This document shows positions 1 through 64,000 of a DNA stretch of 64,000 nt, piece after piece. The notes under the pieces are model-generated. The model saw nothing but the letters and a program-made list of their open reading frames with translations. It did not search any database and had not been told where the DNA came from. Made by a program: the position numbers and the translations under genes. Source of the DNA: Halorhabdus sp. BNX81 (lineage in GTDB: Archaea > Halobacteriota > Halobacteria > Halobacteriales > Haloarculaceae); the NCBI RefSeq assembly GCF_029229925.1, contig NZ_CP107254.1, forward strand, positions 682,001 through 746,000, given 5' to 3'. Position 1 is the first letter of the stretch, and every line of letters starts with the position of its first letter.

Positions 1-524
1 AGCGGTCCGAGCCCGACGATGTCCCGGTTGAGCCGGTAGCGGATGTTCTCGTAGGTCTCCTCGGTGACGTCGACCTTCCCGAGGTTGGTGATGTCGCCCA
101 GCCGACTCATGACGCCGTTGCCGCTCTCGCGGCTCTTGACGTTCGTAGTCTCCTGGAGGAGTTCCTCGATCCGGTCGTCGTACTCGGCCTCCTCGCTGGG
201 CGCGGGTTTCATCACGCTGCGTTCGAGCAGCCGGTTGCGGACTTTCTCGAAGACCGTCCGCTCGTCGTCCGCGAGTTCCGGTTCGATCGCGTAGTACTTG
301 ATGTCCTGGCCGATGTCGCCGTAGATGTGGGTGTAGATCGGGCCGCCGACGGGATAGAGGATGTTCGGGCGGTTGGTCTCGTACTCGCCGTCGGCCTCCT
401 CGACGAACATCGGGAACTCGCCGGTGATCTGCTTGAACTTCTGGAGGTGATCACGGAGATGTGGCCGCCTGGCTGCGTGCTGGCGGAGTTCGTCCGACGG
501 TTTGGGTCTGCCGTGATCTGTCAT
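1..524 (-). CDS. arlI: Archaellum assembly/rotation ATPase ArlI (FlaI), N-terminal part
   Basis: The gene runs off the left edge; 174 codons are visible, starting MTDHGRPKPSDELRQ. The visible part includes NILYPVGGPIYTHIYGDIG, DIKYYAIEPEL and a stretch ending NIRYRLNRDIVGLGP. This resembles the N-terminal domain of the type IV-pilus/archaellum secretion ATPase, which powers archaellin export and rotation with ArlH and ArlJ at the membrane. The Walker motifs would lie beyond the edge. The gene follows arlH on the same strand after a 12-nt gap, which is the usual arlH-arlI order. Family assignment rests on the N-domain sequence and operon position. The start is the only ATG near the arlH stop. 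Confidence 0.88.
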   Translation of the reverse strand, partial: MTDHGRPKPSDELRQHAARRPHLRDHLQKFKQITGEFPMFVEEADGEYETNRPNILYPVGGPIYTHIYGDIGQDIKYYAIEPELADDERTVFEKVRNRLLERSVMKPAPSEEAEYDDRIEELLQETTNVKSRESGNGVMSRLGDITNLGKVDVTEETYENIRYRLNRDIVGLGP

Positions 525-536
525 GTGTAGTCCTCG

Positions 537-1298
537 TTAGGCGACGCTGCGTGATTCGATGACGATGCCCGTCCCCGAGCGGACGGAGTAGCCGATGGTA
601 TCGCCGACCTGTTCGCCCATGCCGGCGAAGCGTTTCACCGAGATCTGTCGGCGGACGTCGTTACCGACCTCAACCATTTCGAGTTCGATGAACACGTCGG
701 CGATCGCCCTGAAGGGGCCGATCGCGTCCTCGTCGAGCGTCGAGGGGTCGACTGTGAGCATGATGACCTTCCCCTCGGCGATGACGTCCCGGAAGAAACT
801 GATGATCTCGAGGGCGGCCTGGCGCTCCTCGTTCTGGCGGACCAGGGCCTCGAACTTGGGGTCGTTCCGGAGGATGGCGTCGAAGGTGTCGATGATGATG
901 ACGTCCGTGTCCCACATCACTTCGGCGTCCATCAGCCGTTTGAGAAGGTCCATTCGATCGCTCTCCTCGTCGCCGCCCTGGAAGGTGTTGGAGTCGCCGA
1001 TGTCGGCGTGCAAGAACAGCAGGTTCTCGTCGAGGAGATGCTCGACCATGCCGTAGTCGAGGCTATGCATCTGATCGAGGAAACTGCCAACGGTCAACTC
1101 CGTCGAGAGCATCGTGACCGTCTGGCCCTCCTCACAGAGCCCATACGAGAACCGCTGGCTCATGGCTGATTTCCCGGCCCCGTAATCCCCTTCGACGAGG
1201 ACGATGCTGCCGGGCGGGATGCCGCCACCGAGTTCCTTGTTCAGTCTGTCGCGCTCGTCGAGACCAAGCGAGTACAGGTCAGTCGTTGCGATGCTCAT
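537..1298 (-). CDS. arlH: Archaellum accessory ATPase ArlH (FlaH)
   Basis: 253 residues, of the RecA/KaiC-like fold. Walker A is GDYGAGKS at about 37-44 and the Walker B-like VIIID at about 133-137. ArlH is a cytosolic ATP-binding protein that stacks on ArlI at the base of the archaellum motor and is thought to switch assembly to rotation. Its ATG overlaps the arlG stop (ATGA), so the two are translationally coupled. The length is typical for the family. No catalytic motif is missing. Confidence 0.94.
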
Positions 1299-1744
1299 GT
1301 GTTGAACTCGAACACCTCCCTGTCGCCGTTGATCGTCACCTGGACGCGGTGATCGCCAGTCGAGAGATCCGGTGCCGAGATCTCCATCCGGATGACGTTG
1401 CCCGGCCGCCAGTAGTCGCCGTCGACGACCGTAAAGCCAATATCGGTCCAGTAGGCCCCGTCGACGAGCACGTCCATCCCGGTTCCATCGGCCGGTAACC
1501 GCTGGGAACCGGTGTTTTTGACGTACAGCGTGATGTTTCCGTCCCCGTCGATGTCGTAAATCTGGGCACCGCTGTCGCTGATGATCTCGACTTCCGTCCG
1601 GACCTCCTGGCTGGCGTCGACGCCGAGATCGTCGACCGCGCCGCTGAGCTGACCGACGGTACTGGTGATCGTCCCCGCGACGCTCGCCGCAACGAGGATG
1701 CTCGCGATGAAGATGATCAAGTGCGACGCCGAGACGCTAGCCAC
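1295..1744 (-). CDS. arlG: Archaellum stator protein ArlG (FlaG)
   Basis: 149 residues with a GTG start that overlaps the end of arlF by 8 nt. One N-terminal membrane helix spans about residues 8-28 ([19 protein letters not shown]). It is followed by an extracytoplasmic beta-rich domain containing [14 protein letters not shown]. ArlG and ArlF form the complex that anchors the archaellum motor to the S-layer. The helix plus beta-sandwich layout and the position between arlF and arlH support the call. ArlG and ArlF are distantly similar, so order within the operon was also used. Confidence 0.88.
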
Positions 1745-2192
1745 TCAGACCCACCTCCGTATCAGCGATGCCCGGGCCGCTGATGACTTTCAGCCGGTCG
1801 GGCTGGTTCGGAACGGTCATGTTTGCGGTGAGTCGCTCGCCAGTCGCCCAGATGTCGGTCGAACTGTCGCCACCGACCGCCCGATCGAGAAACGCCGTTT
1901 GCAGGGCTCCATCGACCATAAAGTCCGTATCCCCGACACTCAACCCGGTCGCCCCGGTGTTCTCGACGGTCGCGTTCACGTAATATAGCCGATTTCCGGT
2001 GAGGTTGTACGCTACCGTCACGTCTGTCAGATTGATCGCCGTATTCTGCTGGGCGAGCAGATCGTCCTGGGCGGCCGACCGGGCGTCGTTGACTGCTTCC
2101 ATCGAGTTCGAGGCGGCGCTGTAGAAGGTTCCAAAGGCGACGAAAAACGCCACCAGGAGGATCGCCGCCGAACCACTAACGCTGAATCCCAT
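1737..2192 (-). CDS. arlF: Archaellum stator protein ArlF (FlaF)
   Basis: 151 residues from ATG at 2192. An in-frame extension upstream to 2246 would add an Arg/Pro-rich stretch overlapping arlCE and is less likely. A membrane helix lies at about 5-25 (SGSAAILLVAFFVAFGTFYS), followed by an extracytoplasmic domain with NATVENTGATGLSVGDTDF. ArlF is the S-layer-binding partner of ArlG in the periplasmic stator. The gene overlaps the arlCE 3' end by 17 nt and the arlG start by 8 nt, so it belongs to one tight operon. Confidence 0.87.
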   Translation of the reverse strand: MGFSVSGSAAILLVAFFVAFGTFYSAASNSMEAVNDARSAAQDDLLAQQNTAINLTDVTVAYNLTGNRLYYVNATVENTGATGLSVGDTDFMVDGALQTAFLDRAVGGDSSTDIWATGERLTANMTVPNQPDRLKVISGPGIADTEVGLSG

Positions 2193-3939
2193 CGGGGCCA
2201 CCTCCGGTCTGGCGTGGCACCTGCTGGAGGGCGATCGACTCGGCACCGCCGCCGTTGAGCTGGCTCACGTACCGCAGACTCCTGGTGTGGTGGTCGATAG
2301 TCAGGCTCGCGGCCTCGCCACCTTCGTCGAAGCCTTTGAGGTACGCCCGCAACTGGTCGGCGACGGACTCGTCGATCCAGTCGATGCGCTCGTAGTAGTC
2401 GATAGCCTCCGCCGTATCTCGAACGCCGACCTCCTCGACTAAGAACTCGAGCCACTCGACGACGATCAAGTCGGCGAGGAACCCATCGGGGAGCGCCGTG
2501 AGGTACGGCTTCCCGTCGTCGTCGTCCGCTGTCTCTGTCTCCGCCTCGGCGGTCGTCTCGCCCGCCGTCGTGTCGGCTTCTGGCTCGGTCGGTTGCTCGT
2601 GGTCGACGGCCTCTTCGGTCGCCGTCTCTTCGGTGGCCAGTTCCTCGGTCGCCGTCTCCTGGTCCGGATCGGCGGTGTCGTCGACCGGCTCCGCTGTCTC
2701 CTCGACCACAGTCTCCTCGACGGTCTCCGTCTGTTCGACGTCGTCTGCTTCGTTCCCGTCGTCCTCGATGACCGTATCGAACAGTTCGTCATCGGCAAGC
2801 CCGTCGTTTGCGTCGTCGGCTTCGTCCGTTGCGGTGACCGCTTCGTCTTCGCCGCCCGCGTCTTCCAGGATGTCAGTCGCATCGTCTTCGAGGAGTTCGT
2901 CGGCGTCGTCCTCGACATCCTCGACCGATTCTCCGGGACTCGCTTCGCCCTCCTTTTCCTCGCCTTCGGCCCACTCGGCATCGCCGGATTCGTACTCGTC
3001 TTTGAGTTCCGCGAAGGACTTTCCGCCTTCGCCGTCTCCGTCATTTTCCTCATCGTCGGTGTCGCCACCGTCATCCATCTCGAAATCGTCGTCGAATCCG
3101 TCATCGATGTCGCCGAACTCGTCGTCGTCCATCTCGAAATCGTCGTCGAACTCGTCTTCGATCGCGTCACCACTTCCTCCGGCGTCTTCGTCCGTGCCGA
3201 GGACGTCGCCAACGTCGGTATCGGCTTCCAGATCGTCGCCATCTTCGACCAAGTCCTCGTCGAAGAACCCCTCTGCGTCAGCGTTGGCGATCCCTTCGTC
3301 GAGATCTTCTTCCTCGGTCTGATCGCCGCCGTCGTCGAACAGACCGAAGGACTCGTCGCCGGGGCCGCCCAGTCCGCCCGCGTCGATGTCGTCCGCGAAC
3401 GGATTGACCCCACGGGTCACCATCTCGTAGATGTCAAGCAGCTTTCGAACGTTCTCCTCGACGTCGTCGACCGTCTCCGAGATCTGCTCGTTCTCGTTTC
3501 GGACCGTGTTGACCGTCGAAGAGAGGCTCCCGACTTCAGTTTCGAGCTCGTCGAGACGGTGCTGGAGTTCGTCGGTGTCCGCACCGCCACCGCCCTCCAT
3601 ACCGCCGAACTCGTCGTCCTCGAACTCGCCGAAATCGTCGTCTCCCCCGCCGAACCCGCCACCCAGATCGTCCAGATCGTCGCCACCCTCCTCGGGCATC
3701 AACCCGTCGTCGCCGCCCCCGTCGACGGAACTGCTAGCGTCCCCCTCGTCGGAGAGGATCGAGTCGAAGACAGACCGGATACTCATTCCGAGCGCTCCCG
3801 TCGTCAGGATGGCGACGGCGAGTGGCTCGGCCGACACCGAGCCGACCGACTCGACGATCCAGCCGCCCGTGGCGTCGAGGAGGGGTTGACCCACCTCGCC
3901 GACCACAGCCCCGGACTGGAATAGCGAGAGAGTACTCAT
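2176..3939 (-). CDS. arlCE: Fused archaellum accessory protein ArlC/ArlE (FlaCE)
   Basis: 587 residues. An ArlC-like coiled coil lies at about 125-185 and includes VRKLLDIYEMVTRGVNPFA. A very long Asp/Glu-rich, Ser/Thr-containing linker follows (about 200-470). The C-terminal ArlE/ArlD-like domain, at about 480-560, contains KPYLTALPDGFLADLIVVEW and DWIDESVADQLRAYLKGF. In Euryarchaea, ArlC/D/E form the cytosolic part of the motor that receives the CheF-CheY signal, and haloarchaea fuse C and E. An alternative start is Met52 (MSIRSVFDSILSDEG, at 3786); residues 1-51 are mildly hydrophobic and may be genuine. The low-complexity linker produces long false ORFs on the opposite strand. Confidence 0.85.
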   Translation of the reverse strand: MSTLSLFQSGAVVGEVGQPLLDATGGWIVESVGSVSAEPLAVAILTTGALGMSIRSVFDSILSDEGDASSSVDGGGDDGLMPEEGGDDLDDLGGGFGGGDDDFGEFEDDEFGGMEGGGGADTDELQHRLDELETEVGSLSSTVNTVRNENEQISETVDDVEENVRKLLDIYEMVTRGVNPFADDIDAGGLGGPGDESFGLFDDGGDQTEEEDLDEGIANADAEGFFDEDLVEDGDDLEADTDVGDVLGTDEDAGGSGDAIEDEFDDDFEMDDDEFGDIDDGFDDDFEMDDGGDTDDEENDGDGEGGKSFAELKDEYESGDAEWAEGEEKEGEASPGESVEDVEDDADELLEDDATDILEDAGGEDEAVTATDEADDANDGLADDELFDTVIEDDGNEADDVEQTETVEETVVEETAEPVDDTADPDQETATEELATEETATEEAVDHEQPTEPEADTTAGETTAEAETETADDDDGKPYLTALPDGFLADLIVVEWLEFLVEEVGVRDTAEAIDYYERIDWIDESVADQLRAYLKGFDEGGEAASLTIDHHTRSLRYVSQLNGGGAESIALQQVPRQTGGGPDGIQR

Positions 3940-4191
3940 TGGGAAGATTATTCCCGTACGCGCCCTTCAATCTACCGTCTAGAGTATCATATTTGATAAC
4001 TGATGGTTTCCTTCAGCAATATTGTCCAGAAATTAGCGTCTGACGCCTCGCGATTATGCCCATACCTTCTCGCAGAGCGGCCCTGGTATCGATATTGGGA
4101 ACGCCCTGGGAGTCGGTGTGGCAGCCGGGGCGGTATGACTGTTTATTTATGTCTCACTGGAACTGGACTACGCACCGACTGTTATACCGGC
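3940..4191. promoter_or_regulatory. Intergenic region with the presumed arl operon promoter
   Basis: 252 bp without a gene between arlCE and cheD. It is relatively AT-rich for the window. On the minus strand it contains AT-rich candidates: CATAAATAAACAG near 4138-4150, and TATCAAATATGATA about 45-60 nt before arlCE. I infer that the arl operon starts here and is separate from the cheY-cheC-cheD unit. No RNA gene was recognised. Confidence 0.4.
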
Positions 4192-4710
4192 TCAGAGTCG
4201 CTTTGACTCTCTATTTGCACTTTTGACGATGAGTTCGCCGGTTTCACCTTCGAGTCTGATCGAGCGCCCGTGGTCGCCGCCTACGTCCTCGCCGACGATC
4301 GGGATATCCAGTTCCGAAAGCGTCTCTTCGACGACGTTCGCGTTCCGGACGCCGATACCGGACCCGTTCTTCGAGAAGTCGAGCATGTCGCTCCCGCCGG
4401 CGATCTTCGCGATCATGCTCGATCGGTCCGCGCCGTGCGCCTCGAGTTCGCTGACCAGCGTCTCGACGCCGGTGTCGGCGAACTTCGCCGGGTTGCCGCC
4501 GTTGACTTCCTCGGCGACCGGGAGCATCACGTGAACCAGTCCCGAGACGCCGGTCTCCGCATCGTGAAGCGCAACCCCGATACACGAGCCCAGGCCGCTG
4601 GTCGTCAATGTCGCCCCGTCCGTCGAGACGTCGTACTCGGCGATCCCGACCTTGATTCGTTCGGGGGTACTCGTCTGCTCTGTCCCCGATCCGTCGTAGA
4701 CCTTCATCAC
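4192..4710 (-). CDS. cheD: Chemoreceptor glutamine deamidase CheD
   Basis: 172 residues. CheD deamidates Gln residues on methyl-accepting transducers and binds CheC to tune adaptation. The family core is visible: GLGSCIGVALHDAETGVSGLVHVMLP carries the catalytic Cys in GSCIGV, the His in LVHVMLP and a downstream Thr region. Starts at 4710 (ATG) and 4707 (ATG) are adjacent, and the first overlaps the cheC stop. The gene lies downstream of cheY and cheC on the same strand, so the three are co-transcribed. Length is normal for the family. Confidence 0.93.
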   Translation of the reverse strand: MMKVYDGSGTEQTSTPERIKVGIAEYDVSTDGATLTTSGLGSCIGVALHDAETGVSGLVHVMLPVAEEVNGGNPAKFADTGVETLVSELEAHGADRSSMIAKIAGGSDMLDFSKNGSGIGVRNANVVEETLSELDIPIVGEDVGGDHGRSIRLEGETGELIVKSANRESKRL

Positions 4711-5924
4711 TGGAATATTTCCTCGGGATCCGCGTCAGTCTTTTCTGCCCGTTCGACCGCCAATGCTTCGAGTGCCTGCCGGAGTTCCTCGTCGTTTGGC
4801 AACGCGTAGATCTCACTTTCGAATTCGACGTCCTCGGTCTGCATCCGCGAGTCGATGACGAAGGCGTGGTCCTGCTGCTGGCCGACCTGGGCTGCCAGCG
4901 GGTCGATGATGGCCCGCCCCATGTCATGAACCAGCCGCGGCGGCGTATGATCGACCGACGTCTGGAGGACGTTTGCCCACCCGTCGACGAATCCACTGGT
5001 CATGATGTTGCCCAGCTCTTCGATCGCCGCCGTGTGTTGATCGGTGAGCCCGTCGCCGTCGACTTCGGTCGGCATCAGCGCCTCGGCCGCGTTTTTCGCC
5101 GAGGCTTCATCGAACAAGACGAGCAGGAAGCCGCTCGGGAGCCCGGTGAACTCGACGGCCGTCCCGACGTACTGGTCGGTACCGACCTGCTTTGGGACGT
5201 CCTCGATCCGAGCGAAGTTGATCTGGGACACTTCCGCTTCGACGTCGATCCCGGTCATCATCGAGACGTTTTCGGCTGCCTGCCTGGTACCCTCCCTGGT
5301 CATGCGGTTGAAGACGTGGAGTTTGTCCACCGGGATCGCGTCTTCCTCAGCGTCGACGTGGTCCGCCATGACCTCCGTGAGCGAGTCTTGATCCGGCAAC
5401 ATGTAGATGTAGAAGTCGACGGACTCGTCGACCCACTCGATCTCACTTTTGAACACGAACACCTGGTCGTCCGGGGTGGCCGTATCCGATGTGGGTAGGA
5501 TCCCCTTGCCGGTCCCTTCTATGTACGTCGGTGGGGAGTGTTCGATCGTGGTCTCGAGGTAATCAGCCCACCCGTCGATAAACCCACTCATCATGATGTT
5601 GCCGATCTCCTTGACCCCACTTTTCGCCATGTCCCCGCCAGCGCCGTCCCCGGGCAGTAATGCCCCCGTCAACGTTTCACTACACGCCTGGTCGAGCACC
5701 AGTACCGTCTGGCCCGACAACTCCCCCTCGAAGTCGAATTCGACGCCGACGAACGCCTGTTCGCCGAGCGCTTCGCCGACGTTTGCCCGATCCATCAGCG
5801 TGATCTGGGTCACGTCCACGTCGGCGTCGATCCCGGTCATCTGGGACATCGACGCTGTCGCTTGCTTTGCCCCTTCGTGGGCGAGTTCATTGAACGTCCC
5901 GAGCGACTGGATGTCGACGTTCAT
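4707..5924 (-). CDS. cheC: CheC-type CheY-P phosphatase with two CheC domains
   Basis: 405 residues built from two homologous halves, about 1-195 and 200-390. Each half carries the CheC phosphatase signature, EIGNIMMSGFIDGWADYL (E106, N109) and ELGNIMTSGFVDGWANVL (E303, N306). Both active-site Glu/Asn pairs are intact, so both domains are predicted to be active. CheC removes phosphate from CheY and binds CheD. The gene begins directly after the cheY stop and overlaps cheD by 4 nt. A second, single-domain cheC-like gene lies at 21383-22021. Confidence 0.92.
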   Translation of the reverse strand: MNVDIQSLGTFNELAHEGAKQATASMSQMTGIDADVDVTQITLMDRANVGEALGEQAFVGVEFDFEGELSGQTVLVLDQACSETLTGALLPGDGAGGDMAKSGVKEIGNIMMSGFIDGWADYLETTIEHSPPTYIEGTGKGILPTSDTATPDDQVFVFKSEIEWVDESVDFYIYMLPDQDSLTEVMADHVDAEEDAIPVDKLHVFNRMTREGTRQAAENVSMMTGIDVEAEVSQINFARIEDVPKQVGTDQYVGTAVEFTGLPSGFLLVLFDEASAKNAAEALMPTEVDGDGLTDQHTAAIEELGNIMTSGFVDGWANVLQTSVDHTPPRLVHDMGRAIIDPLAAQVGQQQDHAFVIDSRMQTEDVEFESEIYALPNDEELRQALEALAVERAEKTDADPEEIFQ

Positions 5925-6284
5925 CTATGAGGGGACAACGTCCTCGATGGCTTCCATGACGCTTGGCTTCTGGAACGGTTTCGTGATGTATCCGTCCGCG
6001 CCGGCCTTGACGGCCTCTTTCATCTTCTCCTCCTGGCCGACGCTCGTACACATGATCACGTTCGCATCGGGACTCTCTGTCTTGATCTCGTCGGTGGCCT
6101 CGATGCCGTCCCTGATCGGCATCACGATGTCCATCATCACGAGGTCGGGATCGTTTTCCTTGTACGCTTCGACGGCTTCGACGCCGTTCTCGACCTCGTC
6201 GACGATCTGATGATCCTCCTCCAAGATCTCGCGTAGCAGGTTCCGCATGAACTCCGAGTCGTCCGCGATCAATACTTCTGGCAT
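5925..6284 (-). CDS. cheY: Chemotaxis response regulator CheY
   Basis: 119 residues forming a single receiver domain with no output domain. The acidic pair D8/D9, phospho-acceptor D52 (LVMMDIVMP), switch T80 (MCTS) and K102 (TKPF) are all present. CheA phosphorylates it, and CheY-P reaches the archaellum through CheF. It is the first gene of the cheY-cheC-cheD unit. An AT-containing stretch, GCATTTATCC, lies about 35-43 nt upstream on the minus strand as a possible TATA box. Confidence 0.95.
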   Translation of the reverse strand: MPEVLIADDSEFMRNLLREILEEDHQIVDEVENGVEAVEAYKENDPDLVMMDIVMPIRDGIEATDEIKTESPDANVIMCTSVGQEEKMKEAVKAGADGYITKPFQKPSVMEAIEDVVPS

Positions 6285-6425
6285 GGGTTCTACTTCCCAG
6301 GTTGGCGAATTGCCGGGATAAATGCTTCCGTACCATTATCGTGTTTGATAGCAAACGCCGGCGTTCCCGCCGGAATTCGACGGTGTATTTACAGACTATT
6401 CGGAAGCGAAAAGCCGGGTGGGAAC

Positions 6426-8480
6426 TCAAAAGACCGGGATCATGGCTGACAGCCACTCGGCGACCGGGAGTGCAAACTCGCCATACGTGAAGTATTCGAT
6501 CCCGGCGAGGACATAAAGCGTCGTCCCGGCACCGCCGGCGGCCCCGATCGCTGCCCCGACTGGCAGGTCGCGATCCAGGACGGTATCGACGACGACCACG
6601 AGCGCCACGACCCCCGCGACCGCCAGGTTCAGCAGTGCGTGAAACTGCATCGCCTCGCCGATCGCCGGGTCGAGTGCGACGAACGCCACGGTGACGCCGG
6701 CGACCCCGGCCACCGAGGCCCCGAGGTATGCGTCGAGGAACTGCCGGATATCCGTCCTGAGGCTACGCCGGACGGCCGGCAGTCGCATCACGCCGTAGAT
6801 CGCCACGGGCATGATCGGGACCAGATATCGCATCGTAATCTGAGAGTAAAGCGGGAGCTGAGGCAGGAACAGGAGCGTAAAGGCGACGACGAGCGTCCCC
6901 GCGAAGAGGTCTGTCTGGTATCGCGGGGTCGAGCGGATCGCCGCCAGCTGTTCGGGAAGTCTCTCACGTCCGCTTTCCAGCCCCCGTTTGCCGAGGACGA
7001 TCGGGATCGCGATCAACGTCCCGAGCATCGGCGCGACTTCCAGAACAGTCAGTTCAATCGCTTCCTGGTCGTTGATGCCATACTGGACACCGGGGATGTG
7101 GCCACTTCGCAGGATGACGTGACTGAATCGGCCGATGTCCCCGAAAACGATGTTGATCCCCTCTGTGGCGTAACCCCATAACTCCCCGAGCCGTGCGATG
7201 GTCACTTCGACGCCGACGATCACCGCCGTCAGGACCGCGTTGAGAAATCCGATCGTGGTGCTCACTACGCCAGCTACCAGCCCAATTGCGCCACCGAGCA
7301 AGCCAGTGATCCGAGACCACATTCCCGGTCCGGGAGCCTGGGTGTCGCCCGGAGCGCCGGGAGTGGTCGTCTCAGCCGGTGTCGTCGTCCCTTCCGGCGT
7401 TGGGGCGGATTCACCACCAGTATCGACGATCACGTCGCCCCCGGGCCCGAGTTCGGCGATGTTTCCAACCTTCCACAACATCCGTGGTGGAGTGAACGGT
7501 GACCCGGTAATGAGGAGATTTGTCAATCCGAACGGCAACAGCGAGAGGACGAAGACGGCTCCGACGGCCATCAACTCTCGAACGCCGTTACGTTGCGCAG
7601 TCACGAGATCGAACGGCACGAGCACCACCAGCACAACCAGCGCCTCGGCGGCGTGCAACCATGCGAGCACCCCGACGGCGGCGTACGCCAGCGCTCGCGA
7701 CGGAAGCGTTTGATCCGCGTTCCGACTCCGGCCGAACGCGAAGACGACGACCGCGACCAGTGCCGCCGACATGACGTGGCGTTTGGGGATCGTCGCCCAG
7801 AACGCGATCGGGAGCGCGAGCGGCGCCAATAATCCCCCGGCGAGGCCGACCCGTCGCCCGTGGAACTCGCAACCGAGTCGATATATTGCGACGGCGACGA
7901 CTCCCGCCGCCAGGAGCGAGAGCAACTGAAGGGCGAGCAAGCCATTCCAACGCGGATCCAGCGGCGTCGACAGCCTGACGTTCGCGACGAACAGCCCCAG
8001 CGCGAGCAGCGTTCCCACGAGTGTCACCCGGGACCGATCCAGTACGCGGCCGAGTTGCGATGCGAACCCAGCCACGAGAAGGCTCCAGGCCCCTGCCAGG
8101 ACCAGTCGCAATTCGGCGATTACCGAGGCCCCTTCGAGGAGCCAGTAAAAGGGCAACGCGAGTGCTGCCTGCCCGTAGTTTCGGCCGAAGACCTGCCCGC
8201 CGTGCCGGTACAATCCCGGTTGGGAGCCCAGCGTCAGCGAGTATTCGATGTGAGCAATGTTGAGACGACCCTCGGACAGGTTGATGACCGTATTCGCAAT
8301 GGCGTACGTGTCCGTGATGAAAAAGCCGACCCGCCAGAGAGCCGCCAGCGAAGCGATGACTCCCAGAAACAGCGTCAGCCCGACTCGATCACCGAACAGG
8401 ACTGGGACGGCACGGTGACGTACCTCTCGCCCGAGTGCACTGATCCGCTCGCGAATGTCGGCCGTCCGCTCCCGATTCAC
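6426..8480 (-). CDS. Polytopic membrane protein of unknown function in the motility island
   Basis: 684 residues with about 14-16 predicted membrane helices. A Thr/Pro/Gly/Ala-rich extracytoplasmic or linker stretch (about 355-385) divides an N-terminal block from a C-terminal block. Features such as IPKRHVMSAALVAV and the late RYLVPIMPVAIYGV recall GT-C glycosyltransferases, but no Asp-containing catalytic loop could be assigned with confidence. Its ATG overlaps the stop of the 170-residue gene (ATGA), so it is coupled to it. The location between archaellin and cheY suggests a link to the archaellum, for example archaellin glycosylation or envelope anchoring. That function is inference only. 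Confidence 0.75.
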   Translation of the reverse strand: MNRERTADIRERISALGREVRHRAVPVLFGDRVGLTLFLGVIASLAALWRVGFFITDTYAIANTVINLSEGRLNIAHIEYSLTLGSQPGLYRHGGQVFGRNYGQAALALPFYWLLEGASVIAELRLVLAGAWSLLVAGFASQLGRVLDRSRVTLVGTLLALGLFVANVRLSTPLDPRWNGLLALQLLSLLAAGVVAVAIYRLGCEFHGRRVGLAGGLLAPLALPIAFWATIPKRHVMSAALVAVVVFAFGRSRNADQTLPSRALAYAAVGVLAWLHAAEALVVLVVLVPFDLVTAQRNGVRELMAVGAVFVLSLLPFGLTNLLITGSPFTPPRMLWKVGNIAELGPGGDVIVDTGGESAPTPEGTTTPAETTTPGAPGDTQAPGPGMWSRITGLLGGAIGLVAGVVSTTIGFLNAVLTAVIVGVEVTIARLGELWGYATEGINIVFGDIGRFSHVILRSGHIPGVQYGINDQEAIELTVLEVAPMLGTLIAIPIVLGKRGLESGRERLPEQLAAIRSTPRYQTDLFAGTLVVAFTLLFLPQLPLYSQITMRYLVPIMPVAIYGVMRLPAVRRSLRTDIRQFLDAYLGASVAGVAGVTVAFVALDPAIGEAMQFHALLNLAVAGVVALVVVVDTVLDRDLPVGAAIGAAGGAGTTLYVLAGIEYFTYGEFALPVAEWLSAMIPVF

Positions 8481-8989
8481 TGTTCCACCTCGATCGTGAC
8501 GGATTCGTTGAAGACGGTTCGATCGGTCGACAACGACTGGACGCGGACGCTCAGAGCCCCGTCGTAGCGGTCGGCCGAGAGCTGTCCGGGGACGAACGCC
8601 ACGTCGTCCAGCCGGACGGTGATGTCACCGGGACCAGCAAGCAGCCGGGTCTCCGCGTGGTCAACATCGAGTTTCGGGACGACCAGGCGGTAGACGATCC
8701 GTGGTTCGCCCTCGACGGCGTCGATTGACAGCTTCGCGTCAGGGATTCGGAGGTAAGAGACAGCGGTCCCGAAACGGCCCGGGGTGATCTGAACCGCGTC
8801 CGCATCGACAGCCACGGTCGAGACCGTCGCGTTACCGTCGCCGATCGTCGCCGGCGGACCGCTTCCGCCGAAGGACAGTCCGGGCACGAGCGGGCCGGAG
8901 AACACGAGTGTGACGATCACGACGCCGATCAGCAACTGCTGGCTCAGACTGACCGGATCGCCGAACAGTGGATCGAACGCCCGGGCCAT
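8477..8989 (-). CDS. Single-helix anchored extracytoplasmic protein, unknown function
   Basis: 170 residues. Residues 1-16 are cytosolic and one membrane helix lies at about 17-38 (QQLLIGVVIVTLVFSGPLVP). About 130 extracytoplasmic residues follow, with alternating hydrophobic beta-strand patterning (TAVSYLRIPDAKLSID, RIVYRLVVPKLDVD). No lipobox or catalytic motif was recognised. The gene is the middle member of a three-gene minus-strand unit: it overlaps the 684-residue gene by 4 nt and starts 1 nt after the 218-residue gene. The architecture resembles that of envelope-facing anchor proteins, but no family was identified. Confidence 0.75.
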   Translation of the reverse strand: MARAFDPLFGDPVSLSQQLLIGVVIVTLVFSGPLVPGLSFGGSGPPATIGDGNATVSTVAVDADAVQITPGRFGTAVSYLRIPDAKLSIDAVEGEPRIVYRLVVPKLDVDHAETRLLAGPGDITVRLDDVAFVPGQLSADRYDGALSVRVQSLSTDRTVFNESVTIEVEQ

Positions 8990-8990
8990 C

Positions 8991-9647
8991 TCAGAGTTCG
9001 AAACCGTCCTCGCCGATCGCTTCCATGAGTTCCCCGATCGTATCGTCCGGGCCGAGCCCCCGAGCCTTGATCGCTGCCGAGAGACTTTCCGTCGGGTAAC
9101 TGATCGGCACGTTCGATTCGGTGAGCAGGATGCCGAGGATCTCCTCGACGGGCGTCTCGCTGTCGATGTGCTGGGCGTACCACAGGATCAGGCTCTCGAA
9201 GATCGTCACCACGTCGTTGGACATCATCCGGCGCTGGGACACCCGGCCGTCGAAGGTCGCCGTGACGTGAAAGCCGTACCGGGAGTCCGCCGTGTTGAAC
9301 GAGTCACGCAGCCACGCCTCGACGTCCGCTTCAGTTAGTTCGCCCGTGGCGGTCGCGTCGTCCTGCCACGGCTCGCCCGACGATTGCGAGGTATCACTGG
9401 CTTCGTGCGACGGTGGTGGCGACTGTTGTTCGGGTTCCTCGTCGGTGTCGCCTGCCGGTTGGCTGGGCGACGACTCTGTGGTCGTCTCGCTCGTTTCGAT
9501 CCCGTCGACGTCGCCGATCGGATCGTTCGGGGAAACGACGTACCGACCGTCTTCGATCTCCGCGACGTGCTCGTCGTCGGAGATGTCGAGCTCCTCGGGG
9601 GCGAGCACGCGACCGTCGTCTTCGTCGTTGTCGTCCCCTGGTGGCAT
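8991..9647 (-). CDS. Acidic soluble protein of the motility island, unknown function
   Basis: 218 residues. Residues 1-105 are low-complexity, rich in Asp, Glu, Ser and Pro, with a short ordered motif VAEIEDGRYVVSP at about 29-41. The folded part is at about 108-218 and includes LTEADVEAWLRDSFNTADSRYGFHVTATFDG. No membrane segment was found. It is the first gene of a tight three-gene unit downstream of the archaellin gene. I did not recognise a characterised family. The association with taxis or archaellum function comes from neighbourhood only. Confidence 0.72.
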   Translation of the reverse strand: MPPGDDNDEDDGRVLAPEELDISDDEHVAEIEDGRYVVSPNDPIGDVDGIETSETTTESSPSQPAGDTDEEPEQQSPPPSHEASDTSQSSGEPWQDDATATGELTEADVEAWLRDSFNTADSRYGFHVTATFDGRVSQRRMMSNDVVTIFESLILWYAQHIDSETPVEEILGILLTESNVPISYPTESLSAAIKARGLGPDDTIGELMEAIGEDGFEL

Positions 9648-9767
9648 GTGTGATACTCTATGTCGGATTCCTATAACTCCGTCGGCGTGACGGCAGTGTA
9701 ATCGGCGAGATTCCGTCTATCATGTCCCGTCACGCTGCGATCCGACGAAAGCAAAAAGACGTGTAGC

Positions 9768-10388
9768 TTAGAGGTTGACGGCGGATTTACCCGAGAGCGA
9801 ATCAGGCACGACCAGCGTCACCGTGGTCTCACCGCCCGAGGAGGTACTCATCGTGATCGTGGCCGTGTCGCCACCATCGAGCGGCTGCATCGTACCCGAA
9901 CCACTGAGGTTGAACAACAACACTGCACGATCTTGCTGCGAGTTCAAGGTGTCGTCAGCGCTTATCGAGCCATCGTCATCCTGGAATGTGGTGTATCTGA
10001 AGGTTTCGTCGTTGGCGTCAGCTTCTTCCGTATTACTGTTGGCAACTAACTTGTACGCACCACCTGCCTGGGTCCACTGGATCGTCATTTCTTCCAGATT
10101 TACGGCATCAGCCCCAGATGCAAGTCGGGTTGTCATGTTAACGTGGCCGACCTGCGCAGGACTGGTTCCCTCAACAACACCCTGCGTTCCGACGTGGACC
10201 AGCCGATTGGTAACCTGCTCGGCTGCCTGTTCGCCACTTTCTTCCGCGCTACTCTGGAGAAACCCGGCCGTGTTGATCAGCACGCCCGCGGCGATCGCGG
10301 CGACCAGCACCATCGCGATGAAGACGATGAGTGTGCCGATCCCGACCTGGGCTCGCTCGTTCGGTTTGTCGCTTTTGCGTTCGAACAT
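9768..10388 (-). CDS. arlA: Archaellin (archaeal flagellin)
   Basis: 206 residues. The class III signal peptide is clear: a charged leader, then AQVG at 13-16, then the hydrophobic helix [20 protein letters not shown]. The archaeal prepilin peptidase (ArlK/PibD) should cut after Gly16. The mature domain is Thr/Ser/Ala-rich and has two N-glycosylation sequons (NMT and NLS). A GGCGGAG Shine-Dalgarno-like stretch precedes the ATG, and an AT-rich TTCTTAAG lies about 55-60 nt upstream. It is a single archaellin gene here; haloarchaea often have several. Confidence 0.94.
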
Positions 10389-10599
10389 TGTGTGCTCCGC
10401 CTGGGTTGCTCCCAGACTCTACTTCGAATGTTCCCGTACACCCTCTTAAGAATAACTTCCAAATTATCTCTTCTGAAAACCGGAATGCACGGATGAAAAC
10501 CACTGGTTCAATAGGTGAGAATGTGGAACGGGACAGGTTTCCCGGAAGGAAACATCCGGGGGGATCTCCACACGGTACTAGTTTCGTGGTCCTGACCAC

Positions 10600-10905
10600 T
10601 CACGCTTCGTAGGTGACGAGACTGTACATCACGAAGAGATAGCCGAAGGTCGTCAACCCGCTGTTGACCAACAGGAGTCCGCGCGTGCCATCGAAGTCAG
10701 TCACGAACGCGCTGATCATCGTGGCCGCCGCACCGGCCACTGCCAGGGCGAACCCAAGCGAGAGGTGTAACATCGCTCGACGTGATGTCTGGGCGTACGC
10801 ACGTACTGCCATGCCGACCATCGTGAGTCCCGCAACTACGAAGACGAGGGTCAAAACTGCATAGAGGAGTTCAAGTACTGGCACTATCAGAGGGTTTCCG
10901 AGCAC
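10600..10905 (-). CDS. Small three-helix membrane protein, unknown function
   Basis: 101 residues with three predicted membrane helices at about 10-32, 44-66 and 75-97 and a short cytosolic loop (RAYAQTSRRAM). No catalytic motif was seen. It lies 100 nt downstream of, and on the same strand as, a winged-helix regulator. This regulator plus small membrane protein pair is common in haloarchaea, and I infer a membrane signal or effector role coupled to the regulator. I could not assign a specific function. Confidence 0.7.
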   Translation of the reverse strand: MLGNPLIVPVLELLYAVLTLVFVVAGLTMVGMAVRAYAQTSRRAMLHLSLGFALAVAGAAATMISAFVTDFDGTRGLLLVNSGLTTFGYLFVMYSLVTYEA

Positions 10906-11005
10906 CCGTATTAAATCATTCCTCGAAAATATCTGCTTTGATAACGATCGACAGCGGCCTGGAGCTCCGGTATCGTAGATGGCGTCGGTCCGCTCGGTTC
11001 ACGAA

Positions 11006-11341
11006 TTACGACTCCGAGAGCGTCCGCCACGCCTCGTCGAGTTTGTTCGTCACTTCCGAGCGTTCTTCGACGTCGACCATCAGCGACTCGTCGAATCCGA
11101 CCTCGATCGAATCGACGTTTCGCCGGTAGACTTTGATCCGTCGTCGATCGTCCGAGAGGACGTTATCGTGGAGTTCCAGCAAATCATGCTCGGTGAGCTC
11201 GTCGATCCGTCGATAGCAGGTCGCGATCGGGATGTCGAGTTCGTCGCTCAGATCCTGTGCCGACTTTGGCTCGTCGGTCGCGTCCAATATCTCGGCGCTG
11301 TACTTGTTCCCCAGCGTCCGCAGTAACTCGACCGATGCCAT
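11006..11341 (-). CDS. Winged-helix transcriptional regulator (ArsR-like)
   Basis: 111 residues. An N-terminal winged helix-turn-helix spans about residues 5-75: LLRTLGNKYSAEILDAT, then SAQDLSDELDIPIATCYRRIDEL as the recognition segment, then a beta-wing. A C-terminal helix (about 85-108) probably dimerises. There are no Cys ligands for metal sensing. A TATA-like ACTTTTATTTT lies about 30 nt upstream of the ATG, predicting a leaderless transcript, and an 11-bp palindrome covers the predicted start point. The likely partner is the small membrane protein downstream. The target genes are unknown. Confidence 0.82.
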   Translation of the reverse strand: MASVELLRTLGNKYSAEILDATDEPKSAQDLSDELDIPIATCYRRIDELTEHDLLELHDNVLSDDRRRIKVYRRNVDSIEVGFDESLMVDVEERSEVTNKLDEAWRTLSES

Positions 11342-11616
11342 CGTTATCAGATAATGAATCAGGCCGAAAATAAAAGTATCGACGATGAAAACGCGGTGAA
11401 ACAGCTATCGCAAGTCACATTCCGATTCTGTCACGAGCGTCCGCCAGCGTGGCTTTACCCATCGTTCTCACCAATTAGAATGCGGAATCAACGAGTGATA
11501 CGGTCCGAAATAGGGTGAGGATTCACATTCCGGGTTTCCGTTGGTGGTGGCTCCCGTTCGGATGTGACCAGCGACTGATGTGTGCTTGGACCCAGAACTT
11601 CGAGGCGGCTCGCCCG
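11342..11616. other. Intergenic region upstream of the winged-helix gene
   Basis: 275 bp with no convincing gene. It holds the TATA box and operator-like palindrome of the regulator at its left end. It also contains several scattered matches of the type CACATTCCG and its complement (near 11416, 11479 and 11525), whose meaning is unclear. The 35-bp tandem repeats follow directly. Confidence 0.4.
11344..11354. promoter_or_regulatory. 11-bp palindrome at the predicted start of the winged-helix gene
   Basis: TTATCAGATAA is a perfect palindrome around a central base. It sits between the TATA-like element (about 11367-11376) and the ATG at 11341, that is, over the expected transcription start. Its position suits autorepression by the downstream winged-helix protein. 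This is inference from position and symmetry. Confidence 0.4.
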
Positions 11617-11754
11617 CCCATTCACAGTGGTGGCTCGGAGTCGTTCATCCACCCATTCACAGTGGTGACTCGGAGTCGTTCATCCACCCATTCACAGTGG
11701 TGACTCGGAGTCGTTCATCCACCCATTCACAGTGGTGACTCGGAGTCGTTCATC
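11617..11754. repeat. Four tandem 35-bp repeats derived from the 3' end of the KaiC-like gene
   Basis: Copies run 11617-11651, 11652-11686, 11687-11721 and 11722-11754 (the last lacks its final 2 bp). They are head-to-tail without spacers; the first copy differs by one base. The copy at 11722 overlaps the coding end of the KaiC-like gene: read on the minus strand it encodes the C-terminal residues MNDSESPL and the stop codon. The three other copies therefore repeat the gene tail, stop included, downstream of the gene. This is a tandem duplication rather than a CRISPR array. Confidence 0.95.
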
Positions 11755-12452
11755 ATCGAGAACGCACTCGCGTTGTCGTGCACCTGAATGCCGCCGTGGG
11801 CGATCTCCATCGGGAAAATGTCCGTCTCGATCTCCTGTTTTCGCATCTTCGCGACCCAGACGTACCGATTAACGCCCGATTCCGTCGGGGTCTGAATGAG
11901 GTAGATGTTTCCATCCGTCAGGAAGTTCTCCAGGCCGATGTCGGTGTCGGGGAACACGGAGGATTGCTCGTTGGTCAACAGGCTGGTGAGGCCGTTCTGT
12001 TTTAGGATGTCTGTGAACTTCAGCAGATAGGTCCGGCGCTCGGCGTCGTCGTCGAAGAACAACTCGAACATGGCAAGCGAGTCCAACACGAGTCGGTCGT
12101 ACTCGCCGTCCTGGATGTCATCGAGGAGGATGTCGAGCGTGTCGGTGAAGTTGTTCTCCTGTAGCAGCCGTCGTTTGTCGTAGACTTTGATGTCGCCGCG
12201 GTCCTCGAATTCGGCCCACTGGTCGAACCCGATCGACTCGGCCGCCGCTTTGAGGTCCTCACGGTTTTCCTCGAAAGACAGGAAGATCCCGCGTTCGTCG
12301 GACTCCCTGACGCCGTTGTATATGAACTGCAGACCGAGGATACTCTTGCCGGCCCCTGGCGTCCCGACAACCAGCGTCGTCGAGTTCGTGACGATGCCGC
12401 CGTTGAGAATCGAATCGAGTCCGTCAATGCCAGTTTCGGTGAGTTCTACCAT
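11727..12452 (-). CDS. KaiC-like RecA-superfamily ATPase
   Basis: About 241 residues from ATG at 12452 (MVELTETGIDGLDSILNGG). An upstream in-frame ATG at 12503 would add 17 residues and is less like the family. Walker A is GTPGAGKS at about 30-37 and the Walker B-like RLVLDSLAMFEL is at about 120-131. There is one KaiC domain only. Such proteins are common in haloarchaeal taxis and sensory clusters, where they are thought to act as ATP-dependent signalling switches. It lies next to cheW on the same strand. Its last nine codons are part of the 35-bp tandem repeat, which extends past the stop. Confidence 0.85.
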   Translation of the reverse strand: MVELTETGIDGLDSILNGGIVTNSTTLVVGTPGAGKSILGLQFIYNGVRESDERGIFLSFEENREDLKAAAESIGFDQWAEFEDRGDIKVYDKRRLLQENNFTDTLDILLDDIQDGEYDRLVLDSLAMFELFFDDDAERRTYLLKFTDILKQNGLTSLLTNEQSSVFPDTDIGLENFLTDGNIYLIQTPTESGVNRYVWVAKMRKQEIETDIFPMEIAHGGIQVHDNASAFSMMNDSESPL

Positions 12453-12542
12453 CGTGGATACCCCGTGGGCGTTGCCATCTATGCCACGTTGGGGTGCCAT
12501 CACTGAAAAAGGCTTCCAGATCGTCTCAGCTAAATAACCGTT

Positions 12543-12968
12543 TTACTCGGCATGTACCGCGACCGGATCGACCCAGATGATAAACCCGTCCTCGCGCTTG
12601 ACGACGCCCTTGATCGACGCCGAGTCGGACCCGCCGGGCGAGCTGTCGACGTCGGCCTCGTCGATCTGTCTGACCTGCTGGACCTCATCGACGAGCCACC
12701 CTGCCGCCTCCTGATCCTCGATGATTTCGGGATCGAAGACGATGATCCGCCGCTCTGCCCCCTCGTCATCGATGCCGAATACGACTTTCGGGTCGACGAT
12801 CGACGTCGTGCGTCCACGGAGGTCCATCACGCCCCGGACGTGCCGTGGCGAGTTCGGGACGCTCGTGACATCCCCGACATCGACGATCTCGGTGACGTGA
12901 TCGATACTCACGCAGTACGTTTCCGATCCGAGCTCGAACTCGAGTACCTGGCCTAACGTGTCTGACAT
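12543..12968 (-). CDS. cheW: Chemotaxis coupling protein CheW
   Basis: 141 residues from ATG at 12968. GGGAGG lies about 8 nt upstream and fits a Shine-Dalgarno, which favours this start over the in-frame codon at 13004. CheW links transducers to CheA. The family hallmarks are visible: VLEFELGSETYCVSIDHVTEIV, SVPNSPRHVRGVMDLRGR, then KVVFGIDDEGAERRIIVFD. The gene is divergent from cheB across a 259-bp region. Length and all beta-barrel segments are normal. Confidence 0.94.
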   Translation of the reverse strand: MSDTLGQVLEFELGSETYCVSIDHVTEIVDVGDVTSVPNSPRHVRGVMDLRGRTTSIVDPKVVFGIDDEGAERRIIVFDPEIIEDQEAAGWLVDEVQQVRQIDEADVDSSPGGSDSASIKGVVKREDGFIIWVDPVAVHAE

Positions 12969-13191
12969 CTGTATATTCCCTCCCGGCGGCGCGTCGAAGT
13001 TCACTGCTGGTACCGACTGCCACCGACTGGCGCTACTGTGGATTTCGGCAAAACTACCTTAAGTGTGTCCACCAGGTTATCAACGTTGATTACGACGGCG
13101 GAGTCTTTATTTGCCCTGTTTAGCAAGGTCTCACCGGAGACAGCCACAATGTTCGGACGTCGGCCACCCGGCTGCCGTTCGGTCGGTCACA

Positions 13192-13198
13192 TTTAAAT
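13192..13198 (+). promoter_or_regulatory. TATA box of the cheB-cheA-cheR operon
   Basis: TTTAAAT lies about 30-36 nt upstream of the cheB ATG at 13228. This puts transcription initiation within a few nucleotides of the start codon, the usual haloarchaeal near-leaderless layout. Confidence 0.6.
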
Positions 13199-13227
13199 CC
13201 GCCGCCACACAGGTCAGCACACGCAAC

Positions 13228-14292
13228 ATGTCATCACGATCATCGCCCCGGGCCGTCGTCGCCGACGACTCTCATTTCATGCGGAGCGTCATTTCCGATA
13301 TCCTTGCGGAGGGTGGGATCGAGGTCGTCGCGACGGCCAGAGACGGCCGGGAGGCGATCGATGCCGTCGGCGAACACGACCCTGATGTTGTGACGATGGA
13401 CGTCGAGATGCCCGAGATGAACGGCATCGAGGCGGTCGAGCGGATCATGGCCGAGCAGCCGACGCCGATCCTGATGCTCAGCGCCCATACCGACGAGAAC
13501 GCAGACGTCACCTTCGAGGCCTTAGAGAAAGGGGCCGTCGACTTTTTCACCAAACCCGGCGGCGAGGTGTCGATGGAGATGTCGCGACTGAAAGATCAGC
13601 TGGTCGAGATGGTGCTGTCGGTCGCCGAAGTCGACGTCACGACCGACGCCGGTCGGACCGAACCGGCCAGCCGTTCCGAGCCGACCCTCGCGCCGGGTGA
13701 CGTTCTCGAAGACGCGACGCTGGTGATCGGCTCCTCGACGGGAGGGCCGACGGTCGTCGAACAGATTCTCTCGGAACTGCCGGCCGCAGCGGAGCTGCGC
13801 ATCCTCATCGTCCAGCACATGCCGACGGACTTTACCGGCCGGTTCGCTGCGCGGCTGAACAAGCGAAGCGAGTACGCCGTCCGGGAAGCCGGCGATGGTG
13901 ACCGGATCGGCGGCGGCGAGGCGCTGGTCGCTGCCGGCGGCCGGCACATGGTCGTCTCGAACTACCGGAGCGGTCGACTCCGGGTGGCCCTGACCGACGA
14001 GGACCCGGTCAACAGCGTCCGCCCGTCGGTCGACGTCACCATGGAGAGCGCCGCCGAGGTCATCGACGACCCACTGGTCGGCGTTATTCTTACCGGCATG
14101 GGAACTGACGGCGCGGCCGGCATTCGAGCGATCAAGGCTGCCGGCGGCGCGACGTTTGCCCAGGACGAAGCGTCCTCGGCAGTGTACGGGATGCCGAAAC
14201 GGGCCGTCGAAACCGGACAGGTCGACGAGATCTGCCCGCTCGATGACCTATCGGATCGGATACTTGAAGCGATACAACTGGAGGGACACTAA
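13228..14292 (+). CDS. cheB: Chemotaxis protein-glutamate methylesterase CheB
   Basis: 354 residues from ATG at 13228; the TATA box 30 nt upstream supports this over the longer ORF. The receiver domain has D58 (VVTMDVEMP) and K109 (FFTKPG). The C-terminal methylesterase domain has S170 (IGSSTGG), H197 (QHMPTDF) and D294 (GMGTDGA), matching the known Ser-His-Asp triad. CheB demethylates, and often deamidates, transducers when CheA phosphorylates it. It is the first gene of cheB-cheA-cheR, with cheA starting 6 nt after its stop. Confidence 0.95.
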   Translation: MSSRSSPRAVVADDSHFMRSVISDILAEGGIEVVATARDGREAIDAVGEHDPDVVTMDVEMPEMNGIEAVERIMAEQPTPILMLSAHTDENADVTFEALEKGAVDFFTKPGGEVSMEMSRLKDQLVEMVLSVAEVDVTTDAGRTEPASRSEPTLAPGDVLEDATLVIGSSTGGPTVVEQILSELPAAAELRILIVQHMPTDFTGRFAARLNKRSEYAVREAGDGDRIGGGEALVAAGGRHMVVSNYRSGRLRVALTDEDPVNSVRPSVDVTMESAAEVIDDPLVGVILTGMGTDGAAGIRAIKAAGGATFAQDEASSAVYGMPKRAVETGQVDEICPLDDLSDRILEAIQLEGH

Positions 14293-14298
14293 CCGCAT

Positions 14299-16305
14299 AT
14301 GGACGAACAATATCTCGACGCCTTCATCCGCGAGAGCGAGGAGGCAATCACGGAGTTGAACAACTCGTTGCTCGAACTCGAATCGGATCCCAGCAACCAG
14401 GCGGCGATGGATTCGATCTTCCGGACCGCCCACACGCTGAAGGGGAACTTCGGCGCGATGGGGTTCGACGACGCAAGTAACCTGGCTCACGCCATCGAGG
14501 ACCTGCTGGACGCCATGCGTCAGGGTGAAATGGACGTCACACCGGAGATCATGGATCTGGTGTTCGCGGGCGTCGACGAGATCGAAGCCATCGTTACCGA
14601 GATCGAAGAACACGGCGAATCGTCCGCCGATACAGCCGACCGGGTCGAGGACATCCGAGCGGTCATCGAAGACGGCGCTGACGCTGCCGGTGCGACGGCC
14701 GGCGACGGGGCGGCGTCCGGCTCGGACGGTGCCACCGGGGCAGACGATTCGGCCAGTGGACCGGCTGTATCGGACCACTCGATCGACGTCGAACCGATCC
14801 TCGATCGCGTTGACGTGTCCGTTCCTTCGGACGGGCCCGTCACGCTCGCCGCGGTCGACATCGGCGACGGCAACATGCAAGGTGTCGACGCGATGCTTGC
14901 GTTGGATGCCATCGAGGACGCACTCGAGGTCGTCGCGACCGATCCAAGTGCCGACGATATCGAGAACGGCGACTTCGAGGAGACCTTCTCGGTGTTCGTC
15001 GCCGCCGACGAATCGACCGTCGGCTCGGCGCTTGCCGATATCGGCCCCGTCGAATCGTCGACGGTGCAGGACGTCACGCAGGCCGTCAGGGAAGCGGACA
15101 CGGCGGATTCGACCAATGAGTCAGCCGACACCGGATCGGCAAATTCGAGCGCAGCCGACACGTCCGTCGACGAGATCAAGTCCGTCCGCGTCGATGTCGA
15201 TCAACTCGACGATCTCCACGGGCTGGTCGAGCAGCTTGTGACTAGCCGGATCAAACTTCGCCGGGCGGCCGAACAGAACAACGTCGATTCGACCGGCGAG
15301 ACGCTCAACGAACTCGACAAGATCACGGCGAGCCTCCAGAACACCGTCATGGACATGCGGTTGATCCCGCTGCGGAAGGTCGTCGGGAAGTTCCCCCGCC
15401 TGGTGCGGGATCTCTCGCGGGACCTCGGCAAGGAGATCGACTTCTCGATCGAGGGCGAGGACATCGAACTCGACCGGACGATCCTGACCGAGATCTCCGA
15501 TCCGCTGATGCACATCCTCCGGAACGCCGTCGATCACGGGATCGAACCGCCCGAAGAGCGCGAACGCAAGGGCAAGCCTCGCGAGGGCTCGATTACATTA
15601 CGGGCGTCCCGCGAACGTGATCACGTCGTTATCACGGTCGAGGACGACGGGGCGGGCTTAGACGTCGAGGCGATCCGCGAGCAGGCACTCGAGAAGGGCA
15701 TCCGCTCGGCGGAGGAACTCGACCGGATGGACGACTCGGCGATCTACGATCTCACCTTTCATCCCGGGTTCTCGACCGCCGAAGAGGTCACGGACACGAG
15801 CGGCCGTGGCGTCGGCATGGACGTCGTCCACGAGACGGTTTCCCAACTCGATGGCTCGGTCAACGTCGAGAGCGAATCCGGCGAGGGGACGACGGTCTCG
15901 CTTCGCCTCCCGGTGACGATGGCGATCGTGAAGGTCCTGTTCATCCAGGTCGGCGACGAGCAGTACGGCATCCCGATCAAGAACGTCGACGAGATCACTG
16001 CCGCGACCGAAGCCCGCGAGATCAACGGCGACGAGGTCATCAAACACAACGACGAGATCTACCCGGTCATCCACCTCGACGAGGCCTTCGACGTCCCGGG
16101 CGAGACGAAAAACGGTGACGGCATGTTGATCCGCGTCCGGGAGTCCGAACGCAAAGTCGCCCTCCACTGTGACGAGGTCAACAGCCAGGAGGAAGTCGTC
16201 GTCAAGCCACTGGAGGGCCTGCTTTCGGGGACGCCCGGTCTCTCCGGGACTGCCGTGATCGGCGACGGAAACATCGTCCACATCCTCGACGTCGTGACGC
16301 TGTGA
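14299..16305 (+). CDS. cheA: Chemotaxis histidine kinase CheA
   Basis: 668 residues. The P1 Hpt domain carries phospho-acceptor H45 in RTAHTLKGNFGAMGF. A Ser/Ala/Asp-rich linker and a degenerate P2 region follow (about 110-280). The P3 dimerisation helices then include LHGLVEQLVTSRIKLRR. The P4 ATPase has the N-box ILRNAVDHGIEPPEER, DDGAGLD and TSGRGVGMDVV. The C-terminal CheW-like P5 domain contains QYGIPIKNVDEI. All catalytic elements are intact. CheA autophosphorylates in response to transducers and passes phosphate to CheY and CheB. Confidence 0.96.
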   Translation: MDEQYLDAFIRESEEAITELNNSLLELESDPSNQAAMDSIFRTAHTLKGNFGAMGFDDASNLAHAIEDLLDAMRQGEMDVTPEIMDLVFAGVDEIEAIVTEIEEHGESSADTADRVEDIRAVIEDGADAAGATAGDGAASGSDGATGADDSASGPAVSDHSIDVEPILDRVDVSVPSDGPVTLAAVDIGDGNMQGVDAMLALDAIEDALEVVATDPSADDIENGDFEETFSVFVAADESTVGSALADIGPVESSTVQDVTQAVREADTADSTNESADTGSANSSAADTSVDEIKSVRVDVDQLDDLHGLVEQLVTSRIKLRRAAEQNNVDSTGETLNELDKITASLQNTVMDMRLIPLRKVVGKFPRLVRDLSRDLGKEIDFSIEGEDIELDRTILTEISDPLMHILRNAVDHGIEPPEERERKGKPREGSITLRASRERDHVVITVEDDGAGLDVEAIREQALEKGIRSAEELDRMDDSAIYDLTFHPGFSTAEEVTDTSGRGVGMDVVHETVSQLDGSVNVESESGEGTTVSLRLPVTMAIVKVLFIQVGDEQYGIPIKNVDEITAATEAREINGDEVIKHNDEIYPVIHLDEAFDVPGETKNGDGMLIRVRESERKVALHCDEVNSQEEVVVKPLEGLLSGTPGLSGTAVIGDGNIVHILDVVTL

Positions 16306-16346
16306 TCGCACATGCTTAGTGATACCCAACCCCAACCGAGAGGACG

Positions 16347-17162
16347 ATGAGCCGCCGATCAGGATCACAGCGTGGGTTCACCTCGCTGCTCGAGTATATC
16401 GGTTCCGAGCTCGACTTCGAGTCGGACTTTTACAACGACGCGTACCTCGATCGACGTATCACGGCCCGGATCCGCCGGACTGACAGCGAGGACTATCGTG
16501 CCTACGAGCGGTTGTTGAAACGCGACGGCGAGGAAGCCGACGCGTTGCTGGATTCGCTGTCGATCAACGTCACCGGCTTTTTCCGGAACCCCGAGGCCTG
16601 GGAGCAACTCCGCCCGGTCCTCCGGGAACTGACTGACACCCACCGGACGGTCCGGGTCTGGAGCGCCCCGTGTGCCGACGGTCGGGAGCCGTACTCGCTG
16701 GCGATGCTGGCGAGCGACGACGACCGCATCGACGAGCGACGACTCGACATCCTGGCGACGGACATCAACCCGGACATCCTGACGGAAGCGCGTGCTGGCG
16801 TCTACGAGGCGTCACAGACGACCGATATCGAGTCCGAACTCGAACCGCTATCGAACGCCTCGACGTACATCGATCGCGACGGCGATACGTTCACCGTCCG
16901 TGAGTCGATCCGGGAGATGGTCTCCTTCGAGCAACACGATCTCATCCGCGGGGACCCGCAGGGCGAGTTCGACCTCATGCTGTGTCGGAACTTCCTCATC
17001 TACATCGACTCGTCGTACAAGCGACCGATTTTCGAGACGATCAGCGAGTCTCTCCGGAGTGGCGGGTATCTCATGATCGGGATGACCGAGACGATCCCGG
17101 CCCAGTGTCGTGAGACGTTCGAATCGGTCGACAAACAGCGCCGGATTTACACCAGGACGTAG
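16347..17162 (+). CDS. cheR: Chemotaxis protein methyltransferase CheR
   Basis: 271 residues. The N-terminal helical domain is followed by a SAM-dependent methyltransferase fold with TVRVWSAPCADGREPYSLAM as the SAM-binding motif, then DILATDINPDILTEAR, and FDLMLCRNFLIYID late in the domain. CheR adds methyl groups to Glu residues of transducers, opposing CheB. It lies 41 nt after cheA and directly before the HEAT-repeat gene (1-nt gap), so all are probably one transcript. Length and motif order are typical. Confidence 0.95.
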   Translation: MSRRSGSQRGFTSLLEYIGSELDFESDFYNDAYLDRRITARIRRTDSEDYRAYERLLKRDGEEADALLDSLSINVTGFFRNPEAWEQLRPVLRELTDTHRTVRVWSAPCADGREPYSLAMLASDDDRIDERRLDILATDINPDILTEARAGVYEASQTTDIESELEPLSNASTYIDRDGDTFTVRESIREMVSFEQHDLIRGDPQGEFDLMLCRNFLIYIDSSYKRPIFETISESLRSGGYLMIGMTETIPAQCRETFESVDKQRRIYTRT

Positions 17163-17163
17163 C

Positions 17164-18390
17164 ATGTCACTGTTCGAACTCCAGCGCGAAGGCGACGTCC
17201 AGGAGCTCATCAGGCTCCTCCGGGAGAGCGACAACGAGGACGTTCGGACGCGTACGGCGTCGATGCTTGGGGAGTTCGACGACCACATGGACCGGCGTGA
17301 CGTCGTGAGCGCGCTCGTCCAGGCTGCCGAATCCGACGATTCGAGCGCGGTGACGGCAGCAGCCGTGGACTCGCTGGACGAACTCGGCCAGGACGCCATC
17401 GAGGCACTCATCGAGTCGATGGCCGGCGTCGACTTCGACGATGAAGGGGCAGACTGGGTTCGTGCGAAGGCCTTCATCAAGGCCCTCGACGCCGAGGTGC
17501 CCGAACTCCGGATGGCAGCCGCAAACGGGCTCGGGCAGTTCGGTGACAGCGACGCGATCGAACCGCTGGTCGGACGGTTTACCGACCCCGACCCCCGGGT
17601 CCGTGCACGGGCCGCCAGAGCGTGCGGATCGATCGGCGACCCCCGGGCCACTGACCCGCTGGAATCACTCCTGACGGACGACGCCGTGGTGGTCCGGCGG
17701 GAAGCTGCCGAGGCGCTCGGCCAGATCGGCAACCGCCAGGCGCTGGGGGCCCTGCTGGACCTCTATGACGACCCCTCCGAGCGTGTCCGACGGATCGCGG
17801 TCAACGCCTTCGGGAATTTCGAAAACGCCACCCCGGTCGACGCGCTGGTCGGGGCGCTCGGCGACGATGCGGCGGTCGTCCGGCGGACGGCCGTCTATTC
17901 GATCATTCAACTCCTCGCGAACGTCCCGACCCAAAAGAGCCACGAGATCCGCGAGACGATCGTCGACCGGCTGAGCGAGACTGACGACGCGAGCGTGGTA
18001 GCTCCGCTGGTCGAAATCTTAGAGGAAGGGACCCAGGACGCCCAGCGCCGGAACACGGCGTGGCTGCTTGGTCGTGTCGTGACCGAACCCGACGAGAGAG
18101 TGCTTGACGCGATCGTGACGGCACTCGATGACGACGATCAGATGACTTCCCAGTTCGCGGCGACGAGTCTGACTGAACTTGACGACGACAGCGTCGAAGA
18201 CCGACTCCTCGACGTCGTCACTGATACTGATCGACCCACTCAGGCTCGGACGCAAGCGATCTTCGCACTCGGCAAGATCGGTGGAGACCGGACGCGCGAG
18301 ACGCTCGACACGCTGCTCGACGAGACCGACGAGGAGGAGATCCGCAAACGGGCGTTCTCGGCCATCTCGAAGCTCGGAGGCCGACTGTGA
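17164..18390 (+). CDS. HEAT/PBS-lyase-type repeat protein of the che cluster
   Basis: 408 residues from ATG at 17164. At least eight helical repeats are visible, with spacing of about 30-32 residues and motifs such as LGQFGDSDAIEPLVGRF, ACGSIGDPRATDPLESLL and LGQIGNRQALGALLDLY. These scaffolds mediate protein-protein contacts. A HEAT_PBS gene (OE2401F) sits beside the two cheF genes in Halobacterium salinarum, and the same neighbourhood is seen here. No enzymatic motif was found. It follows cheR by 1 nt, indicating coupling. I infer a role as an adaptor in taxis signalling. Confidence 0.88.
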   Translation: MSLFELQREGDVQELIRLLRESDNEDVRTRTASMLGEFDDHMDRRDVVSALVQAAESDDSSAVTAAAVDSLDELGQDAIEALIESMAGVDFDDEGADWVRAKAFIKALDAEVPELRMAAANGLGQFGDSDAIEPLVGRFTDPDPRVRARAARACGSIGDPRATDPLESLLTDDAVVVRREAAEALGQIGNRQALGALLDLYDDPSERVRRIAVNAFGNFENATPVDALVGALGDDAAVVRRTAVYSIIQLLANVPTQKSHEIRETIVDRLSETDDASVVAPLVEILEEGTQDAQRRNTAWLLGRVVTEPDERVLDAIVTALDDDDQMTSQFAATSLTELDDDSVEDRLLDVVTDTDRPTQARTQAIFALGKIGGDRTRETLDTLLDETDEEEIRKRAFSAISKLGGRL

Positions 18391-18460
18391 TCGCCTGTCA
18401 AGACGGCCGAGACGTTAATATGGCCGGCACCCAACCACCCGACACGGGTTGTCGACACCG

Positions 18461-19324
18461 ATGAGTGAAGGCGAACGCAAACTCGCCGACAGTCGGGGAA
18501 AGTTCGTCCAGGTAGTCGAGAATGGCCGGAAACTCAACGACGTCGAGTGGATCCCTGGCCGGATTTTGCTGTCGAACAAGCGGCTTGTCCTGGCGAGCAA
18601 CGACGGCAAAAAGACGATCCCGATCGCGGAGATCCGGAGCGTCAAAACCCGACAGAACGTCAACAAGGCCATCGCCAACGTCTCGGGCTACGTCTCGGTC
18701 CAGACTGGCGGTGACGTCTTCTTGCTCTCGCCCGCCGACGAGGAGTCCTTCGCTTCCGCGATCTACAGCGCCCGCCTGGATCAACAGGTCGTCCTCGCGA
18801 AACACCCCGCCGTCAAGGGCGGCGTCGTCCAGGACACGTCCTGGGAGAAAGCCCGCATCAAAGTCTCCGAGGCCTCGGTCGAACTCGCGATCTCCAGCGG
18901 CCAGTTCGTCGAGATCGACCTCGATGACGTCGGGACGATCGAGGAGACCGAGCGGACCGTCCTCGAAAAACAGCGAAACGTCCTCGAAGTCGAACACGCC
19001 ATCGACGGGACGAGCGTCAAGACCTACCTCTCGGGATCCCCGAGCGACTGTTCCATCCTCGCGTCGCTCCTTCGCTCGGGCGATCAACACGTCGACTCGG
19101 ACATCGAACTCACCGACGACGAACGGGAAGTGTTGATGGCGCTTTACTCGGGCGTTTCCCCCTTCGAGATTCCCGACTTCGTGGGTCTCGATGTCGAGGA
19201 CGTCGAGGCCATTTTCGAGCAACTGGCCGAGCACGGCGTCGTCAAGAAAACACGCACCCGCCGGGAAGTCGGACTCAAACCCCGCGGTCGCTCGATCGCC
19301 AGCGACGTCATCGCCGATCAGTGA
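18461..19324 (+). CDS. cheF: CheF-family archaellar switch adaptor (DUF439), copy 1
   Basis: 287 residues from ATG at 18461 (MSEGERKLADSRGKF); a TTG 12 nt upstream is also in frame but weaker. The N-terminal part (GRILLSNKRLVLASNDGKKT) and middle PH-like beta-rich domains match the DUF439/CheF family. The C-terminal winged-helix-like segment (LTDDEREVLMALYSGVSPFE) is also typical. In H. salinarum, CheF proteins connect CheY to the archaellar motor and are needed for switching. It lies downstream of cheR and the HEAT gene. A divergent paralogue lies convergently next to it. Confidence 0.9.
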   Translation: MSEGERKLADSRGKFVQVVENGRKLNDVEWIPGRILLSNKRLVLASNDGKKTIPIAEIRSVKTRQNVNKAIANVSGYVSVQTGGDVFLLSPADEESFASAIYSARLDQQVVLAKHPAVKGGVVQDTSWEKARIKVSEASVELAISSGQFVEIDLDDVGTIEETERTVLEKQRNVLEVEHAIDGTSVKTYLSGSPSDCSILASLLRSGDQHVDSDIELTDDEREVLMALYSGVSPFEIPDFVGLDVEDVEAIFEQLAEHGVVKKTRTRREVGLKPRGRSIASDVIADQ

Positions 19325-19351
19325 CGCCGGTAGCCCGGTCAAACCAGCCCG

Positions 19352-20227
19352 TTACTCGTTGACGTCTTCGAGATGGCGGTTGACGACGACCCGCCCTTTC
19401 GACGTCAGCGCCGGTCCCGCGTCGCCGGTCGTGAGGAGTTGTTTTTCCTCAAGGTCAGTTACCAGCATCGTCACCTCGCTGGCCTCACGGTCGAGGACGT
19501 TCGCCAGCGGAATCCCCTCCATGTCGCCCGTCGAGTAGACGGCGACCAGGAGTTCGATCTCGGGGTCCGAGAGCTCGATATCCTTGAGTTCGCCCATCAG
19601 ATCGGAGTACTCCAGTCGGAGGTAACGTCCGAGGAGGCTGAGCATCCGGGCGGAGGGCATCGCCGCGACGGTCGTAATCGCCTCTCCGTCGGGCATGTGC
19701 CGGACGGCCAGGACGGCACGTTCGGAGCCGGCGATCTCTCTGGTCGAGCGCTCGAACTTTGTGACTTGTGCGAGTGTCACGGTGAAGGAGTCGTTTTGGC
19801 GCTTGAACTGCACGCCCTTCGGCTGCAAGAACAGTTTCGCGGGGACGTACTCGGCATCGGTTACCCGCCCACCGATCTCGGCCGGGTGCTGTACCGTCGA
19901 GTCGGTTCCATTCAGCAGCGCCTTGAACAGCACCGTCGAGAACTTCTCGATCGTCTCGTCGTCCGCCTCGACGACGGCGACGAACCGGCTGTCACTCTTC
20001 TCGAAGGCGATCGTCACCGTCGAGTCGAAGAAGTCACCGAGATCGGGCGGGACGTGCCCCACTGCCACGTCGAAGATCGAAGACAGCGGGATCGTCGTCT
20101 TTGACTCGTCGGCCGCAAGCACCAGCCGCTTCTGACTGAGGAGCACCCGCCCCTTTACCGGCTCCGACCGGGCTGACCGTTCGGAGTTGAACGAGGCGAC
20201 GAAATCCGCGATGACTGATTCCGACAT
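19352..20227 (-). CDS. cheF: CheF-family archaellar switch adaptor (DUF439), copy 2
   Basis: 291 residues. It has the same layout as copy 1: VKGRVLLSQKRLVLAADESKT near the N-terminus, a middle domain with PAKLFLQPKGVQFKRQ, and a C-terminal LSDPEIELLVAVYSTGDMEGIPLANVLDREA helix-turn-helix-like part. It is convergent with copy 1, separated by 27 bp. This matches the opposed OE2402F/OE2404R arrangement in Halobacterium, in which both are DUF439 proteins. I infer that the two copies have non-identical roles at the motor. Confidence 0.88.
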   Translation of the reverse strand: MSESVIADFVASFNSERSARSEPVKGRVLLSQKRLVLAADESKTTIPLSSIFDVAVGHVPPDLGDFFDSTVTIAFEKSDSRFVAVVEADDETIEKFSTVLFKALLNGTDSTVQHPAEIGGRVTDAEYVPAKLFLQPKGVQFKRQNDSFTVTLAQVTKFERSTREIAGSERAVLAVRHMPDGEAITTVAAMPSARMLSLLGRYLRLEYSDLMGELKDIELSDPEIELLVAVYSTGDMEGIPLANVLDREASEVTMLVTDLEEKQLLTTGDAGPALTSKGRVVVNRHLEDVNE

Positions 20228-20370
20228 GGATTCTCGTCTATCTACGCCTCGATAGGATTGGCCAACTATTGAGCGTTACGTGCGAATATCAATCGAGAGA
20301 ATGCAACGCGTCGCCGGTCCGGTGGTCCGGACGGCACACTGGTCTCCCGACGATTCCGTCGGTCCGACTG

Positions 20371-20754
20371 TTACTCCGCGGTGAGCAACTCGCTGACGTC
20401 CCCGTCGCCGTGCTCGACGATCGTCGCGTTGACCTGCCTGACTGCGTCGCTGATCTCCCGCCCGCGAACGGTAACGCGTTTGCGTTCGCCGTCGCGCTCG
20501 GGGTTGAAACCGGTTCCACCTTCGAGCAGGATGGACTTGAGGTTCGGCCCGAGCACGTCTTCCCGAAGCGGACGGCCGGCGTCGTCGGAGCCGCCGGTCA
20601 CCTCGAGGGTGAACCCGTCGAGACCGATCGCGCTTCCCTCGACCTCGTCGCCGAGTTCTCGACCCACGAAGCGGTTCGCGTCCTGTCCGTCAATGTCGAC
20701 CTGATAGGTTTCGCCCGTGTCCGGATCGGCCACGGCGACAGTGAACTCAACCAT
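20371..20754 (-). CDS. rps6e: 30S ribosomal protein S6e
   Basis: 127 residues. The family core is visible: [37 protein letters not shown], and a central [20 protein letters not shown]. Archaeal S6e lacks the long eukaryotic phosphorylated tail, and the length fits. It is a small-subunit ribosomal protein. It lies as a single minus-strand gene between cheF and a membrane protein gene, with a 143-bp gap to cheF that holds no gene. Confidence 0.94.
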
Positions 20755-20842
20755 ACCCGAATCAAACCGGCCGCGCTAAAAAAGCCCGTCGGAACGCGGC
20801 GGTTGCCGGCCGGGACGGCTCTCGATGTCGTCTCCGGGCGCC

Positions 20843-21322
20843 TCACCAGGGTGCGACCAGCGCGCCGGCGTCGACGAACAGCGCCACGGCGACGACTGAC
20901 GCCGCGAGGAAGAACGGACGCGCGTCGGCAGCGGGCGTGCGGACCTTCCGTTCGTCCGTCCCGTCGGCGAGTCGCGCGGCACCGATCTCCGAGAGGGCTG
21001 CGAGGGCGAGCCACAGCACGACCATGCCGACCACGAGGTGGCCCCGCGTCGTGCTGAACAGGGAATCCATGTATCCGTTGGCCGCCTGGTGACCGCCGGT
21101 CAACAGCGTCACGACCGCGCTCGCACGCGCGATCCGCTTGAACTGCGTGGTGAATCGCGACAGCGGTTCGCTATCGAGAGCCCCCTCCCTGGCCGCCGGC
21201 AGGACGGCAATAGTCATGAAGACGACGCTCCCCGTCCACACCGCAGCGAACAGCAGGTGGACGCTGCTTACGGCCACGTCTGCGAGTGTCATGGGCAAGC
21301 CAACGGCCCCGACCCCCATCAA
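20843..21322 (-). CDS. CopD-like four-helix membrane protein
   Basis: 159 residues, or 149 from the ATG at 21292 (MTLADVAVSSVHLLF), which may be the true start. Four predicted helices are present. The first (ADVAVSSVHLLFAAVWTGSVVFMT) and the His-containing second and third helices (LLTGGHQAANGY, RGHLVVGMVVLWLA) resemble the CopD/DUF2269 superfamily of haem- or copper-associated membrane proteins. The conserved His residues could bind a metal or haem. The substrate is unknown. It stands alone, with no copper chaperone nearby. Confidence 0.7.
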   Translation of the reverse strand: MMGVGAVGLPMTLADVAVSSVHLLFAAVWTGSVVFMTIAVLPAAREGALDSEPLSRFTTQFKRIARASAVVTLLTGGHQAANGYMDSLFSTTRGHLVVGMVVLWLALAALSEIGAARLADGTDERKVRTPAADARPFFLAASVVAVALFVDAGALVAPW

Positions 21323-21382
21323 AACACGGAATCAACACCGTCGACGCTCCTCGAAACACGGGATCGGGACTGAGGTTCCCCC

Positions 21383-22021
21383 TCAAAATACGGGATCGGC
21401 TTCGGTGTCGGAATCGTCGATCTCCCCGAGTTCGAGTTGATCCAGCAGGTTGACGAACGACCCCGGATCGGGGATCAGAAACAGCCTGATCTTGAACGCC
21501 TCGTCACGGTCGGTCACGTCCACGAGGCTGTCGAGGACGATCGACAACGAGTCCACCCGAACGTGAGAGAGGGCGTCCTCGGCGATCTCTTCGCCCCCGG
21601 TGAACCGGAGCGTCGGCGTCCCCATGTCGATGGTCGTCCCCAGCGTGTTGGCGATCCCGTCGATGAAGCCCGACGTGAGGATGTTACAGACTTCCTGGAG
21701 TGCGCTCTCCTGTAACTGGTTGAACTCCTCGTCGACGGTCGTCCCGGTGAGTAACTCGGCCATTTCACGGCCTGTCTCCTCGTAAAACGTAAGCAAGAAG
21801 ACCCCGTACGGCGGCTCGTTGAGACGGATGCTGGCGCTGTAGATCGGATCGGTTCCGATCTCCCGGGCGATATCCGGTGGTTCGACGAACGCCAGACTCT
21901 TGATCTCGACCGTCGAGTCGACGCCGGCCAGCGATCCGAGCGAGGTGGCCGCGTTCTCCGCGCCGGCCTTGATCAGCTGGTTGATGACCCGCAATTTCCT
22001 GATGTCGATGAGCAGCGGCAT
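21383..22021 (-). CDS. CheC-like protein (single domain)
   Basis: 212 residues from ATG at 22021 (MPLLIDIRKLRVINQL); a GTG at 22039 is also in frame. The single CheC domain contains LQEVCNILTSGFIDGIANTLG, which keeps Glu, Asn and the helix pattern but replaces the canonical LGNI with VCNI. The second conserved segment (PTLRFTGGEEIAEDAL) is present. It probably acts on CheY-P, or is one of the non-catalytic CheC paralogues known in haloarchaea. It is separated from the main che cluster by rps6e and a membrane protein gene. Confidence 0.85.
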   Translation of the reverse strand: MPLLIDIRKLRVINQLIKAGAENAATSLGSLAGVDSTVEIKSLAFVEPPDIAREIGTDPIYSASIRLNEPPYGVFLLTFYEETGREMAELLTGTTVDEEFNQLQESALQEVCNILTSGFIDGIANTLGTTIDMGTPTLRFTGGEEIAEDALSHVRVDSLSIVLDSLVDVTDRDEAFKIRLFLIPDPGSFVNLLDQLELGEIDDSDTEADPVF

Positions 22022-22127
22022 CTGGTCGGTCCTACCCACACCGAACCGACACTTAGTGATTGTGTCTGACGGGACTCGGTGCTCGGATTTTTTTGTCTGG
22101 GGGGTCTATCTCCTCACGTTGATATCA

Positions 22128-23171
22128 ATGGATTCCGGACCACCCCCTGACCTTGAGTGGTGTTACGAGGCTGTACAGGGGGTCTCTCGTACGTTTGCGC
22201 TGACCGTCGAGGCACTCGACGAGCCGATGGCATCCCAGATCGGGCTCGGGTATCTGCTCTGTCGCGTCGCCGATACCGTCGAAGATGCCGGCCATATCCC
22301 GCCTGATGAGCAGGTGTCGCTGCTCGCCACGTACGATGCCGCGCTCGATCCCGACAGCCCTGAAACGATGGTCGATTTCAGGGCCGCTGTCGATCCGTGG
22401 CTCCCGGAACCGGAACGCTCGGCGGACTGGACGGTCGTCGCGCGCGCACCGACGGTGTGGACCACGTTCGCCGATCAACCGATGGATGTCCAGGCGGCGA
22501 TCGTCCCGCCCGTCAGGGAGATGGTCGACGGAATGGCGGATTTTCTCTCTCGACATGCCGACACCGGCGGGCTCCGACTTTCGGACTACGCGGAACTCGA
22601 TCGGTACTGTCACTACGCCGCCGGGACTGTCGGGACCCTTATCACAAACCTTCTCACACGCGATGGGGTCTCACCTGACCGGACCGAAGCGCTGTACGAC
22701 ACTGCTGGATCGTTCGCTCGGCTCCTCCAACTCGTCAACGTCGCCAAGGACGTCCACGCGGACTTCGAGGAGGAGAACAACGTCTACTTGCCGGCGACGT
22801 GGCTGGCCGCGGAGGGCGTCGACCAGGAACACGTCCTTGCAGAGCGCAACCGCGATTCGGTTGCCCGGGTGGTCGAACGCACGGCCACGCGCGCCCGCTC
22901 GTTTCTGGATGACGCCCAGTCCTATCTCGAAACGATGCCGCTTTCTCACGGTAATACGCTCGCCGCCTGGTCGGTCCCGTACCTGCTGAGCGTCGGGACG
23001 CTCCGGGAACTCGAAAACCGACCGGGCGACGCGCTTACCGAATCGGGCGTCAAAGTCGATCGCGAGGAGGTATTCGCCGTAATGGCCGTTGCGAGCGACA
23101 CCGACCATGAAAAACTCGGTGACCTCCGTTCCTCGATCGCGCGGGAACCATATCATCTCGTCGTCGAGTGA
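22128..23171 (+). CDS. Squalene/phytoene synthase family (farnesyl-diphosphate farnesyltransferase)
   Basis: 347 residues from ATG at 22128; the longer ORF upstream overlaps the cheC-like gene antisense and is unlikely. The first Asp-rich motif is DTVED (YLLCRVADTVEDAGHI). The second is in LQLVNVAKDVHADFEEENNVYLP. Both bind the diphosphate-magnesium of the prenyl substrate. The NVAKDVHAD form and the C-terminal hydrophobic helix SVPYLLSVGTL favour squalene synthase over phytoene synthase. Haloarchaeal squalenes are membrane lipids. It is a lone gene with a T-rich stretch about 40 nt before the ATG. Confidence 0.88.
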   Translation: MDSGPPPDLEWCYEAVQGVSRTFALTVEALDEPMASQIGLGYLLCRVADTVEDAGHIPPDEQVSLLATYDAALDPDSPETMVDFRAAVDPWLPEPERSADWTVVARAPTVWTTFADQPMDVQAAIVPPVREMVDGMADFLSRHADTGGLRLSDYAELDRYCHYAAGTVGTLITNLLTRDGVSPDRTEALYDTAGSFARLLQLVNVAKDVHADFEEENNVYLPATWLAAEGVDQEHVLAERNRDSVARVVERTATRARSFLDDAQSYLETMPLSHGNTLAAWSVPYLLSVGTLRELENRPGDALTESGVKVDREEVFAVMAVASDTDHEKLGDLRSSIAREPYHLVVE

Positions 23172-23204
23172 TTGCGCTCGTTTGCCGACTGGCTCCGGTA
23201 TGTC

Positions 23205-24383
23205 CTATCCGTCGATCGCAACTGAAAGCGCTTGCTCCAGGTCGGCTCGCAGGTCCCCGACCCCTTCGAGACCGACGCTGAGTCGAACGAGGCCGTCAGT
23301 GATGCCGTTTCGGCGTCGTTCCGCCGCCGGGACCGCGGCGTGAGTCATCGACGCCGGGTGTTCGATCAAGCTCTCGACACCCCCCAGACTCTCGGCCAGC
23401 GTGCATACGTCCGTGTTCGAGACGAACGTCTCGACCGCTTGCAGTGGCGCGTCGAGGTCGAAACTCACCATCCCACCGTAGTCATCCATCTGTCGCGTGG
23501 CAACGTCGTGGTGGGGATGTGTGGCGAGGCCCGGATAGTGGACTGTTTCGACGGCCGGTTGCTCGGCGAGCCACGATGCCAGCCCCATGGCTGTCTCGGA
23601 GTGGCGGTCCATCCGGACGGGGAGGGTTTTGATCCCGCGGAGGACGAGGAAACACGCGAAGGGGTCCGGCGTCGCCCCGACGCTGTTCTGGTAGAAGCCC
23701 AGTCGCTCGTCCAGTTCGGCGTCGTCGGTGACCAGTGCGCCGCCGACGACGTCGGAGTGACCACCGAGGTATTTCGTCAGCGAGTGCGCCACGATGTCCC
23801 CGCCGTGCTCGATCGGCCGCTGGAGATACGGCGTCGCGAACGTATTGTCGACCGCGAGCAGCGCGTCGTTCGCGTGGGTGACGCGTGCGACGGCCTCGAT
23901 ATCCAGCACTCGTAGAAGCGGGTTCGTCGGCGTCTCGATCCAGACGAGTTCGGTCGTGGGTCGCATCGCCGCATCCAACTCGTCGGGGTCGGTCGCGTCG
24001 ACGAATGAGAATTCGAGGTCGTAGTCCTCGTAGACCTGTGTGAACAGCCGGTGGGTCCCGCCGTAGACGTCCTGGCCGACGACGACGTGGTCGCCGGCTT
24101 CGAGCAGGTTCAGGACCGTATTGATCGCGGCCATTCCGCTCGCGAACGCCCGCCCATGAGAGCCGCCTTCGAGGCTGGCAAGGTTGTCCTCCAGGGCCGT
24201 CCGGGTCGGATTCCCCGTCCGGGAGTACTCGTAGCCGCGGTCCTGGCCGGGGGCGTCCTGGGCGAACGTCGATGAGGCGTAGATCGGCGGCATGATCGCA
24301 CCCGTTTCGGCGTCGGGCTCCCACCCGGCATGGATCGCCCGCGTCTCGAACACCGTCGGCTCGCTGTCACTCTCGTCGATCAT
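23205..24383 (-). CDS. PLP-dependent cystathionine gamma-synthase/lyase family enzyme
   Basis: 392 residues from ATG at 24383, overlapping the cysK stop (ATGA). It is a Cys/Met-metabolism PLP enzyme with YEYSRTGNPTR near the N-terminus, phosphate-binding GMAAINTVL, WIETPTNPLL, VDNTFATPYLQRP and the PLP lysine K204 in HSLTKYLGGHSDVVGG. SLGGVESLIEHPASMTH near the C-terminus is typical of the gamma-synthase/gamma-lyase group. Paired with cysK it would serve transsulfuration between cysteine and homocysteine. Synthase versus lyase cannot be decided from sequence alone. Confidence 0.9.
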   Translation of the reverse strand: MIDESDSEPTVFETRAIHAGWEPDAETGAIMPPIYASSTFAQDAPGQDRGYEYSRTGNPTRTALEDNLASLEGGSHGRAFASGMAAINTVLNLLEAGDHVVVGQDVYGGTHRLFTQVYEDYDLEFSFVDATDPDELDAAMRPTTELVWIETPTNPLLRVLDIEAVARVTHANDALLAVDNTFATPYLQRPIEHGGDIVAHSLTKYLGGHSDVVGGALVTDDAELDERLGFYQNSVGATPDPFACFLVLRGIKTLPVRMDRHSETAMGLASWLAEQPAVETVHYPGLATHPHHDVATRQMDDYGGMVSFDLDAPLQAVETFVSNTDVCTLAESLGGVESLIEHPASMTHAAVPAAERRRNGITDGLVRLSVGLEGVGDLRADLEQALSVAIDG

Positions 24384-25363
24384 TCCTTTCCCTCCCACTC
24401 GTCGAACGCCCCATAGATGTTCTTCGAGAGATATCGCTCGCTCCCGTCCGGGAAGACCGTCACGACGGTGTCATGGGGCGCGTCCCGGTCGCCCGCCGCA
24501 ATCTCTCTGGCCACCCGCCGGGCGGCCACACTTGCTGCCCCGGAACTGGATCCCACGAGGTGGCCCTCCTCGGCGGCGAGGCGCTGTACTTCGGCGTGGG
24601 CTTCCCGATCCCCGACCGTCAGGAAGTCGTCGATCTCGTCGGACTCCAGCAGCTCCGTGACTCCGGGGTCGTGTGTCCCGATCCCCTCCGTCTTGTAGGG
24701 TTCCTCCTCGCGCGGCTTCCCGACCAGTGTGCCGAACGTCGACCCCGCCGGTTCGACGGCGACGACGTGGACGTCCGGGACCGCCTCCCGGACGGCCCGG
24801 GCGATCCCCGTCAGGGTCCCACCCGAGCCCACGCCGACGACGATCGCCCCGACCTCGCCGTCGAGGGCCTCGAGGATCTCCGGCCCGGTCGTCCGGTAGT
24901 GGGCCTCGACGTTCAGCGGCGTCGAAAACTGTTGGGGGACGGTAGCGTCGTCTCTGCCTTCGGCGATCTCGTGTGCGCGCTCGATCGCGCCGTCCATCCC
25001 GCCCTCGCCCGGCACGTGGATGATCTCGCCGCCGAGGGCGGCCATCAACCGTTCCTTCTCCGGGCTGAAGCCCTCCGGAACGACGAAGATCGCGTCAAGG
25101 TCGTGTCGGCCGGCCGCGATCGCCATTCCGATGCCGGTGTTGCCGGCCGTCGGCTCGACGATCGTCCCGCCTGGCGAGACCGCCCCGCGCTCCAGCAATT
25201 GTTCGACGATGTGCTTGCCGATCCGGTCCTTGACGCTGCCGCCCGGGTTGAACGTCTCCACCTTCGCGTATATCTCCGCCCCGTCGACGCTGTCGAGTTC
25301 GACAAGGGGTGTTCGGTCGATCGTTTCGAGTACGGATGTCGCAGGTTCGTGATGTGTCGTCAT
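24380..25363 (-). CDS. cysK: Cysteine synthase family enzyme CysK (PLP)
   Basis: 327 residues. PLP lysine K45 lies in NPGGSVKDRIG. The substrate-binding EPTAGNTGIGMA and phosphate loop GVGSGGTLTGIAR are present, as is the C-terminal SSSGAA loop. It makes cysteine from O-acetylserine (or O-phosphoserine) and sulfide, or cystathionine if it is of the CBS type. The gene starts 55 nt after a 52-codon ORF rich in terminal Cys codons and overlaps the downstream transsulfuration gene. No Shine-Dalgarno is visible in front of the ATG. Confidence 0.9.
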   Translation of the reverse strand: MTTHHEPATSVLETIDRTPLVELDSVDGAEIYAKVETFNPGGSVKDRIGKHIVEQLLERGAVSPGGTIVEPTAGNTGIGMAIAAGRHDLDAIFVVPEGFSPEKERLMAALGGEIIHVPGEGGMDGAIERAHEIAEGRDDATVPQQFSTPLNVEAHYRTTGPEILEALDGEVGAIVVGVGSGGTLTGIARAVREAVPDVHVVAVEPAGSTFGTLVGKPREEEPYKTEGIGTHDPGVTELLESDEIDDFLTVGDREAHAEVQRLAAEEGHLVGSSSGAASVAARRVAREIAAGDRDAPHDTVVTVFPDGSERYLSKNIYGAFDEWEGKE

Positions 25364-25418
25364 GTCTCTGGGCTGTGTTGCATTCGTCTGTCACCGATGC
25401 GAGCCGCCACGCAGCGTA

Positions 25419-25577
25419 TCAACAACAGCGACAACAGCCAAGAGACGGTGAGAAGGAGCGTTGATCGTGAACCCGTGCCCGTCGGCGTGCCCGCGGCTGT
25501 CGGTGGGGCACCATCGGTTGATCCCAGTCACGCCGCCTGCTTGAGGTGGCGCCCGGAATCGAATGGGTTCGACCCAT
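25419..25577 (-). CDS. Candidate Cys-rich leader peptide upstream of cysK
   Basis: 52 codons from ATG at 25577, ending SLGCCRCC then TGA. Four of the last five codons are Cys (TGT). A TATA-like CATAAA at 25605-25600 puts the transcription start on the A of the ATG, so a leaderless message is predicted. The stop is 55 nt before the cysK ATG. The Cys codon run can base-pair with CAACACAG about 10 nt upstream of cysK (8 bp with one bulge), and GGCTGT can pair with ACAGCC there. The peptide is Arg-rich and its codon use is weak, unlike a stable haloarchaeal protein. A cysteine-responsive regulatory leader is inferred. Confidence 0.45.
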   Translation of the reverse strand: MGRTHSIPGATSSRRRDWDQPMVPHRQPRARRRARVHDQRSFSPSLGCCRCC

Positions 25578-25599
25578 ACTGACGAAAATGTGTGGGCGC

Positions 25600-25605
25600 T
25601 TTATG
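25600..25605 (-). promoter_or_regulatory. TATA-like box for the cysK leader transcript
   Basis: CATAAA on the minus strand, centred 25-26 nt before the ATG at 25577. The spacing matches archaeal promoters that produce leaderless mRNAs. Confidence 0.45.
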
Positions 25606-25765
25606 CCGCTTTCTGTTTGAGATCGCCGAAGAGGTCCGCGTCCTGACTCGAACGAGCCGAACTCGCTTCTCGACCGGCCCACTGTATTTGCTATAGCGTA
25701 ATATGATTTATGCGGTGGCAGACAGACAGCTCACTGGCGAGATATTCGTCGGTCATCCGCGGATT

Positions 25766-27172
25766 TCAGGCCAGTTGCTCGGCGATAGCGCTCTCGAGCC
25801 GGTCGATGAACTCCTCTCGGCGGGCCGCCGGGATCGTCGCGCCGGCGGCGATGTCGTGGCCCCCGCCGTCCCCACCCACTGCGACGCTCGCCGTGTGGAT
25901 CGAATCCGAGAGGTCCAGCCCCTGGCGAACGAGCGTAGCTGTCCCCCGGGCCGAAACCTTCCGCTCGTCCTCGGACTTCCGGGCGAAGGCGACGATCGGC
26001 CGTTCGCGGTCGACGCCGGGGAGTCCGAGTGCCATGCCGGCGACGATCCCGACGATCGTCTCCCGGATAGCGTCGTCGGCGTCGAACCACTGGACTGTCT
26101 CGCCCGATTCGACGCCGTTCTCGCGGACGTACTCAAGGCCCTCCGAAAGGTTCCGCCGGTGATTCGCGAGCAATCGACGGGCGCGTTCGAGGGCTTCCTC
26201 GCGGTCGCCGAGACAGACTGCCAGCCCCACGTCGGCGCGTTCGTAGCGTGCGGTCGCGTTAAGAAGGGTCGAGAACTCGCTTGCGTCCCGAAGTTCCGTG
26301 CCCTGCGTCTCTTCTGAGAGCGTATAACTCGTCCCGACGAGTGAGTCGATCCGGTCCGCCGGCACGCCACGCTCGACACCACGCTGTACGAGCCCGCTGA
26401 CGACCGTCTGACGCTCTTCCGCGGAGAGATCGACCCATCGACGCCACTCGCCATCCACTTCGAGATCGATCCCGAGCGATTCCAGGAAGTCGATCGCGCC
26501 GGCTTCGTCGCCCGAAACCCCGGGAATCTGGGGTTGATCGGCGTATTCGAGCAGCTTCGGCAGCGGTCGGGTCTGTTTGCCATACAGCGCGATGTCGGTC
26601 GCCTCCTCGAGGACGCCTGCCCCCATTCCGTCCTCGACGATCGCCCGGTTGGCCCCGACGAGCTCGCCCCCGACGGCCTGCATGTCGCCGACGGCCCCGA
26701 CCACCGCGAGCGCGGCGAGGTCACGATTGTCATTGTCTTCCTCCAACGCGCGTGCGAGGAGGTAACTTGCCCCAGCCCCCGAGAGTTCGGATGCGCCGTC
26801 GATCCCTTCGAGGAGGGGATTGAGGTGATAGCGCGTCTCGGCGTCGGCCGGCTGGTGATGGTCGACGACGATCGGCTCGAAATCACCGTGCTGCTCGTGG
26901 TTCGCGATCACGTCGAGTTGGCCGCTCCCGAAGTCGGTGAAAAGCACCGTCTGAAAGTCTCGTGCGGCGATCGACGCGATTTCCTCGTCGTCGAGCTGGT
27001 TTTTGAAAACCGTGGTGGTGGGGATGCCCGCCCGTTCGAGGGCCGTCGTGGCGATCCCGGCACTCGTCAGCCCGTCGGCGTCGATGTGAGAGGCCAGGAG
27101 TACTGCTTCGGCCCGTCGAAGGCGATCGGCACACTCCGCGGCTCGATCGGCGAGTTTCGGCACGGGTGCCAT
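25766..27172 (-). CDS. DHH-family phosphoesterase, archaeal RecJ/GAN-like
   Basis: 468 residues. The DHH domain has SHIDADGLTSA (catalytic Asp residues), TDFGSGQ, VVDHHQPAD and GASYLLARAL. The C-terminal DHHA1-type domain has GGGHDIAAGATIP for substrate binding. Archaeal homologues are RecJ-like nucleases that associate with the replisome (GINS, GAN) or process short nucleic acids. A TATA-like GATAAAAAC lies about 28 nt upstream of the ATG, predicting a leaderless message. It is a lone gene. The metal-binding residues all appear present. Confidence 0.88.
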   Translation of the reverse strand: MAPVPKLADRAAECADRLRRAEAVLLASHIDADGLTSAGIATTALERAGIPTTTVFKNQLDDEEIASIAARDFQTVLFTDFGSGQLDVIANHEQHGDFEPIVVDHHQPADAETRYHLNPLLEGIDGASELSGAGASYLLARALEEDNDNRDLAALAVVGAVGDMQAVGGELVGANRAIVEDGMGAGVLEEATDIALYGKQTRPLPKLLEYADQPQIPGVSGDEAGAIDFLESLGIDLEVDGEWRRWVDLSAEERQTVVSGLVQRGVERGVPADRIDSLVGTSYTLSEETQGTELRDASEFSTLLNATARYERADVGLAVCLGDREEALERARRLLANHRRNLSEGLEYVRENGVESGETVQWFDADDAIRETIVGIVAGMALGLPGVDRERPIVAFARKSEDERKVSARGTATLVRQGLDLSDSIHTASVAVGGDGGGHDIAAGATIPAARREEFIDRLESAIAEQLA

Positions 27173-27394
27173 CGCTACCTCTTGGTTCGGACAGCGATAA
27201 AAACGTCAGGATCGGACGGATAAATCACATGCCGCTATATCAATGGTGGATGGCGCGGTATCTGCTCGTCAACCCGGAAATCGGCCGACCAGATCGTGAG
27301 CGCTTCCGGTCGATTACCGTGGTGCGCTTGACGGCGATTCGGTTGGCTCATGCCACGGGTCAAAAGTCAGCTCCGCACGGCCACAGCGACGCGG

Positions 27395-28990
27395 TCAGTC
27401 CGAACTTGCTGTCTCTCGATCCATCAGTGTCCGTCCCCCGATGTACAGCACACTCATCGTCGCGCCCCAGATCAGGTGGGTGAGCAACGACGGAAGCGAC
27501 AGGCTCGGCAGCATCGCCGGCTCGCCGACGAGGCGCAACCAGAGTGGCATAATGACGCCTGCGGCGACGAGCCAGAGGGCGATCGCCCACCCCATCCCGA
27601 CTGCCAGACACCATCTGACGTCTTCGGCGTAGGGGTCGGGGACGGACGCGAGGATTCCAGCGTACATCAACCCGAAGACGACGCTGTGGAACTCGTGGGT
27701 AATCCAGCCGACGAGTGGCTGGGCGCTCCCGTACAGCGAGCCGATGATCGGTACCACACCCGATGTCGCCTGCCCGACGACGCCCATCGTGACGCCGGCG
27801 ACCAGCGACGCCACGACAGCCATCCCCATTTCGACACGGGAAACGCCGAAAGAATCGGCGGCCCGGACAGTCGATCGCCCGGGGTGAGTCCCGGTTGATG
27901 CCAGCGGGATCGCCAGATCGATCGTGGTCGTCTCGCCATCGTCGCTCGTTTCGGCGTGGCCGCCGATCGTATCGAGGACAAGCCTGACGACGTTGAGCCC
28001 GAATCCGCTTGCCGGGTCGTCGTAGTCGCCGCTGGTCCCCTCTTCGAGGATTGCCCGCTGGGAGTTGGTCAACGCCGCTCCGTCGTCCGTGATCCGGAGA
28101 TGGGCAAATCGATCGTCGTACTCGATGGCGATCGAAACCTGCGTGGGGCCGTTGTCACGGTCGGCCCCCCGCCGGAGGACGTGCTCGATCGCGCGGACGA
28201 GCATTTCGTTGCCCCAGACCGTCACCGATTCGTTCGGCCGGCGTTGGACCTCGTAGGAACATTCCGCCACTTCCTCGGAGACAGTGCCGACAGCCCGATC
28301 GACCGTCGTCGTTACGTCCATCGCGTCGAGTCCGCGCCTGGCACTTTCGGTCGTGCGAGCCAGGTGTTTGACGTCTTCGACGGTCCGCTGGATACCGTTC
28401 GACTGGGTCTGTACTGTCTCGACGACGCGATCTTGCAGCTCCGGATCGTCGCGTTCGCTGAGAATACCGATCTGACCGTCGATCACCAGCACGGCGTTGA
28501 GAACCCGATCGCGCAGACTTCGGTTGAGAATCTCCAGGCGGTCGGTCTGCTGTTTGAGTTCCTCGCGCTGGCGTCGGTTCTCGGCAGCATAGACGCCCGT
28601 CAGTGCGCCACCCATGGCCCCGCCAATCAGGAAGTTCGACAGGGCCGGTTGCCATTGGACGCCACCGAGCTCCCCCATCTCGTCGACGCCCGATCCCATC
28701 AGCGTCAGGACGACGAGCAGAAACATTCCGGACGCGCCGATCGCCGTCCAGAGGGCTGTGGTTCGGACGTAGCGTCGATCGAACGAGCCGACGGTCAACG
28801 CGACCCCGAATGCCGATAGGGTCAGGCCGAGCGTCAGTGGGACGATGCCAGCAAAGGCAAACCGCAACGGTTGCTCTCCGACGGTGAACGTCACGGTAAC
28901 GCGAGTCAGGCCGAACCCGATCACCGCCACGATCAACCCAGCCGGTGAGAGGCGACGGTTCACGGCGGATCTCAGTCCGAACAAAGACAC
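27395..28990 (-). CDS. Histidine-kinase-like membrane protein with degenerate catalytic motifs
   Basis: 531 residues from GTG at 28990, with a TATA-like stretch (GGTATTTT) about 28 nt upstream; a TTG at 29038 is an alternative. Four or five N-terminal helices, a coiled coil (about 150-180), a DHp-like region, an HATPase_c-like domain (about 240-350) and four C-terminal helices are seen. The expected phospho-accepting His (usual haloarchaeal LRHNxxN) is replaced in LRDRVLNAV. The N-box Asn is Arg (EHVLRRGADR) and the G1 box is DDGAAL. SGFGLNVVRLVL (G2) is kept. It is probably not a working kinase and may act as a binding or scaffold protein. Confidence 0.75.
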   Translation of the reverse strand: MSLFGLRSAVNRRLSPAGLIVAVIGFGLTRVTVTFTVGEQPLRFAFAGIVPLTLGLTLSAFGVALTVGSFDRRYVRTTALWTAIGASGMFLLVVLTLMGSGVDEMGELGGVQWQPALSNFLIGGAMGGALTGVYAAENRRQREELKQQTDRLEILNRSLRDRVLNAVLVIDGQIGILSERDDPELQDRVVETVQTQSNGIQRTVEDVKHLARTTESARRGLDAMDVTTTVDRAVGTVSEEVAECSYEVQRRPNESVTVWGNEMLVRAIEHVLRRGADRDNGPTQVSIAIEYDDRFAHLRITDDGAALTNSQRAILEEGTSGDYDDPASGFGLNVVRLVLDTIGGHAETSDDGETTTIDLAIPLASTGTHPGRSTVRAADSFGVSRVEMGMAVVASLVAGVTMGVVGQATSGVVPIIGSLYGSAQPLVGWITHEFHSVVFGLMYAGILASVPDPYAEDVRWCLAVGMGWAIALWLVAAGVIMPLWLRLVGEPAMLPSLSLPSLLTHLIWGATMSVLYIGGRTLMDRETASSD

Positions 28991-29032
28991 GGTGTTCCAA
29001 GGGCGGTCGCTGCTGGCAAAATACCTTGGGTG

Positions 29033-29416
29033 GAGCAACCGGTAGTGTTCAGATAAGGATCTGTCCAGAGTGAGACTGCCCTGAAAGCCCTCACCAGTTT
29101 CGGTCCCGCGACTCGCTGCGCGCTTCGAGCCTTTCAGGCTCTGCAGTGCTTGCTTCGTCGGGGTTCCCGAAAGGGGAGGTCGGCGTTGCCGACCTCCTCA
29201 AACCGTGGCGGCAGGGAGACGGCGTCGCCGTCTCCATTCGAGGCGGTGCAACCGCCTCGCAGCCGCCACGCGTGGCTCGCCCTTTCATTTTACCAGAAGA
29301 CGCAGTCTTCTGGTCGCCCGAAAATCTTCGATTTTCGCAGGCCGCCAGGATTCGGCTGGAAAGCCAGCAGAAACAGACTCTTTGCTCGGTGCTTATCTGA
29401 ACACCGTCGAGCAACC
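29033..29416. mobile_element. 368-bp MITE-like insertion with palindrome array and 8-bp target duplication
   Basis: The element occupies 29041-29408. It is flanked by GAGCAACC at 29033-29040 and 29409-29416, an 8-bp target-site duplication. Its ends are inverted: GTGTTCAGATAAG is at 29045-29057 and its exact complement at 29392-29404, giving a 13-bp perfect core in a 17-bp imperfect terminal repeat. No transposase ORF is present. Inside are at least six hairpins, five of them perfect 8-10 bp stems with a 3-nt loop. A non-autonomous element mobilised by a transposase elsewhere is the best reading. Confidence 0.8.
29175..29368. repeat. Serial perfect palindromes inside the MITE-like element
   Basis: Stem-loops lie at 29175-29197, 29215-29235, 29239-29259, 29292-29314 and 29319-29337. 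Each has 8-10 bp arms and a 3-nt loop (GTT, GTC, GCA, GCA, TTC). A smaller one lies at 29355-29368, and a 5-bp one at 29127-29141. The arms differ in sequence, so this is not a tandem repeat but a series of independent hairpins. Confidence 0.88.
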
Positions 29417-29439
29417 CCGTTCGTTGTGAGGGAGGGCGG

Positions 29440-30174
29440 CTATCGATCGAGCTCGTCGACGGCTTCGGTGGCCAGTGCCTCGAACTCGGCCGTTTCGGGG
29501 ACGACGTCGACCGCGATCCCCTGCTCGCTGGCGGTCTCCCGTGTCGGCTCACCGATCGTCCCGACGACTGCGTCGGCCACTCCGTCGATCACCGCCTCCC
29601 GCTGGCCTCGCTCGCCCGCGATCGCCAGGAAGTGCTCGACCGTCAACGAGGAAGTGAAAAGCGCTGCGTCGAGGGTTCCGTCGACAGCGAGCTGTACGGA
29701 TTCTCCCGCTTCTTCGGGTCGGACGAGCCGATAGAGCACCGTCTCGTGGACGTACGCGCCGGCCGACTCCAGCCCGTCCAGCAACACGTCGCTGCCGTGG
29801 TCGCTGCGGGCGACCTCGACTCCCAGCCCGTCGACTTGCTCCCCGAGTGCATCGACGAGTCCGGACGAGGAGTACGTCTCGGGGACGACGTCGACCTCGA
29901 TTCCGTTCGCCCGGAGTGCCTCGGCCGTCGGCTCGCCGATCGCACACACTGTCGCGTCGCCGGGCGTCCAGTCGTCGGCCACCAGTTCGGCCCCGGTTTT
30001 GCTCGTGAAGATAACGACGGCCGCATCTGTACGGGGCTGAGCTCCGGTCGGCTCGACGCTGAGCATCGGGTCGGCGATCGGCTTCACGTCGAGCGATTCG
30101 AGGAGTTCGACCGCCGTCTCCAGTCGCTCGTCGTCCGGGCGGAAGACGGCGACAGTCGGCCGGTTGTCAGTCAT
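29440..30174 (-). CDS. hemD: Uroporphyrinogen-III synthase HemD
   Basis: 244 residues. The two-lobe HemD fold is recognised from VAVFRPDDERLETAVELLESL at the start, VIFTSKTGAELV, VCAIGEPTAEAL, AALFTSSLTVEHFLAIAG and VGTIGEPTRETA. It cyclises and rearranges hydroxymethylbilane to uroporphyrinogen III in haem, siroheme and cobalamin synthesis. The sequence is poorly conserved across the family, but position directly downstream of hemC (39 nt) settles the call. The MITE-like insertion lies 31 bp beyond its 3' end. Confidence 0.9.
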   Translation of the reverse strand: MTDNRPTVAVFRPDDERLETAVELLESLDVKPIADPMLSVEPTGAQPRTDAAVVIFTSKTGAELVADDWTPGDATVCAIGEPTAEALRANGIEVDVVPETYSSSGLVDALGEQVDGLGVEVARSDHGSDVLLDGLESAGAYVHETVLYRLVRPEEAGESVQLAVDGTLDAALFTSSLTVEHFLAIAGERGQREAVIDGVADAVVGTIGEPTRETASEQGIAVDVVPETAEFEALATEAVDELDR

Positions 30175-30213
30175 GTCTCTCCCTCCCGGTGCGGTGAGTG
30201 CCGGCGACCGGCC

Positions 30214-31335
30214 TCATGTGTCGTCGGCCTCCGCCATCTCCTTGGCGCGTTCGATCACCTCATCTGCACCGCGGTCGGCGAGGTCCTCGCCCAGCTCGCG
30301 GGCGGCGTCGACGTGGTTTTCGACCGGGAGTGCGCGTCGGTCGGCGATCTCCTCGGTTCCGTCGGGCGCGAGCACGCGGACTGTCGTCGTGACGACCCGA
30401 CCCTGGAACACCGCCCGGACGCCGATCGGGGCCACGCAGCCGCCACCCAGCGTTTCGAGGATCGTGCGCTCGACGGTCGCCTCGACGCGCGTGCGAGCGT
30501 CATCAATGAGATCGCGGATCGTCTCGGCGGCTTCGCCTTCCTCGGCCACGACGGCGACGACCCCCTGGCCAGGAGATGGAACGAACTGCTCGTCGGGGAG
30601 TGCCTGGAAGTCGAGGTGATGGGTCAGTCCCAGCCGATCCAGCCCGGCTTCGGCGAGCACGATCGCATCGTATTCGGTGTCGACTTCGCGTGCCGTGGCC
30701 CGGCGTTCGATCTCGGCGAGGCCGTTGAACCAGTTGTCGAACGACTGCTCGAACGTCTGGCCCGTCGCTTTGGTTTCCTCGTCGCCATTTTCGGTGGTTT
30801 CTTCTCTCTCTTGGGCATCCAGTCGCGCCGTATACTCGGCCTTGAGGGTGGGTGCGAGTAACTTTTCCACCCGCGTATCGACGTTGCCGCGCAGTGGCTG
30901 GACGTCGAGATCCGGGCGTTCGGCGAGCAACTGCGCGCGCCGGCGGAGACTGGACGTCCCGACCGTCGCACCCTCCGGAAGGTCGGCGAGTTCGGTCCCA
31001 TCGGGCGTCACCAGGACGTCGTTCGCCGGCGCGCGTTCGGGCACCGCGGCGACGGTCAACCCCTCGCGATCCTCCGTCGGGACGTCCTTCAACGAGTGGA
31101 CGGCGGCGTCGGCCTCGCCTGCCCGGACGCGCTCGTCGAGGCTGTGGACGAACGCGCCGGTCTTGCCGAGGCGATGGATGAGCTCGTCACGGAGCTCGTC
31201 GCCCGTCGTCTCGACTTCGAGGAGTTCGACCTCGTGACGGCGACTCTCCAGGGCGTCGCGTATCGCCCCGGTCTGCCGGAGCGCGAGATCCGACCCGCGC
31301 GTGGCCAACCGGAACGTCGTGGCACGGCTGCTCAT
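30214..31335 (-). CDS. hemC: Hydroxymethylbilane synthase (porphobilinogen deaminase) HemC
   Basis: 373 residues from ATG at 31335 (MSSRATTFRLATRGSDLAL); an in-frame codon at 31371 lies further upstream. Domain 1 has RGSDLALRQT and SLKDVPTEDREGL, and domain 2 has GTSSLRRRAQLL. The dipyrromethane cofactor Cys lies in GGGCVAPIG. It joins four porphobilinogens into hydroxymethylbilane. An acidic insertion of about 45 residues, rich in Glu/Thr/Lys, splits the region after EYTARLDAQ, making it longer than bacterial HemC. It is upstream of hemD on the same strand. Confidence 0.93.
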   Translation of the reverse strand: MSSRATTFRLATRGSDLALRQTGAIRDALESRRHEVELLEVETTGDELRDELIHRLGKTGAFVHSLDERVRAGEADAAVHSLKDVPTEDREGLTVAAVPERAPANDVLVTPDGTELADLPEGATVGTSSLRRRAQLLAERPDLDVQPLRGNVDTRVEKLLAPTLKAEYTARLDAQEREETTENGDEETKATGQTFEQSFDNWFNGLAEIERRATAREVDTEYDAIVLAEAGLDRLGLTHHLDFQALPDEQFVPSPGQGVVAVVAEEGEAAETIRDLIDDARTRVEATVERTILETLGGGCVAPIGVRAVFQGRVVTTTVRVLAPDGTEEIADRRALPVENHVDAARELGEDLADRGADEVIERAKEMAEADDT

Positions 31336-31419
31336 TAGCCGTGTGTCCACGGTCGAGCGGGATAACCTCACCGCTCGACGCTGGCGATAGCTGGCCCGGA
31401 TCGAAGTGCCGCCAGCCGA

Positions 31420-31965
31420 TCAGTACGGCTCGTCTTTCAGCCCCAACACGTACGCGAGCGCGTTCGTCGTGACGTGCAGGATGGGAGTCAGGATGACGAC
31501 GACTGCCAGCACGGCCGGCGTGAACGTCTCGCCGAACCAGGTTGGCGCGGCGAGTGCGGCCAGGCCGAGCGCGCCGAGTACGAAATCGAGTTGGTCGAGG
31601 CCGGGGACGGGCGCGCCGCGCTGGCGATCGAGGCGGCGTTTGATGAACGAGGCGGCGATGTCACCGACCATCGCGCCCAGTGCCAGCGCGACGGCGGCCG
31701 GGATCGGGAATCCAGGCAGAGCGACGCCGATCGCGTCGCCAATGGCGGGTGCCGCGGCGTCGAGTGCGAGCGCCAGGGCGGCCCCCGCTGCGGTGCCGGC
31801 GACCGTGCCACGCCAGGTCTTGCCGTCGCCGAGCAGGCGCGCACCGCGATAGGTTCGCCCGCCGTCGATCGGCTGACCGCCGCCGGCCAGCACGGCGACG
31901 TTGTTGGGGAGATATGCGGGCAACATCGCCCAGAACGCGATGACGACGACCGAGAGCCACGACAT
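31420..31965 (-). CDS. carS: CDP-archaeol synthase CarS
   Basis: 181 residues with about five membrane helices. The motif region [12 protein letters not shown] after [12 protein letters not shown] and the C-terminal [16 protein letters not shown] match the DUF46/CarS family. CarS activates 2,3-di-O-geranylgeranylglyceryl phosphate with CTP to form the CDP-archaeol precursor of all polar ether lipids, at the cytoplasmic membrane. Length is right for the family. It is a single gene 84 bp from hemC, on the same strand. Confidence 0.9.
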
Positions 31966-32085
31966 CTTTCCCGGCGATACGATGGCCGTCAGTTAAAGAC
32001 ATCTGATTCCGCTCGTGGCGTGGTCGGTTTGATCCGGCAAGCATGTGCCCCCAGTTCTGAAGTCCGTGGCCGGCCAAGAGAGGAT

Positions 32086-32283
32086 ATGAGCAGTTCCGGT
32101 CTCTGTGGCATCTGCGGTCGCACCGGTGCCGGGTACACTTGCGATAGATGTGGCTCGCTCGTCTGTGAGCGCCACTACGAGGCGTCGGTCGGATTCTGCG
32201 TCGAGTGCGCCCGCGAAGTGGGCGGTGGCGGGCAACCGAGTGGGGACGATCAGCCGGACACCGGCGACACCTATCAGTTCTGA
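32086..32283 (+). CDS. Small HIT-type zinc-finger protein
   Basis: 65 residues from ATG at 32086, preceded by GAGAGG. The Cys/His pattern CGIC, CDRC, C then H, and CVEC (Cys 7, 10, 19, 22, 27, His 30, Cys 38, 41) fits a HIT-type double zinc-binding finger. A Gly/Asp-rich tail follows. In eukaryotes HIT fingers occur in RNP and chromatin complexes; in haloarchaea the role is not known. It overlaps the 3' end of the convergent membrane-protein gene by 10 nt. Confidence 0.82.
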   Translation: MSSSGLCGICGRTGAGYTCDRCGSLVCERHYEASVGFCVECAREVGGGGQPSGDDQPDTGDTYQF

Positions 32284-32981
32284 CTCGACGACGAGAAGAT
32301 CGTACACGTGAGCCACCCTATCACCCGGGCGACGGCGTTGACGAGATGGAGAGCCACCAGCAACACGATCACACCGACGACCGACGCGGCGAGTGCTTCC
32401 GGGAGCGTGTCGATGACGATGGGACCGAACCCGCCTGCTCCGGCTGAACTATCGATTGAGAGCGCCCCCAGTTCGACGGTCGACCCCTCGCCGGTCAACA
32501 GCTCGTAGCGAACGCCGGGCAACCAGTACACCAGCGGCGCGACCAGTAGCGTCAGTGGGATCACCAGCCCGAGTGTGAGCGCGACGAACGCGACAGTGCC
32601 GACGATGAACTGCGCCGGGAAATAGACAACCATCCCGTAGTTGTGGCGGTCGGTTACGACCGTCTTGGCATAGTCGCGGACCGACAGCTCGTCCGCGTCG
32701 GTGGGTGTCCAGGTCGCGTCGACGTTCAGCAGCCCTCTTGCGATCCGTGTTTCGATCACACCCGCATAGTCGGCGGCTCCGAGGACGCCGATTAGAATTG
32801 GGACGCCGATCACTAGCGGGATCAAGACGATTCCCAGAGTGATTCCAGTGAGAAACAGCGTAAAGTACGCGATCCCCAGCGGGAACCGCAGGAACATGTA
32901 CGCCAGGTTGCGATACGTTCGCTTCGCCACCACGACGCCAAGGATGCGACGCGACAGCGATCTGTTAGACGTGGCCGTCAT
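32274..32981 (-). CDS. Multi-helix membrane protein resembling the histidine-kinase 'Sensor' domain
   Basis: 235 residues. Two or more N-terminal helices (LGIAYFTLFLTGITLGIVLIP and PLVIGVPILIGVLG) are followed by a central soluble part with LSVRDYAKTVVTDRHNYGM, then two further helices and a C-terminal helix at about 195-220. The layout (FLRFPLGIAYFTLFLTGI and later YFPAQFIVGTV) matches the stand-alone putative sensor family that precedes bacterial two-component kinases. No kinase is adjacent. Function unknown. Confidence 0.72.
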   Translation of the reverse strand: MTATSNRSLSRRILGVVVAKRTYRNLAYMFLRFPLGIAYFTLFLTGITLGIVLIPLVIGVPILIGVLGAADYAGVIETRIARGLLNVDATWTPTDADELSVRDYAKTVVTDRHNYGMVVYFPAQFIVGTVAFVALTLGLVIPLTLLVAPLVYWLPGVRYELLTGEGSTVELGALSIDSSAGAGGFGPIVIDTLPEALAASVVGVIVLLVALHLVNAVARVIGWLTCTIFSSSSQN

Positions 32982-33054
32982 GGATCGATCTTTTGTTGCC
33001 CGGGGATACGAAAAGGCGGCCCAGATTACGCTGTCACCAACTCGCCGTAAGATT

Positions 33055-33909
33055 TTATCCGTCTCGATGACGGTTCAGTTTCCGTTTGAGCCGCTTTGCC
33101 GACTCGCCGGCTGCCCGGTAGTAGGCATCCGGATCGGCGTCGCCCGGCCCGCCCGCCTCCTCGCCGGCGAAGATGATCCCCCGCGAGGAGTTCACGAGGC
33201 CGACTTGTGGGTCGACACCTGGCACCTCCGCCAGCCCGTGCTCGACGGCAGCCTCGGCGTCCCCACCCTGCGCGCCGACGCCCGGCACGAGGAAGGGGAG
33301 GTCCGGAACCTGTTCGCGCAGGGATTCGAGTTCCTCCGGGGCCGTTGCACCGACGACCAGGCCGACGTTGTCGTTGCGGTTCCACAGGTCCGCGAGCGCC
33401 GCGACGCGTTCGTAGAGCGCCTCACCGTCTTGGAGTTCGAGGCCCTGGAGGTCCGCCCCGCCCGGGTTCGAGGTCCGACAGAGGACGAAGACGCCGGTCT
33501 CCTCGCGGCTGAGAAACGGCTCCAGGGAGTCTCTGCCCATGTAGGGGTTGACGGTGATCGCGTCGGCGTCGAGACCGTCCCCGTCGAGCACTTCGGCGTA
33601 CTGGCGGGCCGTGTTGCCGATGTCGCCCCGCTTTGCATCGAGCAGGACTGGCACGTCCTTGCCGTGGGCGTAGGCGATGGTTTCGGCCAGCGCGCGCCAG
33701 CCGTCGGGGTCCTCGTAGAACGCGGCGTTGGGTTTGTAGGCGGCGGCGTGCTCGTGGGTCGCGTCGATGATCCGGCGGTTGAACGCCCACCGCGGCAACT
33801 CCCGGTCGGCGAGGTGCTCTGGAAGACGGTCGGGATCGGGATCTAAGCCCACCGAGACGACGCTGTCGACCGCGTCGATCCGGCCGGCCAGTCGCTCGAA
33901 GAAGGTCAT
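33055..33909 (-). CDS. pyrF: Orotidine 5'-phosphate decarboxylase PyrF (type 2)
   Basis: 284 residues from ATG at 33909. GGAGG lies 6 nt upstream, which favours this over the GTG at 33915. The catalytic DAKRGDIGNTARQYAEVL (Lys-Asp pair) and PVLLDAKRGD strand are present, with SVGLDPDPDRLPEHL at the N-terminus and VNSSRGIIFAG as the phosphate loop. It makes UMP from OMP in pyrimidine synthesis. It is of the longer (~285-residue) class. It is divergent from the HAD-family gene. Confidence 0.93.
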   Translation of the reverse strand: MTFFERLAGRIDAVDSVVSVGLDPDPDRLPEHLADRELPRWAFNRRIIDATHEHAAAYKPNAAFYEDPDGWRALAETIAYAHGKDVPVLLDAKRGDIGNTARQYAEVLDGDGLDADAITVNPYMGRDSLEPFLSREETGVFVLCRTSNPGGADLQGLELQDGEALYERVAALADLWNRNDNVGLVVGATAPEELESLREQVPDLPFLVPGVGAQGGDAEAAVEHGLAEVPGVDPQVGLVNSSRGIIFAGEEAGGPGDADPDAYYRAAGESAKRLKRKLNRHRDG

Positions 33910-34051
33910 ATTCACCCTCCGGCCCCCCTCGACTCAAGTATTTCCATGTGGGCGACGACTTCCTCGCTCCTCTCGTGCTCGGTCTGTCAACGCGACCCAG
34001 ACGTTGCGTCGAACACAACACTCAATTGTGCCTCCGCTGTATCCTCTCTCG

Positions 34052-34711
34052 ATGACCGTCAACGCGGTGGTCTTCGACCTAGATGAGACGCTGGCCGTGA
34101 CCACGCGCGATCGGGGGACGCTGATCGAGGAGGCGACCGCCGTCGCCGGCGGCGACCCGATCGAGTACACGACCTATCAGGATACCCACCACGAGGCAGT
34201 CACGAGCGAAACGCGGGCCCCTATTTTCGAGGCCGTCATCGACGACGAGACGGTCGATCCCGACGCCGTAGCCGACACCTACCGCGAGGCGGTCAACGAC
34301 GCGCTCGTTCCGGTCGATGGCGCGAGTGACCTGCTCGCCCATCTCACCAACGGCGCTGGCTACCGCGTCGGCGTGTTGACCGACGGGCCGGTTCGCGCCC
34401 AGCGGAGCAAACTCGACGTGCTCGGGTGGGATGACTATCTCGACGCCAGCGTCGTGACCGGGGCCTTAAAGACGCGCAAACCCGATCCGATCGCGTTCGA
34501 GGCGATCCTCGAGGAGATGTCTGTCCGCCCGTCCGAGGCGGTGTACGTCGGCGACAAGCCGGAGGTCGACGTCGCGGGAGCCAAAGACGCCGGCCTGGCC
34601 GCGGTGCAGGTACTCTATCCCGGTGGTCCCGAGTTGCACCCGCGGGCCGACGCCGCGGTCGATCGGGACAAGCTTCGGACGGATTTGCTCGACGTTCTCG
34701 CCGGCCTGTGA
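34052..34711 (+). CDS. HAD-superfamily hydrolase (phosphatase)
   Basis: 219 residues from ATG at 34052. Motif I is VFDLDETL with nucleophile D9 and D11. Motif II lies in VGVLTDGP, and motif III is KTRKPDP with its Lys. Motif IV is YVGDKPEVDVAGAK. The cap is an alpha-helical insert after motif I (subclass C1), as in phosphoglycolate phosphatase-like enzymes. The substrate cannot be told from the sequence. The gene lies upstream of a CNNM/CBS protein with a 109-bp gap, and the two may be independent. Confidence 0.88.
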   Translation: MTVNAVVFDLDETLAVTTRDRGTLIEEATAVAGGDPIEYTTYQDTHHEAVTSETRAPIFEAVIDDETVDPDAVADTYREAVNDALVPVDGASDLLAHLTNGAGYRVGVLTDGPVRAQRSKLDVLGWDDYLDASVVTGALKTRKPDPIAFEAILEEMSVRPSEAVYVGDKPEVDVAGAKDAGLAAVQVLYPGGPELHPRADAAVDRDKLRTDLLDVLAGL

Positions 34712-34820
34712 GCGGGCGGCGACGTGGCCCGTGAATCCGTTCGATGATTTTTGTATATGGAACGAGAGGCATAGATATGCGCTTGTTACAATCGAGCGGT
34801 AGTCCTTGCTGGTGGCACCG

Positions 34821-36152
34821 ATGGTAAACGTCGCGCTCTCGGCAGCACAACTCGTCTTGGCGCTGATTCTGGTGGTATTAAACGGCTTTTTCGTCGCTGC
34901 GGAGTTCGCCTTCGTCCGGGTTCGGGGGACATCGGTCGACCAGCTCGCCGAGGAAGGGCGGCCCGGCTCGGCGACGCTGCAAGAAGTGATGACGAATCTC
35001 GATAACTACCTCGCCACGACGCAACTCGGCATCACCATCGCCTCGCTCGGATTGGGGTGGGTCGGCGAACCCGCCGTGGCGGCGCTCATCGAGCCGATAC
35101 TGGAATCGGTTCTGCCGGCGAGTCTCATCCATCTCGTGGCGTTCGCAATCGGATTTAGTATCATCACGTTCCTCCACGTCGTCTTCGGTGAACTCGCGCC
35201 GAAGACGATCGCAATCGCCCAAACCGAACGACTCTCGCTGTTTCTCGCCCCGCCGATGAAGTTCTTTTATTTCATACTCTATCCGGGTATTGTCGTCTTT
35301 AACGGGGCGGCTAACGCGTTCACGCGGTCGCTCGGTGTGCCGCCCGCTTCCGAGACGGACGAGACTCTCGGTGAGCGAGAGCTCCTCCGGGTACTCACAC
35401 GATCGGGTGAGGTGGGGGACATCGACCTGGCAGAAGTGACGATGATCGAGCGGGTCTTCGATCTCGACGACATCGTGGTGCGGGAGGTCATGGTTCCACG
35501 GCCTGACGTGGTGAGCGTTCGGGCGGATGCCGCGCTCTCGGACCTCCAGTCGATCGTCCTCGAGGCTGGTCACACCCGCTATCCAGTGCTTGCCGCCGAG
35601 GACGGCGATCAAGTGATCGGATTCGTGGACGTCAAGGACGTGTTACGAGCGGAGGTGGAGGGTGGGGACGCCAAGTCAGTCGGCGACATCGCCCGCGAGA
35701 TCGCGATCGCCCCCGAGACGATGGCACTCAGCGATCTCCTGAGACAGTTCAGGGAAGACCAACAGCAAATGGTTGCAGTTATCGACGAGTGGGGGGCGTT
35801 TGAGGGGATCGCAACGGTTGAAGACGTCGTCGAGGCGCTCGTCGGGGACCTCCGGGATGAGTTTGATATGGACGAGCGCGAACCCTCGATTCGCCCGCGT
35901 GATGATGGGGGATACGACATTGATGGGGGCGTCCCGTTGTCGAAAATCAACGACATGATCGAGGGGGAGCTCACGAGTGACGAGGTCGAAACGATCGGTG
36001 GGCTGGTACTCGAGCAACTCAACCGTGCGCCGGAACGTGGCGATCGCGTTGCGGTCGCCGGGTACGTCGTCACGGTGACGAGCGTCGAGGGGTCCCGAAT
36101 TTCGACGATCCGGGTCCAGGAACGTCAAGAGGGCGATTCAGTAGTGGACTGA
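34821..36152 (+). CDS. CNNM/HlyC-CorC family membrane protein with CBS domains
   Basis: 443 residues from ATG at 34821 (MVNVALSAAQLVLALIL). The N-terminal DUF21 transmembrane domain (about 1-200) has four helices. A tandem CBS module includes VMVPRPDVVSVRADAALSDL and IAPETMALSDLLRQFREDQQ. The CorC_HlyC C-terminal domain contains TVEDVVEALVGDLRDEFD and RVAVAGYVVTV. CNNM relatives handle magnesium or other divalent-cation extrusion at the membrane, with CBS domains binding adenine nucleotides. All domains are complete. The call is family-level. Confidence 0.88.
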   Translation: MVNVALSAAQLVLALILVVLNGFFVAAEFAFVRVRGTSVDQLAEEGRPGSATLQEVMTNLDNYLATTQLGITIASLGLGWVGEPAVAALIEPILESVLPASLIHLVAFAIGFSIITFLHVVFGELAPKTIAIAQTERLSLFLAPPMKFFYFILYPGIVVFNGAANAFTRSLGVPPASETDETLGERELLRVLTRSGEVGDIDLAEVTMIERVFDLDDIVVREVMVPRPDVVSVRADAALSDLQSIVLEAGHTRYPVLAAEDGDQVIGFVDVKDVLRAEVEGGDAKSVGDIAREIAIAPETMALSDLLRQFREDQQQMVAVIDEWGAFEGIATVEDVVEALVGDLRDEFDMDEREPSIRPRDDGGYDIDGGVPLSKINDMIEGELTSDEVETIGGLVLEQLNRAPERGDRVAVAGYVVTVTSVEGSRISTIRVQERQEGDSVVD

Positions 36153-36291
36153 TCGGACGTCCCCTGGCTGGCCGGAGGTCCGAACACCTTCGACCGGAAC
36201 CGGATGCGCACGAATGCGGATCCGTGAGTCCGCCGAAGGTTCGCGTCTCGCCCGACTGGCGGTGACCGATTCGATGACACGCTGGACAGGC

Positions 36292-36657
36292 TCACCTCTC
36301 AGTGGCGACGCTGACGAGCAGATCGACGGCTCGCTTGACCGCGGCGGCTGTCGGGACGGTGACCTGCACTTGCTCGTCAGTTACGTCCACCCTCAAAAAT
36401 TCATCGTCCGTGTGAGCGTGTACGGCCGATTTGCCGGCCCGGACGTGAAGGAGAAGTCCGTCCGACATCGGCTCCAGCGTGGCGAGGACGCGACCATCGG
36501 CATCGATGACTGCCGCCCCCTCGTCCGGAGCGGACGGCTCTCGGTCCTCGCCCGCCACGACAGAGAGCCGATCCAGCCCGGCCGTCTCGCGGCCGTCGAT
36601 CTCCGCCCGCAGGAGCGTCGCGATGCGCTCGCCGTCGGTGACGCAATCGTCGACCAT
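36292..36657 (-). CDS. Conserved haloarchaeal protein, unknown function
   Basis: 121 residues, probably cytosolic. A hydrophobic patterned core (LDRLSVVAGEDRE, AAVIDADGRVLATLEPMSDGLLLHV, FLRVDVTDEQVQVTVPT) suggests a small beta-rich domain. There is no membrane helix or metal motif. It overlaps the DUF2240 gene stop by 1 nt, so it is the second gene of a two-gene unit. I cannot assign a function. Confidence 0.65.
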   Translation of the reverse strand: MVDDCVTDGERIATLLRAEIDGRETAGLDRLSVVAGEDREPSAPDEGAAVIDADGRVLATLEPMSDGLLLHVRAGKSAVHAHTDDEFLRVDVTDEQVQVTVPTAAAVKRAVDLLVSVATER

Positions 36658-37097
36658 CAGAGGGCCTCCAGCGTGCGATCGATCGCCTCGTCGACGTCGA
36701 TGCCCTGCCGGCGCGCGTAGAGGATCGCTGCCGTCTCCAGGGTGACGCCGAGATCGGACTGGAGGCCGTTGATCGCCGCGACGGCTTGCTGTTTGTCCGT
36801 CCCCTCGGCCACGACCGTATCGAGGACTCGCTCGAACGTCGAGCGCTCGCGGAGGATCGATTCGTCAGGCTGGTAGCCGTCGGGAACAGTCACCGACGTC
36901 GGATCGAAGGCGAGTTCGAGGCTGTCGTCGGTTGCCGTCACCAGCCCCTCGCCTTCGGCGATGTCGATCAGCCGCTTTGCCTGCTCCGGTGAGAACCAGT
37001 CACGGTCGAGGCTGAGGTCGACCACGAAGTCACTCCGCGGAAGCTGGTCGCTTCCGGCCTGGACGAACGGGGCGGCCACGGCTGTCCGGAGACTCAT
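36657..37097 (-). CDS. DUF2240-family archaeal protein
   Basis: 146 residues from ATG at 37097 (MSLRTAVAAPFVQAGS); an ATG at 37115 is in frame 18 nt upstream. The N-terminal half looks like a helix-turn-helix (WFSPEQAKRLIDIAEGEGLVT). The C-terminal helical part (VNDTVVAEGTDKQQAVAAINGLQ-like) ends with AAILYARRQGIDVDEAIDRTL. It matches my recollection of the DUF2240 family found in many archaea; no function is known. It is the first gene of the pair with the 121-residue protein. Confidence 0.75.
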   Translation of the reverse strand: MSLRTAVAAPFVQAGSDQLPRSDFVVDLSLDRDWFSPEQAKRLIDIAEGEGLVTATDDSLELAFDPTSVTVPDGYQPDESILRERSTFERVLDTVVAEGTDKQQAVAAINGLQSDLGVTLETAAILYARRQGIDVDEAIDRTLEAL

Positions 37098-37263
37098 CGT
37101 TCGCAGGTGGTCCACAGGGACGCCTAAAGCTGGCGATCACGCCGCGCCGCCGGTGAGCGATCCGCCGTGGACCCCCACGATTCTCCGTGAGGATTCCAGA
37201 GCGCAGAGAAAACCAGTGTGCTTTATGAGTCTCAATCGGCAAATTCCACCGGAGGCAACAATA

Positions 37264-37464
37264 ATGGCTACAGTGGAAGTCGATCAGGACCTTTGTGTCG
37301 GCGACGAGATCTGTGCGGCAATGGAACCGGAAATCTTCGAAATGCGTGACGATGGGCTCGCGTACGTCGTCGACGGACAGGAAGAGGTCGACGGCGATAT
37401 GGTCGCCGCCGCCAGAGAGGCTGCGGACGCCTGCCCCGTCGACGCGATCACCGTCGAGGAATAA
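37264..37464 (+). CDS. Ferredoxin with a CxxDxxC cluster motif
   Basis: 66 residues from ATG at 37264 (MATVEVDQDLC). The iron-sulfur ligands are Cys11, Cys17 and a later Cys in DACPVDAI. The position that is usually the second Cys of CxxCxxC is Asp14 (CVGDEIC), as in Pyrococcus-type ferredoxins, where it can support a [3Fe-4S] or convertible [4Fe-4S] cluster. It is a small, very acidic electron carrier. There is no partner oxidoreductase gene beside it. Confidence 0.9.
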   Translation: MATVEVDQDLCVGDEICAAMEPEIFEMRDDGLAYVVDGQEEVDGDMVAAAREAADACPVDAITVEE

Positions 37465-37613
37465 CGCCCGCCGCAACGCGTCGTTTTTCGAAGCCGACCG
37501 ATGAGACGTTTGTCCGTCCACGCCGACCCCGCCGTCCCAGCTCGTTCGTTCCGCGGACGAACCGGCGACTGCGATTCGAGAGGTTCAAGTGCGCGCTGAT
37601 ACTTCTCTCAAAC

Positions 37614-37985
37614 ATGAAATTCCAGGGCCGCTCGACCCGAAAACGTACTGGAGGTCGACGACGTCACGCACGGAACAAGCGCCGCCACGAACTCGGCGAC
37701 GAACCGACCGAGACGGAAGTCGGCGAGCAGAAACTCAAGTTCGTCGACGCTCGTGGCGGGACCGAGAAGATCCGTGCTGTCGCAACCGACGTCGCCAGCG
37801 TCGCCACCGACGACGGGACTGTCGCTGCCGAGATCGAAAACGTCGTCGAGAACCCCGCCAACCCGAACTACATCCGGCGGAACATCATCACGAAGGGCGC
37901 GGTCGTCGCGACCAGCGAGGGCGAGGCCCGCGTCACCTCCCGACCCGGTCAGGACGGCCAGGTCAACGCTGAGCTAATCGAGTAA
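37614..37985 (+). CDS. rps8e: 30S ribosomal protein S8e
   Basis: 123 residues. The S8e signature is strong: MKFQGRSTRKRTGGRRRHAR at the N-terminus, NKRRHELGDEPTETEVGEQK, then NPANPNYIRRNIITKGAVV and TSRPGQDGQVNAEL at the end. It is part of the small ribosomal subunit. The archaeal form is shorter than the eukaryotic one. It is a single gene on the plus strand, convergent with the AbrB-PhoU gene 12 bp away. Confidence 0.95.
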   Translation: MKFQGRSTRKRTGGRRRHARNKRRHELGDEPTETEVGEQKLKFVDARGGTEKIRAVATDVASVATDDGTVAAEIENVVENPANPNYIRRNIITKGAVVATSEGEARVTSRPGQDGQVNAELIE

Positions 37986-37997
37986 CTCCTCTCACCG

Positions 37998-39002
37998 TTA
38001 GGACGGCTGAGGAACTGCTTTCTGGAGTGCGCTTTCGGCGATGTTGCTCCCGTAGTCGGCGGTCCGACTCAACGAGTCGACCACCAGGCCGAGTCGGTGG
38101 GCGCGCTGGGGGTCGTCGAACTGCCGGATCAGACTGTCGACCTCTCGGGCTTTCTCGTCGACTTCGGGGATACGCCCCCGTGCCTCGTTGGCCAGCGAGA
38201 CCGCCTCGTCAGGATCGTCGGCCAGCAGGGCGTCCATCGCCGTCTCGGGCACGGAGATGGCGATCTCCCGGAGTTCGTCGAGCGCGTCAGCCTCCTCCTC
38301 GGGGACTGCCTCGATGTCGGTGGCGATGTCGGCGATCTTGTTGGCGTGGTCGGCGATACGTTCGAGTTGGCGTGCGCCGGACTGATAATCGAAGACGGTC
38401 TCCCGGGGGAAGCCCATATCGTTGGCCGCTGTCGGATTTCGCAACACGGTTCGGAACACCCGTGAGACCATATACCACAGCCGGTCGACGTCGTCGTCCC
38501 GTTCCATGACGTCGGCGGCGAGTTCGTCGTCGTTCTCGACCAGTGCGGTCACCGCGTCGGCGGACATGGTTAGCGAGACCAGCCGCATCCGGGTGATCGC
38601 GTTGTTGACCGACAGCTCCGAGGAGTCCAGCAGATCCTGGAGCACGACCCGGTCGCCGGTCTCCTCGATGACTTCCAGGCCCACGAGTCCCTGGGTGGCG
38701 TTTCTGATGTACCGGCGCTGGGTGGCGGTGATCCGGGGGGCTTCCAGGCGGATGATGTCGAACCCGCTGACGTACATCGTCATCACGGCGCGGGTCAACT
38801 CCGTCTCCTCGGTCAGCCCGCTCACGTCGAGGCTCCCCTCCGCCCGCTCGCGATCGTCCTGGGGCGAGAGCAACAGCATGTCTTCCTCGGAGTGGAACTC
38901 CACGACGCTGCCCGCGCTGACGTCGTTTTCCGTCGCCCATTCCTTGGGTAATGAGACCGTATACGTCGAGCCACCGGTGACCTGAACCTTGCGGGTCTCC
39001 AT
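37998..39002 (-). CDS. AbrB-PhoU fusion, phosphate-regulatory protein
   Basis: 334 residues. The N-terminal AbrB/SpoVT-type DNA-binding segment (about 1-50: VQVTGGSTYTVSLPKEWATE) is followed by two PhoU helical bundles (about 60-330) with ITRMRLVSLTMSADAV, ERIADHANKIADIATDI and LGLVVDSLSRTADYGSNIAE. Separate PhoU is also present nearby. Haloarchaeal members of this group are thought to regulate phosphate uptake genes. It is divergent from pstS across a 357-bp region, supporting control of the pst operon. A TATA-like TTTATTG lies about 28 nt upstream of its ATG. Confidence 0.85.
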   Translation of the reverse strand: METRKVQVTGGSTYTVSLPKEWATENDVSAGSVVEFHSEEDMLLLSPQDDRERAEGSLDVSGLTEETELTRAVMTMYVSGFDIIRLEAPRITATQRRYIRNATQGLVGLEVIEETGDRVVLQDLLDSSELSVNNAITRMRLVSLTMSADAVTALVENDDELAADVMERDDDVDRLWYMVSRVFRTVLRNPTAANDMGFPRETVFDYQSGARQLERIADHANKIADIATDIEAVPEEEADALDELREIAISVPETAMDALLADDPDEAVSLANEARGRIPEVDEKAREVDSLIRQFDDPQRAHRLGLVVDSLSRTADYGSNIAESALQKAVPQPS

Positions 39003-39359
39003 ATCACCCTATATTGACCGTATCACAATAAACGCTTTCGAATCTATATATAATATTCCGGAGTCGCGACCAGAGACACACCCGAATCCGGCGTTTCGGG
39101 GCCGTAAACCCCGATCCTGTCCACACACCGTTCAATCCGCCTCGATTCACCTGGCACCCATTCGAACGACGAAACCGATCAGTCGCCAGGTCGCTCGTCC
39201 TGCATTCACATTGTACTATCCGGAAGGACCACCCAATCTGGCGGTTTGGGTGTTCTTGCCGTTTTCCACGGCGGGAAACGGACGGTGGTAAATATGGATA
39301 TATAGTCTATATACTACTAATAGTAGGGTACTTATTCGTCTCGGCGGCTTTCTCGAACA
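39003..39359. promoter_or_regulatory. Divergent regulatory region between the AbrB-PhoU gene and pstS
   Basis: 357 bp without a gene. On the pstS side are two inverted repeats, CACCCAA/TTGGGTG (39230-39252) and CCGTTTTCC/GGGAAACGG (39259-39281). Two abutting perfect palindromes follow, TATATAG-T-CTATATA (39299-39313) and CTACTA-A-TAGTAG (39314-39326). The first palindrome also serves as a TATA box. AT-rich sequence near 39040-39055 may serve the divergent gene. Confidence 0.6.
39299..39326 (+). promoter_or_regulatory. Two abutting perfect palindromes in the pstS promoter
   Basis: A 15-bp palindrome (39299-39313) and a 13-bp palindrome (39314-39326) touch end to end, 34-61 bp before the pstS ATG. 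The first contains the likely TATA element and the second would cover the downstream flank of the start. The arrangement suits a repressor or activator that responds to phosphate. Confidence 0.55.
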
Positions 39360-40352
39360 ATGTCACGGAAGTCAGATCGCGCCGTGTCGCGACGACAGTT
39401 CCTGATCGGGGCCGGGACGGCAAGTGCCGGCTCGATAGCGCTTGCTGGCTGTACCGAACAGGGTGGGACGACGACCGACGGCGAGGACTCACTGTCGGGT
39501 GAGTTCAGGATGACCGGGTCGAGCACGGTGTATCCCCTGGCTGTGGAGGTTGTCAACCAGTTCGAAAACGATCATCCCGAGGTGAGTGTTCCGCTCAATC
39601 GGACTGGAAGCGGGGGCGGGTTCAGCAACCATTTCTGTGTCGGGAATTCGGTCATCAACAACGCCTCGCGACCGATCACTAACGGGGAGTCCGAGCAGTG
39701 TAGCCAGAACGACGTCACTCCCCACGAGATCAAGGTGGCGAGCGACGCGGTGACAGTTATCGTTAACAGCGACAACGACTGGGTCGAGTGTTTGACGGTC
39801 GACCAGCTCGCCCAGATCTGGCGGGAGGACGGAGCCCAGACCTGGCGCGACGTCGACTCGTCCTGGCCGAACGAACCGATCAACCGCTTCGGCGCGGCGA
39901 GGACCTCTGGCACGTTCGATTACTTCAAGGAGGTGATCGTCGGTGAGGACACAAACCACACCTCGGACTACTCCGCGACCGAGCGGGACAACGAGATCCT
40001 CGCGGGCGTCCAGCGCGACCAGTACGCCATCGGGTACTTCGGATTTGCCTACTACGCCGATAATCAGGACGTGGTCAAGGCCGTCTCGATCGACAACGGC
40101 GACGGGTGCATCGAGCCGTCCCTCGAGAACGCCAGGACCGGCGAGTACCAGCCCCTGTCGCGGCCGTTGTTCACCTACGTCGCCGAGAGCGCCCTCGAGC
40201 GCGAGGAGGTCGCCGAGTTCTGTCGGTTCTTCGTCGAGGAGAGCACCAACCAGGAGCTGGTGGCCGACACGGTCGGCTACGTCCCCAACACCGAAGAGGA
40301 ACGCGAGACGCAACTCGACGAGTTGAACGCTGCCATCGAGTCCGTCCAGTAG
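39360..40352 (+). CDS. pstS: Phosphate-binding lipoprotein PstS
   Basis: 330 residues. A Tat-type signal (SRRQFLIGAGTASAGSIALAG) ends in lipobox Cys31, giving a membrane-anchored extracytoplasmic binding protein, as is common in haloarchaea. The PstS fold is visible from MTGSSTVYPLAVEVVNQF, NRTGSGGGFSNHFCVGNSVI (phosphate loop) and GAARTSGTFDYFKEVIVGED. It captures phosphate for PstCAB. It is the first gene of pstS-pstC-pstA-pstB, with pstC starting 50 nt after its stop. Complete. Confidence 0.93.
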   Translation: MSRKSDRAVSRRQFLIGAGTASAGSIALAGCTEQGGTTTDGEDSLSGEFRMTGSSTVYPLAVEVVNQFENDHPEVSVPLNRTGSGGGFSNHFCVGNSVINNASRPITNGESEQCSQNDVTPHEIKVASDAVTVIVNSDNDWVECLTVDQLAQIWREDGAQTWRDVDSSWPNEPINRFGAARTSGTFDYFKEVIVGEDTNHTSDYSATERDNEILAGVQRDQYAIGYFGFAYYADNQDVVKAVSIDNGDGCIEPSLENARTGEYQPLSRPLFTYVAESALEREEVAEFCRFFVEESTNQELVADTVGYVPNTEEERETQLDELNAAIESVQ

Positions 40353-40402
40353 AACCATTCCGAGTCGCTTTTCACTCATACCTGGGAAATCACAGATCAT
40401 AG

Positions 40403-41407
40403 ATGAGTGCTGAAAGGAACACACCGGACCTGACCGGCGGCCCCGAGACGCGGACGACGCGTGAATCGGTCTATCATGCTCTGTTCTTCGTCTCCGCCGC
40501 CGTCTCCATTCTGACCACGGTCGGCATCATCCTCGTGTTGACGATCGACGCGGCCGGCTTCTTCTCTCAGTACTCCGCCGTCGAGTTCCTGACGGGGCCG
40601 ACGTTCAACGTCCAGCGGGAGGTCTTCGGGGTCCTCCCGCTGATGGCCGGGACCTTTCTGATCACGATCGGGGCGGCCGTGGTCGCGCTCCCGTTGGGCG
40701 TGTTGACGGCGATCTACCTCAGCGAGTACGCCAGCCCGCGCGTGCGATCGATACTCAAACCGTTGCTCGAAGTGCTGGCCGGCGTCCCGACGGTCGTCTA
40801 CGGGTACTTCGCGCTGGTGTACATCACGCCCGCGCTCAACGTCGTCATCGAGTGGGTAAACGGAACGCTCGGCCTCGCACTGCCGACGCTCGGGCTGTTC
40901 AACGGGCTCTCGGCGTCCATCGTCGTGGGTATCCTCATCATCCCGATGGTCTCCTCGATCAGCGAGGACGCGATGTCCGCGGTGCCGGACTCGTTGCGGG
41001 AGGCGGGCTACGGGCTCGGGGCGACCAAGTTCAAGGTCTCGACGACGGTCGTGGTCCCGGCGGCGATCTCGGGCATCACCTCGGCGTTCATCCTCGCGAT
41101 CTCCCGGGCCATCGGTGAGACGATGGCTGTCACCCTCGCAGCCGGGACGAGCCCGCTGGATCTGCCGGCCACGGAATCGGCGTTCGGAATCCCGTATGTC
41201 GCCCCGACGGACATCGTCGGGCTGTACGCCGAGGGCATGGCGACGATGACCTCGAAGATGATCGACATCGCCCGCGGGGACCTCGCCGGCGGGTCGGTCA
41301 GCTACGACGCGATGTACGCGATCGGGCTGACGCTGTTCGTCATTACCTTGACCATGAACGTACTCAGTGACCGTATCGCAGCACGCTACCGGGAGGAATA
41401 CGAGTGA
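40403..41407 (+). CDS. pstC: Phosphate ABC transporter permease PstC
   Basis: 334 residues with six predicted membrane helices. The ABC permease EAA-type loop lies in DSLREAGYGLGATKFKVSTTVVVPAAISGI. ISRAIGETMAVTLAAG is a typical PstC segment. It forms the membrane channel together with PstA. The stop overlaps the pstA start (TGATG). Length and the conserved large loop before the EAA region are normal for haloarchaea. Confidence 0.93.
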   Translation: MSAERNTPDLTGGPETRTTRESVYHALFFVSAAVSILTTVGIILVLTIDAAGFFSQYSAVEFLTGPTFNVQREVFGVLPLMAGTFLITIGAAVVALPLGVLTAIYLSEYASPRVRSILKPLLEVLAGVPTVVYGYFALVYITPALNVVIEWVNGTLGLALPTLGLFNGLSASIVVGILIIPMVSSISEDAMSAVPDSLREAGYGLGATKFKVSTTVVVPAAISGITSAFILAISRAIGETMAVTLAAGTSPLDLPATESAFGIPYVAPTDIVGLYAEGMATMTSKMIDIARGDLAGGSVSYDAMYAIGLTLFVITLTMNVLSDRIAARYREEYE

Positions 41408-43089
41408 TGTCGGTCGGCTCCAATGCGTCGAACGGCTCGGCGTTCGGGGAGGTGAATCGGCTCTGGGGTATCGCCTTCCGGTATCTCTCGGCCGGCGCGT
41501 CGGTGCTGGGACTGATCGCGCTCGCGTCGCTGTTGACGTTCGTGTTCTGGGACGCCTTCGGCCTCTGGAGCGCCGGCACGGGCTGGTATCTCACCTTTGG
41601 GGCGACGCTGGTCGTCCCGACAGCCGCGTTCCTCTGGTACGCACGGACGCGTCCGGTCGTCGCCGAGGCCGCACTCGAGCTGGTCAGCGCGACGGTCGGC
41701 GGCCTGCTCGGGGCCGTCGGGGCGGTGATCGTGCTGCTCGTGATCGCCGGCCCGAACGTTTGGTTCGCGTACTTCCTCACGGTCTTTGCGCCCGTCGGGG
41801 CGCTGTACGCTTACGGCCGGTACGACGTGGACGCGAACTGGACCGGGCTCGCCGCTCTCTTCGTCCTGCTGGTCGGTCCGATCGGCGGCACGCTCGCCCT
41901 CCCGGTGTTGACGACGGTCGGCGGCCTGCTGGGCGGTCCCGGGATCGTGTTCGTCTCGATCGTGCTCCCCGGGGCGGCGATCCTCGCGTTCCTCCTTCGG
42001 TCGATGTTCGAGTACGGCCGGCGGGTCGCGCTCGGGGCCGCCGTGGCGCTGCCGCTCGTCGCGATCGCCGGCGTCCCGGCGATCGACCGAGTGGCTGTCG
42101 TCTCGCGGACCGTCTGGCTGACACTACTGGTCGTCTTCGTCGTCCCGGTAGTCGTCGCGGTCGCCAACACGGTCCGTGACCGGACCCGTCGGACCGCCTT
42201 CGCCCTGCCCGCGATACTACTTGGCGGGTTCGTCCTCGGCCGGGGGATCGTCGACGCGCTCGGCTTCCACCGACCGGAGCCGTGGCTCGACTGGCAGTTC
42301 CTCACCAGCGACCCGGTGACAGGGACGGCCGCTGAAGCCGGTCTCTATCCGGCGATCGTCGGCTCGGTGTTCGTCATCGTCCTGGTCGCCGTCCTCACCT
42401 TCGTGCTGGGCGTCGGCGCGGCGATCTACTTAGAGGAGTACGCCCCATCCAGCGGACCGCTGGCCGGGATCACCCGGATCATCCAGATCAACATCTCCAA
42501 CCTCGCGGGCGTCCCCTCGGTCGTCTACGGGTTGCTCGGGCTGGGCATCTTCGTCAACATGCGACTGGAGTCGCTGTCGATCCCCCTCGTCGGGATCGAG
42601 ATCCCGCTCCCCTTCGCCTACACTGGCATCGGCGTCGGGACGGTCCTGACGGCGGCGTTCACCCTCTCGTTGCTCATCCTGCCGATCGTCATCATCTCGG
42701 CCCAGGAGGCCGTCCGGGCCGTCCCGGGTTCGCTCCGGCAGGCGTCCTACGGGATGGGTGCGACGAAGTGGCAGACCGTCCGGAGCGTCGTGATCCCGGA
42801 GGCGTTGCCCGGTATGTTGACGGGCACGATCCTCGCACTGGGGCGGGCGATCGGCGAGACCGCACCGTTGATCATGGTCGGCGTCGCGACGAGTACCTCG
42901 AACCCGCCCAGCGGCTTCTTCTCGACGGTGAGCGCGATGCCGAGGCAGATCTACACCTGGTCGTCGCTCCCCGGGGACGCCTTCCAGCACGGCGTGACAG
43001 CGGCGGGCGTCGTCACGCTGTTGATCGTCCTGTTGACGATGAACTCGGTGGCGATCCTGCTGCGAAACAAGTACGAAACGGAGGCCTGA
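41407..43089 (+). CDS. pstA: Phosphate ABC transporter permease PstA with long N-terminal membrane extension
   Basis: 560 residues from ATG at 41407. The C-terminal half (about 310-560) is a standard PstA with [20 protein letters not shown] as the EAA loop and [15 protein letters not shown]. The N-terminal ~290 residues add about eight further helices not found in bacterial PstA. Such long PstA proteins are the norm in haloarchaea as far as I know, and the role of the extension is unclear. It is coupled to pstC (TGATG), with pstB starting 2 nt after its stop. Confidence 0.9.
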
Positions 43090-43091
43090 CG

Positions 43092-43955
43092 ATGTCACAA
43101 GACAACACCTCACCCGACCCAGCATCGAACGACGAGCAACTCGTCTCGACCGCGCCCGGCCGCGGTGGCCTCGGCGACGGATCCGACGCCACGCAGGGAG
43201 AGAGCCACACCGTCATCGAGACCCGCGGGCTGAACGTTTACTACAGTGATACCCAGGCGATACAGGACGTTTCGATGGAGATCCTCTCGAACCGGGTGAC
43301 GGCGATGATCGGCCCCTCCGGCTGTGGGAAGTCGACGTTCCTGCGCTCGATCAACCGGATGAACGATCTCATCGACACGGCCCGGATCGAGGGCGAACTG
43401 CTGTTCGAGGGCAAGAACGTCTACGACGACGACGTCGATCCCGTCGCGCTCCGCCGGAAGATCGGGATGGTCTTCCAGCACCCCAACCCCTTCCCGAAGA
43501 GCATCTACGACAACGTCGCCTACGGCCTCCGCATCCAGGACGAGACCGAAAACCTGGACGAGAAGGTCGAGACGGCACTGAAACGCGCCGCGTTGTGGGA
43601 CGAGGTCGAGGATCAACTCGACGAGTCCGCGCTGGACCTCTCCGGAGGCCAGCAACAGCGACTGTGCATCGCGCGCGCCATCGCCGTCGACCCCGAGGTC
43701 ATCCTGATGGACGAACCCGCCAGCGCCCTGGACCCCATCGCGACCTCGAAGATCGAGGACCTCATCGAGGAACTCGCCGAGTCCTACACTGTCGTCATCG
43801 TCACCCACAACATGCAGCAGGCGGCCCGGATTTCGGATCAGACCGCCGTCTTCCTCACCGGCGGCGAACTCGTCGAATACGACGACACCGACAAGATCTT
43901 CGAGAACCCGGAGAGCCAGCGCGTCGAGGACTACATCACCGGCAAGTTCGGATGA
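43092..43955 (+). CDS. pstB: Phosphate ABC transporter ATPase PstB
   Basis: 287 residues from ATG at 43092. Walker A is GPSGCGKS (74-81), the Q-loop region lies in [20 protein letters not shown], the signature is [14 protein letters not shown] and Walker B is [15 protein letters not shown]; the switch His lies in [10 protein letters not shown]. The N-terminal ~40 residues are a Ser/Gly/Asp-rich extension. It energises phosphate uptake through PstCA. It is the last gene of the pst operon; phoU has its own TATA box downstream. Confidence 0.95.
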
Positions 43956-44009
43956 CGCATCATTCCATCGGCTCTCGTGGATCTTCGGCGAATCGTTCGA
44001 ACATGACCA

Positions 44010-44018
44010 ACATATATA
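44010..44018 (+). promoter_or_regulatory. TATA box of phoU
   Basis: ACATATATA precedes the phoU ATG (44043) by about 26-33 nt and predicts a leaderless phoU transcript separate from the pst operon. Confidence 0.55.
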
Positions 44019-44042
44019 GGACCGAACCACCCACGACCAACC

Positions 44043-44723
44043 ATGCCACGTGAAGGATATCAGGAGAAACTCGACGAACTCCAGGAGGACGTCCTCTACA
44101 TGAGCGAGGTCGTCTTCGATCGCCTCCAGACGGGACTGGACGCCCTGGAGAAGAAAGACGACGAACTAGCCGAGGAAGTCATCCACGGCGACGACGAGAT
44201 CAACCAGCTCTATCTCGATCTCGAACGCGACTGTGTCAACCTGCTGGCCCTCCAGCAGCCGGTCGCCGGCGACCTCCGGTTCATCGCCGCCAGCTTCAAG
44301 ATCATCACCGACCTCGAACGGGTCGCCGACCTCGCCGTCAACCTTGGGGAGTACGCCATCGATGCCGAACAGGATCACGGACCGGACGTCGACGTCCAGG
44401 CGATCGGCGAGATCGTCGTCGAGATGAACGAACAAGCCATGGCGGCCTACACTGACGAGGACAGCGAACTCTGTTATGCGATCGGCGACCGCGACGACGA
44501 GGTCGACGCGATGTGTCAGGACGCCTCCGACACGGTCATGCGCAACCTCATCGAACGCGAGATCGACGAGGACACCACCGACGAGGAGATCGAATCCCTC
44601 ATGCGTGACGTCTCACGGCTCCTCCTCACTGTCCGGGACCTCGAACGCGTCGGCGACCACGCCGTCAACATCGCCGCCCGGACACTGTACATGGTCGACA
44701 ACGACGACGCCCTGATCTACTAG
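44043..44723 (+). CDS. phoU: Phosphate-signalling protein PhoU
   Basis: 226 residues with two three-helix PhoU bundles: MSEVVFDRLQTGLDALEKKD, DLRFIAASFKIITDLERVADLAVNLGEYA, and the second ending LLLTVRDLERVGDHAVNIAART. Both Glu/Asp-rich metal-binding faces are retained. It modulates Pst transport and phosphate signalling. It is promoted independently. Its stop is followed directly by a T-run and an array of hairpins. Confidence 0.93.
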   Translation: MPREGYQEKLDELQEDVLYMSEVVFDRLQTGLDALEKKDDELAEEVIHGDDEINQLYLDLERDCVNLLALQQPVAGDLRFIAASFKIITDLERVADLAVNLGEYAIDAEQDHGPDVDVQAIGEIVVEMNEQAMAAYTDEDSELCYAIGDRDDEVDAMCQDASDTVMRNLIEREIDEDTTDEEIESLMRDVSRLLLTVRDLERVGDHAVNIAARTLYMVDNDDALIY

Positions 44724-44724
44724 A

Positions 44725-44838
44725 GACGACCTTTTTACTGCGGGGGGTCGCCACGGGCGACCCCCGCTTGCAAAAAGCTCGGCCAAAAACAGCCGAGCGC
44801 CGTCGGCGCTCGGCGAAACGCGGCGCTTCGCGCCGCGT
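44725..44838 (+). terminator. Hairpin array between convergent phoU and methyltransferase genes; REP-like element copy A
   Basis: After the phoU stop comes GACGACCTTTTTACT, then a 10-bp hairpin with a 3-nt loop (44743-44765). GCAAAAAGCTCGGCCAAAAA follows, then hairpins at 44777-44798, 44792-44814 (10-bp stem, sharing one arm with the previous) and 44818-44838 (9-bp stem). The segment 44725-44789 closely matches 63820-63759. The T-run and strong stems between two convergent genes suit a bidirectional terminator. The next gene ends at 44850. Confidence 0.7.
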
Positions 44839-44849
44839 ATGCTCGTCCA

Positions 44850-45584
44850 CTATCTTTCCTTCTCTAGTATCGCGGTGTACAGCCCGCCGTCGCCCGCCCA
44901 CGTCTCCGTTCGCGTCCAGACAGTCGCTTCGAGAACGTCGTCCATCTCCGTCGGCGAGACGAGCAGGTAGTCGAACCACGGCGTCGCGAAGGTTTTGTAG
45001 CGCGTCCGCATCCTGAGCGCACCGGGGAACCGGCCGCGGTCCCGGTTGAACGCGTGGTACTCCCGATGGTGTGGATCGTCGGTGTCGTGTGGATCCCGGC
45101 TCTGTGCGAGGATTCGACCGTCCTCCGTCGTGACCGTCGCCAGGCCATCCAGGATGTCCGGCGCGGTCTCGGCAGTCCCGACCAGTCCGAAATTGGCTCC
45201 GAGCATCAGCACCGTCTCGAACGCATCGGAGACGAACACGTCAGCGACGTCTATCACGTCACACTGCTCGACCGTGTCGAGCCCGCGGTCCCGACTCACC
45301 TCGACCGCACCCGGCGAGACGTCGATCCCGGTCACGTCGTGACCCTGTCGCTGTGCGTACAGCCCGTGTCGACCGGCACCGCACCCGATATCCAGGACCG
45401 ATCCACGGAGATGATCGAGGGCAGTCTGTTCGTCCGTCCCCCACTCGTCGTAGTCGCTGAAGTACATCGCCGGTCCCGCCGACGGCGCGACGTGCCCGTC
45501 GTCGCGCTCGATGATTTCGAACCCTTCCGCCCGCTCGTGGTAGTCACGTATCGCCTGCCCGTAGGCGTCCTCGTCGGGATCCAT
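44850..45584 (-). CDS. Class I SAM-dependent methyltransferase, substrate unknown
   Basis: 244 residues. Motif I VLDIGCGAGRHG (about 63-74), motif II GHDVTGIDVSPGAV and motif III-like TVLMLGANFGLVG are clear. The C-terminal beta-strand region (TWAGDGGLYTAILEKER) completes the fold. Nothing in the sequence reveals the substrate. The gene is convergent with phoU and lies 53 nt downstream of radB on the same strand. Confidence 0.88.
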   Translation of the reverse strand: MDPDEDAYGQAIRDYHERAEGFEIIERDDGHVAPSAGPAMYFSDYDEWGTDEQTALDHLRGSVLDIGCGAGRHGLYAQRQGHDVTGIDVSPGAVEVSRDRGLDTVEQCDVIDVADVFVSDAFETVLMLGANFGLVGTAETAPDILDGLATVTTEDGRILAQSRDPHDTDDPHHREYHAFNRDRGRFPGALRMRTRYKTFATPWFDYLLVSPTEMDDVLEATVWTRTETWAGDGGLYTAILEKER

Positions 45585-45637
45585 GCGCTGTTCTCAGGCG
45601 GTTCACAGAAAAATCCGGCGGGAACGATTGGCACCGT

Positions 45638-46321
45638 TCAGATGTCCTCGACGCCAGACATACCGGCGTCCGTAATCTGGAAACGGGCCGTGTCGCCGGT
45701 CGCCTTCGCGTGGTGTTTCTCCAGGGTGGCCCGGCGCTTGCCGCCGCGGAAGCGATCCAGCCGGAGGACGAGCGACGACCAATGATTGAGCGTGTGGCCG
45801 CCCAGGGGCCGTGCCCGATCGCCGTCGGGATCGCTGAACACCTGATTGGTAAAGGCGACGGCAAGATCGTGCTTACGGGCCAGGGCCAGCAAATGTGTGA
45901 TCTGGCGGGCGACCGCCCGCAGCGCCTCGCCGTCTTCCTGTTCAGTGCGCTCCAGCCGGTAGAAGCCCGTCGCGCTGTCCAGCACGATCAGATCGACCTG
46001 GCCGCCGAACTCCTCGGCGTCGCGGACTGCCTCCTGTTGTTCCTCGAAGGTGTGGGCCTCGGTGAGGATGATCCGCGAGGCGAGGTCCTCGACATCGCCG
46101 CGGGCGTCGGCGAGTTGCTCCAAGCGGTCGATCGAGACGCCCTCGGTGTCGAGGTAGAGTGCTGACTCCCCCGCTGCAGCCGTCTCGACGGCCGCCCCCA
46201 GCGCGAGGTTGGTCTTCCCGGCCGCCGGCTGCCCGTAGATCTGCGTGACGGCACCGCGTTCGAGGCCCCCGCCGAGCAGCTCGTCGACGGCGTCACAGCC
46301 GGTCGAAATTGGCTCGCTCAC
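45638..46321 (-). CDS. radB: DNA repair and recombination protein RadB
   Basis: 227 residues, a RecA-fold protein without the N-terminal domain of RadA. It starts MSEPISTGCDAVDELLGGG and has Walker A GQPAAGKT (30-37) and Walker B VDLIVLDSATGFY. RPLGGHTLNHWSSLVLRLDR is the conserved C-terminal motif. RadB is the euryarchaeal RadA paralogue and is a recombination mediator. Length matches the family. Confidence 0.93.
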   Translation of the reverse strand: MSEPISTGCDAVDELLGGGLERGAVTQIYGQPAAGKTNLALGAAVETAAAGESALYLDTEGVSIDRLEQLADARGDVEDLASRIILTEAHTFEEQQEAVRDAEEFGGQVDLIVLDSATGFYRLERTEQEDGEALRAVARQITHLLALARKHDLAVAFTNQVFSDPDGDRARPLGGHTLNHWSSLVLRLDRFRGGKRRATLEKHHAKATGDTARFQITDAGMSGVEDI

Positions 46322-46398
46322 TGCGCGGTCCTACTGGCGGTCCGTGCAAAAACCCCGCGGATCGACGGCCCCTGAACAGCGAGTGAGGTTGGCACCCG

Positions 46399-47307
46399 TT
46401 ACTGCCCGTCGACGCCACGAGCGCCGTCCACATCGGCAACGTATCGGTCGAGATGCTCCCGGATGGCTTCGGGGTCTTCGAGGTCCGTCCAAGCACAGTG
46501 AATCGGCGGTCGCCACCAGCCACGGCGTCTGATCGTGAGTGTCGTCTCGGTCTGTTCGACACTCGTGATTCGATTCCAGCGGTCGAGGCGACGGATAACG
46601 GACCGCGTGCGCTCCAGTCCGGACGGTCTGGCACGGTAGGTCCAGGACTCCCCGAGGTTCAGCAGGACAAAGCCGGAGACATAGGCGATCCAACCGAAGA
46701 CTGTCACGGCGATGCCACCGGGAACCAGATCGAGAAACGCCGTGAGGAACCCGACAGCGATCATCGCCAGGGAAGTCCCCACGACACCGATCCGCCACAG
46801 CCGTGGCCACCCCGCCTCCCACTCGCACTCGATCGGTTCGTCGGCGAGGATCGCGTCGATGTACCGTGTTCGGGACATCGCCGCCAGCAAGATACCGAAC
46901 AGGCCGCCGATATAAGCGACGGCGAACACGGCGATCACTGCCATCTCGGTGGGGAATGCACTCACCTCGCCGGCGACGAGGTATCCAGCCGCCGTGACCC
47001 CAGCCACCACGACGAACGCCCACTGGCGGCGTGACCGCCCCAGTCGTTCGGGCAAGCCCCCCAACCGACGGACGGCAAATGCCGTCCCGATCGTGGTCAC
47101 GGTCACGACGACGAGAAACGCTACGTACAGTGCTGCCGCCCCACTGATCCCTGACTGCACGGCCAGGGCAAGAGCTGCTGGGGTCACGAGCGCAGTCACG
47201 TAGAGTCCTCCCGCGAGGGCGTACGTCGTGTCGACGCGCTCCGCGACCGCCCCACCGGGAGCGGATCCCAGATCCGCTCCTCGTTCGGAGCGACTGAACG
47301 GGCCCAT
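46399..47307 (-). CDS. Multi-helix membrane protein, unknown function
   Basis: 302 residues with six or so predicted helices in the N-terminal 220 residues. A soluble C-terminal tail (about 225-302) includes LERTRSVIRRLDRWNRITSVEQTETTLTIRRRGWW and resembles a PH-like beta domain. No transport or catalytic motif was recognised. A TATA-like AATTAAC region lies upstream near 47330. It is downstream of the mazF-like gene on the same strand, across an AT-rich 58-bp gap. Confidence 0.75.
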   Translation of the reverse strand: MGPFSRSERGADLGSAPGGAVAERVDTTYALAGGLYVTALVTPAALALAVQSGISGAAALYVAFLVVVTVTTIGTAFAVRRLGGLPERLGRSRRQWAFVVVAGVTAAGYLVAGEVSAFPTEMAVIAVFAVAYIGGLFGILLAAMSRTRYIDAILADEPIECEWEAGWPRLWRIGVVGTSLAMIAVGFLTAFLDLVPGGIAVTVFGWIAYVSGFVLLNLGESWTYRARPSGLERTRSVIRRLDRWNRITSVEQTETTLTIRRRGWWRPPIHCAWTDLEDPEAIREHLDRYVADVDGARGVDGQ

Positions 47308-47365
47308 ATCGGACTCTGTCCTTCCAATATGTTAATTATTTCGAACGTTCGAGGTAGCAGTAATA

Positions 47366-47719
47366 TCAGTCGAGTCCGAGACTTAGTTTCAGCGCGTCGT
47401 CGATCTCCACCATCGTCCCTGTATCGAGGCTCCCGAGTACCGAGTGGATCCGCTTCTCGATCGATACGACGCGAATCTGGTCAAGCCGGACCGAGGAGTC
47501 CTTCTCGAACGGAGAGTCATTCGCCTCGACGAGTACCTCAAACGGGTATCCCCGGTACGTTCCAGTCGCCGGCGCGACGATCGTCGTACTCGCATTCGCG
47601 TTCCCAACGTCGTTCTGGACCACGACGGCGGGTCGGGTTTTCTTCATCTCGTGGCCCTCGGCGGGATCGAGTCTGCCGATCACGACATCCCCCCGTCGAA
47701 CCTCGGGAGGACCACTCAT
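47366..47719 (-). CDS. MazF/PemK-like toxin (endoribonuclease)
   Basis: 117 residues. The PemK/MazF fold is visible from VRRGDVVIGRLDPAEGHEMKKTRPAVVVQND and STTIVAPATGTYRGYPFEVLV. MazF toxins cut mRNA at specific sequences. The ATG overlaps the stop of the upstream small gene by 4 nt, giving the usual antitoxin-toxin order. The basic and aromatic residues expected near the active site are at least partly present. Toxic activity is inferred. Confidence 0.88.
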   Translation of the reverse strand: MSGPPEVRRGDVVIGRLDPAEGHEMKKTRPAVVVQNDVGNANASTTIVAPATGTYRGYPFEVLVEANDSPFEKDSSVRLDQIRVVSIEKRIHSVLGSLDTGTMVEIDDALKLSLGLD

Positions 47720-47952
47720 TCATCGAGATCCTGCCAGGCCTCTTTCGACGTTTCGTCCCACTCTTCAGCGAGTTCAGCTGCTCCTTCGGACGCCTGGCGG
47801 TACGCGGCCGCCAGTTCGTCGTCGTCAGGGCCGTCGGATTCGACATCGACGACGGCGACTGTCACCCGCTTGTTCGCGTATTCCGTTCCGAGGTAGATCC
47901 GCCCCCGGTCGTCCGTTTCGTTGGTCTGAAGTTCGTCGGCGTCCACGTTCAT
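47716..47952 (-). CDS. Antitoxin partner of the MazF-like toxin
   Basis: 78 residues from ATG at 47952. The N-terminal DDRGRIYLGTEYANKRVTVAVV looks like an AbrB/MazE swapped-hairpin strand set. An acidic C-terminal helix (AAYRQASEGAAELAEEWDET) would bind the toxin. The pair is chromosomal, between a membrane protein and a RuvC-like gene. A TATA-like region lies upstream near 47970-47990. Confidence 0.78.
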   Translation of the reverse strand: MNVDADELQTNETDDRGRIYLGTEYANKRVTVAVVDVESDGPDDDELAAAYRQASEGAAELAEEWDETSKEAWQDLDE

Positions 47953-48051
47953 GGTGCCCACTATTACCCACGGCAGTATGAATCTTCCCGTGTTGCGGTT
48001 GGAGACGACAGGCACCGAGCGTACCAAGTACGTCGGCCGCAATACTCCACC

Positions 48052-48789
48052 GTGATCGTTGTCGCCACTGCGGACTTCGAACTCTATCACGGCGTGGTCA
48101 CGGAGCTGCGCGACCGCGGCGTGACGTTCACCACGATCGAGCCCGACGAGGAACTCCCCGAGCGAACTGAGGCGGTTGTCGTGGGCCCCGAGGAGACGAT
48201 CGACGTCCCGGACGATGTCGCCGTCGTCGAGGCCGATCCCGCCGAGCCACGACGGGCCGTCGAGGATCTCCTGGCAATCATGCGGGGCGAGGGTGGGCGG
48301 ATCGTCGTCGGCGTCGATCCGGGCGAGAAACCCGGAATCGCCGTCCTCGCCGGTGACGTGGTGATCGGGGCCTTCCAGGTGCCGCCCGATCAGGTCGGCG
48401 AGGTGGTCCGCCGTGAGGTCGAAGACGCGACCGATCCGCTGGTCCGGATCGGCGACGGCGCGCGACTCGTCGGCTCGCGGATCGTGGACGCCCTCGAGGA
48501 CGTGCCCGTCGAAGTGGTCGACGAGACCGGGACGACGCCGTACCTCGGGACGGGAGCGAGAGGGATGGGCGACGTGCTCGCGGCCGTCAATATCGCCCGG
48601 ATCGAGGGCGAGCGCGTCGATTCGATCGACATCGACCCGACTACGGGAGAACTCGACCGAATCAAGGAACGCTCCAGGGAGGAAAGCGAGACGAACCGTG
48701 CCATCGACGAACACCTGGCCCGCCGGGTCGCCGCCGGCGAGTTGACCATCGAGGAGGCGCTCGCCGAGCATCAGGTCGGGAAGGACTGA
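48052..48789 (+). CDS. RuvC/YqgF-fold protein, putative nuclease-like, unknown role
   Basis: 245 residues from GTG at 48052. The first ~80 residues are a Rossmann-like domain. The C-terminal part has an RNase H-like core: IVVGVDPGEKPGIAVLAG (D89), VEVVDETGTTPYLG (D157/E158) and GMGDVLAAVNIARIEG (D174). These match the Asp-Glu-Asp layout of YqgF and RuvC enzymes. The C-terminal helices (about 195-245) are charged. It may act on RNA or DNA, but no specific target is known. It is divergent from the toxin-antitoxin pair and convergent with larC. Confidence 0.72.
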   Translation: MIVVATADFELYHGVVTELRDRGVTFTTIEPDEELPERTEAVVVGPEETIDVPDDVAVVEADPAEPRRAVEDLLAIMRGEGGRIVVGVDPGEKPGIAVLAGDVVIGAFQVPPDQVGEVVRREVEDATDPLVRIGDGARLVGSRIVDALEDVPVEVVDETGTTPYLGTGARGMGDVLAAVNIARIEGERVDSIDIDPTTGELDRIKERSREESETNRAIDEHLARRVAAGELTIEEALAEHQVGKD

Positions 48790-48814
48790 CCCTCCTGGGA
48801 ACGCCGCGGCCAAT

Positions 48815-50089
48815 TCACTCGTCGAGCGCGCGCTCGGCCCGGGCCATGATCTCTCTGACTGGCCGATCCGTCTCACGCGCGACTGCCAGTGCGTCCTCGT
48901 ATTCCGCACTCGCGTCGAGCCACGTCCCCTCGCGGTCGCTGGCAACCTTCACGTCGACCGGGTAGGTCTCGGCGTCGAGTTCGATGTCGACCGTCCGCGT
49001 TTCGCGCTCGGCCACCCAGCGATGCCCGGCCCCGTGCTCACGAACGCCGAGCGTGCCGGTCTCCTCGGCCAGTCGCCGGGCCACGCGATCGGCGTCCTCG
49101 GGCTTGACCACGACCTTGATCAGATGGCCGGGTCGGGATTTCTTCATCGTCACCGGGAGGATCGAGACGTCCCGCGCGCCCGCTTCGGTCAATGTCTCCT
49201 GGAGCCCACCGAGCATCTCCGGACTCACGTCGTCGACGTTCGTCTCGAGGACCGTGATCGACTCTCGCCGGAGATCGCCTGCCGTCTCGCCGAGTAGCAC
49301 CCGGAGGGCGTTCGCCCGGTCGCCCGTCTCGTGATCGCCCGCGCCGTAGCCCGACGCCCGCACGTCCATGGTTGGGAGCGTCTCGACGCCGTCAGCGACT
49401 TCGGCGAGGATCGCCGCGCCCGTCGGCGTCAGGAGTTCCCGCTCGACGGGGCCACCCTGGATCGAATAGTCGGCGTCGGCAGCGATCTCGACCACGGCTG
49501 GTGCGGGAACAGTTGTGGTTCCGTGGGCCATCTCGACCTCGCCGTCGCCGGTCGACAGCGGGGTCGTGACGATACGGTCCGGGTCGAGATCCGCGAACAA
49601 GAGACTCGCGCCGACGACGTCAGCGATGGCGTCGTCGGCCCCGACCTCGTGGAAGTGCGTCGCATCGAGGTCGGTGCCGTGGACTGCCGATTCGGCATTG
49701 CCCAGGCGCTCGAAGATCGCGAGTGCGCGCTCTTCGACCGCGTCCGGCAGGGCCATCCTCTCGACGACATCGATGACCTCGTCGTAGCGCCGCGTCGGGC
49801 CGTGTCCTTCGGCAGCGTGTTCGTCGGTAGCGTGATCGTGATGGTGGTCGTGGCCGTGTTCCGCTCCATGCTCGTGTTCGTGGCGCTGGGTCTCCGCGTT
49901 GTCCGCGTAGCGAACGTCGACGTTCGCGGCATCGATCCCGCCCGTCGTCGTCCGGCCGACGACGTACTCGACGCCGAGGGCGTCCTCGACGGGCGCGAGC
50001 ACGTCGGGATCCCCACCGGCATCGAGCAGCGCCGCCAGGATCATGTCGCCGCTGGCACCCATCCGGCCGTCGAACGCGAGCGTGTCCAT
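48815..50089 (-). CDS. larC: Nickel insertion protein LarC (pyridinium-3,5-bisthiocarboxylic acid mononucleotide Ni insertase)
   Basis: 424 residues from ATG at 50089 (MDTLAFDGRMGASGDMILAAL). It has the LarC core with FHEVGADDAIADVVGA, PTGAAILAEVADGVETLP, ETNVDDVSPEMLGG and MKKSRPGHLIKVVV. A His/Asp/Glu-rich loop at about 71-98 (HEHEHGAEHGHDHHHDH) could hold nickel. LarC inserts nickel into the pincer cofactor of LarA-type racemases. No larA/B/E genes are nearby in this window. Confidence 0.9.
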   Translation of the reverse strand: MDTLAFDGRMGASGDMILAALLDAGGDPDVLAPVEDALGVEYVVGRTTTGGIDAANVDVRYADNAETQRHEHEHGAEHGHDHHHDHATDEHAAEGHGPTRRYDEVIDVVERMALPDAVEERALAIFERLGNAESAVHGTDLDATHFHEVGADDAIADVVGASLLFADLDPDRIVTTPLSTGDGEVEMAHGTTTVPAPAVVEIAADADYSIQGGPVERELLTPTGAAILAEVADGVETLPTMDVRASGYGAGDHETGDRANALRVLLGETAGDLRRESITVLETNVDDVSPEMLGGLQETLTEAGARDVSILPVTMKKSRPGHLIKVVVKPEDADRVARRLAEETGTLGVREHGAGHRWVAERETRTVDIELDAETYPVDVKVASDREGTWLDASAEYEDALAVARETDRPVREIMARAERALDE

Positions 50090-50187
50090 GCACGTGCGGA
50101 GGCGATGCGCGACAAAAAGCGCTGGTGTATCGACTGCCCCCGCCGGACGCCGGTACTGACTTGTCTTCGCCGGCCCCAGCGCCACCA

Positions 50188-51072
50188 ATGGATGTCGTCG
50201 TCTTCGGCGCGGGCAGCCTCGGGAGTCTGATCGGCGGGTTACTCGCCCGCGAACACGCCGTCACGCTGGTCGGCCGCGAGGAGCACGCTCGCGCAGTACA
50301 GGAAGATGGCCTCCGGCTTACAGGCAAGGTCGAGGACGTGGTTCACCCCCGTGCCTCGACGAACGTTCCCGACACGACCGATATAGTGATCGTGACCGTC
50401 AAAGCCCACGACACGCCAGCGGCCGTCGAGGCGCTCTCGGCGTGTGACTGCGACGCGGTGCTCTCGCTGCAGAACGGGATGGGCAACGAGGAGCGACTGG
50501 CGGCGCTCGACACCGAGATTCTCGCGGGCACGGTAACTTACGGCGCGATTCAGGACGAACCAGGGAGCGTTCGATGTACCGGACTCGGCGAGGTGGTCCT
50601 CGGCCCGCCGGACGGTGGACGGAGTGCGCTCGCAGATCGGATCGGCGACGCGTTCAAAGCGGCGGGGATCGAGACGACCGTCGCGCCGGACATGCCCCGG
50701 CGGCTCTGGGAAAAACTTGCGGTCAACGCCGGCATCAACGCGACGACAGCACTCTCTCGTGTGCCGAACGGCGCACTCAGCGACGGCCCGCTGTCGGACG
50801 TCGCGCGCCGAGCCGCTCGTGAGACTGCCCGGGTCGCGCGATCCCGGGGCGTCGACCTGGCTGACGACGACGCAATCGCCGCGCTCGAATCCGTCGTCGA
50901 GGCGACCGCCGACAACGAATCATCGATGTATCGTGATGTCCAGTCCGGCCGCCGGACAGAGGTCGACGCGATCAACGGCCACGTGGCCGAAAGCGACGTC
51001 GAAACGCCAGCCAACGAGCTACTGGCGGCGCTCCTCCGGGGCTGGGAACGGGAGCAAAACCTGCGGAATTAG
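50188..51072 (+). CDS. Ketopantoate/ketoacid reductase family protein (PanE)
   Basis: 294 residues from ATG at 50188. The Rossmann motif is VVVFGAGSLGSLIGG. The mid-protein LQNGMGNEERLA and the C-terminal LWEKLAVNAGINATTALSRV with the catalytic Lys fit the ketopantoate reductase family. In haloarchaea PanE serves CoA synthesis. It overlaps the 3' end of the convergent NifU-domain gene by 4 nt. Confidence 0.88.
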   Translation: MDVVVFGAGSLGSLIGGLLAREHAVTLVGREEHARAVQEDGLRLTGKVEDVVHPRASTNVPDTTDIVIVTVKAHDTPAAVEALSACDCDAVLSLQNGMGNEERLAALDTEILAGTVTYGAIQDEPGSVRCTGLGEVVLGPPDGGRSALADRIGDAFKAAGIETTVAPDMPRRLWEKLAVNAGINATTALSRVPNGALSDGPLSDVARRAARETARVARSRGVDLADDDAIAALESVVEATADNESSMYRDVQSGRRTEVDAINGHVAESDVETPANELLAALLRGWEREQNLRN

Positions 51073-51434
51073 AAGGGGGCGGCCGGGCCTTCGTCGTCGT
51101 CGCTGTCCAGACTGCCGCCGCGGGAGTCGCCGGGACTCGAAGACTCCTCCATCCCGCCCATGCCGCCACCCTCCATGCCGGTGTTGGCGTGGACGGTGTT
51201 GATCTCGGGGATTTCCTTTGTCATGCGGGACTTGATCGCCTGGACCGTCATCGGCGAGATGCCACACCCGCTGCAGGCCCCGCCGAGCATGATCGTCACT
51301 TCGCCAGCCTCCTCGTCGAGATCCTGGACGGCCGCGCTTCCGCCGTGCATCTGGATCTGCGGGAAGTTGCGCCGCAGGAAGTTGACGACGCGCTGTTCGA
51401 GATCGGACGACCCTTCCTGTGACTCTGTGCTCAT
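51069..51434 (-). CDS. NifU C-terminal-domain protein (Fe-S scaffold)
   Basis: 121 residues. The NifU C-terminal domain has SGCGISPMTVQA with the CxxC motif and an N-terminal QRVVNFLRRNFPQIQMHGG. These small proteins carry [4Fe-4S] clusters to target proteins. A Gly/Ser/Asp-rich tail follows at about 88-121. Convergent with the panE-family gene. Confidence 0.88.
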   Translation of the reverse strand: MSTESQEGSSDLEQRVVNFLRRNFPQIQMHGGSAAVQDLDEEAGEVTIMLGGACSGCGISPMTVQAIKSRMTKEIPEINTVHANTGMEGGGMGGMEESSSPGDSRGGSLDSDDDEGPAAPF

Positions 51435-51484
51435 TGTATCCTCACGTAGCCGAGCTGTGGCTTTAGGCCTTTGGACTCCGACAA

Positions 51485-51805
51485 CTACCGCGCCTCCTCG
51501 AAATCAAAGACGGAGCGCAGTTGGGTTTCGAGTTCGCCGGTGTACTCCCCGAGGACCGTCTCCAGGCGGTCGGCGTCCACGTCGGGGAGTCGATCACTGG
51601 CATCGTCAGGCAGGTCGATCCGAAACTCGCCGTCACCCTCGTAGAAGGGCTCGCTTTCGGCGAGGATTCGCTGGTCGATCCCGTGGATCAGGTCGGAGTC
51701 GTGGCGCTCGGACATCGCTTCGAACGCCCGGCGATAGGCCTGCTGGAGTTCGGTGAAGTAGTGCTCGTACTTGTCGGTGAAGCGGTCCGGGTCGAAGTCG
51801 GTCAT
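51485..51805 (-). CDS. Conserved haloarchaeal protein (DUF5783-like)
   Basis: 106 residues, cytosolic, mostly alpha-helical: DPDRFTDKYEHYFTELQQAYRRAFEAM then ILAESEPFYEGDGEFRIDLPDD. I recall a haloarchaeal domain of unknown function (DUF5783) with this pattern, but cannot verify. No function is known. It is a single gene between NifU and a small membrane protein. Confidence 0.7.
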   Translation of the reverse strand: MTDFDPDRFTDKYEHYFTELQQAYRRAFEAMSERHDSDLIHGIDQRILAESEPFYEGDGEFRIDLPDDASDRLPDVDADRLETVLGEYTGELETQLRSVFDFEEAR

Positions 51806-51896
51806 GTGTGACCTTTCTCGGAACGGGGCAAAAACCCGGCGTCGCCGGCAGCCTACTCGTCGAGTTCGCGCCCGGGGTCGCTCGACCGGGCAGGCG

Positions 51897-52178
51897 TCAC
51901 TCTCGCGGTCGTTCGTCGTCGGCTGCGATCGGAATGTTGGCCCGGTTGTCGGGGAACGCGAGGACGTACAGCGCGATCCCGAGAATCCCCGCGAAGACGA
52001 TCCCCGCGATTGCGATGAGTCCGTCCGATGTCGTCACGAGTTCGCCAGCGGCGAGTGTTCCGTTCATGACGAGAACGAGTACCAGAACGATGAGCGTCGT
52101 CATCACGCCGAAGGCAAATCCCGCGCCGAGTAAGAGTCGATCGTCGTCGGTGATCGCCGGTGTGGTGTCTGGGGCCAT
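51897..52178 (-). CDS. Small two-helix membrane protein, unknown function
   Basis: 93 residues from ATG at 52178 (MAPDTTPAITDDDRLLLGA); the ORF extends upstream to 52328, overlapping the korB end, and is unlikely to start there. Helices lie at about 19-42 (FGVMTTLIVLVLVLVMNG) and about 56-77 (GLIAIAGIVFAGILGIALYVL). No motif was found. It lies downstream of korAB on the same strand. Confidence 0.65.
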   Translation of the reverse strand: MAPDTTPAITDDDRLLLGAGFAFGVMTTLIVLVLVLVMNGTLAAGELVTTSDGLIAIAGIVFAGILGIALYVLAFPDNRANIPIAADDERPRE

Positions 52179-52245
52179 CAGTTCGTTCAGTAATCCGGCC
52201 GCTCGTTTATAACCCGTGGCCTGCCAGGTCGGGGGCCTCGCGCGT

Positions 52246-53109
52246 TCAGTAGAACTCCCGGACGAGCCGATCGGCACGTTCGGGCGCGCCGTCGGGAATG
52301 TCGGCCATGTTCCGATCGATCCCCTCACGTTCGCTGAAGGGAACGCTGTCCTCGTTCTGATAGAGGACGCCGATGTGTTCGGCCCCCGGGTCCATGATGC
52401 GATCCTTGGCCGCCTCGTAGTTACCGGGATCGTGATCGGTTTCGTCGAGGTTGACGATGCTGTCCCGGAAGTAGTCGTAGGTGTCGACGTCGTTGAACGT
52501 CACGCACGGCGAGTAGACGTTGACGAAGCCAAAACCGTCGTGTTCGATCGCCCGCTGCACCAAGTCGGCGTGGCGCTGGGAGTCCGAGGAAAAGGACTGG
52601 GCGATGAAGGTCCCGCCGGCAGCCAGCGCCAGCGCCTGTGGATTGACCGGCGGCTCGACGGTTCCGTCCGGCGACGTCGCGGTTTCGAATCCCTGCCGCG
52701 AGGTGGGCGAGGCCTGGCCCTTCGTCAGGCCGTAGATCCGATTGTCCATCACGACGTAGGTGATGTCGATGTTCCGTCGGACGGCATGGATGAAATGGCC
52801 CACCCCGATCGAGTAGCCGTCGCCGTCCCCGCCGGCGACCATCACTTCCAGGTCGGGGTTGGCGAGCTTGACGCCAGTGCCGACCGGGAGTGCGCGGCCG
52901 TGGACGCCGTGCAGCGCGTAGCTGTGCATGTACGTCCCGATCTTGCCAGAACAGCCGATCCCGGCGACGACGAACGTGTTGTCCGGGTCGTTGCCCGTTT
53001 CGGCGAGGGCTTTCATCATGCCGTTCATCGTCCCGAAGTCACCGCAGCCGGGACACCAGGTCGGTTGCTTGTCGGATTTGAAGTCCGTGAAGTGCGTGTC
53101 AGAACTCAT
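52246..53109 (-). CDS. korB: 2-oxoacid:ferredoxin oxidoreductase, beta subunit
   Basis: 287 residues from ATG at 53109. The thiamine diphosphate-binding beta subunit has CPGCGDF near the N-terminus, GIGCSGKIGTYM, MVAGGDGDGYSIGVGHF with the Mg/ThDP GDGD motif, and VVMDNRIYGLTKGQ. Together with KorA it oxidises 2-oxoacids such as 2-oxoglutarate or pyruvate to acyl-CoA and reduces ferredoxin. Its ATG overlaps the korA stop (ATGA). Haloarchaea use such enzymes in place of dehydrogenase complexes. Substrate choice is not decided here. Confidence 0.92.
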   Translation of the reverse strand: MSSDTHFTDFKSDKQPTWCPGCGDFGTMNGMMKALAETGNDPDNTFVVAGIGCSGKIGTYMHSYALHGVHGRALPVGTGVKLANPDLEVMVAGGDGDGYSIGVGHFIHAVRRNIDITYVVMDNRIYGLTKGQASPTSRQGFETATSPDGTVEPPVNPQALALAAGGTFIAQSFSSDSQRHADLVQRAIEHDGFGFVNVYSPCVTFNDVDTYDYFRDSIVNLDETDHDPGNYEAAKDRIMDPGAEHIGVLYQNEDSVPFSEREGIDRNMADIPDGAPERADRLVREFY

Positions 53110-54878
53110 CGTTTCACCTCCGGTGGGGCGCGTTCGCCGGCGATCGCCCCTTCGATCTCGTCGGCGAGTTCGTCGGCCTTGAAACGGACGCCCGTGTACT
53201 TCATGACGCGCTGGACGCGCGTCAGCGTGTCGTGCTCGATCAAGTCCGCGAACTGCCCCGTCGCGTTGCACTCGACGACGATAACGTCCTCCGCAGCCTC
53301 GACCTCGTCGGTCAGATCAGGCCGCGGATAGATATACGGCACCGAGAGGAATCGGACGTCGATCCCGCGATCGTCGAGCATCCCCAGGGCTTCCCGCATC
53401 GCCCCCTCGTTGGAACCCCACGAAATGACGAGCGTTTCGGCGTCGGGATCCCCGAACTCCCGGTAGTCGAAGGCCTCCCGGTCGCGGGCGGTGTCGACCT
53501 TCCGCTGGCGCTTCTGTACCTGTTCGACGCGGACGTCTTCCTCTTCGGTCCGGCGACCCAACTCGTCGTGTTCGAGGCCGGTCGTCATGTGTGCAGCGTC
53601 GGGCGTTCCCGGGAGCGCGCGCGGGCTGACGCCGTCCTCGGTCGCGGCGTGGGCCTTGAAGCGCCCCTTCTCGTCGAGCCACTCCTCAACTTCGTCGGGG
53701 TCGACGACCTTGCCGCGGTCGATCTCGACGCCTTCCATGTCGAAGCGCTCCGGCGAGTAGGTTTGCTCGGTGACTGCAAGCGCGAGATCTGCTGTCAGGT
53801 AGACCGGGAGCTGGTACTTTTCGGCGAGGTTGAACGCCTCGACGGTCCGGTCGAAACACTCGCCGATGGTCGTCGGTGCGAGGACGAACCGCGGGATCTC
53901 GCCGTGCCCGCCATAGAGCATCGCGTTCAGGTCACCCTGTTCCTGCTTTGTGGGCATCCCGGTCGATGGCCCCGAACGCATCACGTTCGCGATCACGAGG
54001 GGTGTCTCGCTCGTGGCGACCAGCCCGAAGGTCTCGCTCATCAGGTCGATCCCCGGCCCGGACGTGGCGGTCATCGCCCGCGCGCCGGCCCTGGCCGCGC
54101 CCAGCGCCATGTTGATCGCCGATAACTCGTCCTCTGCCTGGACGACCGCGCCGCCGAAGGCCTCGATCCGCCCGGTGAGGTACTCCATGATGTCCGTCGC
54201 GGGCGTGATCGGATAGCCCGCATAAAACCGACAGCCGGCGGCGATCGCCGCCATGCCGATGGCCTCGTCACCGTTCAGCAGGACGTAGTCCTCGTCGGTC
54301 GTTTCGAGGGAGAACTCCTCGCTGTAGTCGGTCTCTTCGCGGACGAAGTCCCGTCCGAGTCGGGCCGCTTCCCGGTTGTTCGAGACGATCGCCTCGCCTT
54401 TCTCGCCGAAGCGCTTGACCAGGGCTTCGTCGAGATATTCGACGGGGAAGCCGGCGACTTCGCTCGCGGCCCCCAGCGCGACGACGTTTCGCATGATCGC
54501 CCCGCCGGCCTTCTCGGCAAGGCTGTTGAGTGGGATCTCTAGGCCGATCATGCCCTCGGGAACTTCGACGTCGGCCATCGTCGTCTGCTCGCCGTCGTAG
54601 ATGATGACACTGCCCTCCTTTAGTTCGTCGAGGTTCTCGTCGATGGTCCGCTCGGTGAGCGCGATCAGGATGTCCAGCCGATCGACCACGCTCTCGACGC
54701 GCTCGACGGCGGTCCGGACCTTATAGGCGGTGTACCCGCCCCGGATGCGCGAGGCGAAGTCCTTGGAGGTGAAGACGTGGCGACCGGCCCGCGAGAGCGC
54801 CCGGGCAAAGATCTTGCCCGTCGAGTCGATCCCGTCGCCGGCCTCCCCGCCGATGGCCCAATTGAGATCGTTTACCAT
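53106..54878 (-). CDS. korA: 2-oxoacid:ferredoxin oxidoreductase, fused gamma-alpha subunit
   Basis: 590 residues from ATG at 54878 (MVNDLNWAIGGEAGDGIDST). The N-terminal ~195 residues form the gamma domain (GGEAGDGIDSTGKIFA) and the rest the alpha domain (AGYPITPATDIMEYL, GPGIDLMSETFGL). It works with korB, and the two overlap by 4 nt. The gamma-alpha fusion is typical of the haloarchaeal enzyme. An upstream extension to 54989 includes Cys-rich residues in a non-family sequence and is not favoured. Confidence 0.92.
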   Translation of the reverse strand: MVNDLNWAIGGEAGDGIDSTGKIFARALSRAGRHVFTSKDFASRIRGGYTAYKVRTAVERVESVVDRLDILIALTERTIDENLDELKEGSVIIYDGEQTTMADVEVPEGMIGLEIPLNSLAEKAGGAIMRNVVALGAASEVAGFPVEYLDEALVKRFGEKGEAIVSNNREAARLGRDFVREETDYSEEFSLETTDEDYVLLNGDEAIGMAAIAAGCRFYAGYPITPATDIMEYLTGRIEAFGGAVVQAEDELSAINMALGAARAGARAMTATSGPGIDLMSETFGLVATSETPLVIANVMRSGPSTGMPTKQEQGDLNAMLYGGHGEIPRFVLAPTTIGECFDRTVEAFNLAEKYQLPVYLTADLALAVTEQTYSPERFDMEGVEIDRGKVVDPDEVEEWLDEKGRFKAHAATEDGVSPRALPGTPDAAHMTTGLEHDELGRRTEEEDVRVEQVQKRQRKVDTARDREAFDYREFGDPDAETLVISWGSNEGAMREALGMLDDRGIDVRFLSVPYIYPRPDLTDEVEAAEDVIVVECNATGQFADLIEHDTLTRVQRVMKYTGVRFKADELADEIEGAIAGERAPPEVKR

Positions 54879-55098
54879 GTAGGTCCGAACTATCCCGCCA
54901 CCGAGAAAAAGCCTTCTGCAACCTGCAGTTTGCGGGGCGTATCGTGTTCGGGCACACTTCAGGCACGATCGGTGATGCCGGCCCCGCAAATCCGGCTGTT
55001 GGGCGTGCTCGACGCCGAACCAACCGTGCGGCTGTCTGACGTGCGTCGGACCGGAGGGGAAAGATAATTAGTCCTGACCCGCTACGAGTCATTTAAAT

Positions 55099-56259
55099 AT
55101 GGACTCTATCATCGACGACGCCATGGAGGAGACCGACGACGACCCCGAGGAGTCGCCGGTCGAGGGGAGCACCGAATCGACAGACACGTCGGCCGAGGAA
55201 CCGGCGACGTCCGGCCAGATGACCGACGAGGAACTCGCTGACGTCGTTGAGGACCTCGAAACCAAGATCACGGTCGTCGGCGCGGGGGGCGCTGGCGGCA
55301 ACACGGTCACCCGGATGATGGAGGAGGGGATCCACGGCGCGAAGCTGGTCGCGGCAAACACCGACGCCCAACACCTCGCCGACGAGGTCAAAGCCGACAC
55401 GAAGATCCTGATCGGCAAGAAGCGCACCGGCGGTCGCGGGGCCGGCTCGGTGCCGAAGATCGGTGAGGAGGCCGCCCAGGAGAACATCGAGGACATCCAG
55501 CAGTCCATCGACGGCTCGGACATGGTCTTCGTCACCGCCGGTCTTGGCGGCGGGACGGGCACCGGCGCTGCGCCGGTGATCGCCCAGGCCGCCCAGGATT
55601 CGGGCGCGCTGACGATCTCGATCGTCACGATCCCCTTCACCGCGGAGGGTGAGCGACGGCGGGCCAACGCCGATGCCGGCCTCGAGCGCCTCCGTGCCGT
55701 CAGCGACACCGTGATCGTGGTCCCGAACGATCGACTCCTCGATTACGCGCCGTCGATGCCCCTGCAGGACGCCTTCAAGATCTGCGATCGCGTGCTGATG
55801 CGCTCGGTCAAGGGGATGACCGAACTCATTACCAAGCCCGGCCTGGTCAACGTCGACTTCGCCGACGTTCGGACGATCATGGAGAACGGCGGCGTCGCGA
55901 TGATCGGTCTCGGCGAATCCGATTCGGAGAACAAGGCCCAGGACTCGATCCGGTCGGCCCTGCGATCGCCGCTGCTGGACGTCGAGTTCGACGGTGCCAA
56001 CAGCGCCCTCGTGAACGTCGTCGGTGGCCCGGACATGTCCATCGAGGAGGCCGAGGGCGTCGTCGAGGAGATCTACGACCGGATCGACCCGGACGCCCGG
56101 ATCATCTGGGGCGCGTCGGTCAACCACGAGTACGACGGCCAGATGGAGACGATGATCGTCGTCACGGGCGTCGAGAGTCCACAGATCTACGGCAAAAGCG
56201 AGGCCGAACGCGAGAAGGCCGCCCAGCGCATGGGCGACGACATCGATTACGTCGAGTAG
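55099..56259 (+). CDS. ftsZ1: Cell-division tubulin homologue FtsZ1
   Basis: 386 residues. After an acidic 50-residue N-terminal extension comes the FtsZ core: [15 protein letters not shown] at about 59-73, the tubulin signature [10 protein letters not shown] (150-159), and [15 protein letters not shown] late. It polymerises with GTP at the division site. Haloarchaea have two main FtsZ proteins; the extension and the secE-spt5 neighbours support FtsZ1. A TATA-like AAGATAATTA lies about 29-38 nt upstream of the ATG. It heads the conserved ftsZ1-secE-spt5 array. Confidence 0.94.
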
Positions 56260-56356
56260 CGCTCCTCTCGCTTGCGCCCGCTGGTTGCTCGTTTGCCTGC
56301 TCTCAGCGTCGAGAGCCATCAATAGATAGAAAAGCCCCGAGTTGCAACCCTCTTCC

Positions 56357-56530
56357 ATGGACGTTCCGTACGATATCACGTCATACGTGCGGGTACTCAA
56401 GCTCGCGAGTACCCCCTCCTGGCAGGAGTTCTCTCAGATCGCGAAGATCGCGGGCGCGGGCATCCTTCTGGTCGGATTGCTCGGGTTCGTCATCTTCGTC
56501 CTCATGGTACCGCTATCGGGTGGTCTGTGA
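56357..56530 (+). CDS. secE: Protein translocase subunit SecE
   Basis: 57 residues from ATG at 56357. Archaeal SecE/Sec61-gamma: VRVLKLASTPSWQEFSQIAK then one membrane helix (IAGAGILLVGLLGFVIFVLM). It is part of the SecYEG protein-conducting channel. The stop overlaps the spt5 ATG (TGATG), so translation is coupled. Its position just before spt5 is conserved in archaea. Confidence 0.92.
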   Translation: MDVPYDITSYVRVLKLASTPSWQEFSQIAKIAGAGILLVGLLGFVIFVLMVPLSGGL

Positions 56531-56967
56531 TGGGGATCTTCGCCGTCAAGACCACGGCCAGTCAGGAGCGCACCGTCGCCGACATGATCATGAACCGTGA
56601 GGAGGACTCGGTCCACGCCGCACTCGCGCCGGACAGCCTGACCTCCTACGTCATGGTCGAGGCAGAGGATGCTTCGGTATTCGAACGCATTCTCGACGAG
56701 ATACCCCACGCCAACGGCGTCGTCCAGGGCAAGTCCTCGATCAAGGAGGTCGAGCACTTCCTCTCGCCGACACCGGACGTCGAAGGGATCGCTGAGGGCG
56801 ACATCGTCGAACTCATCGCCGGCCCGTTCAAGGGCGAGAAGGCCCAGGTCCAGCGAATCGACGAGGGCAAGGACCAGGTCACGGTCGAGCTCTACGAAGC
56901 GACGGTTCCGATTCCCGTGACGGTTCGTGGGGATCAGATCCGCGTACTCGATTCAGAAGAGCGGTAA
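56530..56967 (+). CDS. spt5: Transcription elongation factor Spt5 (NusG family)
   Basis: 145 residues from ATG at 56530. The NGN domain (about 1-85: MGIFAVKTTASQERTVADMI) is followed by a KOW domain (about 86-140: DIVELIAGPFKGEKAQVQRI). Spt5 with Spt4 aids RNA polymerase elongation. The final 31 codons and the following 70 nt are duplicated downstream in a 233-bp tandem unit. The two coding tails encode identical residues and differ only at third positions. Confidence 0.95.
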   Translation: MGIFAVKTTASQERTVADMIMNREEDSVHAALAPDSLTSYVMVEAEDASVFERILDEIPHANGVVQGKSSIKEVEHFLSPTPDVEGIAEGDIVELIAGPFKGEKAQVQRIDEGKDQVTVELYEATVPIPVTVRGDQIRVLDSEER

Positions 56968-57326
56968 CGTACCGCGAGCAAGGCGAGCGGTTTGGCCGGT
57001 CGAGTGGAACGAGACCGGTTTTTCGCCCACGTTTTTCGAGACGGGTACCCGCAGTGAGCGGCGCGAACGAGGATACCCGTCGACGAAAAAGGTGGAGGTG
57101 CGAGGACCAGGTCACGGTCGAACTCTACGAGGCGACGGTTCCGATTCCCGTGACGGTTCGTGGGGATCAGATCCGCGTACTCGACTCGGAAGAGCGGTAA
57201 CGTACCGCGAACGAAGTGAGCGGTTTCGCCGGTCGAGTGGAACGAGACCGGTTTTTCGCCCACGTTTTTCGAGGAGCGGTTCGCGACCGAAGGGAGCGAA
57301 CCCGACGAAGAAAAAGGTGCCAGCGT
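56871..57326. repeat. 233-bp tandem duplication of the spt5 3' end and downstream flank
   Basis: Unit 1 spans 56871-57103 and unit 2 spans 57104 to about 57326. The first ~170 bp of each unit are nearly identical. In the coding tail (DQVTVELYEATVPIPVTVRG onward, to the stop) there are four base differences, all synonymous. In the following 73 bp there are five differences. The last ~60 bp of the units are more diverged but share a GACGAA...AAAAAGGTG ending. Each unit has T5 runs (GGTTTTTCGCCCACGTTTTT) that may terminate transcription. Confidence 0.9.
57054..57200 (+). pseudogene. Duplicated spt5 tail (fragment)
   Basis: A remnant encoding the last 32 Spt5 residues in a possible GTG-started ORF of 48 codons (from 57054). 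It lacks the NGN domain and most of the KOW domain. It is probably not a functional gene, though its peptide tail is exactly conserved relative to spt5. Confidence 0.6.
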
Positions 57327-57692
57327 GACGGTCGGACTGTCCGAGGCGAGCGAAACGGGCCCTGAATTATTACATCGCGGAACGCTTCCACTGCGTGTTG
57401 CGTGCTGGCGTTTTCCTACCGCCACTGGCGGTAGCTGATTTCGCCAGCATCTGATCGGCGTTCTCTGGCATCCTTCTTGACTTTCGGACAAGTCCCGAAC
57501 CAGCAAACTTTGCATCGAAAAGCCAGTTTGCGACGCAAAGTTTATTGAACGGCGGGCGGATACCGGAATCGTACGCATGATCCCCGCTGTCGTGACGGCC
57601 CTTCCCCAGAGCCGACGGGCTACTGCTGGTCGCGAGCGTCGAGTCGCATCGAGAGACGGACCGAGCCGGCCGCCCTCGCGAGGTGTCCGTGG
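57327..57692. promoter_or_regulatory. Regulatory region of the ABC exporter operon
   Basis: About 366 bp without a conventional gene. It contains a hairpin (CTACCGCCACTGGCGGTAG, about 57417-57435). A 13-bp inverted repeat AAACTTTGCATCG / CGACGCAAAGTTT (57505-57517 and 57531-57543, 12 of 13 positions matching) follows, overlapping a perfect 13-bp palindrome TTTGCGACGCAAA (57527-57539). The TATA-like TTTATT at 57541-57546 abuts it. A 39-codon ORF (57577-57696) follows and ends over the ABC gene start. Confidence 0.6.
57505..57543. promoter_or_regulatory. Operator-like inverted repeat at the TATA box of the ABC exporter operon
   Basis: 13-bp arms separated by 13 bp, with the right arm itself a perfect palindrome and adjoining the TATA-like sequence. 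A protein bound here would affect TBP/TFB access. The candidate binder is the winged-helix protein at 60162-60449, encoded in the same operon (inference). Confidence 0.5.
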
Positions 57693-57696
57693 ATGA
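57577..57696 (+). CDS. Candidate short upstream ORF coupled to the ABC ATPase
   Basis: 39 codons (MIPAVVTALPQSRRATAGRE...). The TGA stop overlaps the ABC gene ATG (ATGA), the coupling seen elsewhere in the window. The TATA-like TTTATT lies about 33 nt upstream. The product is Arg-rich and unlike haloarchaeal proteins, so it may be regulatory or fortuitous. Confidence 0.3.
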   Translation: MIPAVVTALPQSRRATAGRERRVASRDGPSRPPSRGVRG

Positions 57697-58691
57697 CGGC
57701 CATCGAGATCGACGGCCTCGGAAAGGAATATGGCGACCTGACAGCCCTCGATGGACTCGACCTCAGCGTCGAGACGGGCGAAGTCTACGGCTTTCTCGGC
57801 CCGAACGGGGCGGGGAAGTCGACGACGATCAACCTCCTGCTTGGCTTTCTCGATCCATCGTCGGGCTCGGCGACGGTGCTTGGCCACGATATCGAACGCG
57901 AGTCCCGGGCGCTTCGCCGGCGCATCGGTGTGCTCCCGGAGGCGTTCTCGCCCTACGAACGGCTCACCGCCCGCGAACACGTCAAATACGCGGCCGATCT
58001 CAAGGACGTGGCTGTCGACCCGGACGTACTCCTCGACAGAGTAGGACTCACCGAGGACGCATGGAACCGGTCTGCCGGCGGGTTCTCGACCGGGATGGAG
58101 CAGCGGCTCGCGCTGGCCTGCGCACTCGTTGGTGATCCCGAGGTGTTGATCCTCGACGAACCCTCATCCGGGCTCGATCCGCGCGGGATGGCCAAACTGC
58201 GCGAGTTGATCCGCGAGGAAGCCGCCGACGGGACGACTGTGTTCTTTTCGAGTCACATCCTCTCGGAGGTCGAAGCCGTCTGTGACCGGATCGGGATTCT
58301 GGTCGACGGTGGCCTCGTGGCCGAGGGGACGATCGACGAACTCAGAGACGGGACCGAGACGCATTCGCCGCTGGACGTTCGCGTGGATGCGGTGCCGGAG
58401 GGCTTCGACCTTACCGATCTCGATGGCGTGGCCGCTATGAGCGTCGAGGACAGCACGCTCTCTGCGCTGGTGACCGACGCCGGCGCGAAGATCGAGGTCA
58501 TCCGTCGGGTCGATCAGGTCGCCGAAATCCGGGACGTCATCTCCGAGCCGGCGTCCCTCGAGGCGCTGTTCGATCGCTACGCCAACGGGGACTCAGCGGC
58601 CGAGGGGATGGTGGACGCCGACGGGTCCAGCGACGACGCTGACGGATCGACCGAGGAGGCTGACGCCGGTTCCCCGGAGGTGACAGCATGA
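57693..58691 (+). CDS. ABC transporter ATP-binding protein
   Basis: 332 residues. Walker A is GPNGAGKS (36-43), the Q-loop region lies in IGVLPEAFSPYERLT, the signature-like FSTGMEQRL is present, Walker B is VLILDEPSSGLDP and the switch His is in FFSSHILSEVE. The C-terminal ~110 residues (about 220-332) form the accessory domain typical of ABC-2 exporters and end in an Asp/Ser/Glu-rich tail. The ATG overlaps a short ORF stop; its own stop overlaps the permease ATG (ATGA). The substrate is unknown. Confidence 0.9.
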   Translation: MTAIEIDGLGKEYGDLTALDGLDLSVETGEVYGFLGPNGAGKSTTINLLLGFLDPSSGSATVLGHDIERESRALRRRIGVLPEAFSPYERLTAREHVKYAADLKDVAVDPDVLLDRVGLTEDAWNRSAGGFSTGMEQRLALACALVGDPEVLILDEPSSGLDPRGMAKLRELIREEAADGTTVFFSSHILSEVEAVCDRIGILVDGGLVAEGTIDELRDGTETHSPLDVRVDAVPEGFDLTDLDGVAAMSVEDSTLSALVTDAGAKIEVIRRVDQVAEIRDVISEPASLEALFDRYANGDSAAEGMVDADGSSDDADGSTEEADAGSPEVTA

Positions 58692-59521
58692 GCCAGACGC
58701 TCACTGTCGCCCGGAACGACTTCCGTGACGTTCGGCGTTCGAAACTACTCTGGGGCGTGATGGGGATCTACGTCGCGTTCACGGCGCTGATCCTCTACGC
58801 GGAGGGGAGGGCCACAAATCCTGATCTCGCCACGGCGCTGTTCAACCAGGTCTTTTTGACGACCCTGCTGCTTCCGCTGATCGCCATCGCCGGAAGCTAC
58901 CTGGCGATCGCCGGCGAGCGCGAGTCGAACACGGTCGCGTTCCTGTTGAGCCAGCCGACCTCGCGGGCGGCCGTAGTGACCGGGAAGTTCCTCTCGCGAA
59001 GTCTGCTGATCGTCGGGTCATTGCTCGTCGCGTTCGTGGTCGGGGGCCTCATCGGGGTCGTGATGTATCCCAGCCTCGAACTCGGCGTCTCGGGGACGTT
59101 TATCGTCCTGACTGTGGTGTTCGTCGGTGCGTACGTCGGGCCGTCGGTCGCCATCTCGGCGGCGACGGATACTCGATCCCGGGCGATCGCCGGTGCGGTC
59201 GGCTTCTACGTCCTTACGGACGTGTTGATCGTCTTCGAAAACTTCTCGCTGGTCGACGCGGTACGGTTCCTCTTGGCTGAGACACTCGGCCTCGAATTGG
59301 GCCAGCACTTCTATGAGTTCGTCCACAACCTCACGCCCGCCGGCTCGTATCTGAACGCGACGTATCTCATCTTTGACCCGGCGAACCACCTCCCTATCGA
59401 ACCACTGGGCGTGATCCCGTTCTACCTGAAACCCTGGTTCAGTGTCGTGATCTTGCTCGCATGGACTGTCGTCCCGCTGGCAATCGGCTACTGGCGCTTC
59501 CAGGGGGCGGAACTCGGGTGA
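58688..59521 (+). CDS. ABC-2 type transporter permease
   Basis: 277 residues with six predicted helices; VARNDFRDVRRSKLLWGVM begins the N-terminus and EPLGVIPFYLKPWFSVVILLAWT ends near the C-terminus. It is of the ABC-2/NatB-like export permease type and pairs with the preceding ATPase (overlap ATGA). No substrate is indicated. Confidence 0.88.
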   Translation: MSQTLTVARNDFRDVRRSKLLWGVMGIYVAFTALILYAEGRATNPDLATALFNQVFLTTLLLPLIAIAGSYLAIAGERESNTVAFLLSQPTSRAAVVTGKFLSRSLLIVGSLLVAFVVGGLIGVVMYPSLELGVSGTFIVLTVVFVGAYVGPSVAISAATDTRSRAIAGAVGFYVLTDVLIVFENFSLVDAVRFLLAETLGLELGQHFYEFVHNLTPAGSYLNATYLIFDPANHLPIEPLGVIPFYLKPWFSVVILLAWTVVPLAIGYWRFQGAELG

Positions 59522-59528
59522 TCGATCG

Positions 59529-60158
59529 ATGAGTGACGAAGACGTCGACCCCGCGGAACTCCAGCGCCAACTCGACGATATCAAGGGTGCGATGGGACTC
59601 GCCGAGCGGTATCCCGGCCGCGCTCGACTGTGGTTGCTCGCCGGCGTGCTCGTCGGCGCAGTCGCACTCGGCGTTCAGGTGACGTTTTTCTTCCACGAGA
59701 CGCTTTCCGCGATGGCTTACGTCCTCATTTGGGGCGTGTTCGTCGTCGTGGCCGTCCTGGCGCTGTGGGTGATGGCTACCAGGCTCCCCCGAAACGACGC
59801 ACCCGAGACAGCGCCGAGCTGGCGCGCCCTCTTCGGGTCGCTGGGTGCGTTCCTCGTCGCGGCCACCAGCGTCCCGGGGAAGGTCGCCGGACAGGTCGGT
59901 GGGCTCGATCGCGCGACCCTGTACTTCGGGCTCGTGATCGCCGTCCTCGGACTGGCGTTGCTCCTGACTGGCGTCGTCCTTTCGGCCTACCGCGTCCGCC
60001 GCCGCGATCGCCTGGTGTTCTACGCCGGCGGCGTCTGGACGCTCGCCTTCGCCTCGATGATACCCTACGTTGCATTCCTGCGATACGTCGGCGTCGGCCT
60101 CTTCGGTGTCCTCTTTGGCCTGTATGCCGTCGTCGCGTATGCCTCCCTGACACGGTGA
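59529..60158 (+). CDS. Six-helix membrane protein of the ABC exporter cassette, unknown function
   Basis: 209 residues with about six predicted helices; a short cytosolic helix (ELQRQLDDIKGAMGLAERYPG) precedes the first. No ATPase or transport motif was found. The gene starts 7 nt after the permease and lies 3 nt before the winged-helix gene, so it is co-transcribed. It may be an accessory to the exporter or a stress sensor that partners the regulator. Not recognised. Confidence 0.75.
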   Translation: MSDEDVDPAELQRQLDDIKGAMGLAERYPGRARLWLLAGVLVGAVALGVQVTFFFHETLSAMAYVLIWGVFVVVAVLALWVMATRLPRNDAPETAPSWRALFGSLGAFLVAATSVPGKVAGQVGGLDRATLYFGLVIAVLGLALLLTGVVLSAYRVRRRDRLVFYAGGVWTLAFASMIPYVAFLRYVGVGLFGVLFGLYAVVAYASLTR

Positions 60159-60161
60159 TCC

Positions 60162-60449
60162 ATGGACTTCGACACACTCGTCCACCAGCCGACGCGGCTA
60201 CAACTCTTCGCGTATCTGTACCGGCACGGCGAGTCGAGCTTCTCGGAAATTGTTGAGGAACTCGACATGACGGAGGGCAATCTCGCCAGCCACATGAACA
60301 AACTCGAGGACGCCGATTGCGTCGCCGTCGAAAAGCAGTTCGTGGATGGCTCCCCGCAGACGACCTACCGACTGACCGATCACGGTCGCGAGAAGTTCGA
60401 GGAGCACGTCGGCCAGCTAGAGGCACTGATCGAGAGTCTCGAGGAGTGA
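60162..60449 (+). CDS. Winged-helix transcriptional regulator (HTH_27-like)
   Basis: 95 residues. A winged helix-turn-helix covers about 6-78: VHQPTRLQLFAYLYRHGESSFSEI, LDMTEGNLASHMNKLEDADCVAV as the recognition segment, then QTTYRLTDHGREKFEEHV. It is the last gene of the ABC cassette and probably controls that operon. The operator-like inverted repeat at 57505-57543 is the candidate site. The ligand is unknown. Confidence 0.85.
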   Translation: MDFDTLVHQPTRLQLFAYLYRHGESSFSEIVEELDMTEGNLASHMNKLEDADCVAVEKQFVDGSPQTTYRLTDHGREKFEEHVGQLEALIESLEE

Positions 60450-60467
60450 GAACCATCTGCACCGACC

Positions 60468-63400
60468 CTACGGGGCTTCGACGCCGGTGATCTCGAAGCG
60501 AGCGCCGCCGTCCTCGCTGTCGGTCACAGCGACGTCCCAGCCATGTGCGTCGGCGATCTCGGCGACGATCGCGAGCCCGAACCCGGTTCCGTCCTCGCGG
60601 GTCGTATAGCCACTCTCGAAGACGGTTTCTCGTTCGTCCGGCGGGATACCCGGCCCGTCGTCGGCGACGAAAAAGCCCCCCTCCAGGGCACCGACCGTGA
60701 TCTGTACGTCTTCGCCCCCGTGTTCGACCGCGTTGCGAAAGAGGTTCTCCAGCAGCTGTCGAACCCGGCTCCGGTCGGCACGGATCGGCCGGTTCGATTC
60801 GACGGACAGCGTCGCCTCGGTTGTCTCGACGGCGTCCCAGCAGTCGGCACAGATCGTCTCGAGGTCGATGCGTTCCATCTCGTCGATCCGTTCGCCTTCC
60901 CGGGCCAGTTGGAGGATATCGTCGATCAGGACACCCATTCGGTCGATCGCTTTCGCCGCGACGTCCAGGTGCTCGCTGTCGCGCTCGTCCAGGGCGAGCT
61001 GGACCCGTGCCTCGGCGACGTTCAACGGGTTGCGGAGGTCGTGGCTGACGATGCTGGCGAACTCTTCGAGACGCTCGTTCTGGCGTTCGAGCTCACGACG
61101 TCTGTCACGGAGTTCCTCCTCTCGGTCCGTCCGGATGAGAGCTGCTTCGACCATGTCGCCGAAGACACGAGCGAGCGAGACGTCGATGTCTTCGAAGGCG
61201 TCCGGTTCCGTCGATCCGATGTTCAGTACGCCGTACTCGCCCAGCGGGAGGATGATTTCACTCCGGATCGGCGTTTGGGGATTGTGCCGGCCGTTCACCG
61301 CGCTCATTTCGTCGATGACTCGTACCTCTCCGCTCCGGAAGGCGTCCCACGAGAGGCTCTTCGTCCCGGTATAGCTCGGCATCTCACCCACCAGTTCCGC
61401 GGCAGCGTCGGTCCAGGCGGCCGGTTCCAGTGTCTCGCTGTCCTCGTCGTAGAGCCAGACAGTGTTGATCTCCTGGCCCAGCACACTCGCGACCGTCTCG
61501 ACGGCGTGCTCGGCAACGGCATCCTGATCCGGTGTCGTGATGAACGGGCGCGTTCGTTCGTGGAGGGCTTCGAGAGTGTCCTCGCGACGCGTCCTGTCGG
61601 TGACGTCCCGGCCCACGGCGACAATCCCACAGAAGCGCCCGTCGATAGTCAGCCGACTGAGCCGATACTCGAAGTAGATCGGATCGGCGTCGGGGATCTC
61701 CATCGTGTACTCCCCGCGATACTCCTCGCGTTCGCCATCGACGAGTTCCCGGTAGGGGTCGTCCGAACGCGCTTCGCGAAGCTCCCGGATGAACGGGCTG
61801 GGTTCGCCGACGAGCTCCGCCGCCGTCATCTCGTGGACTGCTGCCATCGCGTTGTTGACGACCGTGTACTTTCCGTTCTCGTCCATGACCGTTGCTGGAT
61901 CGAGCATCGCGTCGAGGATCTGCTGGTACTGTCTGAGCTCGCGTTCGCGTTCCTTGTGGTCGGCGATGTCCCGACCGGTTCCGGCCACCCCGAGCACGTC
62001 GCCGGACGAGTCGGTCAATCGCGTCCCGGTGAACTCGTAGGTGATCCGTTCGCCCTCGGTCGTGAGCACGTCCGCTTCCACAACTGCCCTGCCAGTCGCA
62101 AGCGCCTCGTCGATCGCGTCGGCGACGCGCTCGCGTTCTTCTGGTGGGAAAAAGTCGGTCGCCGCCATCGTCTCGATCTCCTCGTCGTCGTAGCCGGTCA
62201 CCGCACCGAGGCGATCGTTCCAGCGACGGAGGCTGCCATCGGGATTGATCAGGTATAGCACATCTTCGAGGCTGTTGAGTGTTTCCTCGATGAACGCACG
62301 CTCGGCTTCAAGTTTCGACTGTCGTTCCTTGCGCTGGGTAACATCTCTGGTTGCACCGACGAGTTCGACGACCGTGCCCGCCTCGACGACGGGTGCGAGT
62401 TTCGTGTGAAACTGCCTGGGTTCGTCGTGGGGACCGACCGGCAACGCCACTTCGTATTCGATCGGTTCTTGCCGATCGACGCACTCGCGATACTGGGATT
62501 CGATTTCGGTCCCGATGTCAGCGCCGTAGATGTCGGTGGGGCTTTTCCCTTCGATGTCCTCGGTCGAGTGGCCGGTCAGCGCCTCGTACGCCCGATTTAC
62601 CCGCCGGATTCGAAACCGCTGCTCGGGGCTGACGTCGACCAGGAAGATCCCATCCTGGGCGTGTTCGAACACCGTCTCCGCCTGGCTCCGATAGCGTTTC
62701 CGTTCCAGCAATTGCGTGAACCACCGGGCGAGCAGCTCGAAGAACGTCTTCTCGTCGTTGGTGAACGGTTCCTCACGCGGGTCGCTGCTGACGTAACACA
62801 GTGTGCCGAACAACTCACTCTCCACGAGCAGTTTCCGGCCGATGTAACAGCCCAACTCGAAGTGCTGGTAGGCAGGATCGTCCTCCCAGCCAGCTCCTGG
62901 GGCGTCGTGAACGTCGAAGATCGAGTCGGAGTCGATCGTTCGTCGACAGTACGTTTTCGAGAGGTCGGTTACTCCCTTCTGGACGATTTCGGACCCGGTC
63001 ACGCTGATCACTTCGTGTCGGTTCCGATCCTCGTCGATCTTGACGAGATGGCCGTTTTCAGCGCCGAGGCGCTCGCGGCCCAGTTCGAGCAACTGATGGG
63101 CTTTCTCGTCGGTTGTGGTGTCCGGATCGGCGGTGATATCCAGAAGTTCCCGCCGATACCGCTCGCTTTCGCGTTCCCGTTGGTCGTATCGGGCGACCGT
63201 GATCTCGGCTTCGCGGCGGGAGACGAGGTTTTCGATCCGGTTGGCAAGCACCGTGTACTGATCGGTCCCGCTTCCCTTCTGGAGGTACTCGCTCACCCCG
63301 GCCGAGATTGCCTCGCTGGCGATCGTCTCGCTTCCTTTGGCGGTGAATAGGACAAACGGGAGGTCGGGGTGGTCCTTGCGAACGGCTTTGAGAAATTCGA

Positions 63401-63605
63401 TCCCGTCTTGGCCCGGCATCTCGTAGTCCGAAACGATGCAGTCGTAGGCATTCTCCGTGAGGCGATCCAACCCATCCGCGGCACTCGTCGCAACGTCGAC
63501 CGTGAACCGCTCGTTTTTCCGCTGTAAAAATTCGGCCGTGATCTCGAGGAAGTCCGGTTCGTCATCGACGTGGAGGATACGGACCGGCTCGGTTGTCTCG
63601 CTCAT
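60468..63605 (-). CDS. Multi-domain hybrid sensor histidine kinase (receiver-GAF-PAS-PAS-PAS-GAF-kinase)
   Basis: 1045 residues from ATG at 63605; an upstream GTG at 63632 would add nine residues. It begins with a receiver domain (phospho-acceptor Asp in IVSDYEMPGQDG). A GAF domain follows (ERLGAENGHLVKIDED), then three PAS domains with PAC repeats and a second GAF-like domain (VASVLGQEINTVWLYDED). The kinase core has SHDLRNPLNV (H-box), LLENLFRNAVEH (N-box), DDGPGIPP and TREDGTGFGLAIV. No membrane helix is visible, so it is cytosolic. The signal is unknown. Confidence 0.93.
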   Translation of the reverse strand: MSETTEPVRILHVDDEPDFLEITAEFLQRKNERFTVDVATSAADGLDRLTENAYDCIVSDYEMPGQDGIEFLKAVRKDHPDLPFVLFTAKGSETIASEAISAGVSEYLQKGSGTDQYTVLANRIENLVSRREAEITVARYDQRERESERYRRELLDITADPDTTTDEKAHQLLELGRERLGAENGHLVKIDEDRNRHEVISVTGSEIVQKGVTDLSKTYCRRTIDSDSIFDVHDAPGAGWEDDPAYQHFELGCYIGRKLLVESELFGTLCYVSSDPREEPFTNDEKTFFELLARWFTQLLERKRYRSQAETVFEHAQDGIFLVDVSPEQRFRIRRVNRAYEALTGHSTEDIEGKSPTDIYGADIGTEIESQYRECVDRQEPIEYEVALPVGPHDEPRQFHTKLAPVVEAGTVVELVGATRDVTQRKERQSKLEAERAFIEETLNSLEDVLYLINPDGSLRRWNDRLGAVTGYDDEEIETMAATDFFPPEERERVADAIDEALATGRAVVEADVLTTEGERITYEFTGTRLTDSSGDVLGVAGTGRDIADHKERERELRQYQQILDAMLDPATVMDENGKYTVVNNAMAAVHEMTAAELVGEPSPFIRELREARSDDPYRELVDGEREEYRGEYTMEIPDADPIYFEYRLSRLTIDGRFCGIVAVGRDVTDRTRREDTLEALHERTRPFITTPDQDAVAEHAVETVASVLGQEINTVWLYDEDSETLEPAAWTDAAAELVGEMPSYTGTKSLSWDAFRSGEVRVIDEMSAVNGRHNPQTPIRSEIILPLGEYGVLNIGSTEPDAFEDIDVSLARVFGDMVEAALIRTDREEELRDRRRELERQNERLEEFASIVSHDLRNPLNVAEARVQLALDERDSEHLDVAAKAIDRMGVLIDDILQLAREGERIDEMERIDLETICADCWDAVETTEATLSVESNRPIRADRSRVRQLLENLFRNAVEHGGEDVQITVGALEGGFFVADDGPGIPPDERETVFESGYTTREDGTGFGLAIVAEIADAHGWDVAVTDSEDGGARFEITGVEAP

Positions 63606-63758
63606 GTTCGTTCCAATATGGGATGTTTTCACAATGCAAGGTAATAAGTTGTAGGCACGCCGGTACTTTTCAGTGGATGCTCGGGGCGGCCCTGAGCGGT
63701 TGTGACTGCGTGGAATTGATTGGCACTCACCGGACGCGACCGACGGGAGCGTCCGGCC

Positions 63759-63820
63759 TTTTTGGTCGAGCTTTTTGCGAGGAGGGTCGCCCTGCGACCC
63801 TCCGAAGTAAAAAGGTCGTC
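63759..63820 (-). terminator. REP-like hairpin element copy B after the PAPS-reductase-family gene
   Basis: Read on the minus strand it starts right after the TAA of the downstream gene: GACGACCTTTTTACT, then a 10-bp hairpin with a 3-nt loop (GGAGGGTCGC-AGG-GCGACCCTCC at 63802-63780), then GCAAAAAGCTCGACCAAAAA. It matches copy A (44725-44789) except for the stem and loop. In the stem an A-T pair replaces a G-C pair of copy A, a compensatory change. Probable terminator. Confidence 0.7.
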
Positions 63821-63821
63821 C

Positions 63822-64000
63822 TTACATGTAGCCGAGATCGCGCAGCCGTTCCATCAGGTCTTCCTTGTCCTGGGCGCGGCCGGCGCGCTCGGTCGTGTTG
63901 GCCATGTCCTGGAGCCAGGCGGGCTCTTCGGCGGATTTGTCCGTACTGACCTGGCTCCCGAGCGACCGGAAACCGGCGAAGTACTTGGGGCTGACCGGGA
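63822..64000 (-). CDS. C-terminal part of a phosphoadenosine phosphosulfate (PAPS) reductase-family protein
   Basis: The gene runs off the right edge; 58 codons and the TAA stop are visible. The peptide includes PVSPKYFAGFRSLGSQVSTD, EEPAWLQDMANTTERAGRA and ends RLRDLGYM. This matches my recollection of the C-terminus of the haloarchaeal PAPS-reductase-family protein (PP-loop ATPase fold). The catalytic half is outside the window, so activity cannot be judged. Its stop is followed by the REP-like hairpin. Confidence 0.65.
   Translation of the reverse strand, partial: PVSPKYFAGFRSLGSQVSTDKSAEEPAWLQDMANTTERAGRAQDKEDLMERLRDLGYM

Follow-up and report, generated by a model that had tools for sequence, protein, structure and literature searches.

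The window, as we call the whole analysed stretch of 64,000 nucleotides of Halorhabdus sp. BNX81 DNA, carries a 368-bp intergenic, non-coding element with a sensor-kinase-like gene on one side and a hemD-like gene on the other, both named from a reading of their translations (Table 1). The length of the element, its perfect 13-bp terminal inverted repeats and the 8-bp duplication flanking it were all present where a preliminary description of this DNA had placed them. With four further outer bases the ends read GGTAGTGTTCAGATAAG on the left and GACGGTGTTCAGATAAG on the right. The same description had noted the lack of a transposase gene, and inspection of open reading frames indeed gave no transposase-like one of usable length within the element. 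It had also listed five perfect hairpins of 8-10 bp, each with a loop of exactly 3 nt; the five hairpins were found, with the 3-nt loop present in only four of them by maximal pairing. The predicted fold of the element was more stable than that of any of 100 shuffled sequences (z = -9.1; z = -8.0 for the other strand).

Table 1. Features of the element and its surroundings (positions in the window unless another locus is named)
Feature	Position	Strand	Remarks
Sensor-kinase-like gene	27395-29038	-
Left target-site duplication GAGCAACC	29033-29040		Same 4-bp offset from GTGTTCAG in sister copies and autonomous IS6
Element	29041-29408
Left end GGTAGTGTTCAGATAAG	29041-29057	+	Identical to 3' end of autonomous IS6-family L114, L117, L121
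Left inverted repeat GTGTTCAGATAAG	29045-29057
Conserved hairpin module, uninterrupted part	29083-29172	+	Contains GAAAGCCC; covariance model R1 match 29079-29202, 90.7 bits
Stem A, 5' arm CACCAGTTTCGG	29092-29103
Inner hairpin of stem B/C region	29127-29141
Start of 3' arm, CCGAAA	29167-29172
First extra hairpin segment, within stem A 3' arm	29173-29272	+	Not in 208-bp copies (copy comparison); place and layout common to L055, L077, L048
Hairpin GGAGGTCGGC-GTT-GCCGACCTCC	29175-29197	+	10 bp, loop 3
Nested cloverleaf, outer 9-bp stem CGTGGCGGC/GCCGCCACG around two hairpins	29204-29270	+
Hairpin	29215-29235		10 bp with 1-nt centre, or 9 bp with 3-nt loop
Hairpin	29239-29259		9 bp, loop 3
Module 3' boundary TGGCTCGCCCTTTCATT	29273-29289	+
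Second extra hairpin segment, two hairpins	29290-29342	+	Same place in L048, L053, L080
Hairpin ACCAGAAGAC-GCA-GTCTTCTGGT	29292-29314		10 bp, loop 3
Hairpin CGAAAATC-TTC-GATTTTCG	29319-29337		8 bp, loop 3
Right inverted repeat CTTATCTGAACAC	29392-29404
Right end GACGGTGTTCAGATAAG, inward reading	29392-29408	-	GACG here, GGCG in most copies
Right target-site duplication GAGCAACC	29409-29416
hemD-like gene	29440-30174	-
In-frame relatives of the two-hairpin unit	~1500 (L056, L29x loci); 403 (L259); 2861 (L260); 7020 (L261)

Copies of the element in the genome

A DNA search of the strain's own genome returned 34 matches to the element, and the 13-bp end occurred 26 times at no more than one mismatch, against a single occurrence of its reversed control. 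About 16 elements were recognised when the copies were read with their flanks. The usual, basic copy measures 208-209 bp; the window copy (360 bp including both GTGTTCAG motifs) and the copy at 649072 (526 bp) contain extra hairpin segments. Perfect 8-bp duplications flank seven copies, at 578673, 619493, 649072, 711045 (the window copy), 1273238, 1567094 and 2377401, and in each of them the duplication lies 4 bp outside GTGTTCAG. This offset identifies GGTAGTGTTCAGATAAG and GGCGGTGTTCAGATAAG as the true ends, the latter with GACG in the window. At the copy at 285779 seven of the eight duplication bases match. At 624865-625048 the copy carries GGCG on either side and lacks a duplication, which suggests recombination between copies.

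In a congener (G006) the genes flanking the window copy lie next to each other. The matched flanks are about 55 bp apart there, compared with about 406 bp in the window, and the element is absent from this orthologous place. The exact empty site is unreadable in G006 because the target octamer has diverged. The 649072 locus is nearly identical to position 946638 of G006, although the hemC/hemD region is only about 91 % identical between the two species, hinting at recent transfer.

Relationship to IS6 elements

An autonomous element with the same ends was found in one related locus and encodes a 211-aa protein, which scored 25.6 bits against PF13610 (DDE_Tnp_IS240), just under the 27-bit cut-off. 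Autonomous elements of 697-701 bp are present at six loci among the relatives (L110, L111, L114, L116, L117 and L121). They possess the GTGTTCAGATAAG 13-bp ends (one end is off by one base in L111 and L116) and lie between perfect 8-bp duplications whose 4-bp offset is that of the MITE, and their outer four bases are mostly GGCG and GGTA. According to a review that also mentions two IS6 MITEs, one of 227 bp and one of 336 bp, IS6 elements create 8-bp duplications and carry GG tips, with a length of 700-750 bp in haloarchaea (PMC7986276). GG-tipped ends, 8-bp duplications and autonomous partners of about 700 bp are thus shared by the window family with haloarchaeal IS6 elements and IS6 MITEs. 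The element is very probably a non-autonomous IS6-family MITE, and the original reading of it as a MITE with intact target duplication was borne out by the related copies and by the IS6-family elements with the same termini in other haloarchaea. Unlike the IS6 MITEs of the review, the window family carries hairpin arrays and a conserved module of covarying hairpins, which often forms inverted pairs; no description of an IS6-type MITE with such a module or arrays was found in the literature searched.

The strain's own genome gave no match to PF13610, and a transposase search of it gave only a weak remnant (E 2.9e-14). MITEs of Haloquadratum walsbyi share their ends with a transposon, and some reside in a genome with no functional transposase (PMC3119063); the window element resembles them in being transposase-free in a genome without an intact transposase.

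Other affiliations were rejected. IS1595 (PF12762) as a parent had no match in the genome. An IS605/TnpB link was considered after the model of the PATEs of Haloquadratum, transposase-free elements that are related to IS605 and lack terminal repeats and target duplications (PMC3119063). None of the three TnpB genes of the genome has an adjoining module, and the window element has both terminal inverted repeats and a target duplication. The likewise transposase-free SMR elements of Haloquadratum, of which SMR-A insert into palindromes of other elements, make no duplications and have ends unlike those of known transposons (PMC3119063), whereas the window element has one and its ends match IS6 elements. 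A search of phage records gave no match.

The hairpin module in the order

The interior of the element contains a double-stem module of about 108 nt. In similarity searches the interior was matched in 39 of 59 genomes, not always together with the ends. Besides GAAAGCCC and CCCTTTCA, the extracted copies have in common a covarying stem A, a second stem and unpaired stretches that are conserved. A covariance model (R1) recovered 35 modules in the strain's own genome, exactly one of them in the window, and modules in 38 of the 59 genomes sampled across the order; the number was often 40-60 in one genome, and about a dozen genomes gave at least 35 matches, with no more than 60 candidates scored per genome. 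The high density of palindromes pointed out at the outset is indeed unusual, but they are not unrelated as was then thought, being made up of the conserved module and of units shared with other copies and species.

About ten pairs of modules in the strain's own genome are inverted and face each other, and the 208-bp form looks like such a pair from which the second module has been deleted. Some inverted pairs sit in elements whose ends are formed by a different terminal repeat, GTGTTTAGTTAAG or a close variant of it. The 8-bp duplications of these elements keep the same offset and read CACCGGAT at 2606101, TCCTCGAT at 247001 and GAAAGAAT at 2518069. Together with the locus at 2069975 they form a second MITE group with GTGTTTAGTTAAG-like ends and the same module as an inverted pair.

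Covariation of the stems and scarcity of G·U pairs

The stems of the module covary strongly. In 24 diverse copies the covariation score was 0.533, in comparison to 0.174 for shuffled and at most 0.131 for slid alignments, with 92.6 % of cells pairing; in 129 copies it was 0.666 versus 0.164 for shuffled ones. Where an RNA evolves step by step, G·U pairs are expected to be common. G·T cells made up 19 of 3269 (0.58 %) in the module as opposed to 106 of 1274 (8.3 %) in the RNase P RNA of 18 genomes of the same order; the share depends on the set, being 2.4 % in the smaller 24-copy alignment, still well under that of RNase P. When the cells of stem A were counted separately and without gaps, 1309 were Watson-Crick, 4 were G·T and 14 were A·C. 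Since covariation is strong and G·U pairs are almost absent, the palindromes appear to be shaped at the DNA level.

This bears on the view that the MITE spreads a structured RNA in the form of the module, whose covariation would then reflect RNA function; an RNA role had been suggested in the preliminary description. Compensatory change is strong, unpaired segments are conserved and the predicted folds are stable, all as such an RNA would have them. G·U is nevertheless about 14-fold rarer than in the RNase P RNA of the order, and, with two helix-end columns set aside, G·T mismatches are about as rare as A·C ones. The module has no orientation bias relative to flanking genes (50 of 110 on the same strand), a flanking tRNA was the only Rfam match above the gathering score, and the loops are of the DNA-stable GNA type. 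We therefore hold an RNA function to be improbable; a DNA-structural reading of the palindromes fits better. From the strand test for RNA no conclusion was drawn because the A·C excess in the 129 copies came mainly from the two helix-end columns. Single modules lie between convergent genes in 22 cases and between divergent genes in 8, the genes having been called by a simple codon-composition rule.

Loops and nesting of the hairpins

For loop statistics, distinct perfect hairpins of 8 bp or longer were compiled from the fetched loci and the window. Loops of 3 nt were the commonest (97), 48 hairpins had 1-nt loops and other lengths numbered 21-42. GNA (TNC on the other strand) accounted for 63 of the 97 3-nt loops versus 15 % expected, and 53 of the 63 were closed by C-G; the p-value of 1e-28 is too strong, related hairpins having been counted as distinct, and the direction is clear. 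Mini-hairpins of the GCGNAGC type are extraordinarily stable as DNA (PMC4686876). Hairpins with 3-nt loops are about five times denser near modules (0.381 versus 0.075 per kb elsewhere). The GNA type is not exclusive to modules, its share being 16 of 26 near them and 11 of 22 far from them. Perfect hairpins with 3-nt (or 1-nt) loops also lie between genes at 44743-44838 and 63781-63803 of the window, flanked by CTTTTT and AAAAAG; their loops are mostly not GNA, and they are possibly bidirectional terminators.

Comparison of copies revealed both compensatory change and gain or loss of whole segments. The locus L053, which comes from a different family of the order, has CGGAAATC/GATTTCCG where the window has CGAAAATC/GATTTTCG, and this change is compensatory. 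The hairpin CGTGGCGGC-loop-GCCGCCACG is simple, with a tiny loop, in L055, L077 and L080, and its loop contains two more hairpins in the window, L002, L048 and L052. The 649072 copy and its G006 counterpart are identical except for one loop base, one right-end base and a clean 58-bp two-hairpin segment, which is found in the counterpart only. In the RNase P RNA genes L273, L280 and L283 extra short-loop or nested hairpins resembling the MITE arrays occupy one variable position.

Relatives of the two-hairpin unit in protein genes

An exact search of the species genomes found the two-hairpin unit at three loci, and a similarity search matched it, in many cases only in part, in 31 of 146 genomes. 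At least eight unrelated genes (L056, L259, L260, L261, L293, L294, L295 and L296) contain its relatives in frame as cloverleaves of about 60 bp with two perfect hairpins and an outer stem GCGGRC or close to it. The encoded peptide of about 20 aa reads SG-x-[RG]GG-x-[TA]AS-x-[EG]T[AV]-x-PS-x-x-PR and begins SSGQGGGGTAS in L293. Three host domains were identified by Pfam (chorismate-binding, amine oxidase and GNAT), the remaining host names coming from reading of the sequence; phytoene-desaturase-like proteins are among the hosts. A plasmid search with a 23-aa peptide gave no match.

Rickettsia palindromic elements likewise are palindromic units in frame within unrelated proteins; the relatives of the unit in other haloarchaea resemble them in being in-frame coding inserts, whereas the window copy is non-coding. 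Mitochondrial double-hairpin elements each combine two short, perfect, small-loop hairpins and occur both scattered and nested. The haloarchaeal units may be compared with them by analogy in their paired, nested layout, the genomes and the sequences being different.

Origin of the palindromes

The best overall explanation, to which we assign a probability of roughly 0.6, is that the element is an IS6 MITE whose interior palindromes are DNA structures. An IS6-type transposase acting in trans, probably supplied by elements since lost from the strain, would bind the GGYRGTGTTCAGATAAG ends, insert the element and make the 8-bp duplication. When the palindromes became single-stranded, for example at a replication fork, their arms could fold back on each other, and a polymerase switching template would copy one arm from the other. 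Such copying would keep the stems perfectly Watson-Crick while their sequence drifted. C-GNA-G mini-hairpins would nucleate the folds, and hairpin loops and junctions would serve as sites of unit gain and loss, leading to a nested array. Template switching is known to create and maintain perfect hairpins and to produce instantaneous double changes, and it can repair hairpins (PMC8794818). Two base pairs are enough for a human repair polymerase to extend a fold-back (PMC11292364), a result that makes the chemistry possible and does not show its occurrence here. The pattern expected of template switching is present here, and it is from this pattern that we infer the process.

A purely mutational process does not explain the unpaired segments conserved between families of the order. 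As these are conserved while the stems drift, a sequence-specific constraint, whether a binding protein or another function, is likely. Selection for a protein that recognises DNA folded as a cruciform or hairpin might, in place of mutation bias, keep the arms perfect. The unpaired GAAAGCCC, CTCGCTGCG and CCCTTTCA.TCC, conserved beside freely varying stems, and the intolerance of G·T agree with this proposal, but no candidate protein is at hand and imperfect hairpins have persisted in degenerate copies, L078 among them, and we judge it unlikely. Arm correction, for its part, does not suffice for hairpins that are wholly absent from basic copies, which need insertion or deletion of units. The array might consist of small mobile palindromes capable of inserting on their own into MITEs, genes and the loops of hairpins, the MITE being one landing place; they would be comparable to the mitochondrial double-hairpin elements or the Rickettsia palindromic elements. 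The unit at 29204-29270 recurs with different outer stems and hosts, its relatives are in frame in protein genes, the short loop seen in L055, L077 and L080 is replaced by the unit in the window, and nested hairpins occur in some RNase P RNA genes too. No enzyme, target duplication or empty/occupied pair has, however, been established for the unit alone, and arm correction together with loss by deletion could yield part of the pattern. Self-insertion of units is in part compatible with the IS6 MITE with DNA-structural palindromes; taken by itself we consider it rather doubtful.

A broader proposal is offered tentatively. There may exist an undescribed haloarchaeal class of mobile C-GNA-G DNA-hairpin units that nest and occur in IS6-type MITEs, in RNase P RNA genes and in frame in proteins, their arms being kept perfect by arm-to-arm copying and not by RNA selection.

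Compensatory base changes are usually taken as proof of a functional RNA, and here a very common archaeal repeat covaries strongly while nearly lacking G·U pairs. Set beside the RNase P RNA of the same order, the repeat is a natural case for testing whether perfect stems can arise and persist through DNA template switching alone. Nested units, together with their relatives within protein genes, provide a means of following palindromes as they arise and move in a genetically tractable group.
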